Positions 1 through 64,000 of a stretch of 64,000 nt of DNA are shown piece after piece. Numbering within the stretch: the first letter of the stretch is position 1; every line of letters begins with the position of its first letter. Location: contig JACRBC010000129.1 in assembly GCA_016213245.1 (NCBI GenBank), positions 1 to 64,000 on the forward strand, given 5' to 3'. Below the pieces are notes generated by a model. That model saw only the letters and a list, made by a program, of their open reading frames with translations. It was not told the origin of the DNA and searched no databases. Source of the DNA: Candidatus Solibacter usitatus. Lineage in GTDB: Bacteria; Acidobacteriota; Terriglobia; Bryobacterales; Bryobacteraceae. Both the position numbers and the translations under genes were made by a program.

Positions 1-52
1 GCGCTTCATGGATTCCATTATCTGAAAAAGTGCCGATGTTAAACTGAAAGGG

Positions 53-1447
53 ATGTCCTACGATCTGATCGTGATCGGCAGCGGACCTGGGGGCTACTCC
101 GCTGCGATTCGCGCCGGCCAGTACGGCCTCAAGACCGCACTCGTCGAGAAAAGCCCGCTGCTGGGTGGGACGTGCCTGCACGTCGGTTGCGTTCCCACAA
201 AAGCGCTCCTCCACACGGCCGAGGTGTGGGAGTACTTCCTCCACCCCGAAGCCCAGGGCATCCACTGCCAGGACCCGCGCCTGGACTATCTCAAAGTCCT
301 CGACCGTAAGAACAAGATCGTCTCCAGCCACGCCAAGGGCATCGAGTTTCTGATGAAGAAACACAAGGTCGAGGTCGTGCGCGGCCGTGGACGGCTCCTG
401 GGCGGAGGCCGTGTCGAAGTCAGCGGCGAAGCCGGCGTGCGCACCCTGGAAGCAAGGAACGTCATCCTGGCCACGGGCTCTGAAGCCCGCATGCTGCCCG
501 GCCTCACTCCCGACGAAAAAACCATCGTCACCAACGTCGAAATCCTCAGCCGCACCGAGGTCCCCAGGAGCCTTCTGGTTATCGGCGCGGGCGCGGTCGG
601 CGTGGAGTTCGGCTCCATCTTCAAGCGCTTCGGCAGCCAGGTCACCATCTTCGAGATGCTCCCCCGCCTTGTCCCCGTCGAGGACGAAGAGGTCAGCAAG
701 GAACTCGAGCGCCAGTTCAAGAAGCAGGGCATGGCCATGGAGACCGGCGTCAAGGTCCTCGAAGTCCGGCAAGGCGCCGCCGGCGTCTCCCTCGACGTCC
801 AACTCGCCAGCGGCAAGACCCAACAGTTCGACGGCGAGATGCTGCTGGTGGCCGTCGGCCGCAAGCCCACCACCGAAGACTGCGGGCTGGAAAACACCCG
901 CGCCGTCCTCGACCGCGGCTTCGTCGCCGTCGACCCCTTCCAGCAGACCGCAGAGCCGGGCCTCTACGCCATCGGCGACATCGTCGCCGGCACTCCCCAG
1001 CTCGCCCATGTCGCCACCATGGAGGGCATGGTCGCCGTAGCGCGCATCGCCGGTAAACCCGCCACCCCCATCAACAAGACTCGCATTCCCGGCTGCACCT
1101 ACACCGAGCCCGGCATCGGCAGCGTCGGCCTCACCGAAAAGCAGGCCCGCGACCAGGGCCACGATGTCAAGATCGGCAAGTTCCCCTTCGCCGGCAACTC
1201 CAAGGCCTCCATCCTCGGCAACCACGGCGGCTTCGTCAAAGTGGTCGCCGACGCGAAATACGGCGAGATCCTCGGCGTCCACATCATCGGTCCCCACGCC
1301 TACGAGCTCATCGGCGAGGCCGTCGCCGCCATGGAAGCCGAAGCCACCGTCGAAACCATGATGTCCACCATCCACGCCCACCCCACACTCTACGAGGCCG
1401 TGGGCGAGGCCTTCAACAGCGTCTACGGCCTGGCCATCAACGCCTGA
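53..1447 (+). CDS. lpdA: Dihydrolipoyl dehydrogenase (E3)
   Basis: FAD-dependent E3 that reoxidises the dihydrolipoyl arm of 2-oxoacid dehydrogenase or glycine cleavage complexes, passing electrons to NAD. The N-terminus carries the FAD dinucleotide fold (GSGPGG, residues 9-14). The redox disulfide is in GTCLHVGCVPTK (C41, C46), followed by an NAD fold (GAGAVGVEFG near 180), a second FAD motif (YAIGDI) and the C-terminal HAHPTLYE His-Glu dyad. The 464-residue length is normal. ATG follows a weak AAAGGG ribosome site. lipB starts 5 nt after the stop and an E2 gene follows, so this is a lipoate-enzyme operon. No E1 gene is present in the window. Confident from the motifs and context. Confidence 0.95.
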   Translation: MSYDLIVIGSGPGGYSAAIRAGQYGLKTALVEKSPLLGGTCLHVGCVPTKALLHTAEVWEYFLHPEAQGIHCQDPRLDYLKVLDRKNKIVSSHAKGIEFLMKKHKVEVVRGRGRLLGGGRVEVSGEAGVRTLEARNVILATGSEARMLPGLTPDEKTIVTNVEILSRTEVPRSLLVIGAGAVGVEFGSIFKRFGSQVTIFEMLPRLVPVEDEEVSKELERQFKKQGMAMETGVKVLEVRQGAAGVSLDVQLASGKTQQFDGEMLLVAVGRKPTTEDCGLENTRAVLDRGFVAVDPFQQTAEPGLYAIGDIVAGTPQLAHVATMEGMVAVARIAGKPATPINKTRIPGCTYTEPGIGSVGLTEKQARDQGHDVKIGKFPFAGNSKASILGNHGGFVKVVADAKYGEILGVHIIGPHAYELIGEAVAAMEAEATVETMMSTIHAHPTLYEAVGEAFNSVYGLAINA

Positions 1448-1452
1448 TCCAC

Positions 1453-2112
1453 ATGTTGCGAACCATCGAGGTTGCCGAACTCGGCCAGTTGCCCTATCAA
1501 CAGGCATGGGACCTGCAGAAGTCCCTCGCCGAACGCCGGAAGCAGAACCTCATCCCCGATCAGCTCCTCCTGCTGGAGCACCCCCACGTGCTCACTCTCG
1601 GCCGCAACGGCCGCCAGGAGAACATCCTCGCTCCCCGCGAGCGCCTCGCCCAACTCGGCATCGACTACTTCGAGATCAACCGCGGCGGCGACATCACCTA
1701 CCACGGCCCCGGCCAGATCGTCGGCTATCCCATTGTCGACCTGCGAGAGTGGAAAAGAGACGTCGTCGCCTACGTCCGCGGCATCGAAGAGGTGGTGATT
1801 CGCGCCCTGGCGCAGTTCGGCATCGAGGGAGCCCGGGACGCCTGCGCCACGGGCGTCTGGACCCCGCAGGGCAAGATCTGCGCCATCGGCGTGCACATCT
1901 CCCGCTGGGTCACCACCCACGGCTTCGCTCTGAACTGGACCACCGATTTGAACTACTACCAGCACATCGTGCCCTGCGGCCTCACCCGGCCCGTCACCTC
2001 GATGCGGAAGCTGGGCGTCGATGTGCCGCGCGAACAGGTCCATCAGGCGCTTGTGCGGGAGTTCGCGCATGTGTTTGACTATGAGCCGGCGCTCGAAAGC
2101 GCCTCTGCCTGA
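1453..2112 (+). CDS. lipB: Octanoyltransferase LipB
   Basis: Transfers octanoyl from acyl carrier protein to lipoyl domains, the first step of lipoate synthesis. The family signature RGGDITYHGPGQ lies near residues 76-87. The catalytic lysine is in GKICAIGVH and the acyl-thioester cysteine in HIVPCGL. The length of 219 residues is typical. It sits between E3 and E2, so the operon makes the E2 lipoyl acceptor, the enzyme that primes its cofactor and its E3 partner together. LipA is not in the window. Confidence 0.95.
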   Translation: MLRTIEVAELGQLPYQQAWDLQKSLAERRKQNLIPDQLLLLEHPHVLTLGRNGRQENILAPRERLAQLGIDYFEINRGGDITYHGPGQIVGYPIVDLREWKRDVVAYVRGIEEVVIRALAQFGIEGARDACATGVWTPQGKICAIGVHISRWVTTHGFALNWTTDLNYYQHIVPCGLTRPVTSMRKLGVDVPREQVHQALVREFAHVFDYEPALESASA

Positions 2113-2132
2113 GCAGACTGGAGAACCTCAAC

Positions 2133-3389
2133 ATGGCCGATGTCGTCATGCCCCAGATGGGCGAGAGCATTGTGGAAGGCACCCTCACCAAGTGGCTGAA
2201 GAGCGTCGGCGATCGCGTCGAGCGCGACGAGCCCCTCTTTGAGATCTCGACCGACAAGGTGGACACCGAGATCCCCTCGCCCGCCGCCGGCACCCTTGCC
2301 GAGATCCTCGTCCAGGAAGGCGCCGTCGTGGCCATCAATACCGTTGTCGCCCGCATCGGCGGCGCCGCCGCCACCCCCGCGCCTGCTCCCGCGCCCGTTG
2401 CCGAGGCTCCGGCGGCCGCGCCCGCCGTCGAAGCACCGCCGCCAGCCCCCGTCGCGGCCGCGCCCACGGCTGAAAGCGGCGAAGACGCCGGCCCGGTGAG
2501 CCCGCTGGTCCGCCGCATGGCCCGCGAGAACAACGTCGACCTCCGCCTGGTCCAAGGCAGCGGCGCCGGCGGCCGCATCACCAAGCTGGACGTGGAAGCC
2601 CACCTCGCCGCCCGCACCGCCGCGCCCGCTCCCCAGGCCGCACCGGCCCCCGCCCCCGCGCCATCCTCCTCCACCCCCCTGCCGCGCGTCGAGCCGGCCA
2701 AGGTCCGCGTCGAGCCGATGTCGATCATGCGCCAGAAGATCGCCGAGCACATGATCCACTCCAAGCGCACCTCGGCGCACGTCACCACCGTCCACCGCGT
2801 CGACATGACGCGCATCGCCAAGATCCGCGCCAAAGTGAGGGACGACTTCCAGCAGCGCTACGGCTTCTCCCTCACCTTCCTGCCCTTCATCGCCCGCGCA
2901 GCCGCCGAGGCCCTGCGCACCTTCCCCCTCTGCAACTCCTCCATCGAGGGGACCAACATCCTCTTCCACAACGAGATCAACATCGGCATCGCCGTCGCCC
3001 TCGACAACGGCCTGATCGTTCCGGTCATCCACCAGGCCGATGAAAAGAACATCGTCGGCATGCAGCGCGCCATCGTCGACCTCGCCGCCCGCGCCCGCGG
3101 CAAGCAACTCAAGCCCCACGAGGTCCAGGGCGGGACCTTCTCCATCACCAACTTCGGCAGCTTCGGCTCCCTCTTCGCCACGCCTGTCATCAACCAGCCC
3201 CAGGTGGCCATCCTCGGCGTCGGCGCCGTGGAAAAAATGCCCGTCGTCATCGACGACGCCATCGCCATCCGCTCCATGGCCCACCTCGCGCTCACTTTCG
3301 ACCACCGCCTCATCGACGGCGCGCTCGGCGACCAGTTCTGCCTGAAGGTCAAGGCCGTCCTCGAGAACTGGAACGACCAGGTCCTCTGA
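2133..3389 (+). CDS. 2-oxoacid dehydrogenase E2 (dihydrolipoamide acyltransferase)
   Basis: Core acyltransferase of a pyruvate, 2-oxoglutarate or branched-chain 2-oxoacid dehydrogenase complex. Domains in order: lipoyl domain (residues 1-78, lipoyl lysine K42 in STDKVD), a long Ala/Pro linker, the E3/E1-binding domain (about 125-160, SPLVRRMARENNVDL), a second Ala/Pro linker, then the catalytic domain ending with the active-site TFDHRLIDGA. The substrate class cannot be told from the sequence alone. It lies 20 nt after lipB and is followed by an intrinsic terminator, so it is the last gene of the lpdA-lipB-E2 operon. E1 must be elsewhere or just upstream of the window. Confidence 0.93.
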   Translation: MADVVMPQMGESIVEGTLTKWLKSVGDRVERDEPLFEISTDKVDTEIPSPAAGTLAEILVQEGAVVAINTVVARIGGAAATPAPAPAPVAEAPAAAPAVEAPPPAPVAAAPTAESGEDAGPVSPLVRRMARENNVDLRLVQGSGAGGRITKLDVEAHLAARTAAPAPQAAPAPAPAPSSSTPLPRVEPAKVRVEPMSIMRQKIAEHMIHSKRTSAHVTTVHRVDMTRIAKIRAKVRDDFQQRYGFSLTFLPFIARAAAEALRTFPLCNSSIEGTNILFHNEINIGIAVALDNGLIVPVIHQADEKNIVGMQRAIVDLAARARGKQLKPHEVQGGTFSITNFGSFGSLFATPVINQPQVAILGVGAVEKMPVVIDDAIAIRSMAHLALTFDHRLIDGALGDQFCLKVKAVLENWNDQVL

Positions 3390-3413
3390 CCGCCACTCAT
3401 CCTCCGATTCCCG

Positions 3414-3451
3414 CCGCCCGCCGGATTCCCCCCGGCGGGCGGTTCCTCTTT
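3414..3451 (+). terminator. Rho-independent terminator after E2
   Basis: A perfect 11-bp GC stem (CCGCCCGCCGG / CCGGCGGGCGG) with a 7-nt loop is followed by the T-rich run TTCCTCTTT, starting 25 nt after the E2 stop codon. It closes the lpdA-lipB-E2 operon. Confidence 0.85.
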
Positions 3452-3526
3452 GCCCCATCATGGGCAACAGGAGATTGGTTTACGCACATTCGTCAGGCAC
3501 TCCTCCCCGCCGCCCTGCTCGCCTGC

Positions 3527-4831
3527 TTGGCCCGCGCCCAGGACCCGCCCCCCGCGTGGCAGCCTCTGCTTGAGGAGATTGGCCGCATCGCCCCAGGCGA
3601 GCCGCCCGTCCTCGGCATCGATACCCAGATCCGCGCCGCCGCCATTCTCGCGCCCAAACACCCAGGCGAAGCCCGCCGCCTGCTCGGCGAGGCCACCTCC
3701 CGCATCCTCACCCTGCCGGACCTCCACACCCGCGGCGCCTTCGTCCTTCAGATGGCCCAGTCCGTGAGGGATCCCGATCCCGCCGAGATCGAGTCCATCT
3801 GCCTCCTGCTCCCGCGCCGCGCTCCCGATGCCGGGGAGGACCCCCTCTCGGCCTGCATGACAACCTTGTTCTCCTGCTCCAAAACCACCTGGGACGCCCG
3901 CAAGGACTTCATCCGCCGCGCCCTCTCCGCCGGAGCTTTCGGCGCTCTGACCGCCGCCCATCTCGACGACGCCCGCAAGAACCACCCCGCCGAAACCGCC
4001 GCCGAGTACGCCGCTCTCATCGAAGGCTTCCCCACGTCCGACGCGACGGCGCGGGAGGTCCAGCAACTCCTCGTCCTGGTGGAGACGATGCGCGGCAGCC
4101 AGACAGATCTCTCCGGCCGCGCGCTCGACAAGGCTCTCCGGGCCCTCCGCCGTCCCCGCTTCCCCTTCCCTCCCGAGCTGCGAAACGCCCTGCTCGCGCG
4201 CGCCGCCGCCCTGGCCGGCGCCGTCACGCCCAAGCCGGATCAGCCGCTGACCTGGGACAATCTGCCCAAGTTCGAACCGCCGCGAGAGAAAAAGCGCGAC
4301 AGCGGCGACGACGAGAAAGAGCCCCCCACCGAGGGCCTCACCACCGATGAGATCGTCGTCCTCGCCCGCCAGCAGCCTCCACTCACCCACGCCGCGATAC
4401 TCCTCGACCTGATCGACAAAGACAAGGACCTCCTCCTGCCCCGCCGCGTCACCCTCGCCTCCGAGGCCCTCGAAGCCAGTACCGGCGTGAGTTTGCGCGT
4501 CGAGCGCCTGTGGGCCCAGTCCATGCTCACCCGCCGCCTCTACCAGTTCGGCGACCTGCCCAAGGCCGCCCTCGCCGCGCAACTGCTCGCGGAGTCCTTC
4601 CAGAAGATGTACGATTGCGAATCAGCGGGGTGTCTCTCCTTCCAGGGAGACGACAACCCCGGCGACCTGATCTACAGCTTCGCCGAATACCTCCGCGAAC
4701 ACGGCATCCGGCCCGAAGACCTCGGCCTCAGCAACCGGTCTCTCACGGCGCGCATGATCCTGCTCGACCTGGAGCATGCGGTGGAGGGAAAGAAGCGTAA
4801 GTTTGGCCTCTTCGGAACAGCTCTTCCTTGA
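3527..4831 (+). CDS. Secreted helical protein of unknown function
   Basis: Not recognised. The ORF-track start is a TTG, but the same frame is open upstream and reads HIRQALLPAALLACLARAQ, a good Sec signal peptide ending in ARA-Q. The true start is therefore probably upstream. ACG at 3482 lies 8 nt after an AGGAG ribosome site, and ATT at 3488 is another candidate; no ATG, GTG or TTG fits. The mature part is predicted to be mostly helical and rich in Ala, Leu and Arg, resembling repeat-type periplasmic proteins. A charged KKRDSGDDEKEPP segment lies in the middle. The 3' end overlaps the next ORF. A secreted structural or scaffold role is only a guess. Confidence 0.6.
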   Translation: MARAQDPPPAWQPLLEEIGRIAPGEPPVLGIDTQIRAAAILAPKHPGEARRLLGEATSRILTLPDLHTRGAFVLQMAQSVRDPDPAEIESICLLLPRRAPDAGEDPLSACMTTLFSCSKTTWDARKDFIRRALSAGAFGALTAAHLDDARKNHPAETAAEYAALIEGFPTSDATAREVQQLLVLVETMRGSQTDLSGRALDKALRALRRPRFPFPPELRNALLARAAALAGAVTPKPDQPLTWDNLPKFEPPREKKRDSGDDEKEPPTEGLTTDEIVVLARQQPPLTHAAILLDLIDKDKDLLLPRRVTLASEALEASTGVSLRVERLWAQSMLTRRLYQFGDLPKAALAAQLLAESFQKMYDCESAGCLSFQGDDNPGDLIYSFAEYLREHGIRPEDLGLSNRSLTARMILLDLEHAVEGKKRKFGLFGTALP

Positions 4832-5336
4832 ATTCTCCGTCAGAAAACTTCGCCAGTTGCTCTCGCGCATCCACGTCTGCCTCGACAAGCTCGACGACTC
4901 CCAGATCTGGCTACGCGAATCCGGCAACTCCAACGCCGCCGGCAACCTCTGCCTCCACCTCGCTGGCAATGTCCGCCAGTGGATCCTGCACGGCATCGAC
5001 GGCCAGCCCGACACCCGCACTCGCGATGCGGAGTTCGCCGCCGCAGGCGGCCACTCCCGCGCCGATCTCCTCCTGCATCTCGACTCCACAGTCGAGCAGG
5101 CCTGCCGCGTTCTCGAGCATCTCCCGCCCGAACAGCTCACCCTGGTTATCCGCCCGCAGAACTACGACGCCACGGTGCTGGAAGGCATCTTCCACGTCGT
5201 CGAGCACTTCGCCCAGCACACCGGCCAGATCCTCTACGCCACCAAGGCCCTCACCGGCGAGGACCTCGGCTTCTACCGCCACCTCTCCGGCACGGCCCAG
5301 CCCCCGAGCCCGCCCCCCGGCCAGGAAATCCCTTGA
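4776..5336 (+). CDS. DinB-like (DUF1572-type) protein
   Basis: Four-helix DinB-superfamily protein. Histidines in NLCLHLAGNVRQW and HVVEHFAQHTGQI are placed as expected for the family metal site. Many members are thiol-dependent transferases or are uncharacterised. The ATG at 4776 would overlap the upstream gene by 56 nt; the in-frame TTG at 4803 is an alternative start that shortens the overlap. The C-terminus is a short Pro-rich tail. The stop overlaps the TTG start of the GNAT gene (TTGA), so the two are translationally coupled. It is one of three DinB-type genes in the window. Confidence 0.75.
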   Translation: MRWRERSVSLASSEQLFLEFSVRKLRQLLSRIHVCLDKLDDSQIWLRESGNSNAAGNLCLHLAGNVRQWILHGIDGQPDTRTRDAEFAAAGGHSRADLLLHLDSTVEQACRVLEHLPPEQLTLVIRPQNYDATVLEGIFHVVEHFAQHTGQILYATKALTGEDLGFYRHLSGTAQPPSPPPGQEIP

Positions 5337-5842
5337 TCTCCCTGCGCCCCGCCGTCCAGGCAGACTCTGCAGCCATCCACGACGTGCTCATCCAGGCCTT
5401 CAACGGCCCCGATGAAGCCGCCCTCGTCGACGCCCTCCGCGCCGCCGGCGACGTGCTGCTCGAGCTCGCCGCCGAGTCCGGCGATCGCGTCATCGGCCAC
5501 ATCCTCTACTCGCCACTCCCTCTCGTCTCCCCTTCCCGCACCGTCCGCGCCGCCGCCCTCGCACCGCTCGCGGTTCACCCCAACTTCCAGCGCCGCGGCG
5601 CTGGCGGCGCACTCATCCACATGAGCCTCCCCATGCTCGCCCACTCGGGCGTCGAGGCCGTGGTCGTTCTCGGCGAACCCGCCTATTACTCCCGCTTCGG
5701 CTTCTCCCCCGAAGCCGCCGCCCATCTCCGCCACCCTTTCCCTCCAGGTCCCCACTTCATGGCGCTCGAACTCTCCCCTGGCTGTCTGGATGAGTTCCAC
5801 GGCGAGGTCCGCTACGCCGCCGCTTTCGGTCTCCCCGCCTGA
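5333..5842 (+). CDS. GNAT-family N-acetyltransferase
   Basis: Acetyl-CoA-dependent N-acetyltransferase of the YhbS type. The acetyl-CoA loop is NFQRRGAGGALI, followed by GVEAVVVLGEPAYYSRFGFSP, typical of this subgroup. The ORF track shows a much longer frame from 4979, but homology to the family begins at ISLRPAVQAD. The TTG at 5333 overlaps the stop of the DinB gene as TTGA, which I take as the start, giving 169 residues. The substrate is unknown. Confidence 0.82.
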   Translation: MISLRPAVQADSAAIHDVLIQAFNGPDEAALVDALRAAGDVLLELAAESGDRVIGHILYSPLPLVSPSRTVRAAALAPLAVHPNFQRRGAGGALIHMSLPMLAHSGVEAVVVLGEPAYYSRFGFSPEAAAHLRHPFPPGPHFMALELSPGCLDEFHGEVRYAAAFGLPA

Positions 5843-5938
5843 CCGCCGCTCATCCCCCTCCCGCCGCCGTTCATCGCCTTCCGCTCGACCGTTCTTCCCG
5901 CCCGCCGCAAGCTGGAGCCAGCAAAGGAGCCGCCAGGC

Positions 5939-6529
5939 ATGACCACCCGCGAACTCGAACGTCAGTCGGTCGTCAGGGAACGCGCCCTCTCCATCCCCGA
6001 AGGCGCTCCGGTCGAGCTCAGGACCTCCGGCCGCCGCAAGGTCTCCGGCGCCCTGCTCGCCGCCGAGGACGAGGCCGTCCGCCTCCACCACAACGCGGGT
6101 GGTACGTACATCGAGTCCGTCTGGCTTTTCGACGAAATCGACTCCATCCGCCGCCTCGACCGCCCCCGCTTCCCCCGCCTCGGCTTGGCCGGCCGCCTCC
6201 TGGCCATCGTGCTATCGCTCACCCTCTGCCTGCCCGCCGCCGAGTTGGACCTCCGTGCCAAGGCCCTTCAGATTCCCACCGGCGCTCCCATCCTGCTCAA
6301 GACCACCGCCCGCCAGACGCTGCGCGGCCGTCTCAACGCCGTCTCCGACGCCGGCATCGCCATGCAGTTGGTGGAGAACAACGCCATCGCCGAACGCACC
6401 GTCCCCTTCTCCGAAATCAAGTCCCTCAAGCAGACCGGCAAACCCATGCACCCCGGCTACGTCGTCCTCCTCACCCTCGGCGTCCTGTGGCTGTTCGGCA
6501 TCATCATCGGAACCTTCGTCAATAGCTGA
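5939..6529 (+). CDS. Membrane protein with an internal domain duplication
   Basis: Not assigned to a known family. The 196-residue protein has two copies of the same roughly 63-residue unit. The first begins ERALSIPEGAPVELRT and the second AKALQIPTGAPILLKT. Both continue with a GRL/GAL-type strand and end in (D/E)(E)I(D/K)S plus a short basic-Pro tail. Each looks like a small beta-barrel resembling SH3/Sm-type folds (inference). Between the copies is a hydrophobic segment (LAGRLLAIVLSLTLCLPA) that could be a TM helix or signal anchor. A second TM helix (VVLLTLGVLWLFGIIIG) is at the C-terminus. The preceding 96 bases hold only a likely ribosome site (AAAGGAG). Confidence 0.65.
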   Translation: MTTRELERQSVVRERALSIPEGAPVELRTSGRRKVSGALLAAEDEAVRLHHNAGGTYIESVWLFDEIDSIRRLDRPRFPRLGLAGRLLAIVLSLTLCLPAAELDLRAKALQIPTGAPILLKTTARQTLRGRLNAVSDAGIAMQLVENNAIAERTVPFSEIKSLKQTGKPMHPGYVVLLTLGVLWLFGIIIGTFVNS

Positions 6530-6588
6530 GAGGCACGTAGGAGTCGCCTCCCGGCCGACCGCAATCATCGAGTTAACATCAGGGAGAC

Positions 6589-8186
<1,598 letters not shown>

Positions 8187-8190
<4 letters not shown>

Positions 8191-8894
8191 TCCGCATCCT
8201 CATCGTTGACGACGAACTCCCGGCGCGCCAGCGCCTTCGCCGCCTGCTGAGCGCATTCGACACCGTCGAGATCGCCGGCGAGGCCGCCGACGGTCCCTCC
8301 GCCATCGAGCAGATCCGCGCCCTGCGCCCCGACCTCGTCCTGCTCGACATCGAGATGCCCGGCTGCCGCGGCACCGAGGTCGCCGCCTCCCTGCCCGAGC
8401 CCCGCCCCCACATCGTCTTCGTCACCGCCTATGACCAGTACGCCGTCGAGGCCTTCGAACTCCACGCCCTCGACTACCTCCTCAAGCCGGTCAGCCGCGA
8501 TCGCCTCGCCCAGGTCCTCGATCGCGCCCGCGGCCCCCATCCCGCCGCCCGCCTGCCCCAACCCGCCCGCTTCCTCGCCCGCGCCGGCGAACGCTACGTC
8601 GTCATCCCCACTTCCGACATCGTCGCCTTCCTCTCAGAAGCCGGTCTCACCAGACTCTGCGCCCGCGAACGCGAGTATTGGATGGAGCCCACCCTCAACG
8701 ACCTCGAGCAGCGCCTCGACCCGGCCCACTTCTTCCGCGTCTCCCGCGCCGCCATCGTCCGCCTCGACGACATCAAGGAGGTCGCGCCCATGCCCGGCGG
8801 CTCCGGCGAGGTCGCCCTCAAGTCCGGCCGCCGCATCGAGGTCTCCCGCCGCCGCTTCAAAGAGCTCCTCGACCGCCTCTCCGGCCCGGCCTGA
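8187..8894 (+). CDS. LytTR-family response regulator
   Basis: Partner of the LytS-type kinase. The receiver domain (residues 1-120) has the acidic pair D8/D9, phospho-acceptor D54 (LLDIEMPG), T in FVTAYD and K in YLLKPVS. The LytTR DNA-binding domain (about 130-232) shows the conserved FLARAGERYVVIP and FFRVSRAAIVRLDDI segments. It should bind direct repeats upstream of its targets, which cannot be identified here. Confidence 0.92.
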
Positions 8895-9776
8895 TCAGCG
8901 AGCCCGCCCCTCCAACGCCCCCGCCACCAGCCACAGCCACAGACACACCGCCAGCGCCAGGTGCGCGATCTGCATCCACACCGGCGCCAGCAGCAGCACA
9001 TTCACCACTCCCGCCGCCAGTTGCACCGCCGTCAGCCACACCACCCAGTTCTTGACCCTGCCGCGGAACGACGTCAGCGCCGCCACCAGCAGGAACATCC
9101 CGCACGCCGACGCCACCACCGGATGCAGCAGCCGCAACTTCAACAACGCCGGTGCGTCCCTGGAAAACTCCTGCCGTATCCCCTCCGCCAGCGATACCGC
9201 CGGCCAGATGGTGTCCCCCAGCGCCGCCACCACCCCTGTCACAGCCGCCGCCAGCGCCACCCCCAGCGCCGCCCACGCCATCGGCGGCACGTTCCGCCAC
9301 GTCCCCTCCGCCGTCCGCGCAAACCACGCCGCCGCCGCCAAGGCCCCCAGCAGCAGCAGCGTGTTGGTCAAGTGCGCGCACAGGTACAACGCCCGCCCCG
9401 CCGAGGCGTTCTTCTCCACATACGCCAGCAGCACCAGTCCAGCCCCCAGCAGCGCCTCCACGATGATGAACCCTAGCGAGATCCAGGCGTACTTCCTTGC
9501 CAGATGGCCCTTCGAAAACAGCCGCCGGCTCCACCACACCAGCCCCAGCACGCCGATCAATGCCACCCCGCTCGTCACCCGGTGCATGAACTCAATCACC
9601 GTCGCCATCGCCGGCGAGCGCGGCAGCATCTCCCCGTTGCACAGCGGCCAGTGCTCCCCGCACCCCGCCCCGGATCCCGTCGCCCGCACGAACGCCCCCC
9701 ACAACACCACCAGCACGTTCCAACCCAGCACGCCCCAGGCGTACCGCTCGAATGACCGAATGCGCTTGTCCATCAC
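8895..9776 (-). CDS. ctaA: COX15/CtaA-type heme A synthase
   Basis: Polytopic membrane protein of 293 residues with about eight TM helices. The family marks are FVRATGSGAGCGEHWPLCNG near residues 28-47 and EFMHRVTSG near 62-70, with further His residues in later helices (CAHLTNT, RLLHPVVASA, AHLALAV). It oxidises heme O to heme A for cytochrome oxidases. No cox genes lie nearby. It is divergent from the methyltransferase gene, only 18 nt apart. The C residues in GAGCGEHWPLC could form the redox pair known in CtaA. Confidence 0.85.
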   Translation of the reverse strand: MMDKRIRSFERYAWGVLGWNVLVVLWGAFVRATGSGAGCGEHWPLCNGEMLPRSPAMATVIEFMHRVTSGVALIGVLGLVWWSRRLFSKGHLARKYAWISLGFIIVEALLGAGLVLLAYVEKNASAGRALYLCAHLTNTLLLLGALAAAAWFARTAEGTWRNVPPMAWAALGVALAAAVTGVVAALGDTIWPAVSLAEGIRQEFSRDAPALLKLRLLHPVVASACGMFLLVAALTSFRGRVKNWVVWLTAVQLAAGVVNVLLLAPVWMQIAHLALAVCLWLWLVAGALEGRAR

Positions 9777-9780
9777 CTTC

Positions 9781-9786
9781 TACAAT
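9781..9786 (+). promoter_or_regulatory. Candidate -10 box for a leaderless transcript
   Basis: TACAAT lies 8 nt before the ATG of the methyltransferase gene, in the 18-nt gap between divergent genes. Transcription would start at or next to the start codon. No convincing -35 was seen. Confidence 0.4.
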
Positions 9787-9794
9787 GTCACTTT

Positions 9795-10442
9795 ATGCCC
9801 CATTCGTTGCGCCACGCCTGGACCTCCTCTGTCACCGCCCTGGATTATGAGACCCACATGGCCGCCATCGGCCAGGCTCAGGCCAACGCGCTCCACATCG
9901 CCGATTTTCTCGCCCGCATCTCCCCGCCCCCCGCCGCCCGGGTCCTCATCGCCGGCGCCGGCACCGGCCAGATGTTCACCGTCGTCCCGCCGGGCATCTT
10001 CGACGGCCTCCGCCCCGTCTTTTCCGACATCAACCCCGCCTTCCTCGCCTGCCTCCGTCAACGCGTCCCCGGCGCCCCCTGCGTCGCCGACGACCTGGAA
10101 CACTCCGCCCTCCGCGGCCCCTTCTTCGCCGCCGCCGCCGTCCTCGTCCTCGAACACATCGACTGGCGCAAAGGACTCGACACCCTCGCCCGCCTCGCGC
10201 TCGCGCACCTCTTCCTCGTCATCCAGTCCAACCCGCCCCACATCGCCACCGCCGTCTCCCCCCACCGCACCTTGCCCGGCACCATGGCCGCCTTCTCATC
10301 CTCCCACCCCAACCTCATGCACAAGCCCGAAGTCCTCGCCCACCTGGCCACCCTCGGCTACGACCTCGCCCAGGAAGACCCGCGCCCCGTCGCCGACGGC
10401 AAGGTCATGCTCGGTCTGAGCTTCCGCGGTTGCTGCCCCTGA
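9795..10442 (+). CDS. Class I SAM-dependent methyltransferase
   Basis: Rossmann-type methyltransferase. Motif I is VLIAGAGTGQMF (about residues 50-61). An acidic strand end (FSDINPAF) binds the SAM ribose. FFAAAAVLVLEHIDW is the motif-IV region, typical of methyltransferase-11/25 families. 215 residues. The substrate cannot be predicted. It is a single gene with no partner, next to the left edge of the low-G+C island. Confidence 0.75.
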   Translation: MPHSLRHAWTSSVTALDYETHMAAIGQAQANALHIADFLARISPPPAARVLIAGAGTGQMFTVVPPGIFDGLRPVFSDINPAFLACLRQRVPGAPCVADDLEHSALRGPFFAAAAVLVLEHIDWRKGLDTLARLALAHLFLVIQSNPPHIATAVSPHRTLPGTMAAFSSSHPNLMHKPEVLAHLATLGYDLAQEDPRPVADGKVMLGLSFRGCCP

Positions 10443-10535
10443 CGGCCCACCCCGTGCACCCCGCCGCCATCGCCACGAATGTCCCATCCAACACCGGGCC
10501 CTTCGTCGGCCAGTACCCCGGCGGCAAGATTTGGT
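10443..10535 (-). pseudogene. Decayed 3' fragment of the 12909-14162 membrane gene
   Basis: On the minus strand this stretch reads LPPGYWPTKGPVLDGTFVAM and then AAGCTGWA. The C-terminus of the intact gene at 12909-14162 reads LPPGHWSTGGFVMEASFVAM and then AAGCTVWA. About 30 codons match, in the same strand and order, with no upstream coding part left. The match marks the left edge of the 10.4-12.9 kb insert. Confidence 0.75.
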
Positions 10536-10599
10536 GGCCGGACGCATGCGTCACAACAGAGTCTCTATCGCCCTGATCCTCGGTCCGCGCAAGGGCCTG

Positions 10600-10941
10600 T
10601 CAATACGGTCGGGCGCTGTTAGTATCCCCAATCTCTCGGTTCTTGCGTTTTCCCTGCTTCAAGAACCAGAAGAAAACGACGGCGTACATCCCGAGCATAA
10701 ATGCGTTGAAGGCGATGCAATCGGGAGTGTATAACTCGCTCTGCTCTTCTTTGAGACACACTCGAAGGGCGTTCACAATGGGCGAAACGTGAACGGTGAC
10801 TCCCGTCAGCGGAATGGACCACACCGCCCGAGGATACAGCCGTTGAACAATCAGGGTGATGAGAAGCCCAACGGTACAGAAGAACCATATGGCGTGGTTG
10901 GCGTTTCTGAATAGACTGGCGTCAACGACCCACTGAATCAT
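10600..10941 (-). CDS. Small membrane protein, unknown
   Basis: Not recognised. 113 residues with two or three hydrophobic segments (AIWFFCTVGLLITLIV near residue 16, AFMLGMYAVVFFWFL near 80) and a basic tail KQGKRKNREIGD. Base composition is clearly lower in G+C than the flanks. It lies 41 nt downstream of the ICMT-fusion gene on the same strand, so the two may be co-transcribed and share a membrane task. Confidence 0.55.
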   Translation of the reverse strand: MIQWVVDASLFRNANHAIWFFCTVGLLITLIVQRLYPRAVWSIPLTGVTVHVSPIVNALRVCLKEEQSELYTPDCIAFNAFMLGMYAVVFFWFLKQGKRKNREIGDTNSARPY

Positions 10942-10982
10942 AAACTACTAGTACCTTAGACACGGTCCTCAGGGCAACGCGG

Positions 10983-12290
10983 TTAACCGCCATCGGCCGC
11001 TCCTCCCTTCGGGTTCGCGCGCCCAACTTGGCGCATCAGCACCAGCAGCCCGCCGAGATAAAAGAATGCTGCCATGGACGCCACAACTCCAAGCCCAAAT
11101 GCCCACCGGCTGAGAGGCGAATCGAGTGCACCACTCGTTGTAACGCCAACTCCGGTAATCGCGCCGACCAGCATGACCGGAACCGTGAACCAGACAACCG
11201 CCGCCATAAGATCTAGCAGCAGCGAGAGCTGTCGCACACGTCCAACGAACCTCTCGAACTTCTCTTCGTACGCAAGTACATTGCCGCCCACAAGTTCGAT
11301 CAGTCGGCGTCGCATGTGAGCGAAGTGGAGTGCCACGCAGAAGAACGAATATGCTTGGTACGCCGACGCTATGATCAACACTGAATTGAGCACGGGGAGG
11401 AAAAACAGGAGAGGCCAGAAGTACCCGACACTCATCAACCGCGAGACGACGCTGTCGGACTTGCTGGAGTTCTGAAGCAGCCACGTCAAGACCACAAGAA
11501 TACCCGTGTTGTGGTAGATCGCAATCTTTACGAAAGTTGCCTTGGCATCCCGCTGAAACTCGGACAGAGCGTTGTATTCAGCGAGGTGGATCTCAATCTC
11601 GCTCTTCTCGGCGTCGGAGAGAGACGCCTTTTTGATCGCGAAGATTCGGGGTGAGCGCAAATCTGCACTCGCTGGGGAGCGGTGCCGGCGCGACGCTCTT
11701 CGCCATACACCGAGAATGAGGTTCACTCCCGGGACCTCAGCACTGTACACTTCGTATTCAGTCCCGAAGGTTCGCCGTAACGTTCGCTCCTCCTGCGGAA
11801 TCCTCACGGCCCAACCGATCACCACCGTGGCCAGGACCAGCCACACGTACCACGTCTGCAGAAACAGCAAAACCCCGAGCGTGTCCAACACGTACGCTAC
11901 ATACAGGGGATGACGCACCAGCGAGTACATCCCATGTCGCACCAGCCTGTGTTCGGAGCGAATATCTACATTCAGGCTGTACATCTTCCCAAGATCACGT
12001 AGCGCGAGAAATCGCGCGATGATCCCAAGGAGAAACACGAACCAACCAACGTAGTACCACTCGTTGCGAGCGACACCGTGCCACAGCCAGGCAACCGTGA
12101 ACACCACCAGAGCATTCTTCGGCCCTACCACTAGCAACAATTCGTGCCAATCACCTTTGGTGCCCGACGTATCCCGATGTTTAAGAAGGAACAGTTGGTA
12201 GAGAAGCCGCGATCCATAGACGACCGCAAACAGAACAGCGTCAAAGGCGCCACTGGTTCCACCGACTTGGATCGTCAAGTTCAACCTCAC
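10983..12290 (-). CDS. ICMT-like membrane methyltransferase fused to an unknown membrane domain
   Basis: Residues 1-205 resemble the isoprenylcysteine carboxyl methyltransferase/PEMT family: several TM helices, then RHPLYVAYVL and the closing EERTLRRTFGTEYEVYSAEVP, the SAM-binding end of that fold. Residues 206-435 form a separate part: a charged linker (SLSDAEKSEIEIHLAEYNALSEF) and about four TM helices with a cytoplasmic-looking stretch HMRRRLIELVGGNVLAYEEKFERFV. I know no family for the second half. The start is GTG at 12290. TACAAT lies only 1 nt upstream, so a TTG at 12284 could be the true start if transcription begins there. Low G+C suggests transfer. Confidence 0.7.
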   Translation of the reverse strand: MRLNLTIQVGGTSGAFDAVLFAVVYGSRLLYQLFLLKHRDTSGTKGDWHELLLVVGPKNALVVFTVAWLWHGVARNEWYYVGWFVFLLGIIARFLALRDLGKMYSLNVDIRSEHRLVRHGMYSLVRHPLYVAYVLDTLGVLLFLQTWYVWLVLATVVIGWAVRIPQEERTLRRTFGTEYEVYSAEVPGVNLILGVWRRASRRHRSPASADLRSPRIFAIKKASLSDAEKSEIEIHLAEYNALSEFQRDAKATFVKIAIYHNTGILVVLTWLLQNSSKSDSVVSRLMSVGYFWPLLFFLPVLNSVLIIASAYQAYSFFCVALHFAHMRRRLIELVGGNVLAYEEKFERFVGRVRQLSLLLDLMAAVVWFTVPVMLVGAITGVGVTTSGALDSPLSRWAFGLGVVASMAAFFYLGGLLVLMRQVGRANPKGGAADGG

Positions 12291-12454
12291 GATTGTATCG
12301 AAGCCGAAGCAACTCTGGTTCCACTGGGAGGGACCAGGAAAACCGGCAGGATTCGACCACGGGAAGGAGTGCGGGCACTGTCTGCACTTTCCCTGAAGGC
12401 GGACGGGACCGCCTGGAACCGGAGCAACCGCGGAACGAGAGGAAGTCGTCCAGC
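12291..12454. other. Gap inside the low-G+C island
   Basis: No convincing coding sequence. It holds the upstream region of the ICMT-fusion gene, including TACAAT on the minus strand at 12292-12297. Nothing else was recognised. Confidence 0.4.
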
Positions 12455-12673
12455 CTACGCGGCTTCGTGGATCGGTTCGTGATGCAGACGCATGAACTGG
12501 TCGGCCTTCACTGAGGGCATCGCGTACGCCCGGCCGTCGTCATCGCAGAACTCGACCTCGTACACCCCCGACGCCAGGTCCTCCACCACGGTGCCGACCT
12601 GGCCGCGGACCAATCCCAGCTCCGGAAAGTCCTGGAGCAGAGCAACCACCGCAAGCATCTCAGTTTCGGCCAT
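12455..12673 (-). CDS. DUF4926-domain protein
   Basis: 72-residue protein matching DUF4926: an opening LLQDFPELGLVRGQVGTVVE, a strand VYEVEFCDDDGR and a closing MRLHHEP. It resembles small SH3-like barrels. The ORF track begins at 12745, but the ATG at 12673 is preceded by TAGGA about 8 nt upstream and matches the family length. DUF4926 genes often sit beside a second small gene in a putative toxin-antitoxin pair; no such partner is visible here, so it may be an orphan. Confidence 0.7.
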   Translation of the reverse strand: MAETEMLAVVALLQDFPELGLVRGQVGTVVEDLASGVYEVEFCDDDGRAYAMPSVKADQFMRLHHEPIHEAA

Positions 12674-12819
12674 GACGATCCTACCTTCTGTAGTGCATAC
12701 CAGCTCGTCCGCCGTGGCAAATCCTGTCACGACCAAACGATCCATGGCGTGAATCCTGCTTCCCGAGCCGCGCTGCGCCGTTCCGGGCCACTGCTGGTAA
12801 AGAAACGAACATGGTGTTT

Positions 12820-12848
12820 CCTTTCGTTAGCACGAGACGAACGAAAGG
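12820..12848. repeat. Perfect 9-bp inverted repeat near the island edge
   Basis: CCTTTCGTT and AACGAAAGG are separated by 11 nt in the gap between the DUF4926 gene and the membrane gene. It could be an operator, a terminator-like hairpin without a T-run, or part of an element end. Confidence 0.55.
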
Positions 12849-12908
12849 ATCCAACCACCTCATGAAGGCCCCGGCAAATCCCCGGCTGGGTCGCAAAGTC
12901 GTTAAACC

Positions 12909-14162
12909 TCAGGAGCGGGCATCCGTCCGCGCGTTCGATGGCATCCCGGCAACGGAACCGATTCGCTGAGCCCGCGCCCACACCGTGCATCCCGCCGCCA
13001 TCGCCACGAACGACGCCTCCATGACGAAGCCCCCTGTCGACCAGTGGCCGGGCGGCAATGCGACCTTCAACACCGAGACGCCCACCGCGCACCACGTCAT
13101 CAGCAGAAACATCGCCCGCGCCCGCGCCTGAATCGCCGTCACCCACGCCACCACGGCTGACCCGGCAACCACCGCCGCCCATCCCGCCCACACACCCACC
13201 GCCGGCTTCGCCTCGTGCAGGTCCATGAAGAACGCGCAGCAGGTCACGGTGATCGCGATCTGCCACGACAACATCTCCGACCACAGCGCCGCGGCCAGCA
13301 ACAGGCTCCCCGCCACCGTGTACCCAAACCGGATCTTCAGGCTGTACTCCAATCCGATCCCCACCAGCGCCAACGCCACTGCCGCCGCCAGCGCCAAGGG
13401 CACGTTAAACCTTCGAACGCCCCCCCGCGCGCCGCCAATCTCTGCGCGGCTCCGGTACGCCGCCCACCCATAGGCCATCCCCAGCAGCGCCCCAAACGTC
13501 AGCTCCATCATCTTCCACCAGTCAATCCACGGCCTCATCCCCGTGGGCCGCCCCCACGCCTGAATCGCCGCCCCCAACGCGAACCCCACTCCGCCGCCCA
13601 GCGCGCCCCAGCCCGCGAATCGCCACAACAGACGCGCCCCGCCGCGCCGGCCCATCCACGCGAGCAGCAAGAGCCCGCCCAGCACAAGGCCCGCCCATAG
13701 CTCCTCGCGCGGCTTGTCCACGCGATTGGAAAAGTAGATCAGCTTCGGGTGATTGATCGCGATCCACCCCGTCCAGGTCCCTGCCACCATCAGCGCCAGC
13801 CCCGCCGCCAGTTCGCGCCGCGCCGGCCGCTTCAACCCGAGCGCCAGGAACGCCCCGCCCAGCAACCCCCACGCCGCGCCCTTGATCGCAAAGCCCGTAA
13901 TCGCCCACCAGAAGGTCTCGGGCTGCAACGCCAGACCCACCGTCTGCCCGTAGGTCTCCTGCCCGCCGAATCCCACGCCCACCGCCCCGAACGCCGCCAG
14001 CAGGCCCGCTTCATCGCCGTCCCGCTCGAGCAGCAGCGCCAGGCACAGCGCCACCATCGCCCCCGGAATCATCGCCCCCAACGGGCCCCCGCCGATGAAT
14101 CCGCGCAATCCCCAGCCCAGCGACATCGTCAGCGCCGGGAATAGGAGCCAGCGGAAAGGCAT
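12909..14162 (-). CDS. Polytopic membrane protein of unknown function
   Basis: 417 residues with about eleven predicted TM helices, Gly-rich near the start (SLGWGLRGFIGGGPLGAMIPG). A family in acidobacteria and planctomycetes appears similar, but I cannot name a function. The ATG overlaps the sdhB stop (TAATG), so it is the fourth gene of the sdhCAB operon. The C-terminal 30 codons have a decayed second copy at 10443-10535. A role alongside succinate dehydrogenase is not supported beyond gene order. Confidence 0.65.
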   Translation of the reverse strand: MPFRWLLFPALTMSLGWGLRGFIGGGPLGAMIPGAMVALCLALLLERDGDEAGLLAAFGAVGVGFGGQETYGQTVGLALQPETFWWAITGFAIKGAAWGLLGGAFLALGLKRPARRELAAGLALMVAGTWTGWIAINHPKLIYFSNRVDKPREELWAGLVLGGLLLLAWMGRRGGARLLWRFAGWGALGGGVGFALGAAIQAWGRPTGMRPWIDWWKMMELTFGALLGMAYGWAAYRSRAEIGGARGGVRRFNVPLALAAAVALALVGIGLEYSLKIRFGYTVAGSLLLAAALWSEMLSWQIAITVTCCAFFMDLHEAKPAVGVWAGWAAVVAGSAVVAWVTAIQARARAMFLLMTWCAVGVSVLKVALPPGHWSTGGFVMEASFVAMAAGCTVWARAQRIGSVAGMPSNARTDARS

Positions 14163-14935
14163 TACCCCGCTCCTCCCGCCTGCGACTCTTCTCTATACGT
14201 GAACGCGCTCTTGAGGTAATCGCGGTGCATCCGGGCGATGTTCTCTATCTTGATGCCCTTCGGGCACACCGCTTCGCATTCGCCCGCATTGGTGCAGTAG
14301 CCGAAGCCCTCTTCGGTCATCTTCATCACCATGCGCATCGCCCGCCGGTCGCGCTCGGCCTGCCCCTGCGGCAGCAGCCCCAGGTGCGAGATCTTCGCCG
14401 ACACGAACAACGACGCCGACGCGTTCGGGCAGCTCGCCACGCAGGCTCCGCACCCGATGCACGCCGCCGCGTCCATCGCCATGTCCGAGCACTTCTTCAC
14501 CACCGGCAGAGCGTTGCCGTCCGGCGCCGAGCCCGTGTTCACGGAGATGAATCCGCCGGACGCAATCACCCGATCGAACGCGCTGCGGTCCACCATCAGG
14601 TCCTTCAGCACCGGGAACGCCTTGGCCCGGAACGGCTCCAGCCACAGCTCGTCGCCGTTCTTGTAGTGCCGCATGTGCAACTGGCATACCGTCGTGCCGC
14701 GTTGCGGCCCGTGCGGCACGCCGTCGATCATGAAGCCGCAACAGCCGCAGATGCCCTCGCGGCAGTCGTGCTCGAACGTCACCGGGTCCTCGCCCTTCCG
14801 CGTCAGCTCTTCATTCAATACGTCGAGCATCTCCAGAAACGACATGTGCTCGCTCGCGTCCGCCACTTCGTACCGCGCCATCTTGCCCGCGCTCTTGGCG
14901 TTCCGCTGCCGCCAGATGTTCAGGATGATCTTCAT
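14162..14935 (-). CDS. sdhB: Succinate dehydrogenase/fumarate reductase iron-sulfur subunit
   Basis: Carries electrons from the flavoprotein to the quinone site. The [2Fe-2S] ligands are in [11 protein letters not shown] and TTVCQLH. The ferredoxin clusters are in [13 protein letters not shown] and [14 protein letters not shown]. 257 residues. The sequence type ([10 protein letters not shown] start, HGPQRG insert) matches the type-B (non-classical) SQR/QFR subfamily. sdhA ends 13 nt upstream. Confidence 0.95.
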
Positions 14936-14948
14936 GTCCGGATGCCTC

Positions 14949-16868
14949 TTACTTGTAGTTGCGCGTCGCCAGGTGCACGTATTCGAAGCTCAGCGGCTCC
15001 ACGTGGCGCACCGGAGCCTTGCCCTCGCCCGAGTGCTCCCACACCGCCGCGTGGCAGAAGTTCGCGTCATCGCGCAGCGCTTCGCCCTCCTCCGTCTGGT
15101 ACTCTTCGCGGAAGTGGCCGCCGCAGCTCTCTTCCCGGATCCGTGCGTCGCGGCATAACAGCTCGCCCAGTTCCAGGAAGTCCGCCACGCGCCCGGCGCG
15201 CTCCAGGCTCTGATTCAATTCAGCGCCGCTGCCCGGCACATTCACGTTCTGCCAGAACTCCTCGCGGATCTCCGGGATCCGCGCCAGCGCGTGCTCCAGG
15301 CCCTGCGCCGTGCGGCCCATCCCGCAGTCCTCCCACATCGCCTTGCCCAGCTCGCGGTGGATGTCGTCCACTGTCTTGCCGCCTTTGATCGACAGCAGCT
15401 TCCTCGTCCGTTGCTCCACCTCTTCCCTGGCGCCGCGAAATTCGCTGTGTGTTTCGTCCACCCCGCCCGGCTTCACGCCGGCCAGGTAGTTCCCCATCGT
15501 GTAAGGGATCACGAAATAGCCGTCCGCCAGCCCCTGCATCAGCGCGCTCGCGCCCAGCCGGTTCGCTCCGTGGTCGGAGAAGTTCGCCTCGCCCAACACG
15601 AACAGCCCCGGGATGGTCGACTGGAGGTTATAGTCCACCCACAGCCCGCCCATCGTGTAATGCACCGCCGGGTAGATCCGCATCGGCGTCGAATAGGGAT
15701 CCTCGCCCGTGATCCGCTCGTAGATCTCGAACAGGTTGCCGTACCGCTCTTCAATCGTGTTGCGCCCCAGCCGCCCGATCGACTCGCTGAAATCCAGGTA
15801 CACTCCGCGGCCGCCCGGTCCCACGCCGTAGCCCTCGTCGCAGGCGATCTTCGCCGCCCGCGACGCGATGTCCCGCGGGCACAGGTTGCCAAACGCCGGG
15901 TAGCGCCGCTCCAGGTAGTAGTCGCGCTCCGTCTCCTCTATCGTGTTCGGATCCCGCGTGTCGTTCTTCGTCTTCGGCACCCAGATCCGCCCGTCGTTGC
16001 GCAGCGACTCCGACATCAGCGTCAGCTTCGACTGGTAGTCCCCGCTCTGCGGGATGCACGTCGGGTGAATCTGCGTGAAGCACGGGTTGGCGAAGCCGGC
16101 GCCCTTCTTGTACGCCCGCCAGATCGCCGTCGCGTTCGAGCCCTTGGCGTTGGTCGACAGATAGAACACGTTGCCGTAGCCGCCCGTCGCCAGGCACACC
16201 GCGTCCGCCACGTGGCAGGCGATCGCGCCGGTCACCATGTCGCGCGTGATGATCCCGCGCGCGCGGCCGTCAATCACCACCAGGTCCAGCATCTCGTGGC
16301 GGTAAAACATCGCCACCCGGCCCGCGTCCACCTGCCGCTCCAGCGCCTGGTAGCAGCCCAACAGTAACTGCTGGCCCGTCTGCCCTCTGGCGTAAAACGT
16401 CCTCGACACCTGCGCCCCGCCGAAGCTGCGGTTGGCCAGCACGCCGCCGTACTCCCGCGCGAACGGCACCCCCTGCGCCACCGATTGATCGATGATGTCC
16501 ACGCTCACCTCGGCCAGCCGGTAGACGTTCGCCTCGCGCGCCCGGAAGTCGCCGCCCTTCACCGTGTCGTAGAACAGCCGGTACACGCTGTCGCCGTCGT
16601 TCTGGTAGTTCTTCGCCGCGTTGATCCCGCCCTGCGCCGCAATCGAGTGCGCCCGCCGCGGCGAATCCTGGAAGCAGAAGCAACTCACGTTGTAGCCCAG
16701 CTCGCCCAGGCTCGCCGCCGCCGCGCCGCCGGCCAGCCCCGAACCCACCACAATTACGGTGTACTTCCGCTTGTTGGCCGGGTTCACCAGCTTCATCTCG
16801 AACTTGGCCTTCTGCCACTTCTGCTCCACCGGCCCGGAAGGGATCCTCGCATCCAGATTCAGTGCCAT
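14949..16868 (-). CDS. sdhA: Succinate dehydrogenase/fumarate reductase flavoprotein subunit
   Basis: Catalytic subunit with covalently bound FAD. The FAD fold is [15 protein letters not shown] and the FAD-linking region is [16 protein letters not shown]. The substrate-site region includes THPTC-like QIHPTCIPQ, and the C-terminal capping segment is [15 protein letters not shown]. 639 residues, as expected for type-B enzymes. It lies in the operon sdhC-sdhA-sdhB-membrane gene, 18 nt after sdhC. Works in the TCA cycle and respiratory chain at the inner membrane. Confidence 0.96.
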
Positions 16869-16886
16869 CTCTTTGCTCCCTTCTCC

Positions 16887-17582
16887 TTATTTCACCGAGG
16901 CGCCCACGACGCCCGTCAATACGGCCAGCGGAATTGAGCAGTTGCCCAGCCCCACCACCCACGCATACCCCTTCGCCAGCAGTTTCAGCTTCGGCGTGTA
17001 CTGCGGGTGGTTCACGCCCAGTGACTGGAACATGCTCCACACGCCGTGATAGAGGTGAATCGCCAGCAGAATGTTGGCGATGATGTAGAACACGCTCGCG
17101 CCGGGATTGCGGAAGCCCACTACCACATTCCGGTAGACGTCCCCCGCCTTGAAGTCCGGATGCGTTCCCCCGGTGGTGAAATGCAGGATGTGATAGATCA
17201 GAAACGCCCCGATGATCGGCCCGCTCCAGATCATCGTCCGCGCCGCGTACGTCGTGGCGATGGTCGCCTTCTTCACGTACGGCTGCGGCCGCGCGTCGTT
17301 CTTCAACCGCCAGAGCTGAAACGCCGTCATCACATGCAGTCCGGCGCACAGCAGCAGCACCCCGCGGATCGCCCACAGCCCCCCGCCCAGCCCCTGCAAC
17401 AACTCGGCGTAGTGGTTCAGCTTCTCCGGACCCTGATACACCTGCATGTTCCCGGCCATGTGGCCCAGAACAAATCCGCATAAAACAAAGCCCGTCGCGG
17501 CCATGATCGCTTTCTTGCCGACGACGGACTCATAAAAAGCGGCGGTGCGATTGGCACCGCCATTGATGGCGATTGAACTCAT
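16887..17582 (-). CDS. sdhC: Succinate dehydrogenase cytochrome b subunit (type B)
   Basis: Five-TM diheme membrane anchor. Conserved His residues lie in GFVLGHMAGN, CAGLHVMTAF, IYHILHFTTGG and AIHLYHGVWSMFQ. A single large anchor without a separate sdhD fits the type-B enzyme seen in sdhA and sdhB. The ORF track begins further upstream, but the ATG at 17582 (MSSIAINGG) fits the family; the longer frame reads through repeat DNA. 231 residues. Confidence 0.93.
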   Translation of the reverse strand: MSSIAINGGANRTAAFYESVVGKKAIMAATGFVLCGFVLGHMAGNMQVYQGPEKLNHYAELLQGLGGGLWAIRGVLLLCAGLHVMTAFQLWRLKNDARPQPYVKKATIATTYAARTMIWSGPIIGAFLIYHILHFTTGGTHPDFKAGDVYRNVVVGFRNPGASVFYIIANILLAIHLYHGVWSMFQSLGVNHPQYTPKLKLLAKGYAWVVGLGNCSIPLAVLTGVVGASVK

Positions 17583-17618
17583 CGAAGCACTCCGTCTTCC
17601 CCTCGCTTCTGCGCGGGC

Positions 17619-17691
17619 ATGGTGGGTGGGCTGCCGCCCGGAACCCACCATTGTATGAATGGCGGGTGGGCTGCCGCCCGCAATCCACCAT
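17619..17691. repeat. Two tandem REP-like palindromes
   Basis: Two 33-nt imperfect palindromes start 40 nt apart (17619 and 17659). Each has the core GGGC-TGCC-GCCC. The outer arms are ATGGTGGGT/ACCCACCAT in the first copy (perfect) and ATGGCGGGT/ATCCACCAT in the second (two mismatches). They fill much of the gap upstream of sdhC. The form matches REP/BIME-type extragenic palindromes. Confidence 0.8.
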
Positions 17692-17731
17692 TCTATTCAA
17701 GTTTCGGAGTGCCCGGTGTCTTTGCCCGCTA

Positions 17732-18151
17732 CTACCGCACCAGCGCCACCACCACGCGCTCAGGCCACTGCCGCTTCGCCACCAGCATCTGGTTCTTCGT
17801 CGCCGGTATTCCCGCGCCCGCATGCATCCCCGCCATGTGCACCTCTGCCAGCCGGTACGTCGCACCGTACTTCTCAAACACCAGCCGCGGGTTGTGCGGC
17901 TGGTTAGGGTTGCCCACCGGCACCGTCATCACCACTCTCTTCTCGCCCTTCTCGTTCGTCAGGTAAAGCATGCCCGCTCCGAGTGAGCGCTCAATCACGT
18001 ACTGCCCCGCCGGCATTGCGATCTCCGCCGCGTCGAACGCAAATGGAATCTCCACGCGCACCATCGTCGCCGCGGCAGCCGGCACGGCCAGCGCCACGCA
18101 CACCATCACCGCAAGCACACTGATCGTTGTCAACAGCCGTCCGTCCTTCAT
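17732..18151 (-). CDS. Secreted protein of an acidobacterial family
   Basis: 139 residues. A Sec signal peptide (LLTTISVLAVMVCVALAVPAAAA) is followed by VRVEIPFAFDAAEIAMPAGQYVI. That opening (PFAF...(L/M)PAGxY) recurs in many acidobacterial secreted proteins of unknown function, and the rest is predicted beta-rich. The ATG at 18151 gives a clean signal peptide; the longer ORF-track start does not. Single gene. Confidence 0.65.
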   Translation of the reverse strand: MKDGRLLTTISVLAVMVCVALAVPAAAATMVRVEIPFAFDAAEIAMPAGQYVIERSLGAGMLYLTNEKGEKRVVMTVPVGNPNQPHNPRLVFEKYGATYRLAEVHMAGMHAGAGIPATKNQMLVAKRQWPERVVVALVR

Positions 18152-18285
18152 GGTTTTTCTCCCAGTTCGTCTGTCTCTTGCTTCTCTTGGGCCCGGCCGC
18201 CTTCCCGGTGGCTTGGCCCTCACAGAAACAAACGAACGAAACCGGCTTTAGTTCGCCGCTCGCCGCGAAGTTTACAGCAGTGACA

Positions 18286-19386
18286 TTACCCCATCACCCG
18301 CGCGAAGGCCCCCTTGAAGAGCTCCATCTCCTCGCGCGTCCCGATGCTCACCCGCACGTGCTGCGGCCACGACGGCCAACTCCGCCCGATGTACACCTTC
18401 TCCTTGGCCATCGCCGCCATCACCTCTCGCCCCGGCCGCCCCACGTCTACCATGAACTTGTTGCTCACCGACGGCACAAACCTGTAACCCTCTCCCGTCA
18501 TCCACGAGAAGACGTCTTCCCGCACCTCTTTTAGGTACCGCCGGCGCTCGGCCACCACGCCCTTCGCCTTCAGGCTGGCGATCGCCCCCGCCAGCCCCGT
18601 GCATGGCAGAAACATCGTCGCATAGGGCGCGATCTTGGCAAGCAGATCCGGCCTCCCCATCGCCACCCCGGACCTCAGCCCCGCCATCCCGTAGATCTTC
18701 GAAAAGGTCTTCAGCACAACCACGTCCTTGCCCGCCGCCACCATGTCCACGCACGACTGCGCCCCGCTGAAGTGAATGTAGGCCTCGTCCACCAGCACCA
18801 CGCTCCCCGCCGGCTTGTTCGCCACCAGGTACTCGATCTCTTCGCGCGGAGTGAGAGTCCCCGTCGGATTGTTCGGATTGCACACATAAAATACGCCCGC
18901 CGCCTCGCCCGCCCGCTTCAACATCTCCCGCACGTCGTGCGCGTACTCCTTCGTCAGTGGCACGCGGTGGATCGCCGCCCCCCGGAACTCCGCCGGTCCG
19001 TCGCCCGATTCGTACGCCGGATCCGCCGTCACGTAACTCCGTCCCGGCCCGCAAAACGCCAGCACCACGCGGTGCAGCGGGTCGCTCGACCCGGCGAACA
19101 CCTGCACGTGGTCCAGCCCCACGCCCTCCTGCTCGCTCATCAGCCGGCGCAGTTCCATCGGCTCAAAGAACGAATAGCGCCCCCCGCGCTTCAGCGCCCC
19201 CGCCATCGCCTCCAGCGCCTCCGCGCACGGACCCAGCGGGTTTTCGTTGGCGTTGATCATCACCGCGTCCGGCGGCGGCGGCCCTCCGGGCATGCTTCTC
19301 TGCGCCAGCGCGGCTTCAGTGACAACGCCTACCGACGCGGCCCAGCGGGCGAACTCGCGTCTTGAAAAAGCCCTGCTCTGTCCCAT
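18286..19386 (-). CDS. Tat-exported HisC-like aminotransferase
   Basis: Fold-type I PLP aminotransferase close to histidinol-phosphate aminotransferase. NPNNPTG, VLVDEAYIHFS and the PLP lysine in VLKTFSKIYGMAGLRSG are intact, as is the C-terminal VRVSIGTREEM. Unlike cytoplasmic HisC, it starts with a twin-arginine-like leader (SRREFARWAAS) ending in ALAQ, so it is probably exported folded with PLP. The ORF track extends far upstream; I place the start at ATG 19386 because the leader begins there. That makes a 58-nt overlap with the creatininase gene. Substrate unknown. Confidence 0.82.
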   Translation of the reverse strand: MGQSRAFSRREFARWAASVGVVTEAALAQRSMPGGPPPPDAVMINANENPLGPCAEALEAMAGALKRGGRYSFFEPMELRRLMSEQEGVGLDHVQVFAGSSDPLHRVVLAFCGPGRSYVTADPAYESGDGPAEFRGAAIHRVPLTKEYAHDVREMLKRAGEAAGVFYVCNPNNPTGTLTPREEIEYLVANKPAGSVVLVDEAYIHFSGAQSCVDMVAAGKDVVVLKTFSKIYGMAGLRSGVAMGRPDLLAKIAPYATMFLPCTGLAGAIASLKAKGVVAERRRYLKEVREDVFSWMTGEGYRFVPSVSNKFMVDVGRPGREVMAAMAKEKVYIGRSWPSWPQHVRVSIGTREEMELFKGAFARVMG

Positions 19387-20159
19387 TTCTCTACCGTCCC
19401 TCTGACCAGCGATGTCATCCGTTCTACCACGGCTGCGAGGTACTCGTCCGCCTTCCCCTGGTCGAACCGGTTCGATCCCTGCCCCGCCTGGTACAGAATC
19501 ACCGGCGCCGGAAACGGGAATGCGAACCATGTCCCCTGCGCCGGCCTCACCATCTCCAACTCCTTCGTGAACCGCTCCGGATGCACCAGCTTCCGGTCGA
19601 TCGCCTGAATGAACGCCGTCTCGTTCCAGCCCGCGTGCCCGCCGTCCTCCCCAAACACCTTCAATGTCACATCCGAACAGATCGCCCACCAGTTGGTCAC
19701 CAGCATCCGCGCCCGCTGCTCCCGCCCCACTTTCTCCGCGACCTCGTTCAAGATCGCCGTCTGCGGTCCCCCATGCCCGTTGATCACGATGATGTTCCGG
19801 AAACCAGTCCGCGCCAGGCCCGTCAGGATGTCCGCCATCACCGCCCGGTACGCCGTCTCCGACACCTGGAACGTCCCCGCGTATCCGTCCAGACTCCCCG
19901 TCACACCATAGGGCATCAGCGGCGCCACCAGCGCGTTCAGCCTCGGCGCCATCGCCCGCGCCAGCGCCAGCGGCGCGGTATTGTCCGCGCCGTTGTTGAT
20001 CACCCCGTGCGCCTCCACCGTCCCCACCGGCAGCAGCACCGTCTGGATCTTCCCCGGGACCAGTTCCCGGAACTCCATCCAGTTCAGGTCGTTCAGCTCG
20101 CGCGTCGACTGAGCCAACGCCGCGCTCGCCAGCATCGTCAGCACGAGCAAACCGCGCAC
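19329..20159 (-). CDS. Secreted creatininase-family amidohydrolase
   Basis: Creatininase/MftE-type fold. Metal-ligand motifs are visible: VGTVEAHG, GADNTAPL and NGHGGP, with a later acidic GGHAGWNET. An N-terminal signal peptide (LLVLTMLASAALAQS) shows export. 276 residues. It precedes the Tat-exported aminotransferase and overlaps it by 58 nt; the Mrp gene lies 12 nt upstream. The substrate may be a cyclic amide or an imidazoline-type compound (inference from family). Confidence 0.8.
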   Translation of the reverse strand: MRGLLVLTMLASAALAQSTRELNDLNWMEFRELVPGKIQTVLLPVGTVEAHGVINNGADNTAPLALARAMAPRLNALVAPLMPYGVTGSLDGYAGTFQVSETAYRAVMADILTGLARTGFRNIIVINGHGGPQTAILNEVAEKVGREQRARMLVTNWWAICSDVTLKVFGEDGGHAGWNETAFIQAIDRKLVHPERFTKELEMVRPAQGTWFAFPFPAPVILYQAGQGSNRFDQGKADEYLAAVVERMTSLVRGTVEKWDRAGLFQDASSPAGPRR

Positions 20160-20171
20160 TGTGAGCCCCCT

Positions 20172-21002
20172 TTACTCCTCCACGGAGAACGACGGCGCTC
20201 GCCGCCCGCCCTCCGCGCATCGCTCCATCAGTTGTTTCGCGATGCCGTAAAACGGCGCCGCTTGCGCATCCTCTTCTCCCAGCAACGCCACCGGACGCCC
20301 CGTGTCTCCGCCCACGCGGACCTGCGCGTCCATCGGCAACTCGCCCAGGAACGGGATCCCCATCGCCTCCGCCGTCCGCTTCCCTCCACCTTGCCCGAAC
20401 ACGTCCACCTTCTGGTTGGTCCCCGGCACCACCAGGTAGCTCATGTTCTCGATCAGCCCCAGCATCTCCACCTTCACCTGCTGGAACATCAGCACCGCTT
20501 TCCGCCCGTCCTCCAGCGCCACCTCCGACGGCGTCGACACCACCACCGAACCCGTGATCGGCGCCGATTGGATCAAACTCAGCGCCACGTCCCCCGTCCC
20601 CGGCGGCAGATCCACCAGCAGGAAGTCCAGTTCGCCCCAATCCACCTGCCGCAGAAACTGCTGCATCACGCTGTGCAGCATCGGCCCCCGCCAGATCAGC
20701 GGCTTGTCCCCGGGGTTCAGAAACCCCATCGACATCAGCTTCACCCCATGCTGTTCCAGCGGCTGGATCCGTCCCTCCACCGCGTACGGCGTGTCCCGGA
20801 TCCCCATCATCATCGGCACGTTCGGCCCGTATACGTCCGCGTCCAGCAAGCCCGTCTTCTGTCCCAGCTTCGCCAGCGCAATCGCCAGGTTCACCGCGAC
20901 CGTGGTCTTTCCTACGCCGCCCTTGCCCGACCCGATCGTGATCAGGTTCTTCACGCCCTCAATCGGCATCTTCGGCGGTTCCATCTGTGGAGGCATTCCC
21001 AT
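20172..21002 (-). CDS. mrp: Mrp/ApbC-type Fe-S carrier ATPase without the usual CxxC
   Basis: Deviant Walker A GSGKGGVGKTT near residue 23, DADVYGPN, and the family signature LPPGTGDVALSL. It lacks the N-terminal MIP18/DUF59 domain. It also lacks the CPxC pair normally found after ENMSY; this protein has ENMSYLVVPGTNQK. The loss of these cluster ligands is unusual. The start is ATG at 21002 (MGMPPQM); the long upstream frame in the ORF track is a shadow. 276 residues. Cytoplasmic; a role in Fe-S transfer is expected from the family but doubtful here. Confidence 0.83.
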   Translation of the reverse strand: MGMPPQMEPPKMPIEGVKNLITIGSGKGGVGKTTVAVNLAIALAKLGQKTGLLDADVYGPNVPMMMGIRDTPYAVEGRIQPLEQHGVKLMSMGFLNPGDKPLIWRGPMLHSVMQQFLRQVDWGELDFLLVDLPPGTGDVALSLIQSAPITGSVVVSTPSEVALEDGRKAVLMFQQVKVEMLGLIENMSYLVVPGTNQKVDVFGQGGGKRTAEAMGIPFLGELPMDAQVRVGGDTGRPVALLGEEDAQAAPFYGIAKQLMERCAEGGRRAPSFSVEE

Positions 21003-21025
21003 AAGCCTCCAGTGTACCGTTGACG

Positions 21026-22957
21026 CTACTTCTCGACGTACTCCCACAACTCCGCCGCATGCAGAAGCACCCGCCCCTTGTCCCGCTCCAGCAGCAGCCG
21101 CCCCTTCACCAGCTTCTCGGCCTCCTCCCCCACCCTCCGCAAGTACCCCTCCTTGTCCCCGTACCGCCGCCCGATCTCCTCCTTCCCGAACGCGAAGAAC
21201 GACCCCAGCGACGGCGGCATCTCCCCCGGCGACCCCGCCTCCGCGCTCCTCAGATTCCACCCCGTGAATGTCCCCAGCGGCGCCGCCACCTCCGGCATCC
21301 GGATCCCTCCCAGTTCGTTCCCGTCCCCGTCCACCTGCGGCACCAGCACCGGATAGCCCCACTTCACCTCCGGCGGCTCCTTCGCCACCACTCCCTTGCC
21401 CACGAATTCCTCCCCATAGTCCAACCCGTACGCCTGTTTCGGATGCGCCGGCAACCGGGCAGCCATCGACTTCGGCCACTTCACCTTCTCCGGCAGCGCC
21501 AGATCTCCCTCCGCCAGCAGCGGATAGCGCGACGCCGGAGGCGCCTTTCCCTCTTTCACCCAATCATGCAGCGCCACCAGCAGCGCCCTTTGCATCGGCC
21601 GCGTGTCGTTCGGATTCACCGGATACTGCGCCCCCTTCGTCTTCCCCGGCATGTTCCCCGGTCCGTGCTGCGAACCCGAATAGACGTACAGCCGCGTCTC
21701 CGGATGGAGCGGCACATCCATCGCCCCATCCAGACTGATGTGCACCAGCGCCGCGCAGCGGTTCCAATACTCCCACGAGCCGTTCGTGTAGAAGATCTTC
21801 GGCATCACCGCCGCCGTCATCCCGCTCAGCAGTCCCTCGTGCCCCTGCGTCGCCGGATCCACCTGCGGCACGTCGCTGAACGGAAACAGGTCCGTCGGGT
21901 ACAGCGTATTCATGTGCGCATACCCATCCCGCGACGGTTGCGCGAAGCGGTGATTGAAGCTCCCCCGGCCCGCCCCCGCCACGTCCGCCCACACCCCGTC
22001 GAACACCTTCTTCCCCTGTTCGTCTTCGTTGAACCCGTAGTACAGGAACGTCCGCAGGAACCGCCCGCTCTGCGAGATCCCAAAACCCAGCGCCCGCTTG
22101 ATGAATCGCGGCTGGTCCCCCAGCAGCGTCACCCCGTTCCGTGTGTACTTGAAGAACGACACCACGTCCCGCACCGCCGCCAGCCCCAGTCCCGCCACCC
22201 TCGGGTTCGCCGCCTGGTACACCAGCTCATAGATCAGCCCCGGTTCCAGCCCGCCCTTCACCTCTATCGCCGTCCGCTCCGCGTTGAAACTCCACTGCGC
22301 CCCGGCAATCGTCCTCCGCCGCCCCCGCACTGTCCCCCGCACCGTCAGCTTCGCCGGACCCTCCGCCGCCGCGTACGTCGCGTGCCCCCGGTCAGACAGC
22401 GCCATTACGTTGGCCGCCTTGTCCGGAATGTACTCCGCTCGCACCACCCCCTTGATCCCCTCCAGCACCGGACCCTCCAGCCGCAGCAGCTTCTCTTTCT
22501 CCGGCACGTCCCATTGCCACCCGCACCACACCAGCGTGTACCCCTGCTCCATCAGCCACAGGTCCCCAAACTCATCCTCCGTCACCGGATCCAGCGCCCC
22601 TTTGGCGTACTGGAACCGCGACAGCATCCCCTTTCCGCCGCGGTTGGACACCTCAAACAGCAGCGTCCCGTTCCCTTTCCCCGGATCCCGCGGCTTCAAT
22701 ACATACAGGTCCGCGGTGAACTCCACCAGCCCCTGCGCGTTCTTCGGCGCAAGCTCAATGTCCCGGATCTCCCCGTTCTGCTTCAACTTCGGATCCACCG
22801 CGAAATGAACCTTCGCCACGATCCGCTCGTACGCCCCCGCCGGCCCCAGCGCGCGGCCTCCCAGCACGTCCGTCCGCTCCACCAGCCGCACCGCCGTCAC
22901 CGCGCCGCACATCGGCAGCGCCCAAATCATCAGTGTTCCAGCCAGTCTCAGTCTCAT
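21026..22957 (-). CDS. Secreted alpha/beta-hydrolase-domain protein
   Basis: 643 residues with a signal peptide (LAGTLMIWALPMCGA). It matches the large alpha/beta hydrolase family seen in acidobacteria and proteobacteria (Abhydrolase_10 type). The nucleophile elbow is GFGISQSGRFLR near residue 290, and late residues (GSQHGPGNM, HDWVKEG) belong to the catalytic end. The reaction is unknown, probably ester or lactone hydrolysis outside the cytoplasm. It is 23 nt upstream of mrp on the same strand and divergent from the phosphohexomutase gene. Confidence 0.72.
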   Translation of the reverse strand: MRLRLAGTLMIWALPMCGAVTAVRLVERTDVLGGRALGPAGAYERIVAKVHFAVDPKLKQNGEIRDIELAPKNAQGLVEFTADLYVLKPRDPGKGNGTLLFEVSNRGGKGMLSRFQYAKGALDPVTEDEFGDLWLMEQGYTLVWCGWQWDVPEKEKLLRLEGPVLEGIKGVVRAEYIPDKAANVMALSDRGHATYAAAEGPAKLTVRGTVRGRRRTIAGAQWSFNAERTAIEVKGGLEPGLIYELVYQAANPRVAGLGLAAVRDVVSFFKYTRNGVTLLGDQPRFIKRALGFGISQSGRFLRTFLYYGFNEDEQGKKVFDGVWADVAGAGRGSFNHRFAQPSRDGYAHMNTLYPTDLFPFSDVPQVDPATQGHEGLLSGMTAAVMPKIFYTNGSWEYWNRCAALVHISLDGAMDVPLHPETRLYVYSGSQHGPGNMPGKTKGAQYPVNPNDTRPMQRALLVALHDWVKEGKAPPASRYPLLAEGDLALPEKVKWPKSMAARLPAHPKQAYGLDYGEEFVGKGVVAKEPPEVKWGYPVLVPQVDGDGNELGGIRMPEVAAPLGTFTGWNLRSAEAGSPGEMPPSLGSFFAFGKEEIGRRYGDKEGYLRRVGEEAEKLVKGRLLLERDKGRVLLHAAELWEYVEK

Positions 22958-23023
22958 GTTCCCTCTGAGTCACAATCTTATAACGCTGGACTCCCCCTCC
23001 CGCCTTGTTGTGAACTGTTCTTG

Positions 23024-24622
<1,599 letters not shown>

Positions 24623-24666
24623 CCCGCCCGCCCCCCCGAACTTGGGGACCGGCCCGGTCCTTCTGG

Positions 24667-24672
24667 TATGCT
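24667..24672 (+). promoter_or_regulatory. Extended -10 promoter for gap
   Basis: TGGTATGCT is an extended -10 element 44 nt before the gap start codon. Just upstream, GGACCGG/CCGGTCC forms a short inverted repeat that may help end the preceding transcript. The ribosome site AGAGGA lies 9 nt before ATG. Confidence 0.5.
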
Positions 24673-24716
24673 AGTAGGGAAGACTTCATCCCTATAAAAA
24701 GAGAGGAAACTCCTGA

Positions 24717-25724
<1,008 letters not shown>

Positions 25725-25726
25725 AG

Positions 25727-26185
25727 TCAGGGCCGGATCTCAACCGGCAGTTCCAGCTTGACCGTCTTTGGCGGCAGGCAGATCCTGTTGTCGCAGGCCT
25801 GGTAACGCGCATGGACAGCCAGCGTTGCCGGGCCTGCTTTTGCGTTCCTGGACACCTCCACCGGCACGCCGAACCCGGCGCTGCCCTCGTAGGACTCGAT
25901 GTCGAGCTGGAAGGTCTCTTCAAAGCGGCTCAACGGCGGCGGCGCGTCGATCTCGCCCGCCCGCCCGAACGGCTGCCCCTCGGGCACCGTGATGGAGGTC
26001 GGAATCGGTCCCCCCTCCTGCTTCTTCAGCGAGTAGAGGTGCCAGCCCTCGGCGATCTCGGCCGCCAGCGTCACCGTGAACTTCCCGCCCGGCTGGACTT
26101 GCGTCTTCGCCGCCGGCGCGGTGATGGACCACTGGACCGGAGGCGTCTGCCAGAGTAGCGCGAGGAGCAGCGTCAGGACCGGCAC
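25727..26185 (-). CDS. Secreted DsbD N-terminal-domain-like protein
   Basis: 152 residues with a signal peptide and a stand-alone domain resembling the periplasmic alpha domain of DsbD (DsbD_N/DUF255-linked type). GWHLYSLKKQEGGPIPTSI and the closing YQACDNRICLPPKTVKLELPV are typical; CDNRIC supplies the redox cysteine pair. The start is GTG at 26185. It follows the thioredoxin-like gene by 3 nt, suggesting a periplasmic thiol-redox pair. Confidence 0.78.
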   Translation of the reverse strand: MPVLTLLLALLWQTPPVQWSITAPAAKTQVQPGGKFTVTLAAEIAEGWHLYSLKKQEGGPIPTSITVPEGQPFGRAGEIDAPPPLSRFEETFQLDIESYEGSAGFGVPVEVSRNAKAGPATLAVHARYQACDNRICLPPKTVKLELPVEIRP

Positions 26186-26188
26186 CGG

Positions 26189-27778
26189 TTACCTCCGCGG
26201 CGCGTCCGCCCAGGCCGCTTGCAGAATCGCCTTCGACTTTGCGTCCTGCACCAAGGCCACCACGGCCAGATCCGCCGCGTCGATCGACGACAGGTGCTCC
26301 ATGAATCGGAACTTGCCGTCCTTGTTGTGGCGCTCGTCGTGCTTCTCGAAGTCCACCAGGTGCTGATTCAGCGCCGCGGCGACCGCGGCCAGGTTGAACG
26401 TCTGCGTCTCGGACTTTTCCTTGGCCTCGCCCAGCGGGAAGCTGGACAGCGACCGCACCACCATCGGGTGGAAGCGGATGCCGTTCTCGCCGGAGTAGCG
26501 CAGCTCCTTCTCCACCAGCGCGATGTGCAATACCAGGTCCGGTGAAGGCTTGGTCACGTTGGACACGCCGGCGCGCGCCACCACCTCGCGCCCGTCGTTG
26601 GCCGCGCTGAGCGTGAGCGAGGCGCCCGGCGCCGTCTCCAGGCCCTTCTCGATCATCGGCCGGATGCGGCTCTCCACCTCGCCGGCGTACTCGCGCGGCC
26701 CGCCGCCGCCGGGCGGCGCAATGCCGTCGATGGCGTAGGTCGGTACGCCCCGCCCCGCCTGGAACTTCCAGCGGGCTACCGTGTCGGCGTTGCTCATCGG
26801 GTCCGGCCGGGGGATGTGCTCGTGGTACATCACCACGGCCAGCTCGGCTCGGCCGTAACGCTCCAGCGCGGCCTCAAAGGCGAGGTCCGCGGCCACGCAC
26901 GGCCCGCAGCCGGCGCCTGTGTAGACCTCGGCCAGCACCAGCCTGCCGCTGCGCGCCGCCGTCTTCTGATACGGCGTGGCGTGCAGCGGGTTGGGAAAGA
27001 TCGCCTTGTAGCGCTCGTCCAGGAACTCCGGCTCGCCCTGCACCGAACCGTGGACCTTCTTCCAGGCCTCGGAGAAGCGGGCGCGCGACTCCGGACTGGG
27101 CCGCGCCAGCATTCCCTGAGCGTAGTAGTTCAACGCCTCCTTCGGCTTGCCGGCCTTCGATTGGATGTCGCCCAGGGACATTGCGGCCGTGCTGAGCGTC
27201 GGGTTGTCCCGCAGGGCTGCTGTGAAGACCTTCTTCGCCTGGCCATTGTTGCCTCTGGCCAGCAGGACCCGCCCCAGCGTCTCTTGCATCTGCGCACGCT
27301 GCGAGGCGAAGCGGCTCCGGACTTGTGCTTCGGTCGGCGCCGGTCGCTTGAGTTCTTCGGCGTCTTTCCTCGCCCGTGCGGCGGAGTCCTCCTCGGCGAG
27401 ACGCTTCAAAGCGGTCTTGGCCGACCGCTCGGCCTCCTTCAGCAGTTGATTGGCGTCAAGCAGCTCGACAGCGAGAAATCGATGCAATTCTGCGGCCGAA
27501 CTGGAGGACAAGCCCTTCGCCATGGCCCGCGTGCGCGTCACCGCATCGGCCGGCTTCAACTTCACCGCGGCGGCAATGATTTCGCGGCGCGCCGGCTCCA
27601 CCCTGTTGCTGGAGGGAAAATCCTCGATGAACTGGTCCAGCGCGGCCAGCTTCTTGTCCGCCTCTTTGAGAGCCACGGCCGCCATGAAGGCCTTCGAATC
27701 GGCAGGCTGGGCCGGCTTGGCGGCCTCCTGCGCGAGCACCGGCAGGGCCACGAGGCAAGCGATCAGAAGTCGCACCAT
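26189..27778 (-). CDS. Secreted TPR plus thioredoxin-like protein
   Basis: 529 residues. Signal peptide (LLIACLVALPVLAQ), then a helical region with TPR-like repeats to about residue 250 (ETLGRVLLARGNNGQAKKVF, AAMSLGDIQSKAGKPKEALNYY). A thioredoxin-like domain follows with the CGPC motif (YTGAGCGPCVAADLAFE). The last 150 residues are a beta-rich unknown region. Its partner downstream is the DsbD-N-like protein. It probably acts in periplasmic disulfide exchange on proteins bound by the TPRs (inference). The ORF-track start upstream is a shadow. Confidence 0.75.
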   Translation of the reverse strand: MVRLLIACLVALPVLAQEAAKPAQPADSKAFMAAVALKEADKKLAALDQFIEDFPSSNRVEPARREIIAAAVKLKPADAVTRTRAMAKGLSSSSAAELHRFLAVELLDANQLLKEAERSAKTALKRLAEEDSAARARKDAEELKRPAPTEAQVRSRFASQRAQMQETLGRVLLARGNNGQAKKVFTAALRDNPTLSTAAMSLGDIQSKAGKPKEALNYYAQGMLARPSPESRARFSEAWKKVHGSVQGEPEFLDERYKAIFPNPLHATPYQKTAARSGRLVLAEVYTGAGCGPCVAADLAFEAALERYGRAELAVVMYHEHIPRPDPMSNADTVARWKFQAGRGVPTYAIDGIAPPGGGGPREYAGEVESRIRPMIEKGLETAPGASLTLSAANDGREVVARAGVSNVTKPSPDLVLHIALVEKELRYSGENGIRFHPMVVRSLSSFPLGEAKEKSETQTFNLAAVAAALNQHLVDFEKHDERHNKDGKFRFMEHLSSIDAADLAVVALVQDAKSKAILQAAWADAPRR

Positions 27779-27784
27779 GCGCAC

Positions 27785-27790
27785 ATTGTA
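27785..27790 (-). promoter_or_regulatory. Candidate -10 box for a leaderless transcript
   Basis: TACAAT on the minus strand, 6 nt before the ATG at 27778. No clear -35. It fits the window-wide pattern of -10 boxes next to start codons. Confidence 0.4.
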
Positions 27791-27807
27791 TGCGATTGAA
27801 CCGCGGC

Positions 27808-28284
27808 TCACCGCCGCGGATACTGCGTCACCACTTCGCGGCCGAGAAGATGGTCGAGGTGGTGCCGCATGTGGAGGATATAGTCGTCGATGAGGAACCC
27901 CAGCGTCACCGGCGCGCCGGCGCCGACCGTGCAGGAGGTGCCGGACTTCTCCTCGGGGATGCGGGCCACCAGGTGCGCCAGCAGCAGGTTGTAGCGGTAC
28001 CAGAACTCGACCAACTCCGCCCACGGCAGGGCGGCGTAGCCATGAAGCCGCACCCAGTCGTCCTGGGCGTAGCCTGGACCGCGGTAGTCGGCTTCGAGCG
28101 CCGCGCGCACGAAACGCTGGTGGTTGTTGGCGGCCGAGTCGATCAGGTGTCCGAGTTCTTCCTTGGGCGACCACCCTTCCGGCTGTGGCTGCTGAGCAGC
28201 AGACATTGCATCGCTCAGGGAGAGCAGAGCGGCGTGTTCCTGCTCGACCGCTTGACGTAGCTGATTGGCCAGGCTCCCGATCAT
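27808..28284 (-). CDS. DinB-family protein
   Basis: 158 residues of the DinB four-helix type. Metal-site histidines appear in KEELGHLIDSAANNHQRF and in ILHMRHHLDHLLG. WSPKEELGHLI is a frequent family opening. The ATG at 28284 is the best start; the longer track frame adds a Cys/Arg-rich shadow. It lies 31 nt downstream of the CpaE-like gene on the same strand. Confidence 0.82.
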   Translation of the reverse strand: MIGSLANQLRQAVEQEHAALLSLSDAMSAAQQPQPEGWSPKEELGHLIDSAANNHQRFVRAALEADYRGPGYAQDDWVRLHGYAALPWAELVEFWYRYNLLLAHLVARIPEEKSGTSCTVGAGAPVTLGFLIDDYILHMRHHLDHLLGREVVTQYPRR

Positions 28285-28315
28285 GACCGATTGTCCCACG
28301 CCGGTGGAACGGTGG

Positions 28316-29500
28316 TCAGCGCGCCTGGCGCGTGACCAGCAATCGAAGCACTCCGGCAAAGCCGTTCCTGGTCTGCTCAGGCGGTGCGGCTGGATGCACG
28401 GCGGCTTCCATGACGCCCATCAGCCCCTGTCCGAAGCGGACCAACTCCTTGCCAAACGCATTGTCGGCGGGCACTGGAGAAATGCCCGACTGAAGCGTAG
28501 CGCGCACCCGGTTGTAGTCGTTGCTCAAAGTGCTGGAGACGGGGAGGCCCACCGCGGCCTCGATCTGTTCGGCCGAGGTATCCCGGCGCTGCCATCGATT
28601 GACAACCAATCGGACGTGCGCTTCCGGCACGCCCCATCTCTTCAGGTCCTCGAAGCGGCGGGCAGCCAGCCTCAATGCGACGGGCTCCTGTGTGGTCACC
28701 AGGAAGACGAGGTTGGCTCGCCGCACTACCTCTTCGGTCGCGCCGTTGATCAACTCCGGCAGGTCGGCCAGGATGGCGTCGTAGCGCTTCTCGACAAAAC
28801 GGATGAGCGCGAAGTAGTGGCTCCACTCGGCGGGTGGATTGAGGACATTGCCGGTGGAGAGCAGGAAGTCGACCTCGTGATGGCGGGTGACCGCGTTGGT
28901 CCACTTGAAATTGTCGAGCTCGTAGGCGCCCTTCAGCGCTCCCTGCGTGCTGCCCCTGGGATCGAGATCGAGCATCAATGCCTGGGCGCCGGAGCGCAGG
29001 TCGGTGTCCATGCAGAGGACGTTCTTGCCCAGGTGATTCGCCAGTGCCGAAGCCAGACCGAGCGTGATGGTGCTGGCGCCACAGCCCGCCTTGGCCGGCA
29101 GGAACGCGAACAGGTTGGGCAGATTCTCGCTGTAGTTGGCGCGGATGGTCTCGGCCAGCATGGCCACGAAGATGTCAGGCTCGGTGGGGTAAGGAAGGAA
29201 GTGCTGGATCCCGTACACGCGCAGGGCCTTGTGCTGTACCGGAGTGCCGCCGAAGGCGATCACCGGGGTGTCCGTGTAGCGTGTCTGGATCACCTGAAGG
29301 CAGCGCACGGCCAGTTCCGGGTTGTCCATGTCGAGCAGCAGCACATCGGGCGCGGCGAGTGAGGTGAGCCGGGTGAGCTCCTGCTCGGTTGGGTATTGGT
29401 CGGTGGCACGCTGGAGGATCAGCATGCCCGAGTCCACCGCCAAAGCGTGCGTGTATTGGCGCCGCACCGAACTGGCGTTGATGGCAACTCCCGTGAACAT
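28316..29500 (-). CDS. CpaE/TadZ-like ATPase with receiver-like N-terminus
   Basis: 394 residues. Residues 1-120 are a receiver-like domain (LLLDMDNPE, PVIAFGG). Residues 125-370 form a MinD/ParA-type P-loop ATPase. The deviant Walker A is AKAGCGASTIT, where the second lysine is replaced, as usual in CpaE/TadZ. DTDLRSGAQALML and ILADLPELI follow. These proteins localise pilus-secretion machines, but no tad genes lie nearby, so this is an orphan copy. Cytoplasmic. Confidence 0.8.
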   Translation of the reverse strand: MFTGVAINASSVRRQYTHALAVDSGMLILQRATDQYPTEQELTRLTSLAAPDVLLLDMDNPELAVRCLQVIQTRYTDTPVIAFGGTPVQHKALRVYGIQHFLPYPTEPDIFVAMLAETIRANYSENLPNLFAFLPAKAGCGASTITLGLASALANHLGKNVLCMDTDLRSGAQALMLDLDPRGSTQGALKGAYELDNFKWTNAVTRHHEVDFLLSTGNVLNPPAEWSHYFALIRFVEKRYDAILADLPELINGATEEVVRRANLVFLVTTQEPVALRLAARRFEDLKRWGVPEAHVRLVVNRWQRRDTSAEQIEAAVGLPVSSTLSNDYNRVRATLQSGISPVPADNAFGKELVRFGQGLMGVMEAAVHPAAPPEQTRNGFAGVLRLLVTRQAR

Positions 29501-29543
29501 GCGTTTCTGGCTCTAAGTAAGTATCGGCGGGAGGTATAAGAAC

Positions 29544-29563
29544 CTTTACCTAAATGGGTAAAG
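29544..29563. promoter_or_regulatory. Inverted repeat between divergent operons
   Basis: CTTTACC and GGTAAAG, 6 nt apart, lie in the 112-nt gap between the CpaE-like gene and the CRTAC1 gene. The position suits an operator controlling one or both directions. GGGAGGTATAAG just to the left is the other notable stretch. Confidence 0.5.
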
Positions 29564-29597
29564 AACGCCGTCACACCGGTGGCCTGGCCGGGCCGCC

Positions 29598-29603
29598 TAT
29601 CAT
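29598..29603 (+). promoter_or_regulatory. Candidate -10 box close to the CRTAC1 start
   Basis: TATCAT lies 9 nt before the ATG at 29613. Transcription would begin at or just before the start codon. Confidence 0.35.
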
Positions 29604-29612
29604 GGAAAACAG

Positions 29613-31352
29613 ATGATGACCATACGGCTCGCGTTCCTTCTCTTTGCTCTGGCGGCCGCCTCGGCGGGCCAGGGCATGGCCTCGCGCGGGGTCAAGCCGC
29701 AGCCCAAGGCCCGCTTCTCGGGTCGTCCGTGGCCGTCCACGCTGACCAACATTGCCCGTGAGGCGGGCCTGACGGCGCCCACCATCTTCGGCAACGAGAC
29801 CAACGTGCAGTTCATCAGTGAGACCTCTTCGGGAGGCATCGCCTTCCTGGACTACGACAAGGACGGCTGGCTGGACATCTTCATCACCTCGGGAACACGG
29901 TTTGAAAACCCTCCGCCGGAGGCGACAAATCGCCTGTACCGCAACCGGCATGACGGGACGTTCGAAGACGTCACCATGAAGGCTGGCCTGAGAAGAACGG
30001 GTTGGGCGCAGGGCGTCACCGTGGCCGACTACAACAACGACGGGTACCCGGACCTGCTGGTCACCTACTGGGGCGACAACGCGCTCTATCGCAACAATGG
30101 CGACGGGACGTTTACCGACGTGGCCAGGCAGGCGGGGCTGCTGCATTCGCCGGCGCCGGCACGGCCGATTTGGCATGCGGGCGCGGCGTTTCTCGACTAC
30201 GACCGCGACGGGCACCTCGACCTGTTCATCAGCGTCTACATCGACTACGACCAGGCCAACACACCGCGCCCGGGGGAGAATCCGAACTGCAACTGGAAGG
30301 GTGTCGCCGTGCCGTGCGGACCGCGCGGCCTCAAGCCCGCCCGGCATTACCTCTACCACAACCGCGGGGACGGCACGTTCGATGACGTGAGCGCGAAAAG
30401 CGGCATCGCCCGCTTTCAATCCTCGTTCGGGATGACAGTGCTGGCGGCTGACTTCGACCAGGACGGCTGGCCGGACATCTACGTCGCCTGCGATTCGACG
30501 CCGAGCCTGTTCTTCCACAACAACTTCGATGGGACGTTCACCGAAGAGGGCATCGAGCGCGGCATCGCGCTCAACGACGACGGCATGGAGCAGGCCGGCA
30601 TGGGGCTGGCCTTGGGCGACTACAACGGCGACGGCCTGATCGACATCTTCAAAACGCACTTCGCTGACGACACGCAGATGCTCTATCAAGGCGAGGACAA
30701 GGGACAGTTCCGGGACGTCTCGCTCAAGGCCGGGCTAGGGGTAGAGACACGCCTGATCGCCTGGGGCGTGGGGATGCCGGACCTGGACAACGACGGCTGG
30801 CCGGACGTGTTGCTGGCTACCGGCAGCGTCTATCCGGACGTGGACAGGGACCTGCCGGCCTATCCGTACCGCACGCCGCTGCTGCTGTTCCGCAACCTGG
30901 GCAACGGGAAGTACGAGCAGTTGACCGGCCTGGCCGGGCCGGCGCTCGCGGAGCGGCACTCCTCGCGCGGTTCGGCCTTCGGAGACTTCGACAACGACGG
31001 GGACATCGACGTGGTGGTTTGGAATCGCAACGAGCCGCCGTCGCTGCTGCGCAACGACCTGAAATCGTCCAACCACTGGCTGCAGGTGCGGCTGGAAGGA
31101 GTCAACTCGAACCGCGCCGCCATCGGGGCCCTGGTGACGCTTGAATTCGCCGGCCGGAAGCAGGTGCAGGCCGTCTTGAGCCAGAGCAGCTTCTACTCTG
31201 CCAGTGACCAGCGGCTGCACTTCGGATTGGGCGAGGCCTCGACGGCGGAGATCGCGGTGAGGTGGCCGTCGGGGCGCAAAGAACGCTTCGCCGCGCCACA
31301 AGTCGACCGTGTGATGTCCTTGAAGGAAGGGACCGGCAAGGCGGTAAACTAG
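29613..31352 (+). CDS. Secreted CRTAC1/UnbV-type FG-GAP protein
   Basis: 579 residues with a signal peptide (LAFLLFALAAASAGQG). Seven calcium-binding FG-GAP/VCBS repeats are seen, each with a D-x-D-x-DG core: DYDKDGWLD, DYNNDGYPD, DYDRDGHLD, DFDQDGWPD, DYNGDGLID, DLDNDGWPD, DFDNDGDID. They predict a beta-propeller. The C-terminus is the ASPIC/UnbV domain (HWLQVRLEG, HFGLGEAS, VRWPSGR). Such proteins are abundant in acidobacteria; binding or adhesion is likely but unproven. The kinase gene starts 5 nt after the stop. Confidence 0.88.
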   Translation: MMTIRLAFLLFALAAASAGQGMASRGVKPQPKARFSGRPWPSTLTNIAREAGLTAPTIFGNETNVQFISETSSGGIAFLDYDKDGWLDIFITSGTRFENPPPEATNRLYRNRHDGTFEDVTMKAGLRRTGWAQGVTVADYNNDGYPDLLVTYWGDNALYRNNGDGTFTDVARQAGLLHSPAPARPIWHAGAAFLDYDRDGHLDLFISVYIDYDQANTPRPGENPNCNWKGVAVPCGPRGLKPARHYLYHNRGDGTFDDVSAKSGIARFQSSFGMTVLAADFDQDGWPDIYVACDSTPSLFFHNNFDGTFTEEGIERGIALNDDGMEQAGMGLALGDYNGDGLIDIFKTHFADDTQMLYQGEDKGQFRDVSLKAGLGVETRLIAWGVGMPDLDNDGWPDVLLATGSVYPDVDRDLPAYPYRTPLLLFRNLGNGKYEQLTGLAGPALAERHSSRGSAFGDFDNDGDIDVVVWNRNEPPSLLRNDLKSSNHWLQVRLEGVNSNRAAIGALVTLEFAGRKQVQAVLSQSSFYSASDQRLHFGLGEASTAEIAVRWPSGRKERFAAPQVDRVMSLKEGTGKAVN

Positions 31353-31357
31353 CCCTC

Positions 31358-33205
31358 ATGCCCCGGCGCATCCGAAACGGCGCGGTCTACGCTGCCCTCG
31401 CTGCGGGGGCGGCGGTAGTGGCGGTGGCGGCGTCCTACACGGCGCTGGCCACGCAGTTCGACAACAACATCTACGACTTCATCTTCCGGCTGCGTCCGGC
31501 GCAGCGGGGCGACTCCGGCGCCGCGCTGGTGGTGTTTGATGAGCGCGCGTTCAAGGATCATGGCGGCATTTCGGGCATGCGGCGGGCGCTCAGTCTGGCG
31601 CTGGAACAGATGGCGGCCCGGCCGCCGCTGGTGACGGCGGTCGACCTGACCCTGGCCGACGTCAGCCGGGAAGAGGACGACGCGGCATTGGCGGCCGCCT
31701 TCGCCAAAACCCGCAACCTGGCGCTGGGCTGCGAGATGATGCCGGACAGCTCTGGCTGGCAGGACCCGATCGAGCGTTTCGCCAGCCACGCCGCCGCGCT
31801 TGGGCACGTGCACGCCATGGCCGGGGCCTACGCCTACGACGAGATCAACCGCAGCGTTGCTCTGGAGCGTGTGGCGGGGAGGCAGGCGGCGCGCGTACGG
31901 CGCTGGGCGCTCTCCCTGGAGGCGTTCCGGCTGGCCAAGGGCGCCAGGGAGATCGAAAGTTCGCCGGCCGACTTGATGGTGGCCGGCACCATGATCGACT
32001 CGCGCTGGGATAACGGGCGCCCGATGCGCGTGCGGTACCGGGACGCCGCGCAGCTCCCGCGGCTTTCCATCGCCGACGTCATTGAGGGGAAGGGGTTGGA
32101 GCGGCTGAAGGACAAGGTCGTGTTCGTGGGTGTGACCGCGCAGTCGGCAGTGCGGGACCGGCTGTTCACGCCGCTGTCGCGAGGGCAATCCATGCCGGGG
32201 GTGGAGATCCACCTGCAAGCGTTTGACACGATGGCGTCGCAGGAATTCCTCGACGATACGCCGCTGCTGTGGCCGGTGATGCTGGCGCTGGCGGCGGCCG
32301 GCGCCTCGGCGCTGCTCTTCACATTCACGCGGGACTGGGTGGCCTACGGCTGCGCCGCGCTGCTGCTGGCCGCCGTGCACGGCTCGCCGTACTGGCTGTT
32401 TGGGGCGGGGCTCGTGCTGCCGCCGTTCGGGCCGGTGGCGGCGGTGTGGCTGTCGGTGTTGAGCTGCGCCTCGTTCCGCTTTTTCTTCGTGCGGAGGAGC
32501 TTGGATGAGAGCCAGGCGGCCACCGCGCGCTACCAGCAGGCGTTTCACTTCGTCGCGCACGAGATGCGCACGCCGCTGACGGCCATTCAGGGCTCCAGCG
32601 AGCTGATGACGCGCTATAACCTGCCCGAGCCCAAGCGCCAGGAGCTGGGGCAGATGATCAACGCCGAATCCAAGCGGCTGGCCAGGATGATCACCACGTT
32701 CCTGGACGTGGAGAAGCTGGAAGCGGGGCAAATGGAGTTGCGTCGCTCCGATTTCGCCGTGCAGGATCTGGTGGACGCCTGCGCCATGCGCGCCATGCCG
32801 CTGGCCGAGCGCAAGCAGATCCGGCTCACGTCGGAGACGGCCGAAGGCCTCACCCTTACCGCCGACAGGGAGCTGATGGAATACGCGCTGTACAACCTGA
32901 TGACAAACGCCGTCAAGTACTCCGCGCCGGAAACCGATGTCGTCATCGGCGGCGCCGCGGCAGACGAGTGGGTGTCGGTTTCGGTGAGGGACCACGGCAT
33001 GGGAATGGAGCCGGGCGAGGTGAAAAACCTGTTCCGGAAGTTCTACCGCACCAGGCGGGCGGAGCAGTCCGGAGAGACCGGAACGGGCATCGGGCTTTCC
33101 ATCGTGGCTCAGATCGTGGCGCTGCACGGAGGACGGGTGGACGTGGAAAGCGCGCCGGGAGAAGGTTCGACGTTCACTTTGCTCTTGCCTCGCACGATAC
33201 ACTGA
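31358..33205 (+). CDS. CHASE2-domain sensor histidine kinase
   Basis: 615 residues. TM1 (YAALAAGAAVVAVAASYTALA) is followed by an extracytoplasmic CHASE2 domain to about residue 300, then three TM helices. HisKA follows with the phospho-acceptor in FHFVAHEMRTPLTAIQG, and HATPase with NLMTNAVKYS, DHGMGM and GTGIGLSIV. The ATG at 31358 is chosen because TM1 begins directly after it; the track start lies inside the upstream gene. It pairs with the NtrC-type regulator 8 nt downstream. Confidence 0.9.
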   Translation: MPRRIRNGAVYAALAAGAAVVAVAASYTALATQFDNNIYDFIFRLRPAQRGDSGAALVVFDERAFKDHGGISGMRRALSLALEQMAARPPLVTAVDLTLADVSREEDDAALAAAFAKTRNLALGCEMMPDSSGWQDPIERFASHAAALGHVHAMAGAYAYDEINRSVALERVAGRQAARVRRWALSLEAFRLAKGAREIESSPADLMVAGTMIDSRWDNGRPMRVRYRDAAQLPRLSIADVIEGKGLERLKDKVVFVGVTAQSAVRDRLFTPLSRGQSMPGVEIHLQAFDTMASQEFLDDTPLLWPVMLALAAAGASALLFTFTRDWVAYGCAALLLAAVHGSPYWLFGAGLVLPPFGPVAAVWLSVLSCASFRFFFVRRSLDESQAATARYQQAFHFVAHEMRTPLTAIQGSSELMTRYNLPEPKRQELGQMINAESKRLARMITTFLDVEKLEAGQMELRRSDFAVQDLVDACAMRAMPLAERKQIRLTSETAEGLTLTADRELMEYALYNLMTNAVKYSAPETDVVIGGAAADEWVSVSVRDHGMGMEPGEVKNLFRKFYRTRRAEQSGETGTGIGLSIVAQIVALHGGRVDVESAPGEGSTFTLLLPRTIH

Positions 33206-33213
33206 AGTCTGGT

Positions 33214-34530
33214 ATGGATCCGCTGCTGCTGGTGGAGGACGATCCTTCCGTCCGGACCACCATCTCTACATTTCTCGAGGTGGAAGGCTATACCGTGGAG
33301 GCGGTCTCCTCGACGCGGGAGGCGATTTCGCGCCTGGGCGCGGGCAGCTACCCGATCGTCATCTCCGATATCTACATCGACGAGCGGACGGGCATCGACA
33401 TCCTGAACGCCGCCCGCGCCGCGCGCCAGGACTGCTCGGTGATCCTGATGTCTGCCCGCGGCAGCATGGAGACGGTGATGGCCGCGACTCGTGGGGGAGC
33501 CTTCGATTACCTGGCCAAGCCGTTTGAGCTCGACGACCTGCTGGCCATCGTCAGGCGCGCGCAAGGCGTCGCGGCCGAGGAAGACGACGAGGAAGTGGAG
33601 CCGGAAGAGCCTTTGCCGACCGAGATGATCGGCAGTTCGGCCAAGATGATCGAGATCTACAAGACCGTGTCGCGCGTGGCGCCGACCGACGCCCTGGTGC
33701 TGATCGAGGGCGAGACGGGAACCGGCAAGGAACTGATCGCGCAGATGATTCACGCCAACTCCCGCCGCGCCGCGCAACCTTTCCTGCCGGTCGATTGCGC
33801 GTCGCTGGCGCCGTCGCTGGTGGAAAGCGAGTTGTTCGGAACGATGAAGGGCGCCTACACGGGCGCTGACCGGGACCGCACGGGCGTCTTCGAGGCGGCC
33901 AACGGCGGGACGGTGTTCCTCGACGAGATCGGCGAGATCGACCTCAACTTCCAGCTCAAGTTGCTGCGCTTCCTGCAGGAAAAGGAGGTCCGCCCGCTGG
34001 GATCGTCGAAGGCCCGCAAGGTGGACGTGCGCATCCTGGCGGCGACCAACAAGAACCTGCGCAGGATGGTGGACGAGGCGAAGTTCCGCGAGGACCTCTG
34101 GTACCGGCTGGACGTGGTGCGCATCGCGGTTCCGGCGCTCAGGGAGCGGCACGGCGACCTGCCGCTGCTGGCCGGGGCGTTTCTCAAGTGCTACAACGAG
34201 CGGTACGCGCTCGACACCAAGCTCACCGAAAGCGGCTTGAAATCGTTGTGCGACTACACCTGGCCCGGCAACGTCCGGCAGTTGCAGCACATGATGGAGC
34301 GGCTGGTGATTCTGGCGCCCGGTGGGCGCATCACCGAGGACGCCGTGGAGGACGCCATCCGCGTGTCGAGCCCGAAGGAACAGGCCGGCGAGTCGCTGGC
34401 CGACACCGAGGCCGAGCAGATCCGGAAGGTGCTCGCCGCTACCGGCGGGACCAAAAGCCGGGCCGCGCGCGTCCTTGGAATTGAGCGCAAGACGCTCTAC
34501 CGGAAGCTGGAGCGCATGGGCTTGGCCTAG
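33214..34530 (+). CDS. NtrC-type sigma-54 response regulator
   Basis: 438 residues: receiver domain (phospho-acceptor D52 in VISDIYIDE), AAA+ sigma-54 activator domain and a C-terminal Fis-type helix-turn-helix (KSRAARVLGIERKTLYRKL). The AAA+ domain has GETGTGKE (Walker A), the GAFTGA loop as GAYTGA, and FLDEIGEI (Walker B). The Phe-to-Tyr change in the loop is tolerated in many activators. The ATG at 33214 fits the receiver start. Partner of the CHASE2 kinase. Its sigma-54 targets are not evident here. Confidence 0.93.
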   Translation: MDPLLLVEDDPSVRTTISTFLEVEGYTVEAVSSTREAISRLGAGSYPIVISDIYIDERTGIDILNAARAARQDCSVILMSARGSMETVMAATRGGAFDYLAKPFELDDLLAIVRRAQGVAAEEDDEEVEPEEPLPTEMIGSSAKMIEIYKTVSRVAPTDALVLIEGETGTGKELIAQMIHANSRRAAQPFLPVDCASLAPSLVESELFGTMKGAYTGADRDRTGVFEAANGGTVFLDEIGEIDLNFQLKLLRFLQEKEVRPLGSSKARKVDVRILAATNKNLRRMVDEAKFREDLWYRLDVVRIAVPALRERHGDLPLLAGAFLKCYNERYALDTKLTESGLKSLCDYTWPGNVRQLQHMMERLVILAPGGRITEDAVEDAIRVSSPKEQAGESLADTEAEQIRKVLAATGGTKSRAARVLGIERKTLYRKLERMGLA

Positions 34531-34704
34531 CGCCGCGGAAAGGCTCGCGGGGCCATTCTCCCTCGGGAGCCACCCGGGCAAATCTAAGTCATTGATTGAC
34601 TTGCAAATAAATGTTTGCGCGGATGGGATGATTCGGGCTTAGAATGGGGCTGCCCGGCAACGTATCGGACAGGATCCCAAATCTTGAACCGGGAGGTCCC
34701 ATTC
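34531..34704. other. Leader of the 48-residue membrane protein
   Basis: A less G+C-rich stretch. It holds TTGACT near 34598 and TAGAAT near 34640, which are not at normal spacing to each other, and a good ribosome site GGGAGG about 9 nt before the ATG at 34705. No clear terminator for the regulator gene was seen. Confidence 0.4.
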
Positions 34705-34851
34705 ATGTTCGAATCTCTCGACGAGCAGATGAAGCACGACGACGACGAAACTTCAACACCCAAGGAGCGCTTGCTGAAATGGGTGCTGGTCGGTATTGTA
34801 TCGGTACTGCTGTTCGGCGGGCTCTACATGGGCGTGCGCCTGCTGGAATAG
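34705..34851 (+). CDS. 48-residue single-TM membrane protein
   Basis: A short acidic cytoplasmic N-terminus (MFESLDEQMKHDDDETSTPKER) of 22 residues is followed by one TM helix (WVLVGIVSVLLFGGLYMGV). The ATG at 34705 has a strong GGGAGG site; the track frame starts further upstream without support. It may modulate a larger membrane complex, possibly one controlled by the NtrC-type regulator just upstream, but this is only inferred from position. Confidence 0.6.
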   Translation: MFESLDEQMKHDDDETSTPKERLLKWVLVGIVSVLLFGGLYMGVRLLE

Positions 34852-34901
34852 CACCGGAGGTATAACTCACACAAACCAGACGGGAATCCGCCTGGAATCG
34901 A

Positions 34902-34920
34902 GGGGCGGGAAGGCCGCCCC
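34902..34920. terminator. Hairpin between convergent genes
   Basis: GGGGCGG and CCGCCCC flank a 5-nt loop in the 71-nt gap between converging genes. There is no T-run, so intrinsic termination is uncertain. Confidence 0.4.
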
Positions 34921-34922
34921 GG

Positions 34923-35414
34923 TTAGAACATGCCTTCAAGCGCCAGATTGGCGGGCCCGAGTCTGTCCATCACGGACTTTACGGTAGTTGTGTACTCACG
35001 CCGCGGGTTATAGAGGAAGAGCATCTGATCCAGGTTCTTGTTGCGGTAAATCCTGGAGGTGCCGAGCCGCGAGGCGACCTGATAGATGCCTTCTCTGGTG
35101 GAGCGGAATCTCTGCCTGCAGTTGTCCCACCCGAACATGTTGTTGTTGTAGGCTTCCTTCCCCCCGCCTGATTCGATGAACGAGAGGCTGGGCAGGAGCC
35201 GCCAGTCGAGGTCGTGCTGATCGGCGGCCAGGATGAAGTCCTCGGCGTAGATGTGGGCGGGGCATTCGCGGTCCAGGAAGAACTGTTTCACTCGCAGCAT
35301 CCGCGGATCGGTCTTGACAACCGCGTCGGCGGGACGCGGGTCGGGGTCAGCCGCCGACTGTGCGGCGAGCAGGCCCGCGACCAGGACCAGACCTCTGGAA
35401 ATCACTTTCGTCAT
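34923..35414 (-). CDS. Secreted lysozyme-like (glucosaminidase/transglycosylase) protein
   Basis: 163 residues. Signal peptide (SRGLVLVAGLLAAQSAAD), then a lysozyme-like fold: LPSLSFIESGGGKEAYNNNMFGWDN carries the probable catalytic Glu, and LNP-type tail is YNPRREYTTTVKSVMDRL. It is similar to small endo-beta-N-acetylglucosaminidase or lytic transglycosylase domains acting on peptidoglycan. The ATG at 35414 has GGGGAG upstream. It has a leader of about 200 nt if the promoter near 35625 is used. Confidence 0.72.
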   Translation of the reverse strand: MTKVISRGLVLVAGLLAAQSAADPDPRPADAVVKTDPRMLRVKQFFLDRECPAHIYAEDFILAADQHDLDWRLLPSLSFIESGGGKEAYNNNMFGWDNCRQRFRSTREGIYQVASRLGTSRIYRNKNLDQMLFLYNPRREYTTTVKSVMDRLGPANLALEGMF

Positions 35415-35823
35415 CAATAGACAAACTCCCCTTTTTCGTTTCTCTGCCGGTACTTCAGCTACTTCCAACGCTTTTCGCCTGATTGAGGCGACGACTCAGG
35501 TGGTCGAGGATTGGCGGGCAGGGTCCGTCAGCTTTGGAGGGACGCCGCGCGCGCTAGCGTACCGGGCGACGGCGACGGCCGCCCGCATGTGCGGATTATA
35601 GCGTCCTGCGCATAAACTTATTATACCATAAGCTGGACGAAGGTCTAGCTTTCTAACTTATTGATTTCATAGTATTTTGTGCGGAGTTTTGACGGCGAAC
35701 CCCCGGCCCCGGGCCGAAAAACGGGCTCGCCGGCCGGGCGGGATTCAGGGGCGCGCGGATGGCGCGATGTGATACCGTGTTAGTCCTGGAAGCAAGTTTC
35801 AGAAGTCCCCGCGAGGAGGTCCA
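35415..35823. other. Long intergenic region with minus-strand promoter and structured leader
   Basis: 409 nt between divergent genes. On the minus strand, TGGTATAAT (plus 35621-35629) is an excellent extended -10, with TAGACC 16 nt upstream as a weak -35. A second TATAAT lies at plus 35595-35600. The leader from there to the lysozyme-like gene holds a CGCCT-CAATC-AGGCG hairpin and other short stems. On the plus strand, the BMC gene has a strong ribosome site GAGGAGG. No consensus DnaA box was found. Confidence 0.5.
35621..35646 (-). promoter_or_regulatory. Promoter for the lysozyme-like gene
   Basis: Minus-strand extended -10 TGGTATAAT with -35-like TAGACC at 16-nt spacing. It predicts a leader of about 200 nt before the ATG at 35414. 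Confidence 0.5.
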
Positions 35824-36105
35824 ATGGAAGCCCTCGGCATGATCGAGACGAAGGGTCTGATCGGCGCGATTGAAGCGGCCGATGCGATGGTGAAGACCGC
35901 CAACGTGACGCTCACCGGTAAAGAGTATGTCGGCGCGGCGTATGTGGTAGTGACGGTTCGCGGCGATGTGGGCGCCGTTAAGGCGGCCACCGATGCGGGC
36001 GCGGCCGCGGCGCGGCGCGTGGGCGAACTGATTGCGGTACACGTGATCCCCAACCCTCACGAGGAGACCGAGAAAGTACTGCCGGCGCCGAAGAAGAACG
36101 GCTAA
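35824..36105 (+). CDS. BMC-domain shell protein (BMC-H)
   Basis: 93-residue single-domain microcompartment shell protein of the PduA/EutM/CcmK type that assembles as hexamers forming the facets of a protein shell. The opening [20 protein letters not shown], the strand [20 protein letters not shown] and [20 protein letters not shown] are diagnostic. The ribosome site GAGGAGG is strong, as expected for an abundant shell unit. The next gene is the probable cargo aldehyde dehydrogenase. No pentamer (BMC-P) or trimer gene is present in the window. Confidence 0.95.
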
Positions 36106-36134
36106 AGGGCGGGAGCGCACCCGGCTTGGCGGCG

Positions 36135-36160
36135 GCGCCGGCGCCCTGTGGCGCCGGCGC
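36135..36160 (+). promoter_or_regulatory. Strong hairpin between shell and enzyme genes
   Basis: A perfect 11-bp stem GCGCCGGCGCC / GGCGCCGGCGC with a CTGT tetraloop lies in the 100-nt gap. No T-run follows. It may stabilise the 3' end of the shell-gene message or reduce read-through so that shell protein exceeds enzyme. Confidence 0.55.
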
Positions 36161-36205
36161 ATCGCTTCGGCATTGGCGCGTACTTCCGCGTATTGGGGGT
36201 GAGGC

Positions 36206-38029
36206 ATGCTGCACGATCAGGACCTTGTCTCGGTTCAGGAAGTCCGGACAAAGGTGGACCAGGCGTATGCCGCCTGGCAGGCGTACAGGAATTTCACGCA
36301 GGAACAGATTGACGCCATAGTGGAGGCCGTGGCCGCGAAGGGGAGAGCGCACGCCCGGCGCCTGGCCGAGATGGCCGTGGAAGAGACGGGCATGGGCAAC
36401 GCGGCGGACAAGTACATGAAGAACATGCTGACGTCGGACCTGCTCACGCGCTCGATTCGCGGGGTCAAGACGATCGGCGTGCTGCGCGAGATTCCGGAGC
36501 AGCGGGTGACCGAGATCGGCGTGGGACAGGGCGTGGTGGCGGCGATCTGCCCGACGACGAACCCGACATCGACGGTTTACTTTAAAACCATCATTTCGCT
36601 CAAAGCCGGCAACGCGGTGGTGCTCAGTCCTCATCCTCGGGCCAAGGGCTGCACCTGCGCGGCGGCGGCGCTGATGGCGGAGGCGGCGGCCGAGGCCGGA
36701 GCTCCGGCCGGCATCGTGCAGTGCCTGGGCAGCTCCACGCTGGAAGGCACGCAGGCCCTGATGAAGCACCCGAAGGTGGGAGTGATCCTGGCCACGGGCG
36801 GGGCGGGCATGGTGCGGGCGGCGTATTCGTCGGGCAAGCCGGCGTACGGCGTGGGGCCGGGGAACGTACCGATCCTGCTGGACGCCTCGGCCGACATCGC
36901 CGAGGCGGTGGGCCGGATCGTGGATGGCAAGTCGTTCGACTTCGGCACGGTGTGTTCGAGCGAACAGACGGTGGTGGCCGAGCGGCACCTGCGGGAGCAG
37001 ATTCTGGCGCAGTTCAAGGCGCAGAAGTCGTACATGCTGAGCGACGAACAGCGCAAGGCGGTGGAGCGAACGCTGTTTTCGGGCGGCACGACGGTGCGGT
37101 CCGAGTGCGTTGGCAAGTCGCCCCAGAAGATCGCCGAACTGGCGGGTTTCAGCGTGCCGGAGGATATCCGCATACTGCTGGCCGAGATCGGCGGGGTGGG
37201 CAAGGAGCACCCGCTTTCGGCGGAGAAGCTCTCGCCGGTACTGGCGATCCTCTTTGCGGACGGTTTTGAGGCATGCATGGACGTCTGCGAGTCGATTCTG
37301 CGATTCGGCGGGCTGGGCCACACCAGCGTGATCCACGCCAAGGACGAAGGGAAGGTGCGGCGCTTCGGGTTGCGGATGCCGTCGTTCCGGGTGCTGGTGA
37401 ACACGGCCTCGCCGGCCGGTTCGGTGGGTATCACGACCGGCTTGCAGCCGTCGATGACGCTCGGTTGCGGGGCGATGGCGGGCAACGTTACATCGGACAA
37501 CGTGGGTCCGCTGCACCTGGTCAACATCAAGCGGGTGGCCTGGGCCATCCGTTCGCCGGAAGAGGCTATGCCATCGACTCCGGCGCCGGCATCTGGCGCT
37601 GCTATCGACAAGGCGCAACTGGTGGCCGCTGTGGAGCGGTACCTGGCGCAGAAGGGGATGACGGTGGGCGGCGGCAGCACGGCTCCGCCGCCGGCGTCAG
37701 CACCGGAGCCTCCCACGCGCGAGACGATTGCGGGCGTGGTAGACCGCTTCCTGGCGGTGAAGAAACCGGCGGAGGCGGCCACCCCGGGCCCTTCGTGCGG
37801 CTGCAGCGTGAAGACGGCTGAGCCGCAGCCGGAAACGGCCAGGCCGGAAGCGCGCAAGGCGGAGATCCCTGCTCCGGCGGTCGAGATCGCCGACTTTGTC
37901 TGCGAGGCCGACGTGCGGGCGGCGATCAATCAGAACAGAAAGATCTTCATCGGGCCCAAGACGATTGTGACGCCGTCGGCGCTGGAACTGTCCGGGCGGG
38001 ACGAGATCCTGGTCCGGGCGGAGCGCTAG
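36206..38029 (+). CDS. BMC-associated CoA-acylating aldehyde dehydrogenase with modular tail
   Basis: 607 residues. Residues 1-455 match the EutE/PduP/AdhE-N family that turns an aldehyde, CoA and NAD into acyl-CoA. The NAD-binding region is VVAAICPTTNPTSTVYFK, and the catalytic cysteine lies in KSFDFGTVCSSEQ. A tail of about 150 residues follows: Pro-rich linkers separate two short amphipathic helices, KAQLVAAVERYLAQKG and RETIAGVVDRFLAVK, which resemble encapsulation peptides. The last part (VCEADVRAAINQNRKIFIGP) looks like a module found in other BMC proteins. Position after the shell gene supports encapsulation. Confidence 0.88.
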   Translation: MLHDQDLVSVQEVRTKVDQAYAAWQAYRNFTQEQIDAIVEAVAAKGRAHARRLAEMAVEETGMGNAADKYMKNMLTSDLLTRSIRGVKTIGVLREIPEQRVTEIGVGQGVVAAICPTTNPTSTVYFKTIISLKAGNAVVLSPHPRAKGCTCAAAALMAEAAAEAGAPAGIVQCLGSSTLEGTQALMKHPKVGVILATGGAGMVRAAYSSGKPAYGVGPGNVPILLDASADIAEAVGRIVDGKSFDFGTVCSSEQTVVAERHLREQILAQFKAQKSYMLSDEQRKAVERTLFSGGTTVRSECVGKSPQKIAELAGFSVPEDIRILLAEIGGVGKEHPLSAEKLSPVLAILFADGFEACMDVCESILRFGGLGHTSVIHAKDEGKVRRFGLRMPSFRVLVNTASPAGSVGITTGLQPSMTLGCGAMAGNVTSDNVGPLHLVNIKRVAWAIRSPEEAMPSTPAPASGAAIDKAQLVAAVERYLAQKGMTVGGGSTAPPPASAPEPPTRETIAGVVDRFLAVKKPAEAATPGPSCGCSVKTAEPQPETARPEARKAEIPAPAVEIADFVCEADVRAAINQNRKIFIGPKTIVTPSALELSGRDEILVRAER

Positions 38030-38048
38030 GCCGGCCGAGAGACGCAGC

Positions 38049-38537
38049 ATGAGACCCAACCTCGATTCCCTCGCCGAAGAGATCCAGCAGCACCTTGAGG
38101 CGGAGCACTTCATCATCTTCCACTCGATGAGCCGGGTGATGGAAGACGGGCCGCTCGTGCATTGGGACACGACGCGGCAGGCGGATTACCGCCGGTTCCT
38201 GGAGTGCGCGCTGCAACTGGGTGTGCGGCTGATCCACTTCCACTCGCGCGAGTTCCGGGCGCAGCATCGCGAGGAGGCGCTCGGCCTGCTGGAGGAAGCC
38301 GAGGTGGCGCGCGACGACAAGCGGGCGCTGGAGCGGCGGATCAAGGAACTGGCCATCTACGAGGGCTTTACCTGCGCAATCGAGCTGAGCTTCGACTTCG
38401 AGGGGCGGGTCTACGTCTTCGAGGTCCAGACCGAGTGGTACGACGAATGGCATGACATCCTCGATGAACTCGAGGATGCGGCCCCGGATGAACCGGAAGA
38501 CGGCGCGGGTTACGGCGGCTTCTACTCCAACAACTGA
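38049..38537 (+). CDS. Conserved hypothetical protein
   Basis: Not recognised. 162 residues, acidic, soluble. A helical first half (LDSLAEEIQQHLEAEHFIIFHS) with LVHWDTTRQADYRRFLE, then FDFEGRVYVFEVQTEWYDEW and an acidic tail. It lies 19 nt after the BMC aldehyde dehydrogenase and 5 nt before recJ, so it could belong to either group. No catalytic motif is seen. Confidence 0.6.
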   Translation: MRPNLDSLAEEIQQHLEAEHFIIFHSMSRVMEDGPLVHWDTTRQADYRRFLECALQLGVRLIHFHSREFRAQHREEALGLLEEAEVARDDKRALERRIKELAIYEGFTCAIELSFDFEGRVYVFEVQTEWYDEWHDILDELEDAAPDEPEDGAGYGGFYSNN

Positions 38538-38542
38538 GGGCG

Positions 38543-40312
38543 ATGGCACCTCTCGCGCGCTGGACCATCCCGGAGATCAACGAGCAGGAGGCGGAGTCGC
38601 TGGCTTCGCTGTGCGGCCTCCAACTGCCCGCCGCCCGGGTGTTGCTGGCCCGCGGCTACCACAGCGCGCAGGACGTCGAGCACTTCCTGCGCCCGAAGCT
38701 GAACAACCTGCTCGACCCGTTTGCGATGAAGGGCATGCGCCAGGCGGTTGAGCGCATCCGCATGGCGGTGGACAAGCGCGAGAAGATCCTGCTCTACGGG
38801 GATTACGACGTGGACGGCGTCTCCAGCGTCGTGATTCTCCGCAAGATGTTGGCGCTGATGGGCTGCGAGGCGGACTTCCACGTGCCCGACCGTCTGAAGG
38901 ACGGCTACGGCATGCAGACCTCCGTGGTGGAGCAGGCGGCCCGCGACGGCGTGGATCTGATCATCAGCGTGGACACGGGCATCCGTGCGCTGGAGGCCGT
39001 CAAGGCGGCGCGACGGTTGGGCGTGGACGTGGTGATCACCGACCATCACATGCCGGAGGACGAGTTGCCGCCGGCGGCGGCGATCCTCAACCCGAACCAG
39101 CCGGGCTGCGGCTATCCGAACAAGAACCTGTGCGGCGCCGGGGTGACGTTCAAGCTGATCCAGGCGCTGATGGACCGGGCCGAGTGGCCGCCGGATCGCA
39201 TCGTGAGGTACTCCGATTCGTTCCTGGTGATGGTGGCCATCGCCACCGTGGCCGACGTCGTTCCTCTCACCGGCGAGAATCGGGTGATCGTCAAGCGCGG
39301 GCTGGATGGGCTGGCCAGGACGCGGAATCCGGGCTTGCGCGCGTTGCTGGAAGTCTCCGGCGTGGAGCCGGGCGCGGCGCTCTCGGCCACCGACGTCGGC
39401 TTCCGTGTCTCGCCTCGTATCAACGCCGCCGGCCGTATGGACAATGCCCGGGACGTGGTGGAGATGTTCCTGACCGGCGACGAGCAGAGGGCGCGCGCCA
39501 TCGCCGAACGGCTGGACCTGCTGAATTGCGAGCGGCAGAAAACGGGCGAGGCCATTGTGAAGGCGATCGCGGAGTCGATGATGGACGAGTGCGGCGCGGA
39601 CGGGCCCGGACCGGAGCGCGCCGGGCTGGTGTTCTACTCGCCCGGCTGGCACCGCGGGGTGGTGGGGATCGTCGCCAACCGCGTGGTGGAACTCTTCCAC
39701 CGCCCCGCCATTGTACTGGGGCGGGACGAAAACACCGGCATGGCACAGGGCTCCGGGCGGTCCATCGCCGGCTTCCACCTCCTGGAGGCGCTGGAGGCGA
39801 TCGGAGATGTGTTCACGCGCTTCGGCGGCCATAGGCAGGCGGTGGGCGTGACGCTGCAAGAGGGGCGCGTGGATGAACTGCGGCGGCGATTCAACGACTA
39901 CGCGCTGAACGTGCTGAGCGAGGAGGATCTCGCCCCGGAGCGCGCCATCGACGCCGAATGCCGCATCGAGGAGTTGAGCGACGGCTCGGTGGACGAGGTG
40001 CTGCAACTGGCGCCCTTCGGTCTGGGTAACCGTGCGCCCCTGTTCCTGCTGCGAAACGTGGAGGTCCGCCAGCCGGCCGACCTCTTCGGCCGGGAGAAAG
40101 AGCACGTGCGGGTCAGGCTGCACCAGGGGGAGCGCGCGCTGGTGGCAAAAGGTTGGCGCTTCGCCGGCCGGCTGGAAGAACTGCGCCCGGGAGCGCGCAT
40201 CGACGTGGCCCTGACCTTGGAAGCCGACGCCTTCAGCGCCAAGCGCGGTTACGCGCCCTGGGGCGCCACGCTGCGTGATATCAGGCCGGCGGACTCCACG
40301 GCGGCGGTATGA
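38543..40312 (+). CDS. recJ: Single-stranded-DNA-specific exonuclease RecJ
   Basis: 5'-3' exonuclease of the DHH family working in recombination and repair. LLYGDYDVDGVSS gives the first metal motif, VDTGI and VVITDHHMPE the DHH motif, and FYSPGWHRGVVGIVANRVVE, GSGRSIAGFHL and RFGGHRQAVG the DHHA1 region. A C-terminal OB-fold region includes APFGLGNRAPLF. 589 residues. Five nt after the hypothetical gene. Confidence 0.95.
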   Translation: MAPLARWTIPEINEQEAESLASLCGLQLPAARVLLARGYHSAQDVEHFLRPKLNNLLDPFAMKGMRQAVERIRMAVDKREKILLYGDYDVDGVSSVVILRKMLALMGCEADFHVPDRLKDGYGMQTSVVEQAARDGVDLIISVDTGIRALEAVKAARRLGVDVVITDHHMPEDELPPAAAILNPNQPGCGYPNKNLCGAGVTFKLIQALMDRAEWPPDRIVRYSDSFLVMVAIATVADVVPLTGENRVIVKRGLDGLARTRNPGLRALLEVSGVEPGAALSATDVGFRVSPRINAAGRMDNARDVVEMFLTGDEQRARAIAERLDLLNCERQKTGEAIVKAIAESMMDECGADGPGPERAGLVFYSPGWHRGVVGIVANRVVELFHRPAIVLGRDENTGMAQGSGRSIAGFHLLEALEAIGDVFTRFGGHRQAVGVTLQEGRVDELRRRFNDYALNVLSEEDLAPERAIDAECRIEELSDGSVDEVLQLAPFGLGNRAPLFLLRNVEVRQPADLFGREKEHVRVRLHQGERALVAKGWRFAGRLEELRPGARIDVALTLEADAFSAKRGYAPWGATLRDIRPADSTAAV

Positions 40313-40322
40313 TGGGGCAGTC

Positions 40323-40985
40323 ATGGACCTACGCCGGTTCTGGTCGCTGATCGGCGGCCCGCGGGGCCTCTTCATGCTGGCGGCGCTGGCCGCGGCAGGG
40401 ACGCTCATCCCGTGGAAGTTCGGTTTCCTCTTTCCCGACCCGGCGATCCTGACGGCCTATACGGCCATCGCGGTTCTGTTTGCGTCGAACTTTACCGTGG
40501 ACGGCGTCGTGGGGCAGAAGGAAGATGCGGTGGTGCGGACCACCGTGAGGTGGGGGACGGCCTGGGGATTCGCCGGTTGGGCAGTGATCCTCGGCGCCGC
40601 CTTTGCCGCGCTCGCTCAGTGGAAAGGCCGGCTGGTTCTGCCGCCGGGTCTGACCCTGCTGGCGCTGGGCGCCTTTACGGCGGCAGCGGCCTGGCTGGCC
40701 GCCTGCCTGGCGGCTGTGGCCGCGCTAAGCGTCTCCAGCGCCAAGACGGGCCGCGATCTGATGCGCCTGGGCTTCTTCTTCATTGTGATGGTGCTCATCT
40801 TCGCCACGCGCTTTGGGCCGGCCTCCTGGCAGGAGACGCTGTCACGGCCGTTGCGGCAAGGCCGCTTCCCCTTTACCCTCGCCCTGGCCGTTCCGTTTCT
40901 GCTGGCCGCCGGGTGGTTCTTCCTGCGCCGGACCCGTGCCATGCTGGCCGACCGGCGCCGGGGCTTGTCGATTCTCGACGGCTAA
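40323..40985 (+). CDS. Polytopic membrane protein, unknown
   Basis: 220 residues with about six TM helices and no known family. The ATG at 40323 begins the coding match; the track start lies in recJ. TATGAT ends 9 nt upstream of ATG, but it overlaps the recJ stop, so it may be chance. The C-terminus is basic (LRRTRAMLADRRRG). Confidence 0.55.
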   Translation: MDLRRFWSLIGGPRGLFMLAALAAAGTLIPWKFGFLFPDPAILTAYTAIAVLFASNFTVDGVVGQKEDAVVRTTVRWGTAWGFAGWAVILGAAFAALAQWKGRLVLPPGLTLLALGAFTAAAAWLAACLAAVAALSVSSAKTGRDLMRLGFFFIVMVLIFATRFGPASWQETLSRPLRQGRFPFTLALAVPFLLAAGWFFLRRTRAMLADRRRGLSILDG

Positions 40986-41023
40986 GGTGTCAAGTCTAGG
41001 GCCCGCCCGGCCGATAGCCGAGT

Positions 41024-42364
41024 GTGAGCACTGACGCCGTAATACCTCTGCCCAGCGACGCCGAGAGCCCCCAGGAAGAGTTCAAGTTCGTCCCGCCGGT
41101 CCCGGAGACGATAGAGGAACTGGGAGTTCCACTCTCCATGGTGGAGCAGATGATCCTCAAGATCCTGTACTTCCGCGGGGATTGCTCCGGCCGGCTGCTG
41201 GCCAGCACTCTGGGGCTGAACTACAGCGTCATCGCCCCCATGGTGGAAACCATGAAGCGCCAGCACCTGCTGATGGCCAAGAGCAGCCTCGGCATGGGCG
41301 ACGTCAGTTCGACCTTCGCCATGACCGAGAACGCCCGCGAGCTGGTGCGCGAGCACATCGAGTCCAACTCCTATACCGGCCGCATTCCCGTCCCGCTGGA
41401 GCAGTACACGGTGGGCGTGAAACTCCAGCGGCACAAGAGCGATTGGCTCACGCGGGAAATGCTCGCGAAGGCATTCAGCCACATGGTGATGAACGAGACC
41501 ATCCTGAGCCAGTTGGGGCCGGCGGTGAACGCCGGCAAGTCGTTCCTGATCTACGGCCAGCCGGGTAACGGCAAGACCTTTCTGGCCGAGGGGCTGTTCC
41601 ACATCGCCAGCGAACCGATCTTCGTGCCGTTCGCCATCGAGTACCAGGGCCAGATCATCCAGATCTACGATCCGATCTACCATCACCGCATCGACGAAGA
41701 CGAGCCCGAGATGTCCGCGTTCCACCGCGAGCGCGACTTCGACGGGCGCTGGTTCCGGTGCAAGCGGCCGTTCATCATGTCCGGCGGCGAATTGTCGCTC
41801 GAAATGCTCGACCTGAGTTTCAACCCGGCGTCGAAGGTCTACGACGCGCCGTTTCATCTCAAGGCCAACAACGGCATCTACCTGATCGACGACTTCGGAC
41901 GGCAGAAAGTGAGCCCGACCGAGGTGCTGAACCGCTGGATCGTGCCGATGGAACGCCACATCGACTTTCTGACGTTCCGCACGGGAGGCAAGGCTCAGGT
42001 GCCGTTTGAGTGCTTCCTGGTGTTCTCCACCAACCTGCGGCCGCAGCAGCTCGGCGACGAGGCCTTCCTCAGGCGCATCCAGTACAAGATGTTCGTGCGC
42101 TCGCCGGAACTGGCGGAGTTCACGCTGATCTTCAGGCGCTTCTGCGAGAGCCAGAACATCGAGTGCGACGAGGCGGCGCTGGAGGCCTACCTCGACAAGC
42201 GCTACCTGCGGGCGGGCAAGCCGTTCCGGCGCTGCCAGCCGCGCGACGTCATCACGCACGCCATCGATCTGATCCGCTTCGAGCGGCTCCCGTACCAGTT
42301 GACGGCGGAGGTGCTCGACCGGGCCTTTGAGATGGCCTTCGTCAGCGAGGAGTACGAGGAGTAG
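41024..42364 (+). CDS. AAA+ ATPase with N-terminal winged-helix region
   Basis: 446 residues starting at GTG. Residues 30-105 look like a winged-helix domain (SMVEQMILKILYFRGDC, NYSVIAPMVETMKRQHLL). The AAA+ core has Walker A YGQPGNGKTF and Walker B IYLIDDFGRQ, then FLVFSTNL and QPRDVITHAIDL as sensor regions. The family appears in acidobacteria and other phyla beside pilus or secretion genes, but none lies here. Role unknown; a chaperone or DNA-linked motor is possible. It converges on the MFS gene with a 23-nt overlap. Confidence 0.75.
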   Translation: MSTDAVIPLPSDAESPQEEFKFVPPVPETIEELGVPLSMVEQMILKILYFRGDCSGRLLASTLGLNYSVIAPMVETMKRQHLLMAKSSLGMGDVSSTFAMTENARELVREHIESNSYTGRIPVPLEQYTVGVKLQRHKSDWLTREMLAKAFSHMVMNETILSQLGPAVNAGKSFLIYGQPGNGKTFLAEGLFHIASEPIFVPFAIEYQGQIIQIYDPIYHHRIDEDEPEMSAFHRERDFDGRWFRCKRPFIMSGGELSLEMLDLSFNPASKVYDAPFHLKANNGIYLIDDFGRQKVSPTEVLNRWIVPMERHIDFLTFRTGGKAQVPFECFLVFSTNLRPQQLGDEAFLRRIQYKMFVRSPELAEFTLIFRRFCESQNIECDEAALEAYLDKRYLRAGKPFRRCQPRDVITHAIDLIRFERLPYQLTAEVLDRAFEMAFVSEEYEE

Positions 42365-43559
42365 GCAGCTTCAGCATGAAGACATAGACGGCGACGCCGG
42401 CCGCCAGAACGCAGGACGAGGTCACGAAAGCCGCCAGGAACGTGCCCGTCCGCTCAACGAGGAACCCGGTCACCAGCGGGGCGGCCACACCGCCCATGTT
42501 GCCCACCGCGTTCTGCAACCCGGTCCAGCGGCCGGCTGCCTCGCTGCCCGCCAGGTGCTGGGTCAGCGCCCAGGTGTTGGAGCAATAGAGGCCGATGCCG
42601 GCAAAGGCAAGCACCAGGAAGGTCATGGCGACCCACTCGGACCTGGCGGTGGCGAAGGGCAGCGTCAGAGCGGAGAGAGCCATGCCGCCGATAAGGAAAT
42701 TGCGCCGCAGCGGCGCGACCGCCGCGCCGCTGCGGATGAGCCGGTCCGAGAGCCAGCCGGCGCCGATGGTCACCACCGCCGTGACGCACAGGGGCAAGGC
42801 GTTGAAGACGGCCATCATCCCCATGGAGAAGTGGCGTTCGCGGATGAGGAACGACGGCAGCCAGGTGAGCAGCAGGTACCAGTTGTAGTTGTGGCAGAAC
42901 AGGCCGAGGAAGGTGGCCCAGGCCCGGCGGGTGAGTACGATCTGTTTCCAGCCCGGGCCGGCCGGATGTGCGCCGCCGCCGGGCGGGCGGCGCGGCGCGT
43001 AGTGCAGCCAGGGCCACAGCCAGAGCAGACTGGCGGCGCCGGTGAGGATGAAGAACCAGCGCCAGCCCCACTGGGCGATCATCCAGCCGCCGAGCAGAAC
43101 GCCGATGGCCGGGCCGAACTTGGTAGCCGAGTCGATGACGGAGTTGGCCAGCCCGCGCTCCTCTTCCTGAAAGCCCGTGGCCAGGATCTTGGAGTAGGAA
43201 GGGAAGGCCACCGATTCGCCCGCACCGAGCAGGAGGCGGAATCCCAGCAGCAGGGTGAAACCGTGCGCCACACCCATGCCGAGAGTGGCGGCCGACCAGA
43301 GGAGGAATCCCCAGGCGTAGACGCGGGTTACGTCCCAGCGGTCCACCATCCAACCGCCGGCCACCTGGAGCAGCGCGTAGGTCCAGAAGAAGGCCGAGAG
43401 CAGGAAGCCCATCTGGCTGTCGCGCAGCTTGAGCTCGGTGGTGATCTGAGGGGCGGCGATGCCGAGGTTGCCGCGGTCCATGTAATTGATGAGGACCGAG
43501 ACGGCCAGCAGCAGCAGCAGGGGCCAGTGGCCGGGATGGGGCTTTGTGGATGCAGGCAC
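42342..43559 (-). CDS. MFS transporter, anion:cation symporter type
   Basis: 405 residues with twelve TM helices. SVLINYMDRGNLGIAAPQI near the N-terminus and DSQMGFLLSAFFWTYALLQ are typical of the ACS subfamily for hexuronates, galactonate and related acids. GAGESVAFPSYSKI is another family mark. The start is GTG at 43559, with TATACT 12 nt upstream. Substrate probably a sugar acid, by family. Confidence 0.85.
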   Translation of the reverse strand: MPASTKPHPGHWPLLLLLAVSVLINYMDRGNLGIAAPQITTELKLRDSQMGFLLSAFFWTYALLQVAGGWMVDRWDVTRVYAWGFLLWSAATLGMGVAHGFTLLLGFRLLLGAGESVAFPSYSKILATGFQEEERGLANSVIDSATKFGPAIGVLLGGWMIAQWGWRWFFILTGAASLLWLWPWLHYAPRRPPGGGAHPAGPGWKQIVLTRRAWATFLGLFCHNYNWYLLLTWLPSFLIRERHFSMGMMAVFNALPLCVTAVVTIGAGWLSDRLIRSGAAVAPLRRNFLIGGMALSALTLPFATARSEWVAMTFLVLAFAGIGLYCSNTWALTQHLAGSEAAGRWTGLQNAVGNMGGVAAPLVTGFLVERTGTFLAAFVTSSCVLAAGVAVYVFMLKLPTPRTPR

Positions 43560-43577
43560 GCGTGAGGGGGCAGTATA

Positions 43578-44732
43578 TCAGTTGGCGGGCGGCACGGAGA
43601 CCGAGGCGGGATTGCCGAGCAGGGCGCGGACGCCCTCGTCGCCGTGGCGGCGGTAGAGGGTGTCGACGGCCAGCCAGGACCAGGCGTAGAAGAGGCGGGC
43701 GCTGCCGGTGGTTCGGTCCAATGGGGGCGGCTGGGGGATGAGGCGGGCGCGGGGGATGTCGTCGCGAGGCGGCGGTTCGCCGCTCCAGCGCTGCGCCATT
43801 CCCTCGTGGAACCAGGCGGGGAAGCGGCCGTTGCGAGCCAGGCAGGCGTGTACGATCTCGTGGGCGAGGGTAATGCGCGAGGCGGGACCGAAGCGCTTAC
43901 CTTCCAGCACCACGCGAACGCGGCCGTCGAACTGGCCGCCGCTCCAATCGGCGGCGCCGGTGGAGGCGCGATAGGCGGATTCTCCCTGCACGATGATGGT
44001 CATCGGCTCGCTGATGCCGCAGCGCAGGGCGGCGTCGATGCGGGCGTACTCCATGGCGGCCGCATCGAGGACGGCGGCGGCCTCGGGCTGGGTGAGCTCG
44101 GCGCCGTCGTAGCGCAGCGAGAAGCGCCCGCCGCCGGCCCGCTGGCCGCTCTTGTCGCCGGCGAGTTCGCGGCGCGCCTGCTCGAGCAGCCTGTTGACCG
44201 ATGGGTCGGGCCGGGCGGCAAGCGACTCGCGCCAATAGTCTGCGGCGAGCTGTGCGCGGTCGCTGCGGTAAGCGGCCAGGCCGGCCAGCGCCAGCAGCGA
44301 GGGGTCCCGGCGGGCGGCCGGCAGCAGGGAGGACTCGATCATGTCGAGCGCGCGGCGGGGCTGATTCGTTTCCATCAGCTCGAGCACGCTCCGGACGCTG
44401 GGCTGGGCGCCGATTTCGGCGCGCAGGCGGGTGAGCTCGGCGCGGAGCATCTGGGGCAGGTCGCGCTCGGAGGCGTTGCGCCGGGTTGCCTCGAAGCTCT
44501 CCAGGCCGGTGATCCCGGCGGCGGGGAGGTAGCCGGTTTTGCCGCCGGAGGAGACCTTGTAGCAGGTGCCGATGTCGCCGGAGATGGCAAAGAGGATGCG
44601 CACGGGTGCGCCACCATCCAGCCGGGCGACGACAGCGGCTTCGGCCGAGCAGGCATCGCGCAGGGGCGCGCCGCCCTCGCGCACGGCGGGGGGCGCCAGC
44701 CAGAGGAGCAGCGCCAGAGCGGGAATCGCCAT
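43578..44732 (-). CDS. Secreted gluzincin-type metallopeptidase
   Basis: 384 residues. Signal peptide, a small SH3-like segment (GTCYKVSSGGKTGYLPAAGI near residue 60), a TPR-like helical part, then a peptidase MA-like domain. The zinc motif HEIVH in RITLAHEIVHACLARNG is followed by EGMAQ, which supplies the third ligand. Similar to DUF1570-type proteins. Acts outside the cytoplasm; substrate unknown. Confidence 0.8.
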   Translation of the reverse strand: MAIPALALLLWLAPPAVREGGAPLRDACSAEAAVVARLDGGAPVRILFAISGDIGTCYKVSSGGKTGYLPAAGITGLESFEATRRNASERDLPQMLRAELTRLRAEIGAQPSVRSVLELMETNQPRRALDMIESSLLPAARRDPSLLALAGLAAYRSDRAQLAADYWRESLAARPDPSVNRLLEQARRELAGDKSGQRAGGGRFSLRYDGAELTQPEAAAVLDAAAMEYARIDAALRCGISEPMTIIVQGESAYRASTGAADWSGGQFDGRVRVVLEGKRFGPASRITLAHEIVHACLARNGRFPAWFHEGMAQRWSGEPPPRDDIPRARLIPQPPPLDRTTGSARLFYAWSWLAVDTLYRRHGDEGVRALLGNPASVSVPPAN

Positions 44733-44804
44733 CTATCGGTGGATCGGCGGGCTCAGGAAGAAGCTGTAGGGGCGTGCTATCGTGGATTTCCAGGTAGCAT
44801 TTTC

Positions 44805-45290
44805 ATGAGTGTTCTCGCCAACAAACATTGGCCGCCGTACGCGGCGGGCGCCGGCATCGGCGTACTGAGCTGGTTCGCCTTCTGGAGCGCCGACCATCCG
44901 CTGGGGGTCTCCAGCGTGATGGTGCGGCTTGTGGCGATGGTGGAAAACGCGGTGGCCGCGGACCACGTCTCGGCCACGCCGTACCTGGTCAAATTGCGAC
45001 CGTTTTTCGACTGGGAGTTTGCGCTGGTGGTCGGGCTGATGCTGGGGGCGTGGGCGAGCGCGCGGCTGGGCCGTAGCGGCGGCGGCGAGCCGGTGACGGG
45101 AGGCCGCGCGTGGGAAGCTCTCATTGGCGGATTCCTGCTGCTGTTCGGCGCGCGGCTGGCGGGCGGCTGCACGAGCGGGCACGGCATCTCGGGGTCGCTG
45201 CAACTTGCCGTTTCAGGTTGGGTCTTCTTCATTTGCATCTTCATCTCCGGGATGGCGACGGCGTTCCTGGTGAAGCGGGGGGAGCGATAG
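44805..45290 (+). CDS. YeeE/YedE-family half-transporter 1
   Basis: 161 residues, about four TM helices. The Sulf_transp signature GARLAGGCTSGHGISG carries the conserved Cys that handles thiosulfate or sulfur in YeeE. The ATG at 44805 is chosen because the family begins there. The second half-gene follows after 2 nt. Together they should form one sulfur-compound channel in the inner membrane. Confidence 0.85.
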   Translation: MSVLANKHWPPYAAGAGIGVLSWFAFWSADHPLGVSSVMVRLVAMVENAVAADHVSATPYLVKLRPFFDWEFALVVGLMLGAWASARLGRSGGGEPVTGGRAWEALIGGFLLLFGARLAGGCTSGHGISGSLQLAVSGWVFFICIFISGMATAFLVKRGER

Positions 45291-45292
45291 CC

Positions 45293-45838
45293 ATGTTTGA
45301 TACGGTGCCTCGCATACTTCTGGGCCTGCTGACCGGGTTCCTGTTCGGGTTCCTGCTGCAGAAGGGCCGCGTCTCGGACCGGCGGGTGATCGTGGGGCAG
45401 TTTCTGCTGCGCGACTTCACGGTGATGAAGGTGATGTTGACGGCCATTGTGGTGGGCGGCGCGGGCGTGTACGCCATGCACGCCGCGGGGCTGACGAAAC
45501 TGTTCGTGAAGCCGGCGCAGATGGCGGCGGTGCCGGTGGGGGGGCTGATTTTCGGGGTGGGGATGGTGCTGCTGGGATACTGTCCGGGCACGGCGGCGGC
45601 GGCGGCCGGGGAGGGCAAGCGCGACGCCTGGCTGGGTCTGGCGGGGATGGTGGTGGCGGCGGCGGTGTTTGCGGAGATGGCGGCTGGGTTTTCGAAGTCG
45701 ATCATGACATGGGCTAATCTGGGTCCGGTGACTTTGCCGGACGTGACGGGCGTACCCGCATGGGTGTGGCTGAGCGGATTGGCCGTGGCGGCGCTGTTCC
45801 TGTTCCGATGGCTGGAGAGGAAAGAGGCAAAACAATGA
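45293..45838 (+). CDS. YeeE/YedE-family half-transporter 2
   Basis: 181 residues, about five TM helices. The second conserved Cys motif is GMVLLGYCPGTAAAAAGEG. LLGLLTGFLFGFLLQKGR is the usual opening. It overlaps the DinB gene start as ATGA. The paired small-subunit form contrasts with full-length YeeE. Sulfur uptake or export is expected from the family. Confidence 0.85.
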   Translation: MFDTVPRILLGLLTGFLFGFLLQKGRVSDRRVIVGQFLLRDFTVMKVMLTAIVVGGAGVYAMHAAGLTKLFVKPAQMAAVPVGGLIFGVGMVLLGYCPGTAAAAAGEGKRDAWLGLAGMVVAAAVFAEMAAGFSKSIMTWANLGPVTLPDVTGVPAWVWLSGLAVAALFLFRWLERKEAKQ

Positions 45839-46392
45839 AACTGACGGCAAAATTGACGGGGCTGATGATGTTTGCCGCCCTGGCGCTTTGCGCGCAGGCC
45901 CCGGCCCCCACGGTTGCGAAGATCATGGACAACCAACTCGCCACCATCGAGCGTGAGCTTGTTCCTCTGGTGGAGGCCATCCCGGCGGACAAGATGGGCT
46001 TTGCGCCCACGCAGGGCGAATTCAAGGGCGCCCGGACGTTCGCGCAGCAGGCGACGCACACGGCGGCGGTGGTGTACGCGGTGGCGGCCTCGGCGCTGGG
46101 CGAGAAGAATCCGATCGACATGGGCAAAAACGAGAACGGCCCGGCGACGATCAAGACCAAGGCGGAGGTCCTCGATTTTGTCAAAGCGGCGTTTGCTTAC
46201 GGCCACAAGGCGACGGCGGCGCTGACGGAGAAGAACATGACGGAGATGATGCAGTCGCCGTTTGGCTCGGGCAAGATCCCGCGCCTGTCGGCGGTGTCCA
46301 TCGCCGTGTGGCACAGCTTCGACCACTACGGGCAGATGGCGGTGTATGCGCGGATGAACGGCATTGTGCCGCCGGCGAGCCGGGGGCAATAG
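45835..46392 (+). CDS. DinB-family protein with signal peptide
   Basis: 185 residues. N-terminal signal peptide (LTGLMMFAALALCAQA) then a DinB fold with His residues in QATHTAAVVYAV and AVWHSFDHYGQMAVY. Exported DinB proteins are common in acidobacteria. It is translationally coupled to the YeeE half-gene (ATGA). Confidence 0.8.
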   Translation: MKLTAKLTGLMMFAALALCAQAPAPTVAKIMDNQLATIERELVPLVEAIPADKMGFAPTQGEFKGARTFAQQATHTAAVVYAVAASALGEKNPIDMGKNENGPATIKTKAEVLDFVKAAFAYGHKATAALTEKNMTEMMQSPFGSGKIPRLSAVSIAVWHSFDHYGQMAVYARMNGIVPPASRGQ

Positions 46393-46395
46393 GAC

Positions 46396-47406
46396 GTGGG
46401 GCGCAAACAGCGGTGGGGTGTGCTGGGTGTGGCGGGGATCGCCGTAAACAAGGTGATCCCGGCGATGCAGAAGTGCGAGCACGCCGAGATCACGGCCATC
46501 GCCTCGCGCGACGCGGCGAAGGCGGCCGGGGCGGCCGCGGCGCTGGGCATCGGAAAGCACTATGGCTCGTATGAAGCCCTGCTTGCCGATGGAGAGATCG
46601 ACGTCATCTACAACCCGCTGCCGAACCATCTGCACGTGCCGTGGTCGAAGCGGGCGCTGGAAGCGGGCAAGCATGTGCTTTGCGAAAAGCCGCTGGCGCT
46701 GTCGACGGCCGAGGTGCGCTGCCTGATGGAGGTGCGCGACCGCACCGGACTTCAGGCGGGCGAGGCGTTCATGGTGGCGACGCACCCGCAGTGGCTGCGG
46801 GCGAGAGAGATCGTGCGTTCCGGGCAGATCGGCGAACTGCGGGCTGTCAGCGTGGTGTTCAGCTATTTTAATCGCGACCCGGAAAACGTGCGCAACGTGC
46901 CAGAGTACGGCGGCGGCGGGCTGATGGACATCGGCTGCTACGCGATCTTCGGCTCGCGCTTTCTGTTCGGCGCCGAACCGCTGCGGGCGGCGGGCGTGCT
47001 GGAGCTGGACCCTGACTTCGGCACGGACCGGCTGGCCTCGGCGGCGCTTGAGTTTCCGAACGGCCAGGCGAACTTCGTGTGCTCGATGCAGATGGTTCCG
47101 TCGCAACGCGTGGTGGCTTTGGGCACGCTGGGGCGAATCGAAATCGAGATTCCGTTCAACGCGCCGCCGGACGCGCCGTGCCGGCTGTGGGTGGACGACG
47201 GCTCGGATCTTGCGGGCCGGAGCCGGGTGGAGGAGACGTTCGCGGTGTGCGACCAGTACACGGTGCAGGGGGACGCCTTCAGCCGCGCGGTGATGGGCGA
47301 GGGGGAGGTCCCGGTTCCGCTGGAGGATTCGCTGCGGACCATGGCCGCCATTGAGGCGATCGTGCGCTCCTCGGCCAGCGGGCGGTGGGAAGCGGTCGCT
47401 GCCTGA
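46396..47406 (+). CDS. Gfo/Idh/MocA-family oxidoreductase (cytoplasmic)
   Basis: 336 residues, GTG start. The NAD(P) fold is GVLGVAGIAVNKV; the catalytic region has CEKPLALST and GGGLMDIGCYAI. No signal peptide, unlike the other two such enzymes in this window. It resembles the sugar dehydrogenases acting on free sugars or polyols. Three nt after the DinB stop. Confidence 0.85.
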   Translation: MGRKQRWGVLGVAGIAVNKVIPAMQKCEHAEITAIASRDAAKAAGAAAALGIGKHYGSYEALLADGEIDVIYNPLPNHLHVPWSKRALEAGKHVLCEKPLALSTAEVRCLMEVRDRTGLQAGEAFMVATHPQWLRAREIVRSGQIGELRAVSVVFSYFNRDPENVRNVPEYGGGGLMDIGCYAIFGSRFLFGAEPLRAAGVLELDPDFGTDRLASAALEFPNGQANFVCSMQMVPSQRVVALGTLGRIEIEIPFNAPPDAPCRLWVDDGSDLAGRSRVEETFAVCDQYTVQGDAFSRAVMGEGEVPVPLEDSLRTMAAIEAIVRSSASGRWEAVAA

Positions 47407-47426
47407 ACCGGAATGTGACAAGCCGG

Positions 47427-47455
47427 TTACAAAAGCCGAACGACAGCTATATACT
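47427..47455 (+). promoter_or_regulatory. Sigma-70 promoter of the TonB receptor gene
   Basis: TTACAA and TATACT are separated by exactly 17 nt. The ATG at 47482 follows with the ribosome site GGGAGG. Confidence 0.65.
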
Positions 47456-47481
47456 GGGTGCGCTTCAAGGGAGGTTTCCGA

Positions 47482-50400
47482 ATGAAACGCAGCCTGTTCC
47501 TCGCCCTCATCTTTGTCGCGGTCCTGGCCATGGCCCTGGCCGCACAGACGATTACCGGTTCCATCACGGGTGTGATCACCGACTCCACGGGGGCAGTGAT
47601 CCCCGGCGCGACGGTACAGGTCATCAATACCGACACGAACGTCCGGACGTCCAGCGTGACCGACGCCGGCGGCAACTATTCGGCGGCGCTTCTGCCGCGC
47701 GGCAATTACCGGCTGCAGGTTTCGGCCAAGGGCTTCAAGGGCCTGGTGCGCGAGGGCATCGTCTTGCAGGTGCAGCAGACGGCGCGCATCGATCTGCAAC
47801 TGGCCGTGGGCGAGGTGACGGAGTCCGTCATGGTCACGGCCGACGCGATGAAACTGGAGACGGAGAACGCCACGCTGGCCAAGGTAGTGGACAATCGCGC
47901 CATCATCAACCTGCCTTTGAACACGCGCAACGTGTACAATCTGGTCTTCCTCACGCCGGGCGTCACGGGCACGGTCGGCAACAGCTACGGCGACATGCGC
48001 TACTCGGTGAACGGCGCGCGCGCCCGCACGATGGACACGATGATCGACGGGGTTTCCGCCGCGCATCCGACAGTGAACGGGTTCAACGGCATCTCGGTCT
48101 TCCCGTCGGTGGACGCGATTGAGGAGTTCAAGCTGCTCAGCGCCGACTATCCGGCCGAGTTCGGCCGCTCGCTGGGGAGCGTCTTGAACGTCGTCTTCAA
48201 GTCCGGCTCCAACCAGTGGCATGGCAGCGCGTTTGAGTTCCTGCGCAACTCGAAGCTGGACGCCAACGATTTTTTCAGCAACCGGCGGGGCACGCCGCTG
48301 CTGAGCTTCAAGCGATCGCAGTATGGGGGCGTGGTGAATGGGCCGGTGGTCCGGGACAAGACGTTTTTCATGATTTCGTATGAGGCGTTGCGGGCGCGGA
48401 CCGCGAGTTCCACCATCGCGTCGGTTCCGACGCAACTGGAGCGCAGCGGCGATTTTTCGCAGACGCGGGCGGCGAACGGCCAGGTGATCACCATCTACGA
48501 CCCGCTGACCACACGGGCCAACCCGTCGGGCTCGGGCTTCATCCGAAGCCCCTTCTCTGGGAACGTGATCCCGGCCGGCCGCTTCGACCCCGTCGCGGTC
48601 AGCACGGCGAAGTACTATCCGCAGGCCAACACGACGCCCACGGGGCTGACCAACAACCAGAACAACTGGGCGAACAGCGCATCGAAGCCGCTGAACACGA
48701 TCCAGTCGGACTACCGCGCCGACCAGATTATCTCGTCGAACCAGCGATTCTTCGTGCGCTACTCCACGCGGCTGAACGACGATATCGCCAGTACGTTCTT
48801 CCCGGCCGAAGTGGCGGTGGCCGAAGGGCGCATCAACGAAGAGAATCACGTACACGGCGGCGTGGTGGACTACACCAACACGCTGTCGCCGACCATGATT
48901 TTCAGCGCCCGCGCGGGGGTGGCCCGGACACTGTACGTCTACAGCAACCAGAGCCTGGGCTTTGCGCCCTCCAGCCTGGGTCTGCCGAAGTACATCGACG
49001 CCGGCGTCGACGTCTTCCTCTTTCCAGGATTCAGCGTCACCGACTACCGCGGGCTGGGCGGCGGGGACCACCGCAACAACGGCTTCATGACGTACACGGC
49101 GGTGGCGAACCTGACCAAACTCCGGGGCAACCACAACTTCAAGGGGGGCGTCGACCTCCGGCTGATGCGCGTGAACGTGTTTGAGGCGCGCAGCGCGAGC
49201 GATTACGGCTTCAGCCGCGGCATGACGCAGGGGCCCAATCCGAGCCAATCCAGCACGGCGGCGGGCAACGGCTTCGCCTCGATGCTGTTGGGAACGGGCA
49301 GCAGCGGCCAGCTTCAGGCGAACTACAAGAACGTGGCCACGCAGAGCCTGTACGTTGCGGGCTACTTCCAGGACGAGTGGCGCGTGACGCCGAAGTTGAG
49401 CCTGAGCCTGGGGGTGCGCTGGGACGTCGATGTGCCGCGCACGGAGCGCTACAACCGCACCAACTACTTCGACACCAAGGTGGCCACTCCGGCCTCGCAG
49501 GCCGTGCCGGGCATCACGGGCGGGCTGATCTTCGTGGGGCTCAACGGCGTGCCCCGCCAGCAGTTCAAGGCGGACAAGAACAACATCGCGCCGCGTTTCG
49601 GGCTGAGCTACCAGGTGGCGCCCAAGACGGTACTGCGCCTGGGATACGCGCACATCTACGGCCCCTCGCAACAGGCGGCGGCCGGCACAATCGGCACGAT
49701 GGGTTTCCGGGTGGACAACACCTGGGTCGCTTCCATCGACGGCATCACGCCGAACAACTATCTGCGCGATCCCTATCCGCAGGGCATTGCGCCGGTGGTG
49801 GGCGCCAGGAACGGCGTGATGACGCAATTTGGCAGCAGCATTGAGGCCACCACGCAGGACATTGTCTCTCCGTGGACGCGGCAGGTGAACTTCAACGTGC
49901 AGCGCGAGTTGCCCGCCGGTACGCTGCTGGAGGTGGCCTATGTCGGCACGCGGGGATTCTACCTGCACCGCAACGACGAGGGCGGCCTGAGCCTGAATCA
50001 ACTGGATCCCAAGTACATGGCGCTGGGCTCGGCGCTGAACCAACAGGTGGACAATCCCTTCTTCGGGAAGTTCTCCGGGGGCGTTCTGAGCGGGGCCAAG
50101 ACGAGCCGGGCGCAGTTGCTGCGCCCGTATCCGCAGTTCACCAACATCATTCCCATCTATTCGGTGGGGGCGTCGTCGTTCTACCACTCGCTGCAGGTGA
50201 GCGCGAACAAGCGCTACTCGTACGGCTTGCAGATGCAGCTTGCCTACACGTGGGGCAAGAGCCTGGACGACGGATTGAGCCACCAGGACAGCTACAACAT
50301 CCGTGCCGACCGGGCGCTGTCGGACATCGACGTGGCGCAGCGCGTCGTCATCGCGGGCGTCTATGATCTGCCGTTCGGCCGCAGCCGGCATTTCGGCGCC

Positions 50401-50883
50401 GGCTGGAACAAGGGGCTGGACCTGGCCCTGGGCGGCTGGCAGGTGAACGGGATCACGACATTGTCCAGCGGCACGCCGCTTGGATTGTCGGCCAGCAACA
50501 ACGCCGGCATCTTCAACATGGCGATCCGGGCGAACAACAACGGGCAGAGCGGGGCACTGAGCGGTCCGGTGCAGGACCGGCTGAGCGCCTTTTTCGACAA
50601 GGCTGTTTTCAGCCAGCCGGCGGCGTTCACTTTCGGCAACATGGGACCGCGGGTGTCCGACATCCGCAACGACGGCATCTTCAATTGGGATCTGTCGGTG
50701 TTCAAGAACTTCCGGGTGGTGGAGAAGGTAAACGTGCAGTTCCGGTCGGAGTTTTTGAACGCGTTCAACACGCCGCGCTTCAGCGGGCCGAACACGAGCG
50801 TGACGTCGTCGAGTTTCGGCGTGATCAGCTCGCAGGCCAACGCGCCGCGCCAGATTCAGTTCGGCCTCAAGGTGCTGTTCTAG
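47482..50883 (+). CDS. Oar-like TonB-dependent outer-membrane receptor
   Basis: 1133 residues. Signal peptide (LFLALIFVAVLAMALAAQ), a carboxypeptidase-regulatory-like domain (SITGVITDSTGAVIPGATVQ), a plug domain with ARTMDTMIDGVSA, and a large beta-barrel ending in FGLKVLF, with the terminal Phe of outer-membrane barrels. This architecture is the expanded acidobacterial/myxobacterial Oar type, thought to import glycans or peptides. The long antisense frame of 1907 residues opposite it is an artefact of composition. Neighbours point to sugar use. Confidence 0.93.
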   Translation: MKRSLFLALIFVAVLAMALAAQTITGSITGVITDSTGAVIPGATVQVINTDTNVRTSSVTDAGGNYSAALLPRGNYRLQVSAKGFKGLVREGIVLQVQQTARIDLQLAVGEVTESVMVTADAMKLETENATLAKVVDNRAIINLPLNTRNVYNLVFLTPGVTGTVGNSYGDMRYSVNGARARTMDTMIDGVSAAHPTVNGFNGISVFPSVDAIEEFKLLSADYPAEFGRSLGSVLNVVFKSGSNQWHGSAFEFLRNSKLDANDFFSNRRGTPLLSFKRSQYGGVVNGPVVRDKTFFMISYEALRARTASSTIASVPTQLERSGDFSQTRAANGQVITIYDPLTTRANPSGSGFIRSPFSGNVIPAGRFDPVAVSTAKYYPQANTTPTGLTNNQNNWANSASKPLNTIQSDYRADQIISSNQRFFVRYSTRLNDDIASTFFPAEVAVAEGRINEENHVHGGVVDYTNTLSPTMIFSARAGVARTLYVYSNQSLGFAPSSLGLPKYIDAGVDVFLFPGFSVTDYRGLGGGDHRNNGFMTYTAVANLTKLRGNHNFKGGVDLRLMRVNVFEARSASDYGFSRGMTQGPNPSQSSTAAGNGFASMLLGTGSSGQLQANYKNVATQSLYVAGYFQDEWRVTPKLSLSLGVRWDVDVPRTERYNRTNYFDTKVATPASQAVPGITGGLIFVGLNGVPRQQFKADKNNIAPRFGLSYQVAPKTVLRLGYAHIYGPSQQAAAGTIGTMGFRVDNTWVASIDGITPNNYLRDPYPQGIAPVVGARNGVMTQFGSSIEATTQDIVSPWTRQVNFNVQRELPAGTLLEVAYVGTRGFYLHRNDEGGLSLNQLDPKYMALGSALNQQVDNPFFGKFSGGVLSGAKTSRAQLLRPYPQFTNIIPIYSVGASSFYHSLQVSANKRYSYGLQMQLAYTWGKSLDDGLSHQDSYNIRADRALSDIDVAQRVVIAGVYDLPFGRSRHFGAGWNKGLDLALGGWQVNGITTLSSGTPLGLSASNNAGIFNMAIRANNNGQSGALSGPVQDRLSAFFDKAVFSQPAAFTFGNMGPRVSDIRNDGIFNWDLSVFKNFRVVEKVNVQFRSEFLNAFNTPRFSGPNTSVTSSSFGVISSQANAPRQIQFGLKVLF

Positions 50884-51462
50884 AGCCGGGCGAGGGAGAT
50901 GTGCGCCCCCCCGTTCGCCGCACCGAGGGAGCCTGGTGACGAGGGAAACGAAGGAGGGAGTCACGTCACATCTCCTGTGTTTTCAGCGCCGGCAGATTTC
51001 GTTCCGAATTCGTTTTCAAGTGAATTATCGATGTTAACTCTAGTATAATCAGCGAGTTGGAGACATCTGCCGGAGATAGGGTACCCCATTGCTGGCGGCT
51101 GGCTGGGTGAATGGGGGAAGATAAGGCGCAAATGGGCTGACTCAGGGGTTGAGGCGCGAGGGTGGCGCCGGGGCGACCGTGGACGGTGTTTGCGGATTGG
51201 GCGTACATCTGAGTCTCCGGCGAGAGCATACACACTGGTTCTGAGTTTCTGACGCTCGGGCTGGCGGCAAAATGGCTAAGTGGTTTAGGGTGAGGGGGAT
51301 GGGGGGCGAAAATAAATATGCGTTGGCTGGGAACGCGCCTTTTGGGGGGGTATGGCCGCAGATGGACGCTGAAAGCTGGATCTGTTTTGTTGTTAGTGGG
51401 GGAGCACGCCGGGCCGGTGAGCTGTGGCCGGGCCGAGGTGCGAAGGTGGGAGAGTAAGAGTC
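50884..51462. other. 579-nt gap with a consensus -10 box
   Basis: No convincing gene: the short frames on both strands show no family features and their predicted proteins are composition-like. A perfect TATAAT sits at 51044-51049 in an AT-richer stretch, with only weak -35 candidates. It could start a transcript leading into the DUF4832 gene or a small RNA. The right part is G-rich and repetitive. Confidence 0.4.
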
Positions 51463-52857
51463 ATGCGCACTTGGCTCGCTCTGCTGCTCACCTCCTTTTC
51501 GGCCGGCCTGGCGGCACAGGATACGCGGGTGGTCCGTCCGAAGGAGATTGACGGCGTTCTGGTGAATCCGGGGATCGGATTCACGACGCTGAACCGCTTC
51601 AACGGCGATCCGTTGAACGAAGGCACGAAGTGGACGGAGGGCTACCCGATTCAGAACTACGCGTTCAGCGGCTCACTGGAGGTGCGGGGGCAACCGATGA
51701 CCTCGATTGCCTATTTGCGGATCTACTGGCGATTCGTGGAGCCGGAGATGGGCAAATACAATTGGGCGATGCTGGACCAGGTACTGCGGACGGCGCGGGA
51801 GCGCAAGCAGACGCTGATGCTGCGCGTCGCGCCGTACGGCACCGAGGCGGACAACGACGTGCCGGAGTGGTACCGGCAACTGGCGGGTGACGAGAGAGCC
51901 AAGGGCCTGCCGGAGAAGTGGCGCACCGACCCGGAGAATCCGCTGTACGTGAAACACTTCACGGCGCTGGTGCGCGAGCTGGGCAAACGATACGACGGCC
52001 ATCCGGACCTGGAGCTGGTGGACGTGTCGATTGTCGGGGCGTGGGGCGAGGGCGAGCACACGGAGCGGTTGGCGGAGCCTACGATGCGGGCGCTAGTGGA
52101 CAGCTACATCGAGGGCTTCCGCAAGACGCCGCTGAACATGCAGCCGACCGACCGGCGGACCAACACGTACGCGCTGTCGAAGGCCGGGGCCGGCTGGCGC
52201 GCCGATTGTCTGGGGGACATGCGCTGCGTGAGCGGCGCCGGATGGTGCCACATGTTCGACGCCTACCCGCGGGACATCGTGAACTTCGGGCTGGCCGAGG
52301 CGTGGAAGAAGGGACCGGTGGCGCTGGAGGCGTGCTGGGTGATGCAGCACTGGAAGAACCAGGGCTGGGACGTGGACTACATCATCGAGCAGTCGTTGAA
52401 GTGGCACATCTCGTCGTTCAACAACAAGTCGTCGGCGGTGCCGGAGGAGTGGCGCCCGCAGGTGGAGCGCTGGTTGAAGCGGATGGGCTACCGCTATGTG
52501 TTGCGGAGATTCAGCTACCCAGCGGTAGTGCGTTCGGGGGAGAAGCTGGCGTTCACGAGCTGGTGGGAGAACAAGGGGGTGGCGCCGTGCTACCGGCGGT
52601 ATCCGCTGGCGCTACGGCTGAAGGGCGCCGGGGGCAGCGTGGTGGTGACGACGGGCGCGGACATCCGCACGTGGCTGCCCGGCGACATCGTGTTCGACGA
52701 CGCGGTAACGCTGCCGGCGGGCATAAGGGCGGGCGAGTACGAGCTGGCGATCGCGCTAGTGGATGAGGGGACGCGCGCACCCAATGTGAAGCTGGCGATC
52801 GCGGGGATGGATGGGGAGGGGTGGTACCCGCTGGGGCGGATCGCGGTGGGGCGGTGA
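51463..52857 (+). CDS. Secreted DUF4832-domain glycosidase-like protein
   Basis: 464 residues. Signal peptide (LALLLTSFSAGLAAQ), then a TIM-barrel-like region resembling GH42-type glycosidases (SIAYLRIYWRFVEPEMGKYNW, LMLRVAPYG, VDVSIVGAWGEGEH with a candidate acid/base Glu). The C-terminal part fits DUF4832 with a beta-sandwich end (FTSWWENKGVAPCYRRYP). The ATG at 51463 follows GGGAG. Probably acts on polysaccharide in the periplasm or outside. Confidence 0.78.
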   Translation: MRTWLALLLTSFSAGLAAQDTRVVRPKEIDGVLVNPGIGFTTLNRFNGDPLNEGTKWTEGYPIQNYAFSGSLEVRGQPMTSIAYLRIYWRFVEPEMGKYNWAMLDQVLRTARERKQTLMLRVAPYGTEADNDVPEWYRQLAGDERAKGLPEKWRTDPENPLYVKHFTALVRELGKRYDGHPDLELVDVSIVGAWGEGEHTERLAEPTMRALVDSYIEGFRKTPLNMQPTDRRTNTYALSKAGAGWRADCLGDMRCVSGAGWCHMFDAYPRDIVNFGLAEAWKKGPVALEACWVMQHWKNQGWDVDYIIEQSLKWHISSFNNKSSAVPEEWRPQVERWLKRMGYRYVLRRFSYPAVVRSGEKLAFTSWWENKGVAPCYRRYPLALRLKGAGGSVVVTTGADIRTWLPGDIVFDDAVTLPAGIRAGEYELAIALVDEGTRAPNVKLAIAGMDGEGWYPLGRIAVGR

Positions 52858-52945
52858 AGCTGGGTCTTGGACCCGGAGGCTGATGGCAACGACGCGAGCA
52901 AGACGCCGGTTGACAGGCCAGGAGGACTGTCCCACTGGTGCGCAG

Positions 52946-52951
52946 TATAAT
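52946..52951 (+). promoter_or_regulatory. -10 box next to the DUF1080 gene start
   Basis: A perfect TATAAT ends 8 nt before the ATG at 52960, with AGGACT 17 nt upstream as a weak -35. The message would be leaderless or nearly so. Confidence 0.5.
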
Positions 52952-52959
52952 CGTCGTCG

Positions 52960-53580
52960 ATGATGCGACGATTGACGCGGCTGACGGGAGTGGTGTTGTG
53001 GGCGGGTCTGGTGTTTGGGCAGAAATTTGTGAGCCTGATGCCGGAGCGGGATGTGTCCGAGCACTGGACGGTGGAGGGCAAGGCGCCGAAGGAGGCGTGG
53101 GCGGTGCGGGAGGGGATGATCGCCTGCACGGGCCAGCCGTATGGAATCCTGAGGAGCAAGAAGGTGTACCGGAACTACGTACTGCGGGCGGAGTGGCGGT
53201 TCCAGGAGGGATGGACGGCGCCGCCGGCGGGGAACGAGTGGCCGAACGCGGGGTTCTTCATCCATGCCGGGCCGATGGTGGACGGGTGGCCGGTGTCGTT
53301 CGAAGTGCAGGGCTACTTTGGGGAGGCGGGGAGCCTCTTCGGGGTGCGAGGAGGGAAGATCACGGGTGCGAAGCGGGGTCCGTTTGTGAAGCAGAGGCCG
53401 AGGTTCGGGTCCTGGGACCGGTATGAGATCACGTCGCGCGACGGAAAGGTGACGGTGGTGCTGAACGGCGTGCTGGTGAATGAAGGCACGGGGGCGGAGC
53501 CGAGAGAGGGGAACATCTGCCTGCAATCGGAGGGCTGGCCGGTGTATTACCGCAAGATCGCGATTCAGGTGCTGCCGTGA
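52960..53580 (+). CDS. Secreted DUF1080-type 3-keto-glycoside hydrolase
   Basis: 206 residues. Signal peptide (LTGVVLWAGLVFGQ) and a concanavalin-like beta-sandwich of the DUF1080 / 3-keto-disaccharide hydrolase family (PF06439 type): VLRAEWRFQEG, NAGFFIHAGP, FEVQGYFG and WDRYEITSRDGKVTVVLNG. It should cleave the glycosidic bond after the sugar is oxidised at C3. First gene of a three-gene operon with overlapping starts and stops. Confidence 0.88.
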   Translation: MMRRLTRLTGVVLWAGLVFGQKFVSLMPERDVSEHWTVEGKAPKEAWAVREGMIACTGQPYGILRSKKVYRNYVLRAEWRFQEGWTAPPAGNEWPNAGFFIHAGPMVDGWPVSFEVQGYFGEAGSLFGVRGGKITGAKRGPFVKQRPRFGSWDRYEITSRDGKVTVVLNGVLVNEGTGAEPREGNICLQSEGWPVYYRKIAIQVLP

Positions 53581-54584
53581 TGCGGCGGCGCGAGTTGTTG
53601 CTGGCGGCGGGGGCGGGCCTGTGTGCTAACCCGCTCGCTACCGCTCGCGGCTCTACTCGCCACGGCGCGCGGATGAACGAACTGGACGGCGCGCGGATGA
53701 ACGAACTGGACGGCGCGCGGATGAACGAACTGGACGGCGCCCAGGTCACGCGGTTTCAGGTGGCCTGTATGACGCTGCCGTACGCGGCGTTCCCGATGGA
53801 GCGGGCGCTCACGGGCATCCAGCGGGCGGGATACCGGTATGTGGCGTGGGGCGTGAACCATCGCGACGCATCGGGCACGGTGCGGCGGATGCTGGAAGAA
53901 AAGGCGCCGGCCTCGGAGGCGGCGAAGCTCGCCGCGCACTGCCGCGGCCTGGGGCTGGAGCCGGTGATGATGTTCTCGACGGTGCATCTGGAGGCAGCCG
54001 GGGCGCTGGACCTGCACTTGAGGCGCATCGACCAGGCGGCCGCGGCGGGCATCCCGTTCCTGCTCACGTTCGGGAAGACGGAGCCGGGGCAATACGAACG
54101 CGTGATCGGCAATCTGAAAGGGATGGCGGGCAGAGCGCGCGCGGCCGGGGTGACGGTGGTAATCAAGCAACACGGAGGAAACACGGCGACGGGGGCGGCG
54201 TGCGCGCGGATTGTGGCCGAGGTGGGAGAGGAGTCGGTCCGGATCTGCTACGATGCCGGCAACGTGCTGGACTACGACAACAGCGACCCGGTGGCCGACA
54301 TCCGCACGTGCTGGCGGGAGGTGCGGGCGTTCGCGATCAAGGACCACCGGAACACGCCGAAGGACGAGGATTGCGGGCCGGGGTTTGGGGAGATCGATCA
54401 CTACAAGCTGCTGACGCCGGTGATGAGGACCGGGCTGACGATGCCGCTGGCGTGCGAGAACATCTTTGAGCCGCTGGTGAGCCGTCCCACGGCGGCGGAA
54501 GAAGTGGATGCGCTGGCCAAGCGGGCGAGAGAGTATCTGGAGACTGTCCTACGCGGATTGATTCAACACGAAAGGGAACAATGA
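53577..54584 (+). CDS. Tat-exported sugar isomerase/epimerase (TIM barrel) with repeat insertion
   Basis: 335 residues, GTG start overlapping the upstream stop (GTGA). A Tat-like leader (MRRRELLLAAGAGLCA) is followed by a 36-codon insert. The insert has the dispersed 28-bp repeat (NPLATARGS) and then GARMNELD three times in tandem. From QVTRFQVACMTLP on, it is a xylose-isomerase-like TIM barrel (AP_endonuc_2 type) with metal-ligand candidates in FGKTEPGQYE, KQHGGN, CYDAGN and IKDHR. The insert probably lengthens the leader-to-barrel linker. Expected to act on 3-keto sugars released by the DUF1080 protein. Confidence 0.82.
   Translation: MMRRRELLLAAGAGLCANPLATARGSTRHGARMNELDGARMNELDGARMNELDGAQVTRFQVACMTLPYAAFPMERALTGIQRAGYRYVAWGVNHRDASGTVRRMLEEKAPASEAAKLAAHCRGLGLEPVMMFSTVHLEAAGALDLHLRRIDQAAAAGIPFLLTFGKTEPGQYERVIGNLKGMAGRARAAGVTVVIKQHGGNTATGAACARIVAEVGEESVRICYDAGNVLDYDNSDPVADIRTCWREVRAFAIKDHRNTPKDEDCGPGFGEIDHYKLLTPVMRTGLTMPLACENIFEPLVSRPTAAEEVDALAKRAREYLETVLRGLIQHEREQ
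53628..53655 (+). repeat. Dispersed 28-bp repeat, copy 1
   Basis: Begins aacccgctcgctaccgctcg. It is identical over 28 bp to 61387-61414, in the same orientation. Here it lies in frame inside the leader of the epimerase gene. Confidence 0.9.
53664..53735 (+). repeat. Three exact 24-bp tandem repeats in the epimerase gene
   Basis: The 24-bp unit ggcgcgcggatgaacgaact-ggac occurs three times without a mismatch and encodes GARMNELD. The perfect identity points to recent expansion. Confidence 0.95.
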
Positions 54585-55690
54585 AACTGCAACGGAGAGA
54601 TTTTCTACTTGGATCGGCGGCCGCCGGCGGCCTGGCCTCGGGGCAGGCAGCGGATCGGATCGCGACGGCGGTGATCGGCACGGGCAATCGCGGATCCTAT
54701 CTGCTGTCCGGTGTACTGGAGCAGCCGGAGGCGAAGGTGGCGGCGGTGTGCGACATCAAGCCGGACCGGCTGGACAAGGCGGCGAGCGCGGCGGCGAAGG
54801 ACAGCCCGGCGACGTACAGCGATTGGCGGAGGGTAATCGAACGGAAGGACATTGGGGCTGTGTTCATCGCGACGCCGCCGCACCTTCATGCGGAGATGGC
54901 GCTGGCGGCGCTGGCGGCGGGCAAGCACGTCTATTGCGAGAAGCCGGTGGGGGTGACGGCGGCGCAGGTGGGCGCACTGGTGAAGGCGGCCAAGGCGGCC
55001 AAGGCGGTGTTCGTCTCGGGGCAGCAGTTGCGCTCGTCCAAACAACTGGGAGAGGCGGTGCGGCGGATCCGGGAGGGCGCGATCGGGGACGTAATGTGGG
55101 TGAAGGCGCAGCGCCATGCGACGGCGGATCTGCCGCACGACGGCACGTCGGGAGACTGGTATTTCGACGTGTCGAAATCGGGAGGCTATTTGATCGAACA
55201 GTCGGTGCACAACCTGGACGCGTGCAACTGGGTGATCGGGTCGCGTCCGGTGAGGGCCTGCGGTTTCGGCGGAACTCAGTTGTACAAGAACGACCCGCCG
55301 GGCCGGACGATTTTCGACTGCGCCAGCCTGACCTACGAGTATCAAAACGGTGTGAAGCTGTCGTTCACGCAAAACGTGTTCCATCCGCGGACCCTGCCGT
55401 CGGGCGGGCAGTACATCTACGTGTACGGCACGAAGGGGGCGGTGGATCTGATGTCGACGGCGACGCTGCACCCGCTGGGCAAGGAGGGGCAACCGTCAGT
55501 GCTGGCGGAGAAAAGAGAGGAGCCGCGGCACGCGCACATCATGGCATTCTACGACTCGATCACAAAGGGGACGGCTGTGCCGGCCGGCATCGAGGTGGGC
55601 GCCACGGCGGCTCTGACGGCGATCCTGGGCCATGAGGCGATGGTGCGGCAGAGGGTGGTGAACTGGAGCGAGTTGGGGGTGGAGCTGTAG
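54581..55690 (+). CDS. Tat-exported Gfo/Idh/MocA oxidoreductase
   Basis: 369 residues. Tat leader LQRRDFLLGSAAAGG, NAD(P) fold AVIGTGNRGSYLL, and the catalytic CEKPVGVT region. It overlaps the epimerase stop as ATGA. In the 3-keto-glycoside pathway, enzymes of this family oxidise the sugar C3 hydroxyl before hydrolysis by the DUF1080 protein. Tat export keeps its cofactor bound. Confidence 0.88.
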   Translation: MKLQRRDFLLGSAAAGGLASGQAADRIATAVIGTGNRGSYLLSGVLEQPEAKVAAVCDIKPDRLDKAASAAAKDSPATYSDWRRVIERKDIGAVFIATPPHLHAEMALAALAAGKHVYCEKPVGVTAAQVGALVKAAKAAKAVFVSGQQLRSSKQLGEAVRRIREGAIGDVMWVKAQRHATADLPHDGTSGDWYFDVSKSGGYLIEQSVHNLDACNWVIGSRPVRACGFGGTQLYKNDPPGRTIFDCASLTYEYQNGVKLSFTQNVFHPRTLPSGGQYIYVYGTKGAVDLMSTATLHPLGKEGQPSVLAEKREEPRHAHIMAFYDSITKGTAVPAGIEVGATAALTAILGHEAMVRQRVVNWSELGVEL

Positions 55691-55980
55691 GCGGGGGTGT
55701 ATTAGCCGCTGATGAACTCAGATGAACGCTGATTTGCAGAGAACGGTCATTGCCTGCGAAGCCTTGCGCCGCAGGGGGCGCGCCTAGCCACTGGCGCGGG
55801 CATTGGCGCCCCAGTAACTGCCCGGCGCGGATTGCGGCCCCGTGCTTTGGGGACGCAAGCGCTCCGGACATGGAGCGACTGAGAGCTGGAGTTGGTCTGA
55901 GGCCGGTCACCCGATCGAGGCGGGACTTGCGAGGTGCGCGGGCTGGAAAGTGCCCGGCAAGAGGGCGGCGGCCCCGGCGA
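55691..55980. other. 290-nt gap with a short repeat
   Basis: No gene. At 55707-55733 is CGCTGATGAACTCAGATGAA followed again by CGCTGAT, a short direct-repeat motif of a kind I have seen in intergenic DNA of several phyla. The rest is G+C-rich and contains short stems. It lies between convergent genes. Confidence 0.45.
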
Positions 55981-56784
55981 TCAGCGGTTGTCCAGGCGGC
56001 GGCGGGCGGCGCGGGACATTGCCTTGAGGATGTCGAAGGCGAGCTGGTGGGCGCCTTTGTCGAACTGATCGGTGGGGGAGAGGCCGGCGCCGTTGGTGAC
56101 GTGGGCGACGACGCCGCAGGGGACGAGGCGGGCGGCGCCGAAGGCGAAGAGGGAGGCGGCCTGCATTTCGACGGCGAGGACGCCGTCCTGGGCGTGACGT
56201 TGGAGCTGCGAGGCGGTTTCGCGGTAGGGGGCGTCGGTGGTCCAGACGGTTCCGGTGACGACGGGCAAGGGGAGGGTGGAGAGTTCGTCGCGCAAGAGGG
56301 CGGCGAGGCGCGGGTCGCCATCGACGGTTTCGGCGGCGGGCAGGTAATGGTAGGAGGTCCCTTCATCGCGGAGGGCGCTCACCGGGAGCACGAGGCTGGG
56401 TATGGGCAACGCGGGCGACACGCGTCCGGCGGAGGTCAGCCCGAGGATGACGCGGGCTCCGGAGGCGGCGAGCTGTTCAGCGATCAAGACGGCGTAGGGG
56501 CCGCCGATGGTGCGGGCGATGACGCCGATGCGGTGGCCGTCGACATCGACGGAGTACATCGAGGTGTGGAAGCAGGCCCAGGGTGTGAAGGGGGAGGCAT
56601 GGCCGGTTTTGACCAGCCAGTCGGTCAGGTCGCCGTCGAACTCCAGGAGGCAGACCTCGGGCACGGGGTGGGGCGGGAGGTTGCGTTCAGTGCGAACGGC
56701 GTGGAGCAGGGCCTGGGGGGTGAAGGCGCTGGGCGAATCCAAGGCATGCGTCAAGAGCGGCAGGGTGAGGGGTTCGGGTGGCAT
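55981..56784 (-). CDS. Nucleoside phosphorylase (uridine-phosphorylase type)
   Basis: 267 residues of the PNP/UDP family. Phosphate- and base-site regions are recognisable: GARVILGLTSAGRVSP, and the substrate-ribose Glu in GVLAVEMQAASLFAFG. VAHVTNGAGLSPTDQFDKG closes the family region. It releases ribose-1-phosphate from nucleosides. Single gene, divergent from the arsR-rhodanese gene across a regulatory gap. Confidence 0.85.
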   Translation of the reverse strand: MPPEPLTLPLLTHALDSPSAFTPQALLHAVRTERNLPPHPVPEVCLLEFDGDLTDWLVKTGHASPFTPWACFHTSMYSVDVDGHRIGVIARTIGGPYAVLIAEQLAASGARVILGLTSAGRVSPALPIPSLVLPVSALRDEGTSYHYLPAAETVDGDPRLAALLRDELSTLPLPVVTGTVWTTDAPYRETASQLQRHAQDGVLAVEMQAASLFAFGAARLVPCGVVAHVTNGAGLSPTDQFDKGAHQLAFDILKAMSRAARRRLDNR

Positions 56785-56848
56785 TTACGCTTGTCCCAAG
56801 TAATGATTGCAGAATCAACAACTTGTATTATGACATGGGGCAGGGCGC

Positions 56849-56889
56849 TTGACGTTGCTATAGTACTTCAGTAGATTATAAAATACTGA
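56849..56889 (+). promoter_or_regulatory. Promoter and operator of the sulfide-response operon
   Basis: TTGACG (56849-56854) and TAGATT (56872-56877) are 17 nt apart. An inverted repeat TCAGTA / TACTGA with a 10-nt AT-rich spacer (56868-56889) overlaps the -10. That position suits repression by the ArsR-type protein encoded directly downstream. Confidence 0.65.
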
Positions 56890-56896
56890 GCGACGT

Positions 56897-57574
56897 GTGG
56901 CAAACCGAAACCTGCGATTCAAGACGGCCATCTACGAGCAGTTCGCGCGGATTGGCAAGGCTGTGTCGAACCCGAGCCGGCTGGAACTGCTGGACCTATT
57001 GTGCCAGGGGCCAAGGACAGTGGAAGCGGTGGCGAAGGAGGCGAATCTCGGACTGGCCAACACCTCGCAGCACCTGAAAGTACTGCGGGCGGCCCGCCTG
57101 GTGGAAGCGGAGAAGGCGGGCCTTTACGTGACGTATCGCCTGGCCGATGAGCAGGTGTGTGCGTTTCTCCGGTCCCTTCGGACGTTGGCAGAGAGGCGGC
57201 TGGCGGAGATCCGGGAGATCACGGGCAGTTTCCTGGAGAGCCGGGCGGGCTTGCAGCCGGTGGATCGGGAGCAGCTCCTGGCCAAGGTGAGGGACGGCGC
57301 GGTGACGGTGCTGGATGTGCGGCCGCGGGAGGAGTACCGGGCCGGTCATTTGGAGGGCGCATTATCCGTCCCGCTGAGGGAACTGGAGCGCCGGCTGTCG
57401 GAGCTGCCGCCTGGCCGGGAGATTGCGGCCTACTGCCGGGGCCCGTACTGCGTGCTGGCAGTGGAGGCGGTGGAGATGCTGAGGGCGCGAGGTTTTGCCG
57501 CCTACCGGCTGGAGGAGGGGGTGCAGGACTGGCACGCGAGGGGTTTTCCGGTTGTGGCAGGGGATGAGCGGTGA
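56897..57574 (+). CDS. ArsR-family repressor fused to a rhodanese domain
   Basis: 225 residues, GTG start. Residues 1-100 are an ArsR winged helix (AVSNPSRLELLDLLCQGPRTV, NTSQHLKVLRAARLV). Residues 115-225 are a rhodanese domain (VTVLDVRPREEYRAGHLEGA) with active-site cysteine in YCRGPYCVLAVEA. The rhodanese cysteine can carry a persulfide, so the fusion likely senses sulfane sulfur and derepresses the operon. Eighteen nt precede the flavoprotein ATG. Confidence 0.92.
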   Translation: MANRNLRFKTAIYEQFARIGKAVSNPSRLELLDLLCQGPRTVEAVAKEANLGLANTSQHLKVLRAARLVEAEKAGLYVTYRLADEQVCAFLRSLRTLAERRLAEIREITGSFLESRAGLQPVDREQLLAKVRDGAVTVLDVRPREEYRAGHLEGALSVPLRELERRLSELPPGREIAAYCRGPYCVLAVEAVEMLRARGFAAYRLEEGVQDWHARGFPVVAGDER

Positions 57575-57591
57575 GTTCGAGAGGAGGCAAG

Positions 57592-58830
57592 ATGCAAGCG
57601 AAGACGATCGTGGTACTGGGTGGCGGTGTGGGGGGGATGGTGGCGGCCAACGAACTGCGGCGGCGACTGCCGCCGGAGCACAGGGTGGTGCTGGTGGAGA
57701 GGAATGCGCAACACGCTTTCGCGCCATCGTTCCTGTGGGTGATGACGGGCGACCGGCAGCCGGAGCAGATCCGGCGTCCGCTGGCCGGGCTGTTGCGGCG
57801 GGGGGTGGAAGTGGTGCAGGGAGAGGTTACCGGCATCGACACCGCGCAGCGCAGGGTGCGGACGAGCGGGGCGGAGATTGGGTACGACCAACTGGTTGTG
57901 ACGCTGGGGGCGGAGCTGGCGCCGGATGCGATCCCGGGGCTGGCCGGAGCGCACACCTTCTACACGTACGAAGGCGCGGCGCGGTTGAGGGACGAGCTGA
58001 GGGCTTTCACGGGCGGGCGGATTGCGGTGGTGGTTGCAGCGATGCCGTACAAGTGCCCGGGGGCGCCGCACGAGGGGGCGATGCTGATCGCGGACTGCTT
58101 CCGCCGGAGGGGTTTGTCGAACCAAGTGGAGGTACACCTGTTCACGCCCGAGGCGCAACCGATGCCGGTGGCGGGGCCGCAACTTGGGGAAGCGGTGCGA
58201 GGGATGCTGAAGTCCAAGGGGATCGAGTTTCACGGGCTGCACAAGCTGAGTTCGGTGGACGCGGAGGCGAGGAGGCTGCGGTTCGACGGCGGGAATGAGT
58301 TCGACTACGACCTGCTGGTGGCGATTCCGCCGCACCGGGCGCCGAGAGTTGTGGTGGAGGCCGGACTAACGAACCAGGCGGGCTGGGTTCCGGTGGACCC
58401 GCACACGCTGGCCACCAAGGAGGCCGGCGTGTACGCGATCGGCGACATCGCGGCGATTCCGATACCGGGGCGATGGAAGCCGGACGTGCCGCTGATGCTG
58501 CCGAAGGCGGGGGTATTCGCGCACGCGCAGGCGGAGGTGGTGGCCGGGCGGATCGCGGACGAGATGACGGGCCGTGCGGCGGAGGCGAAGTTCTGCGGGG
58601 ACGGGTACTGCATGCTGGAGGCGGGCGAGGACGTGGCGGGGTTCGCGTATGGCAACTTCTTCGCCGAGCCGTCGCCGGAGGTGCGATTGAAGCAGATCGG
58701 CAAGGCGTGGCACCTGGGGAAGGTGCTATTCGAACAGTGGTGGCTGGCGCCGGTGGGGCTGAGGCGGCGGGTGATCGGCTGGGTGGTGAGGGCCGGGGGA
58801 AAGCTGTACGGCATACCGGTGAAGCTGTAG
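57592..58830 (+). CDS. Sulfide:quinone-reductase-like FAD oxidoreductase
   Basis: 412 residues. FAD folds VVLGGGVGGMVAANEL and GVYAIGDIAAIP. Cysteines in MPYKCPGAPHE and GDGYCMLE sit where SQR/FCC enzymes carry redox cysteines. The C-terminal amphipathic end suits membrane attachment. The ATG at 57592 follows GAGGAGG at ideal spacing, so I prefer it to the GTG at 57571. It would oxidise sulfide to sulfane sulfur for the quinone pool. Confidence 0.85.
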   Translation: MQAKTIVVLGGGVGGMVAANELRRRLPPEHRVVLVERNAQHAFAPSFLWVMTGDRQPEQIRRPLAGLLRRGVEVVQGEVTGIDTAQRRVRTSGAEIGYDQLVVTLGAELAPDAIPGLAGAHTFYTYEGAARLRDELRAFTGGRIAVVVAAMPYKCPGAPHEGAMLIADCFRRRGLSNQVEVHLFTPEAQPMPVAGPQLGEAVRGMLKSKGIEFHGLHKLSSVDAEARRLRFDGGNEFDYDLLVAIPPHRAPRVVVEAGLTNQAGWVPVDPHTLATKEAGVYAIGDIAAIPIPGRWKPDVPLMLPKAGVFAHAQAEVVAGRIADEMTGRAAEAKFCGDGYCMLEAGEDVAGFAYGNFFAEPSPEVRLKQIGKAWHLGKVLFEQWWLAPVGLRRRVIGWVVRAGGKLYGIPVKL

Positions 58831-58855
58831 CGTTTGTTTGGTTGAAGGAGCGGCG

Positions 58856-59206
58856 ATGAAGTATCTGATCATTCTGAATGACCCTCCCTATGGAACCGAG
58901 AGGAGCTACAACGGACTGCGTCTGGCGAACGCACTGGCCAAAGACGGTGAGACGAGCGTGTCGGTGTTCCTGATGGGTGACGCGGCTTCATGCGCGGCGG
59001 CGGGCCAGACGACGCCGAACGGGTACTACAACATCGAACGAATGCTGAAGGCGCTGTCGTCGAAGGGCGGCAGGATCGCGGTGTGCGGCTCATGCATGGA
59101 CGCTCGCGGCCTGACGCCCGAAGGGCTAGCGGATGGGGCGCACCGAAGTTCGTTGGAGGAACTGACGGGCTGGACGCTGGAGGCGGACAAAGTGGTTGTG
59201 TTCTAA
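58856..59206 (+). CDS. DsrE/DsrF-like sulfur-carrier protein
   Basis: 116 residues of the DsrE/YchN fold (LIILNDPPYGTERSYNGLRLANAL). The conserved sulfur-binding cysteine lies in AVCGSCMDARGL. Such proteins pass sulfane sulfur between partners. The ATG at 58856 has GGAG upstream. It completes the arsR-rhodanese/SQR/DsrE operon. Confidence 0.9.
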   Translation: MKYLIILNDPPYGTERSYNGLRLANALAKDGETSVSVFLMGDAASCAAAGQTTPNGYYNIERMLKALSSKGGRIAVCGSCMDARGLTPEGLADGAHRSSLEELTGWTLEADKVVVF

Positions 59207-59231
59207 CGGCGGCGAGGCGGAGCAAGAGCGC

Positions 59232-59636
59232 TCAGATGACGAGCAGGACGCCATCCAAGGCGAGGTGGCGATCGGTGGACCAGCAGCAGGCGATGCGGCG
59301 TTGGCGCATGATGGCAAGGCCGTGGGCATCGGCCAAGGTGAGGTCCTGATCGGAGAACTTCTTCACGATGCTCGCGGTCCTGGCCAATTCCGAAGGACCG
59401 AAGGCGAGAATACCCAGGTCCGGCAGGGCATCGACAAAGGCGAGGAACTGGATCGCCCGGCGCTGATCGTAACGGCGCAGAAACCACCCATGGCCCTCGG
59501 CGATGACCAGCGAGGAAGTGACGAGCGGCGGCGGCGATGAGAAGAGCCGGCGGAACAGGGTGTGGTGACTATCGGAGCGATCCAGAAACGCGATGAGGGC
59601 CGAAGTGTCGACGTAGCACTCAGTCTTTTTGGCCAT
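59232..59636 (-). CDS. VapC-type PIN-domain toxin
   Basis: 134 residues. PIN-domain acidic residues appear in YVDTSALIAFLD, TSSLVIAEG and LTLADAHGLAIM. It is a probable site-specific RNase. It overlaps the antitoxin gene by 17 nt, the usual toxin-antitoxin layout. Confidence 0.87.
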   Translation of the reverse strand: MAKKTECYVDTSALIAFLDRSDSHHTLFRRLFSSPPPLVTSSLVIAEGHGWFLRRYDQRRAIQFLAFVDALPDLGILAFGPSELARTASIVKKFSDQDLTLADAHGLAIMRQRRIACCWSTDRHLALDGVLLVI

Positions 59637-59844
59637 AGACGATCTCGTCGACGGTCTGGCTGGAACGAGGGTTGCCCGTTTCCACGAAACCTGCGAACTT
59701 CATCCAGGCGCCCTGTCCGCGGGGGGGGAGGGCCTCCCGGACGGCCCGCCGGACGAACTCCGCCACGGAGATGCCGAGCGACTTGGCTTCCATCTTTGCC
59801 ACGGCATACTCCTGCGCATCGAGGCTGACCTGCGTGCGGATCAT
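59620..59844 (-). CDS. Ribbon-helix-helix antitoxin of the VapBC pair
   Basis: 74 residues. The N-terminus MIRTQVSLDAQEYAVAK and GISVAEFVRRAVREAL fit the CopG/ribbon-helix-helix fold. The C-terminus (VDEIVYGQKD) would bind the toxin. ATG at 59844 is preferred; an upstream in-frame ATG at 59859 is possible. An inverted repeat overlaps the start. Confidence 0.82.
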   Translation of the reverse strand: MIRTQVSLDAQEYAVAKMEAKSLGISVAEFVRRAVREALPPRGQGAWMKFAGFVETGNPRSSQTVDEIVYGQKD

Positions 59845-59873
59845 GTTATCACCATCCATAAAAGATGATAACA
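59844..59873. promoter_or_regulatory. Inverted repeat at the VapBC promoter
   Basis: TGTTATC and GATAACA are separated by 16 nt, next to the antitoxin start. It fits autorepression by the ribbon-helix-helix antitoxin. Confidence 0.6.
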
Positions 59874-59897
59874 TCACAAATCGCGGAGGTGCGAAGC

Positions 59898-60965
59898 ATG
59901 AAGCTGTTGATTGGGTTGGTGATGGCGGCGACGCTGCCGGCGCAGGAGGCCGGGGTCGCGATCCGCTGGAGGGACGCGAGGGAGCTGCTGGTGGAGGGGC
60001 AGGGGTGGCGGGAGACGAAGCAGGCGTTCGACCGGCTGCCGGCGCGGGCGGAGGGGCTGGTGCGCAAGGAGGTGTGGGACCTGGCGCACGATTCGGCGGG
60101 GGTGGCGGTGCGGTTTGTGACGGACGCGCCGACGATCCGGGCGCGGTGGACCTTGAAGAGCGAGAAGCTAGCGATGCCGCACATGCCGGCGACGGGGGTG
60201 AGCGGGCTGGACCTGTACGTGAGGCTGCCGGGCGGGTGGCGGTGGGTGGCCAACGGGAGGCCGGAGAAGCAGGCGAATGAGCAAACGCTGCTGGCGAATT
60301 GGCCTGGGGGGCGGCGGGAGTACATGCTGTACCTGCCGCTGTACAACGGGGTGATGTCGGTGGAGGTGGGAGTGCCGGAGGGTGCGAACCTGGAGGCGGC
60401 CGCGGTGGGGGCGAAGCCGGTTGTGGTGTATGGGAGCTCGATTGCGCAGGGCGGGTGCGCGTCGCGGCCGGGGATGGCGTATCCGGCGATTCTTGGCAGG
60501 AGGCTGGACCGGCCGGTGATCAACCTGGGCTTTTCGGGGAACGGGAAGTCGGAGCCGGAGCTGGCGGAGCTGCTGAATGAGATCGAGGCGAGCGTGTATG
60601 TGTACGACAGCCTGCCGAACTTGAGCTCGGTGGAGGCGTGGGAGCGGGTGGAGCCGTTTGTGCGGAAGTTGAGGTATGCGCATCCGGAGACGCCGGTGGT
60701 GCTGGTGGAGAATGCGGTTTACGCCAACGCGCAGTTCGTGGAGCAGCGGCGGACGATAGCGGCGGAGAAGAACGTCGTGCTGCGGGGTGTGTACGAGAAG
60801 CTGAGAAAAGAGGGGGACCGGCGGGTCTTCTATGTGCGCGGGGGAGAGTTGTACGGGGATGACGGGGAGGCGACGGTGGACGGGGTGCATCCGACCGACG
60901 TGGGTTTCATGCGGATGGCGGAGGCGATCGGGCCGGTGGTGAGGCGGGCGCTGCGGGCGAGGTAG
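59898..60965 (+). CDS. Secreted SGNH/GDSL-type hydrolase
   Basis: 355 residues. Signal peptide (LLIGLVMAATLPAQ), a beta-sandwich N-terminal domain, then an SGNH hydrolase: block I YGSSIAQGGCASRPG, block II NLGFSGNGKSE, and block V DGVHPTDVGF. Similar two-domain proteins remove acetyl groups from carbohydrates. The ATG at 59898 follows GGAGG. Codons end almost always in G. Confidence 0.88.
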   Translation: MKLLIGLVMAATLPAQEAGVAIRWRDARELLVEGQGWRETKQAFDRLPARAEGLVRKEVWDLAHDSAGVAVRFVTDAPTIRARWTLKSEKLAMPHMPATGVSGLDLYVRLPGGWRWVANGRPEKQANEQTLLANWPGGRREYMLYLPLYNGVMSVEVGVPEGANLEAAAVGAKPVVVYGSSIAQGGCASRPGMAYPAILGRRLDRPVINLGFSGNGKSEPELAELLNEIEASVYVYDSLPNLSSVEAWERVEPFVRKLRYAHPETPVVLVENAVYANAQFVEQRRTIAAEKNVVLRGVYEKLRKEGDRRVFYVRGGELYGDDGEATVDGVHPTDVGFMRMAEAIGPVVRRALRAR

Positions 60966-60987
60966 GGCGGGGAACCAATCCGAGGGG

Positions 60988-61434
60988 GTGGTGTCGAAGA
61001 GGTTGATGGAACTCGAAGATACGGCGGCGGGATTTGCTGAGCGCGCGATGGTGCGGGCGGAAGGGGAGGCGCAGGCGGAGTTGAACGGGGGGCTGACGAG
61101 TGTGGCGACGATCGCGGCGACGGCGGGGTGGGTGGGGATGATTGGAACGGTGGTTGGGATTGAGAATGCGTTCATCGGGTGCGGCAGTGAGCGATCAGCG
61201 TGCATGGCGGCAGTAGTGGAGCGGATATCGCACGCGATTGTGCCGGCGGCGTTCGGGTTGCTGACGGCCATCGTGGCGTCGTGGTTCCACGGCCTGCTGC
61301 GTGCCGAAGCGGCGGAGCTGGGCGGAGAGATGGCGCGCGCCCGAGCGGGGCTGGTGAACGAGTTGGGGCGCTGGGGCGCGCGGGCGAACCCGCTCGCTAC
61401 CGCTCGCGGCTCTAGTATTCGCGGTCGGTCTTGA
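60988..61434 (+). CDS. Short MotA/TolQ/ExbB-like protein ending in repeat DNA
   Basis: 148 residues. The ExbB-type core LTSVATIAATAGWVGMIGTVVGIENAF and ISHAIVPAAFGLLTAIVAS gives two TM helices. The usual N-terminal TM helix is absent, and the C-terminal tail NPLATARGSSIRGRS is encoded by the 28-bp repeat. It may be a truncated or recently altered gene; no ExbD or TonB gene is adjacent. The track start is a GTG. It converges on the next gene with 23 nt of overlap. Confidence 0.55.
   Translation: MVSKRLMELEDTAAGFAERAMVRAEGEAQAELNGGLTSVATIAATAGWVGMIGTVVGIENAFIGCGSERSACMAAVVERISHAIVPAAFGLLTAIVASWFHGLLRAEAAELGGEMARARAGLVNELGRWGARANPLATARGSSIRGRS
61387..61414 (+). repeat. Dispersed 28-bp repeat, copy 2
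   Basis: Identical to 53628-53655. It lies in the tail of the ExbB-like frame, and its last three bases (CTA) are the stop codon of the convergent Gfo/Idh gene. Confidence 0.9.
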
Positions 61435-62806
61435 TGCCGGGTTCGGGGACGGGGTACTTGCCGTCGGGGCCGAGGGTGAGGGGCGCGGGGCCGTCCATGG
61501 TGAGTTTGTCGACGTTGGGGGCGAACTCGTGGGGGCAGTTGAGCATCTGGTCGAAGGTCACGATTTGGCCGGTGTGGGCGGCCATGCGGCCCATGGAGGC
61601 GACCAGGCTGGCTTCGGCGCCGCGGCGGACTTCGTTATAGGGCTTGTCCTGGCGGATGGCGTCGGTGAGGTCGTCCCACTCCCACTGGTAGGGGCTCTTT
61701 TCGGGCTGGGGGAAGGCCCAGACGAGGTTGGGGTCCTCGGGGAGGGGGAGGTCCTTGCGGGAGGTGACGGTGGGCATCTTCTGGCCCTTGTAGATGCGGG
61801 TCATGCCGGGGGCATGAGAGAGGGTGGAGATGACGGCGGAGCCTTTGGAGCCGTGGGCGTAGCTGGCGAATTCATCGCGGCAGCCCTTCATGTTGCGGCC
61901 GTCGAAGAAGAGTTTGGAGCCGTCGGGGAAGGTGTACTGGACGGAGTAGGTATCGAAGTTCTGGTCGAGAGAATTGCCGCGGTAGTGGCGCCCGCCGACG
62001 GCGTGGGCCTCGACGGGCCAAGCGCCTTTCATCCAACTGCACTCGTCGATCTGGTGGATGTAGTAGTCGGAGAAGACGCCACCGCTGGCCCAGAGGAAGG
62101 CGTGGAAGCTCCTGATCTGGTAGGTGAGCTCGCTGACGTCCGCGGGGCGGGGACCGGCGGTGCCGCCGCCCTGGCCCATGCGGTAGGCGCGCATGGCGAC
62201 GATTTCACCGATCTGGCCGTCGCGGATGCGCTGGAGGAGTTCCTGACGGGCGCGGCAGTGGCGTACCATGAGGCCGACGCCGGCCTTGAGGTTTTTCTGG
62301 GAGCAGAGGTCGGCAAGCTGGAACATGCGCTTCGTGGTGGGTCCGTCGACGGTGACGGGTTTTTCCATGAAGGTATGGAGGCCCTTTTCGATGGCGTAGC
62401 TGAACTGGACCCAGCGGAAGGCGGGCGGGGTGCCGAGGATGACGATGTCGCCGGGCTTGGTGGCGTCCATGGCCTGGCGGAAGGCGTCGAAGCCGAGGAA
62501 GCGGCGTTCGGGGGGGACGTCGACCTGGGAGGCGAACTGGGACTTGAGCTTGTCGTAGCTGGAGTTGAGCTTGGCGGGAACCACGTCGGCCATGGCGACC
62601 AGCTTGATGGGGCCGTTGGTGACGGAGAGAGCGTTGATGGCCGCGCCGGTGCCACGGCCGCCGCACCCAACGAGGGCGACCTGGAGGGTGTTGTTCTCGG
62701 CGGCGTGGACGGGGGGAAGAGCAACTCCCGCAAGGGCAGAGACGCTGCCGGTGGTCTTGAGGAACGAGCGGCGCGAGGTGGCGGCGGGGGTAGTGGAGTC
62801 GGTCAT
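61412..62806 (-). CDS. Tat-exported Gfo/Idh/MocA oxidoreductase
   Basis: 464 residues. Tat leader TSRRSFLKTTGS ending in VHAAE, NAD(P) fold VALVGCGGRGTGAAI, catalytic MEKPVTVDG, and SDYYIHQIDECSW. It belongs to the large exported subgroup common in acidobacteria and planctomycetes. Substrate likely a glycoside or sugar. The stop codon lies in the dispersed repeat. Confidence 0.88.
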   Translation of the reverse strand: MTDSTTPAATSRRSFLKTTGSVSALAGVALPPVHAAENNTLQVALVGCGGRGTGAAINALSVTNGPIKLVAMADVVPAKLNSSYDKLKSQFASQVDVPPERRFLGFDAFRQAMDATKPGDIVILGTPPAFRWVQFSYAIEKGLHTFMEKPVTVDGPTTKRMFQLADLCSQKNLKAGVGLMVRHCRARQELLQRIRDGQIGEIVAMRAYRMGQGGGTAGPRPADVSELTYQIRSFHAFLWASGGVFSDYYIHQIDECSWMKGAWPVEAHAVGGRHYRGNSLDQNFDTYSVQYTFPDGSKLFFDGRNMKGCRDEFASYAHGSKGSAVISTLSHAPGMTRIYKGQKMPTVTSRKDLPLPEDPNLVWAFPQPEKSPYQWEWDDLTDAIRQDKPYNEVRRGAEASLVASMGRMAAHTGQIVTFDQMLNCPHEFAPNVDKLTMDGPAPLTLGPDGKYPVPEPGIKTDREY

Positions 62807-62898
62807 GACGATGGTCCCTTTCTGTCAGGACAGCTTATCGCATGTGGAGGGAGGACGCTGGGCTGGGCGGCGGTTGGATGAAAGAGGCGGGGGGGCGC

Positions 62899-63780
62899 TC
62901 AACCGGCGGCAGCGTTGGAACGCACCTGTGCGGGGTTCTTGCAGCCGGGGATGACGGCAGAGACGGCAGGGTTTTCGAGGCACCAGGAGAGGGCCCACTG
63001 GGCCATCGGCACGCCGGGCGGGACCTCCGACTCGCGCAGCCGTTCGACTTGCTCGAGATCGAGTTGCAGTTTTGCGGGATCGACGGTGGAGCGATAGTCG
63101 CCGGCCGGGAAGGCGGCGCCGCGCGCGTAGGCGCCGCTCAGAAGGCCGCTGGCCAAGGGCACGCGCGCAAGGATACCCAGACGATCACGTTGGGCGTGGG
63201 GGAAGTAGAGTTGTTCGGGACGGCGATCGAGCCGGTTGTAGATCACCTGGAGCACTTCGGCGCCGACAGCGCGCGCATCGCGGGCCTGGGTCTCGCTTCC
63301 CTTCCCCAGGATGGAGATGCCGAGGTGGCGGATCTTGCCGGCGCGCTTGTACTCTTCCAGTGCCCGCCAGAGGGCTTCATTGCGAAAGGACCCGTCGGGG
63401 CCGGAGTGGAACTGGTAGATGTCGATGGCCTCTACGCGCAGCGCGCGGAGCGAGGCTTCCAACTGGAGGCGCATGCCGTCAATGGAGAAGTCGTCGGTGC
63501 GGCTCATGAACGAGTGGAAGCGGTGGCCGAACTTGGTGGCGACGATCCAGCGGGAGCGGTCGCGCCGGGCGAGGTAGTCGCCGATGAGGCGCTCGGAGAG
63601 GTGATCGCCGTAGCACTCGGCGGTGTCGATCAGGTTGATGCCCTGTTTGGCCGCCTCATCCAGGATGGCGTCGACTTCCGGCTGCGAGAAGTCGTGGCCC
63701 CACTCACCGCCGAATTGCCATGTGCCGAGTCCGATGACAGAGACATCGAGACCGGTTGATCCGAGCTTCCGATAGCGCAC
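62899..63780 (-). CDS. Aldo/keto reductase
   Basis: 293 residues, GTG start. The catalytic tetrad is seen as D and Y in NLIDTAECYGDHLSE, K in IVATKFGHRF and H in IYQFHSGPDG. A NAD(P)-binding end SAVIPGCKNPAQV closes the TIM barrel. Cytoplasmic. Substrate unknown; a sugar-derived carbonyl is plausible from the neighbourhood. Confidence 0.9.
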   Translation of the reverse strand: MRYRKLGSTGLDVSVIGLGTWQFGGEWGHDFSQPEVDAILDEAAKQGINLIDTAECYGDHLSERLIGDYLARRDRSRWIVATKFGHRFHSFMSRTDDFSIDGMRLQLEASLRALRVEAIDIYQFHSGPDGSFRNEALWRALEEYKRAGKIRHLGISILGKGSETQARDARAVGAEVLQVIYNRLDRRPEQLYFPHAQRDRLGILARVPLASGLLSGAYARGAAFPAGDYRSTVDPAKLQLDLEQVERLRESEVPPGVPMAQWALSWCLENPAVSAVIPGCKNPAQVRSNAAAG

Positions 63781-63786
63781 AACGCG

Positions 63787-63792
63787 ATTGTA
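63787..63792 (-). promoter_or_regulatory. -10 box next to the aldo/keto reductase start
   Basis: Minus-strand TACAAT 6 nt before the GTG at 63780, with TCGATT 17 nt further upstream as a weak -35. Confidence 0.45.
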
Positions 63793-63823
63793 GCCCGGCG
63801 AGCGGTCCCAATCGATTCGGCGG

Positions 63824-64000
63824 CTAGCGGCGGCGGTAGGCGACGATGGCCGCGCCGGGGGAGGCGTTGATGGTGACGGGGATGCCGCGCTCCATCAACT
63901 CCGCACCGCTCATGACGCTCTCGCCTTTGCCGTCGAGGTCGGTGACGGCGTAAGTGGCGTTCGCGTCGAGGCCGCGGAGCTTGAAGCGCGCGGTCTCGAA
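63824..64000 (-). CDS. C-terminal end of a probable GH36-type glycosidase (partial)
   Basis: The last 58 codons of a gene cut by the window edge: FKLRGLDANATYAVTDLDG, then SGAELMERGIPV and AAIVAYRRR before the stop. This matches the C-terminal beta-domain of GH36/GH27-type alpha-galactosidases. The catalytic part is outside the window. Confidence 0.55.
   Translation of the reverse strand, partial: FETARFKLRGLDANATYAVTDLDGKGESVMSGAELMERGIPVTINASPGAAIVAYRRR

Follow-up and report, generated by a model that had tools for sequence, protein, structure and literature searches.

To our knowledge, bacterial ICMT-type methyltransferases are abundant and almost uncharacterised. RhlM, an ICMT-family enzyme that esterifies rhamnolipids, was presented as the first bacterial representative of this type to be characterised; SAM is contacted by its residues H122 and E162, and the authors predict that the family accommodates an amphiphilic substrate together with SAM (PMC11069360). 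The bacterial ICMT network published in the same work was limited to proteins of 150-330 aa (PMC11069360), so that a protein of 435 aa would be left out.

A protein of that length is encoded in the window analysed here, a stretch of 64,000 nucleotides from Candidatus Solibacter usitatus (contig JACRBC010000129.1), in which a methyltransferase of this type is continued by a second membrane domain. The features discussed below are as follows.

9795-10442, plus strand: methyltransferase-like gene (soluble)
10445-10527, no strand: left copy of an 83-bp repeat, the native 3' end of the 417-aa gene, abutting the methyltransferase-like gene
10528-12975, no strand: low-GC inserted island of ~2.45 kb (56-60% GC against ~67%), absent from four same-genus genomes
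10600-10941, minus strand: small membrane protein of 113 aa, three hydrophobic stretches, 41 bp downstream of the fusion-gene stop codon
10983-12290, minus strand: fusion gene of 435 aa, ICMT/PEMT-type methyltransferase (residues ~1-195), charged linker and four-TM domain (~206-435)
10986-11675, minus strand: orphan C-terminal half, residues 206-435, no relative found
11676-12290, minus strand: methyltransferase half, residues 1-205, four hydrophobic segments, motifs RHPLY and EERTL...FG..Y..Y
12455-12745, minus strand: DUF4926 protein of 96 aa, on the island
12909-14162, minus strand: 417-aa gene
12976-13058, no strand: right copy of the 83-bp repeat, within the intact 417-aa gene

The fusion gene and its methyltransferase half

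The fusion gene placed at 10983-12290 by a first-pass annotation is real, with its strand corrected to minus: 435 codons run from a GTG start at 12290 to a stop codon ending at 10983, and the plus strand carries several stops across this interval. GC at the codon positions is 0.62/0.40/0.67 in the N-terminal half against 0.61/0.42/0.67 in the C-terminal half, an evenness which makes the frame one coding unit and rules out the C-terminal half as a misread second frame. GC3 is 0.673 and 0.671 in the two halves and 0.883 in a neighbouring host gene. The frame is thus a single gene, foreign to its host.

Judged by its sequence, the N-terminal half is clearly an ordinary member of the ICMT/PEMT integral-membrane methyltransferase superfamily. 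The methyltransferase region spans residues ~75-190 and passes the gathering score of Pfam ICMT (PF04140; residues 85-171, E 3.1e-16, 60 bits against a cut-off of 24), with a further match to Pfam PEMT (residues 79-177, E 4.9e-12). A sequence search of the PDB returned the ICMT structures 4a2n (E 1.4e-10), 5v7p (E 2e-6) and 5vg9, with E values between 1e-10 and 7e-6 for the three. All of the methyltransferase marks named in the first-pass annotation are present, namely RHPLY at 126-130, EERTL at 167-171, FG at 175-176 and the tyrosines Y179 and Y182. The RHP histidine and the EE glutamate look like counterparts of H122 and E162 in RhlM, if the positions correspond as we infer. Two more precise identities were rejected on NCBIfam cut-offs. 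The score for protein-S-isoprenylcysteine O-methyltransferase proper (NF040696) is 73 bits against the equivalog cut-off of 160, and that for LmtA (TIGR04571; 36.8 bits over residues 85-188) falls far short of its cut-off of 325.

For comparison, open reading frames were read for 28 methyltransferase relatives of 173-318 aa from other genomes of the same phylum. RHPLY and EE..L...FG..Y, the SAM-site motifs, are conserved across them, and the N-terminal half retains nearly all of the residues that they conserve; those kept from positions conserved in most relatives are L100, G101, H114, L116, G120, Y122, R126, H127, P128, Y130, R163, E167, E168, F175, G176 and Y182. In all 28, the match to the N-terminal half ends no more than ~16 residues from the relative's own C-terminus, so that the ~230 further residues of the fusion protein are an addition. 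Since these relatives stop where the methyltransferase stops, the fusion with the C-terminal half is unique within the set searched.

The orphan C-terminal half

The added half carries hydrophobic segments at residues 254-272, 291-309, 357-375 and 400-418, preceded by a charged loop and linker of ~95 residues with 16 K/R and 13 D/E. Hydropathy, charges and low-confidence models predict the order long cytosolic helix, TM, TM, cytosolic helix, TM, TM; the positive charges of the loops fit a cytosolic placement of the linker, the loop 310-356 and the tail. Pfam, NCBIfam, PADLOC, PHROGs and PDB sequences contain no match, and the half therefore stands as first described, a separate domain with four predicted TM helices that belongs to no recognised family and matches no well-known domain with a routine role. 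Structure prediction from the single sequence did return four long helices, but at low confidence (pLDDT 52 for the full length and 61 for the C-terminal half), and PDB fold searches with these models gave no match with E below 0.9; for these two reasons no fold is claimed.

Stand-alone homologues of residues 206-435, which the first-pass annotation had proposed looking for, were not found in the genomes, plasmids, phages and viral contigs searched. No credible relative turned up in 396 genomes of the phylum, 257 of the order and 387 of the class (partly overlapping sets), nor in plasmids and phages by tblastn, and peptide-pattern scans of low sensitivity found none in viral contigs and genome contigs; the reach of these searches beyond the host's own phylum is limited. 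The genome-contig scans require near-exact short peptides and say little on distant relatives; they yielded 50 pattern matches with the C-terminal half and 18 with a two-sequence ICMT alignment led by the full protein, none of which was confirmed. Viral contigs scanned with the C-terminal half, with an ICMT alignment and with an EYxxL protein (see below) gave nothing. The searches of phylum, order and class genomes also gave weak hits to the C-terminal half (E 0.002-0.05), which were judged to be membrane-composition noise; two of their loci, when opened, contained neither a methyltransferase fusion nor a similar domain.

A further line of search, started from a consensus motif, found an unnamed family of four-TM proteins, here called EYxxL, of which plasmids as well as genomes from the host's phylum carry real members. 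These proteins have ~180 aa, the motif L.EY..L..E and the layout two TM, cytosolic helix, two TM. The proteins at L061:3962-4495, L063:3968-4519 and L064:3968-4519 carry LxEYxxLxxE, GRYIR and FGWE and have no Pfam match. On one Streptomyces and one Nostoc plasmid the EYxxL gene lies near an annotated 5'-methylthioadenosine/S-adenosylhomocysteine nucleosidase, an arrangement that might mark a conflict-system neighbourhood. At L065:1489-2031 an EYxxL-type four-TM protein follows a metallo-beta-lactamase-like ORF, and the same upstream layout is found in a second genome (L066).

The island and its insertion site

Base composition drops from ~67% to 56-60% GC between ~10.5 and 12.95 kb. In four same-genus genomes the 417-aa gene and the methyltransferase-like gene at 9795-10442 adjoin directly, leaving an empty site which in three of the four is flanked by ctaA and, on the opposite side, by sdhB/sdhA. 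In the nearest congener (G397) the two genes are ~14 bp apart. Positions 9581-10527 of the window align to G397 1-954 and those from 12975 onward to G397 871 onward; because these alignments overlap, the window contains two copies of G397 871-954 (10445-10527 and 12976-13058). Identity is 78% between the copies; against G397 it is 78% for the left copy and 84% for the right. On the left the repeat runs on into the native terminus of the 417-aa gene, and on the right it remains in the reading frame of that gene; the island was therefore inserted at the gene's 3' end and provided it with ~22 new terminal codons. The extent to which the copies differ suggests either that the insertion is old or that the repeat was brought in from a relative. 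The fusion gene sits on this acquired low-GC insertion.

The unit had been described at first as possibly mobile. This stands as far as the acquired insertion and the empty site in four congeners are concerned, but there is no integrase or transposase among the ORFs of the island, no tRNA in a scan of the window, and no obvious terminal inverted repeat at the island ends, which are instead an 83-bp duplicated gene end. A repeat of 83 bp far exceeds the usual length of a target duplication. A transposon was accordingly rejected, on the length of the repeat and the lack of transposase and obvious inverted repeats.

The island carries the genes for the 113-aa membrane protein, whose position downstream of the fusion gene agrees with the first description, the fusion protein and the DUF4926 protein, all on the minus strand. 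They are co-oriented with sdhA, sdhB and the 417-aa gene, with which they may possibly be transcribed. The 113-aa protein has no relative in eight congeners or in plasmids. DUF4926 relatives are scattered over 19 of 100 other related genomes at one copy per genome, a pattern expected of a small mobile gene. The 417-aa protein is conserved, multi-TM and without Pfam match, and its gene immediately follows sdhB both here and in close congeners.

Readings of the fusion protein and comparison with known enzymes

The reading that we favour, at somewhat better than even chances, is that of an ICMT-superfamily methyltransferase, SAM-dependent and integral to the membrane, which was acquired horizontally, acts on an amphiphilic substrate and has gained an accessory four-TM module. 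The N-terminal half would most likely bind SAM at the cytosolic face through RHPLY and EE..L...FG..Y and methylate the acidic or amine head of a bilayer-embedded substrate, in the manner of RhlM with rhamnolipid. The C-terminal half would begin in the cytosol, continue as two TM hairpins joined by a cytosolic helical loop, and serve most probably as a platform for binding or oligomerisation, used either by the substrate or by the 113-aa membrane protein. Behind this reading stand the homology and retained motifs of the methyltransferase, the evidence for one coding unit and an insertion at a position that is vacant in relatives; the role suggested for the C-terminal half is drawn from its topology, both structure models being of low confidence. 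Membership of the ICMT family does not by itself fix the substrate, and no substrate gene is found among the immediate neighbours (ctaA, the soluble methyltransferase-like gene, the 417-aa gene and sdhB/sdhA), which counts against this reading.

It is unlikely, in our judgement, that the C-terminal half is a divergent EYxxL protein, that is, a stand-alone membrane protein joined here to a methyltransferase. The predicted order of parts is the same as in the EYxxL proteins (L061, L063, L064 and L065 are examples), a LAEYNAL motif lies at the matching place, and in a five-sequence alignment one P and the motif's E and Y do not vary. However, WE and GRYIR, which the family conserves, are absent from the half or hard to make out, and profile similarity is not significant. 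Against 127 unrelated membrane segments as decoys and with profiles built from only 4-6 sequences, hmmsearch ranked the half under 3, 10 and 17 decoys for three family profiles, and hhalign placed it under 9 of the 127. The hhalign probability of a match to the family is 0.9%. L065 and L067, excluded from the core profile, still score 2e-9 and 1e-5, whereas the half lies among the decoys. As the resemblance is not supported against decoys, the half is not filed in this family.

Multi-TM domains are common effectors in membrane-targeting conflict systems, and an acquired island that holds membrane proteins without relatives next to a DUF4926 gene would suit a conflict unit, in which methylation restrains or tunes a membrane-disrupting C-terminal half and the small membrane protein acts as its partner. 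We regard this as very unlikely, since PADLOC is blank for every island gene, no nucleotide-binding, nuclease or sensor partner is on the island, and the fusion gene and small membrane protein do not recur as a pair in the other genomes searched, which speaks against a conserved conflict system. The defence role raised by the first-pass annotation likewise finds no support, as four proteins from this region match no PADLOC-DB protein model and the neighbouring genes that were examined include none for defence; this leaves at most a defence unit of a kind not yet described. An accident without selected joint function, either a recent chance fusion or a gene in decay, would explain why the architecture is seen in one draft genome and is absent from all others searched; the long open frame, the even codon-position GC of both halves and the intact catalytic motifs argue instead for selection on the whole gene, and make such an accident improbable to our minds.

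Returning to the favoured methyltransferase, a natural ICMT fusion would hint at the working partners of these enzymes if the C-terminal half were tied to the substrate or a partner. So far the gene is an isolated orphan on an acquired island of small size, and the gain is therefore limited. More speculatively, and with doubtful prospects, the protein might represent a new two-domain class of bacterial membrane enzymes that modify lipids or lipoproteins and spread by horizontal transfer, in which a likewise new four-TM fold offers the substrate for methylation at the cytosolic leaflet or links up with a second small membrane protein to that end. Among the closest described enzymes, LmtA, the lipid A Kdo2 1-phosphate O-methyltransferase, is recognisably related over residues 85-188 (37 bits). 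The ICMT family (PF04140), including the archaeal Ma ICMT (PDB 4a2n) and the bacterial RhlM, has in common with the fusion protein a methyltransferase core of ~110 residues with all signature motifs, together with the four hydrophobic segments seen in the N-terminal half; whereas the members read end just past FG..Y..Y, the fusion protein goes on for 230 extra residues that bear four further hydrophobic segments.
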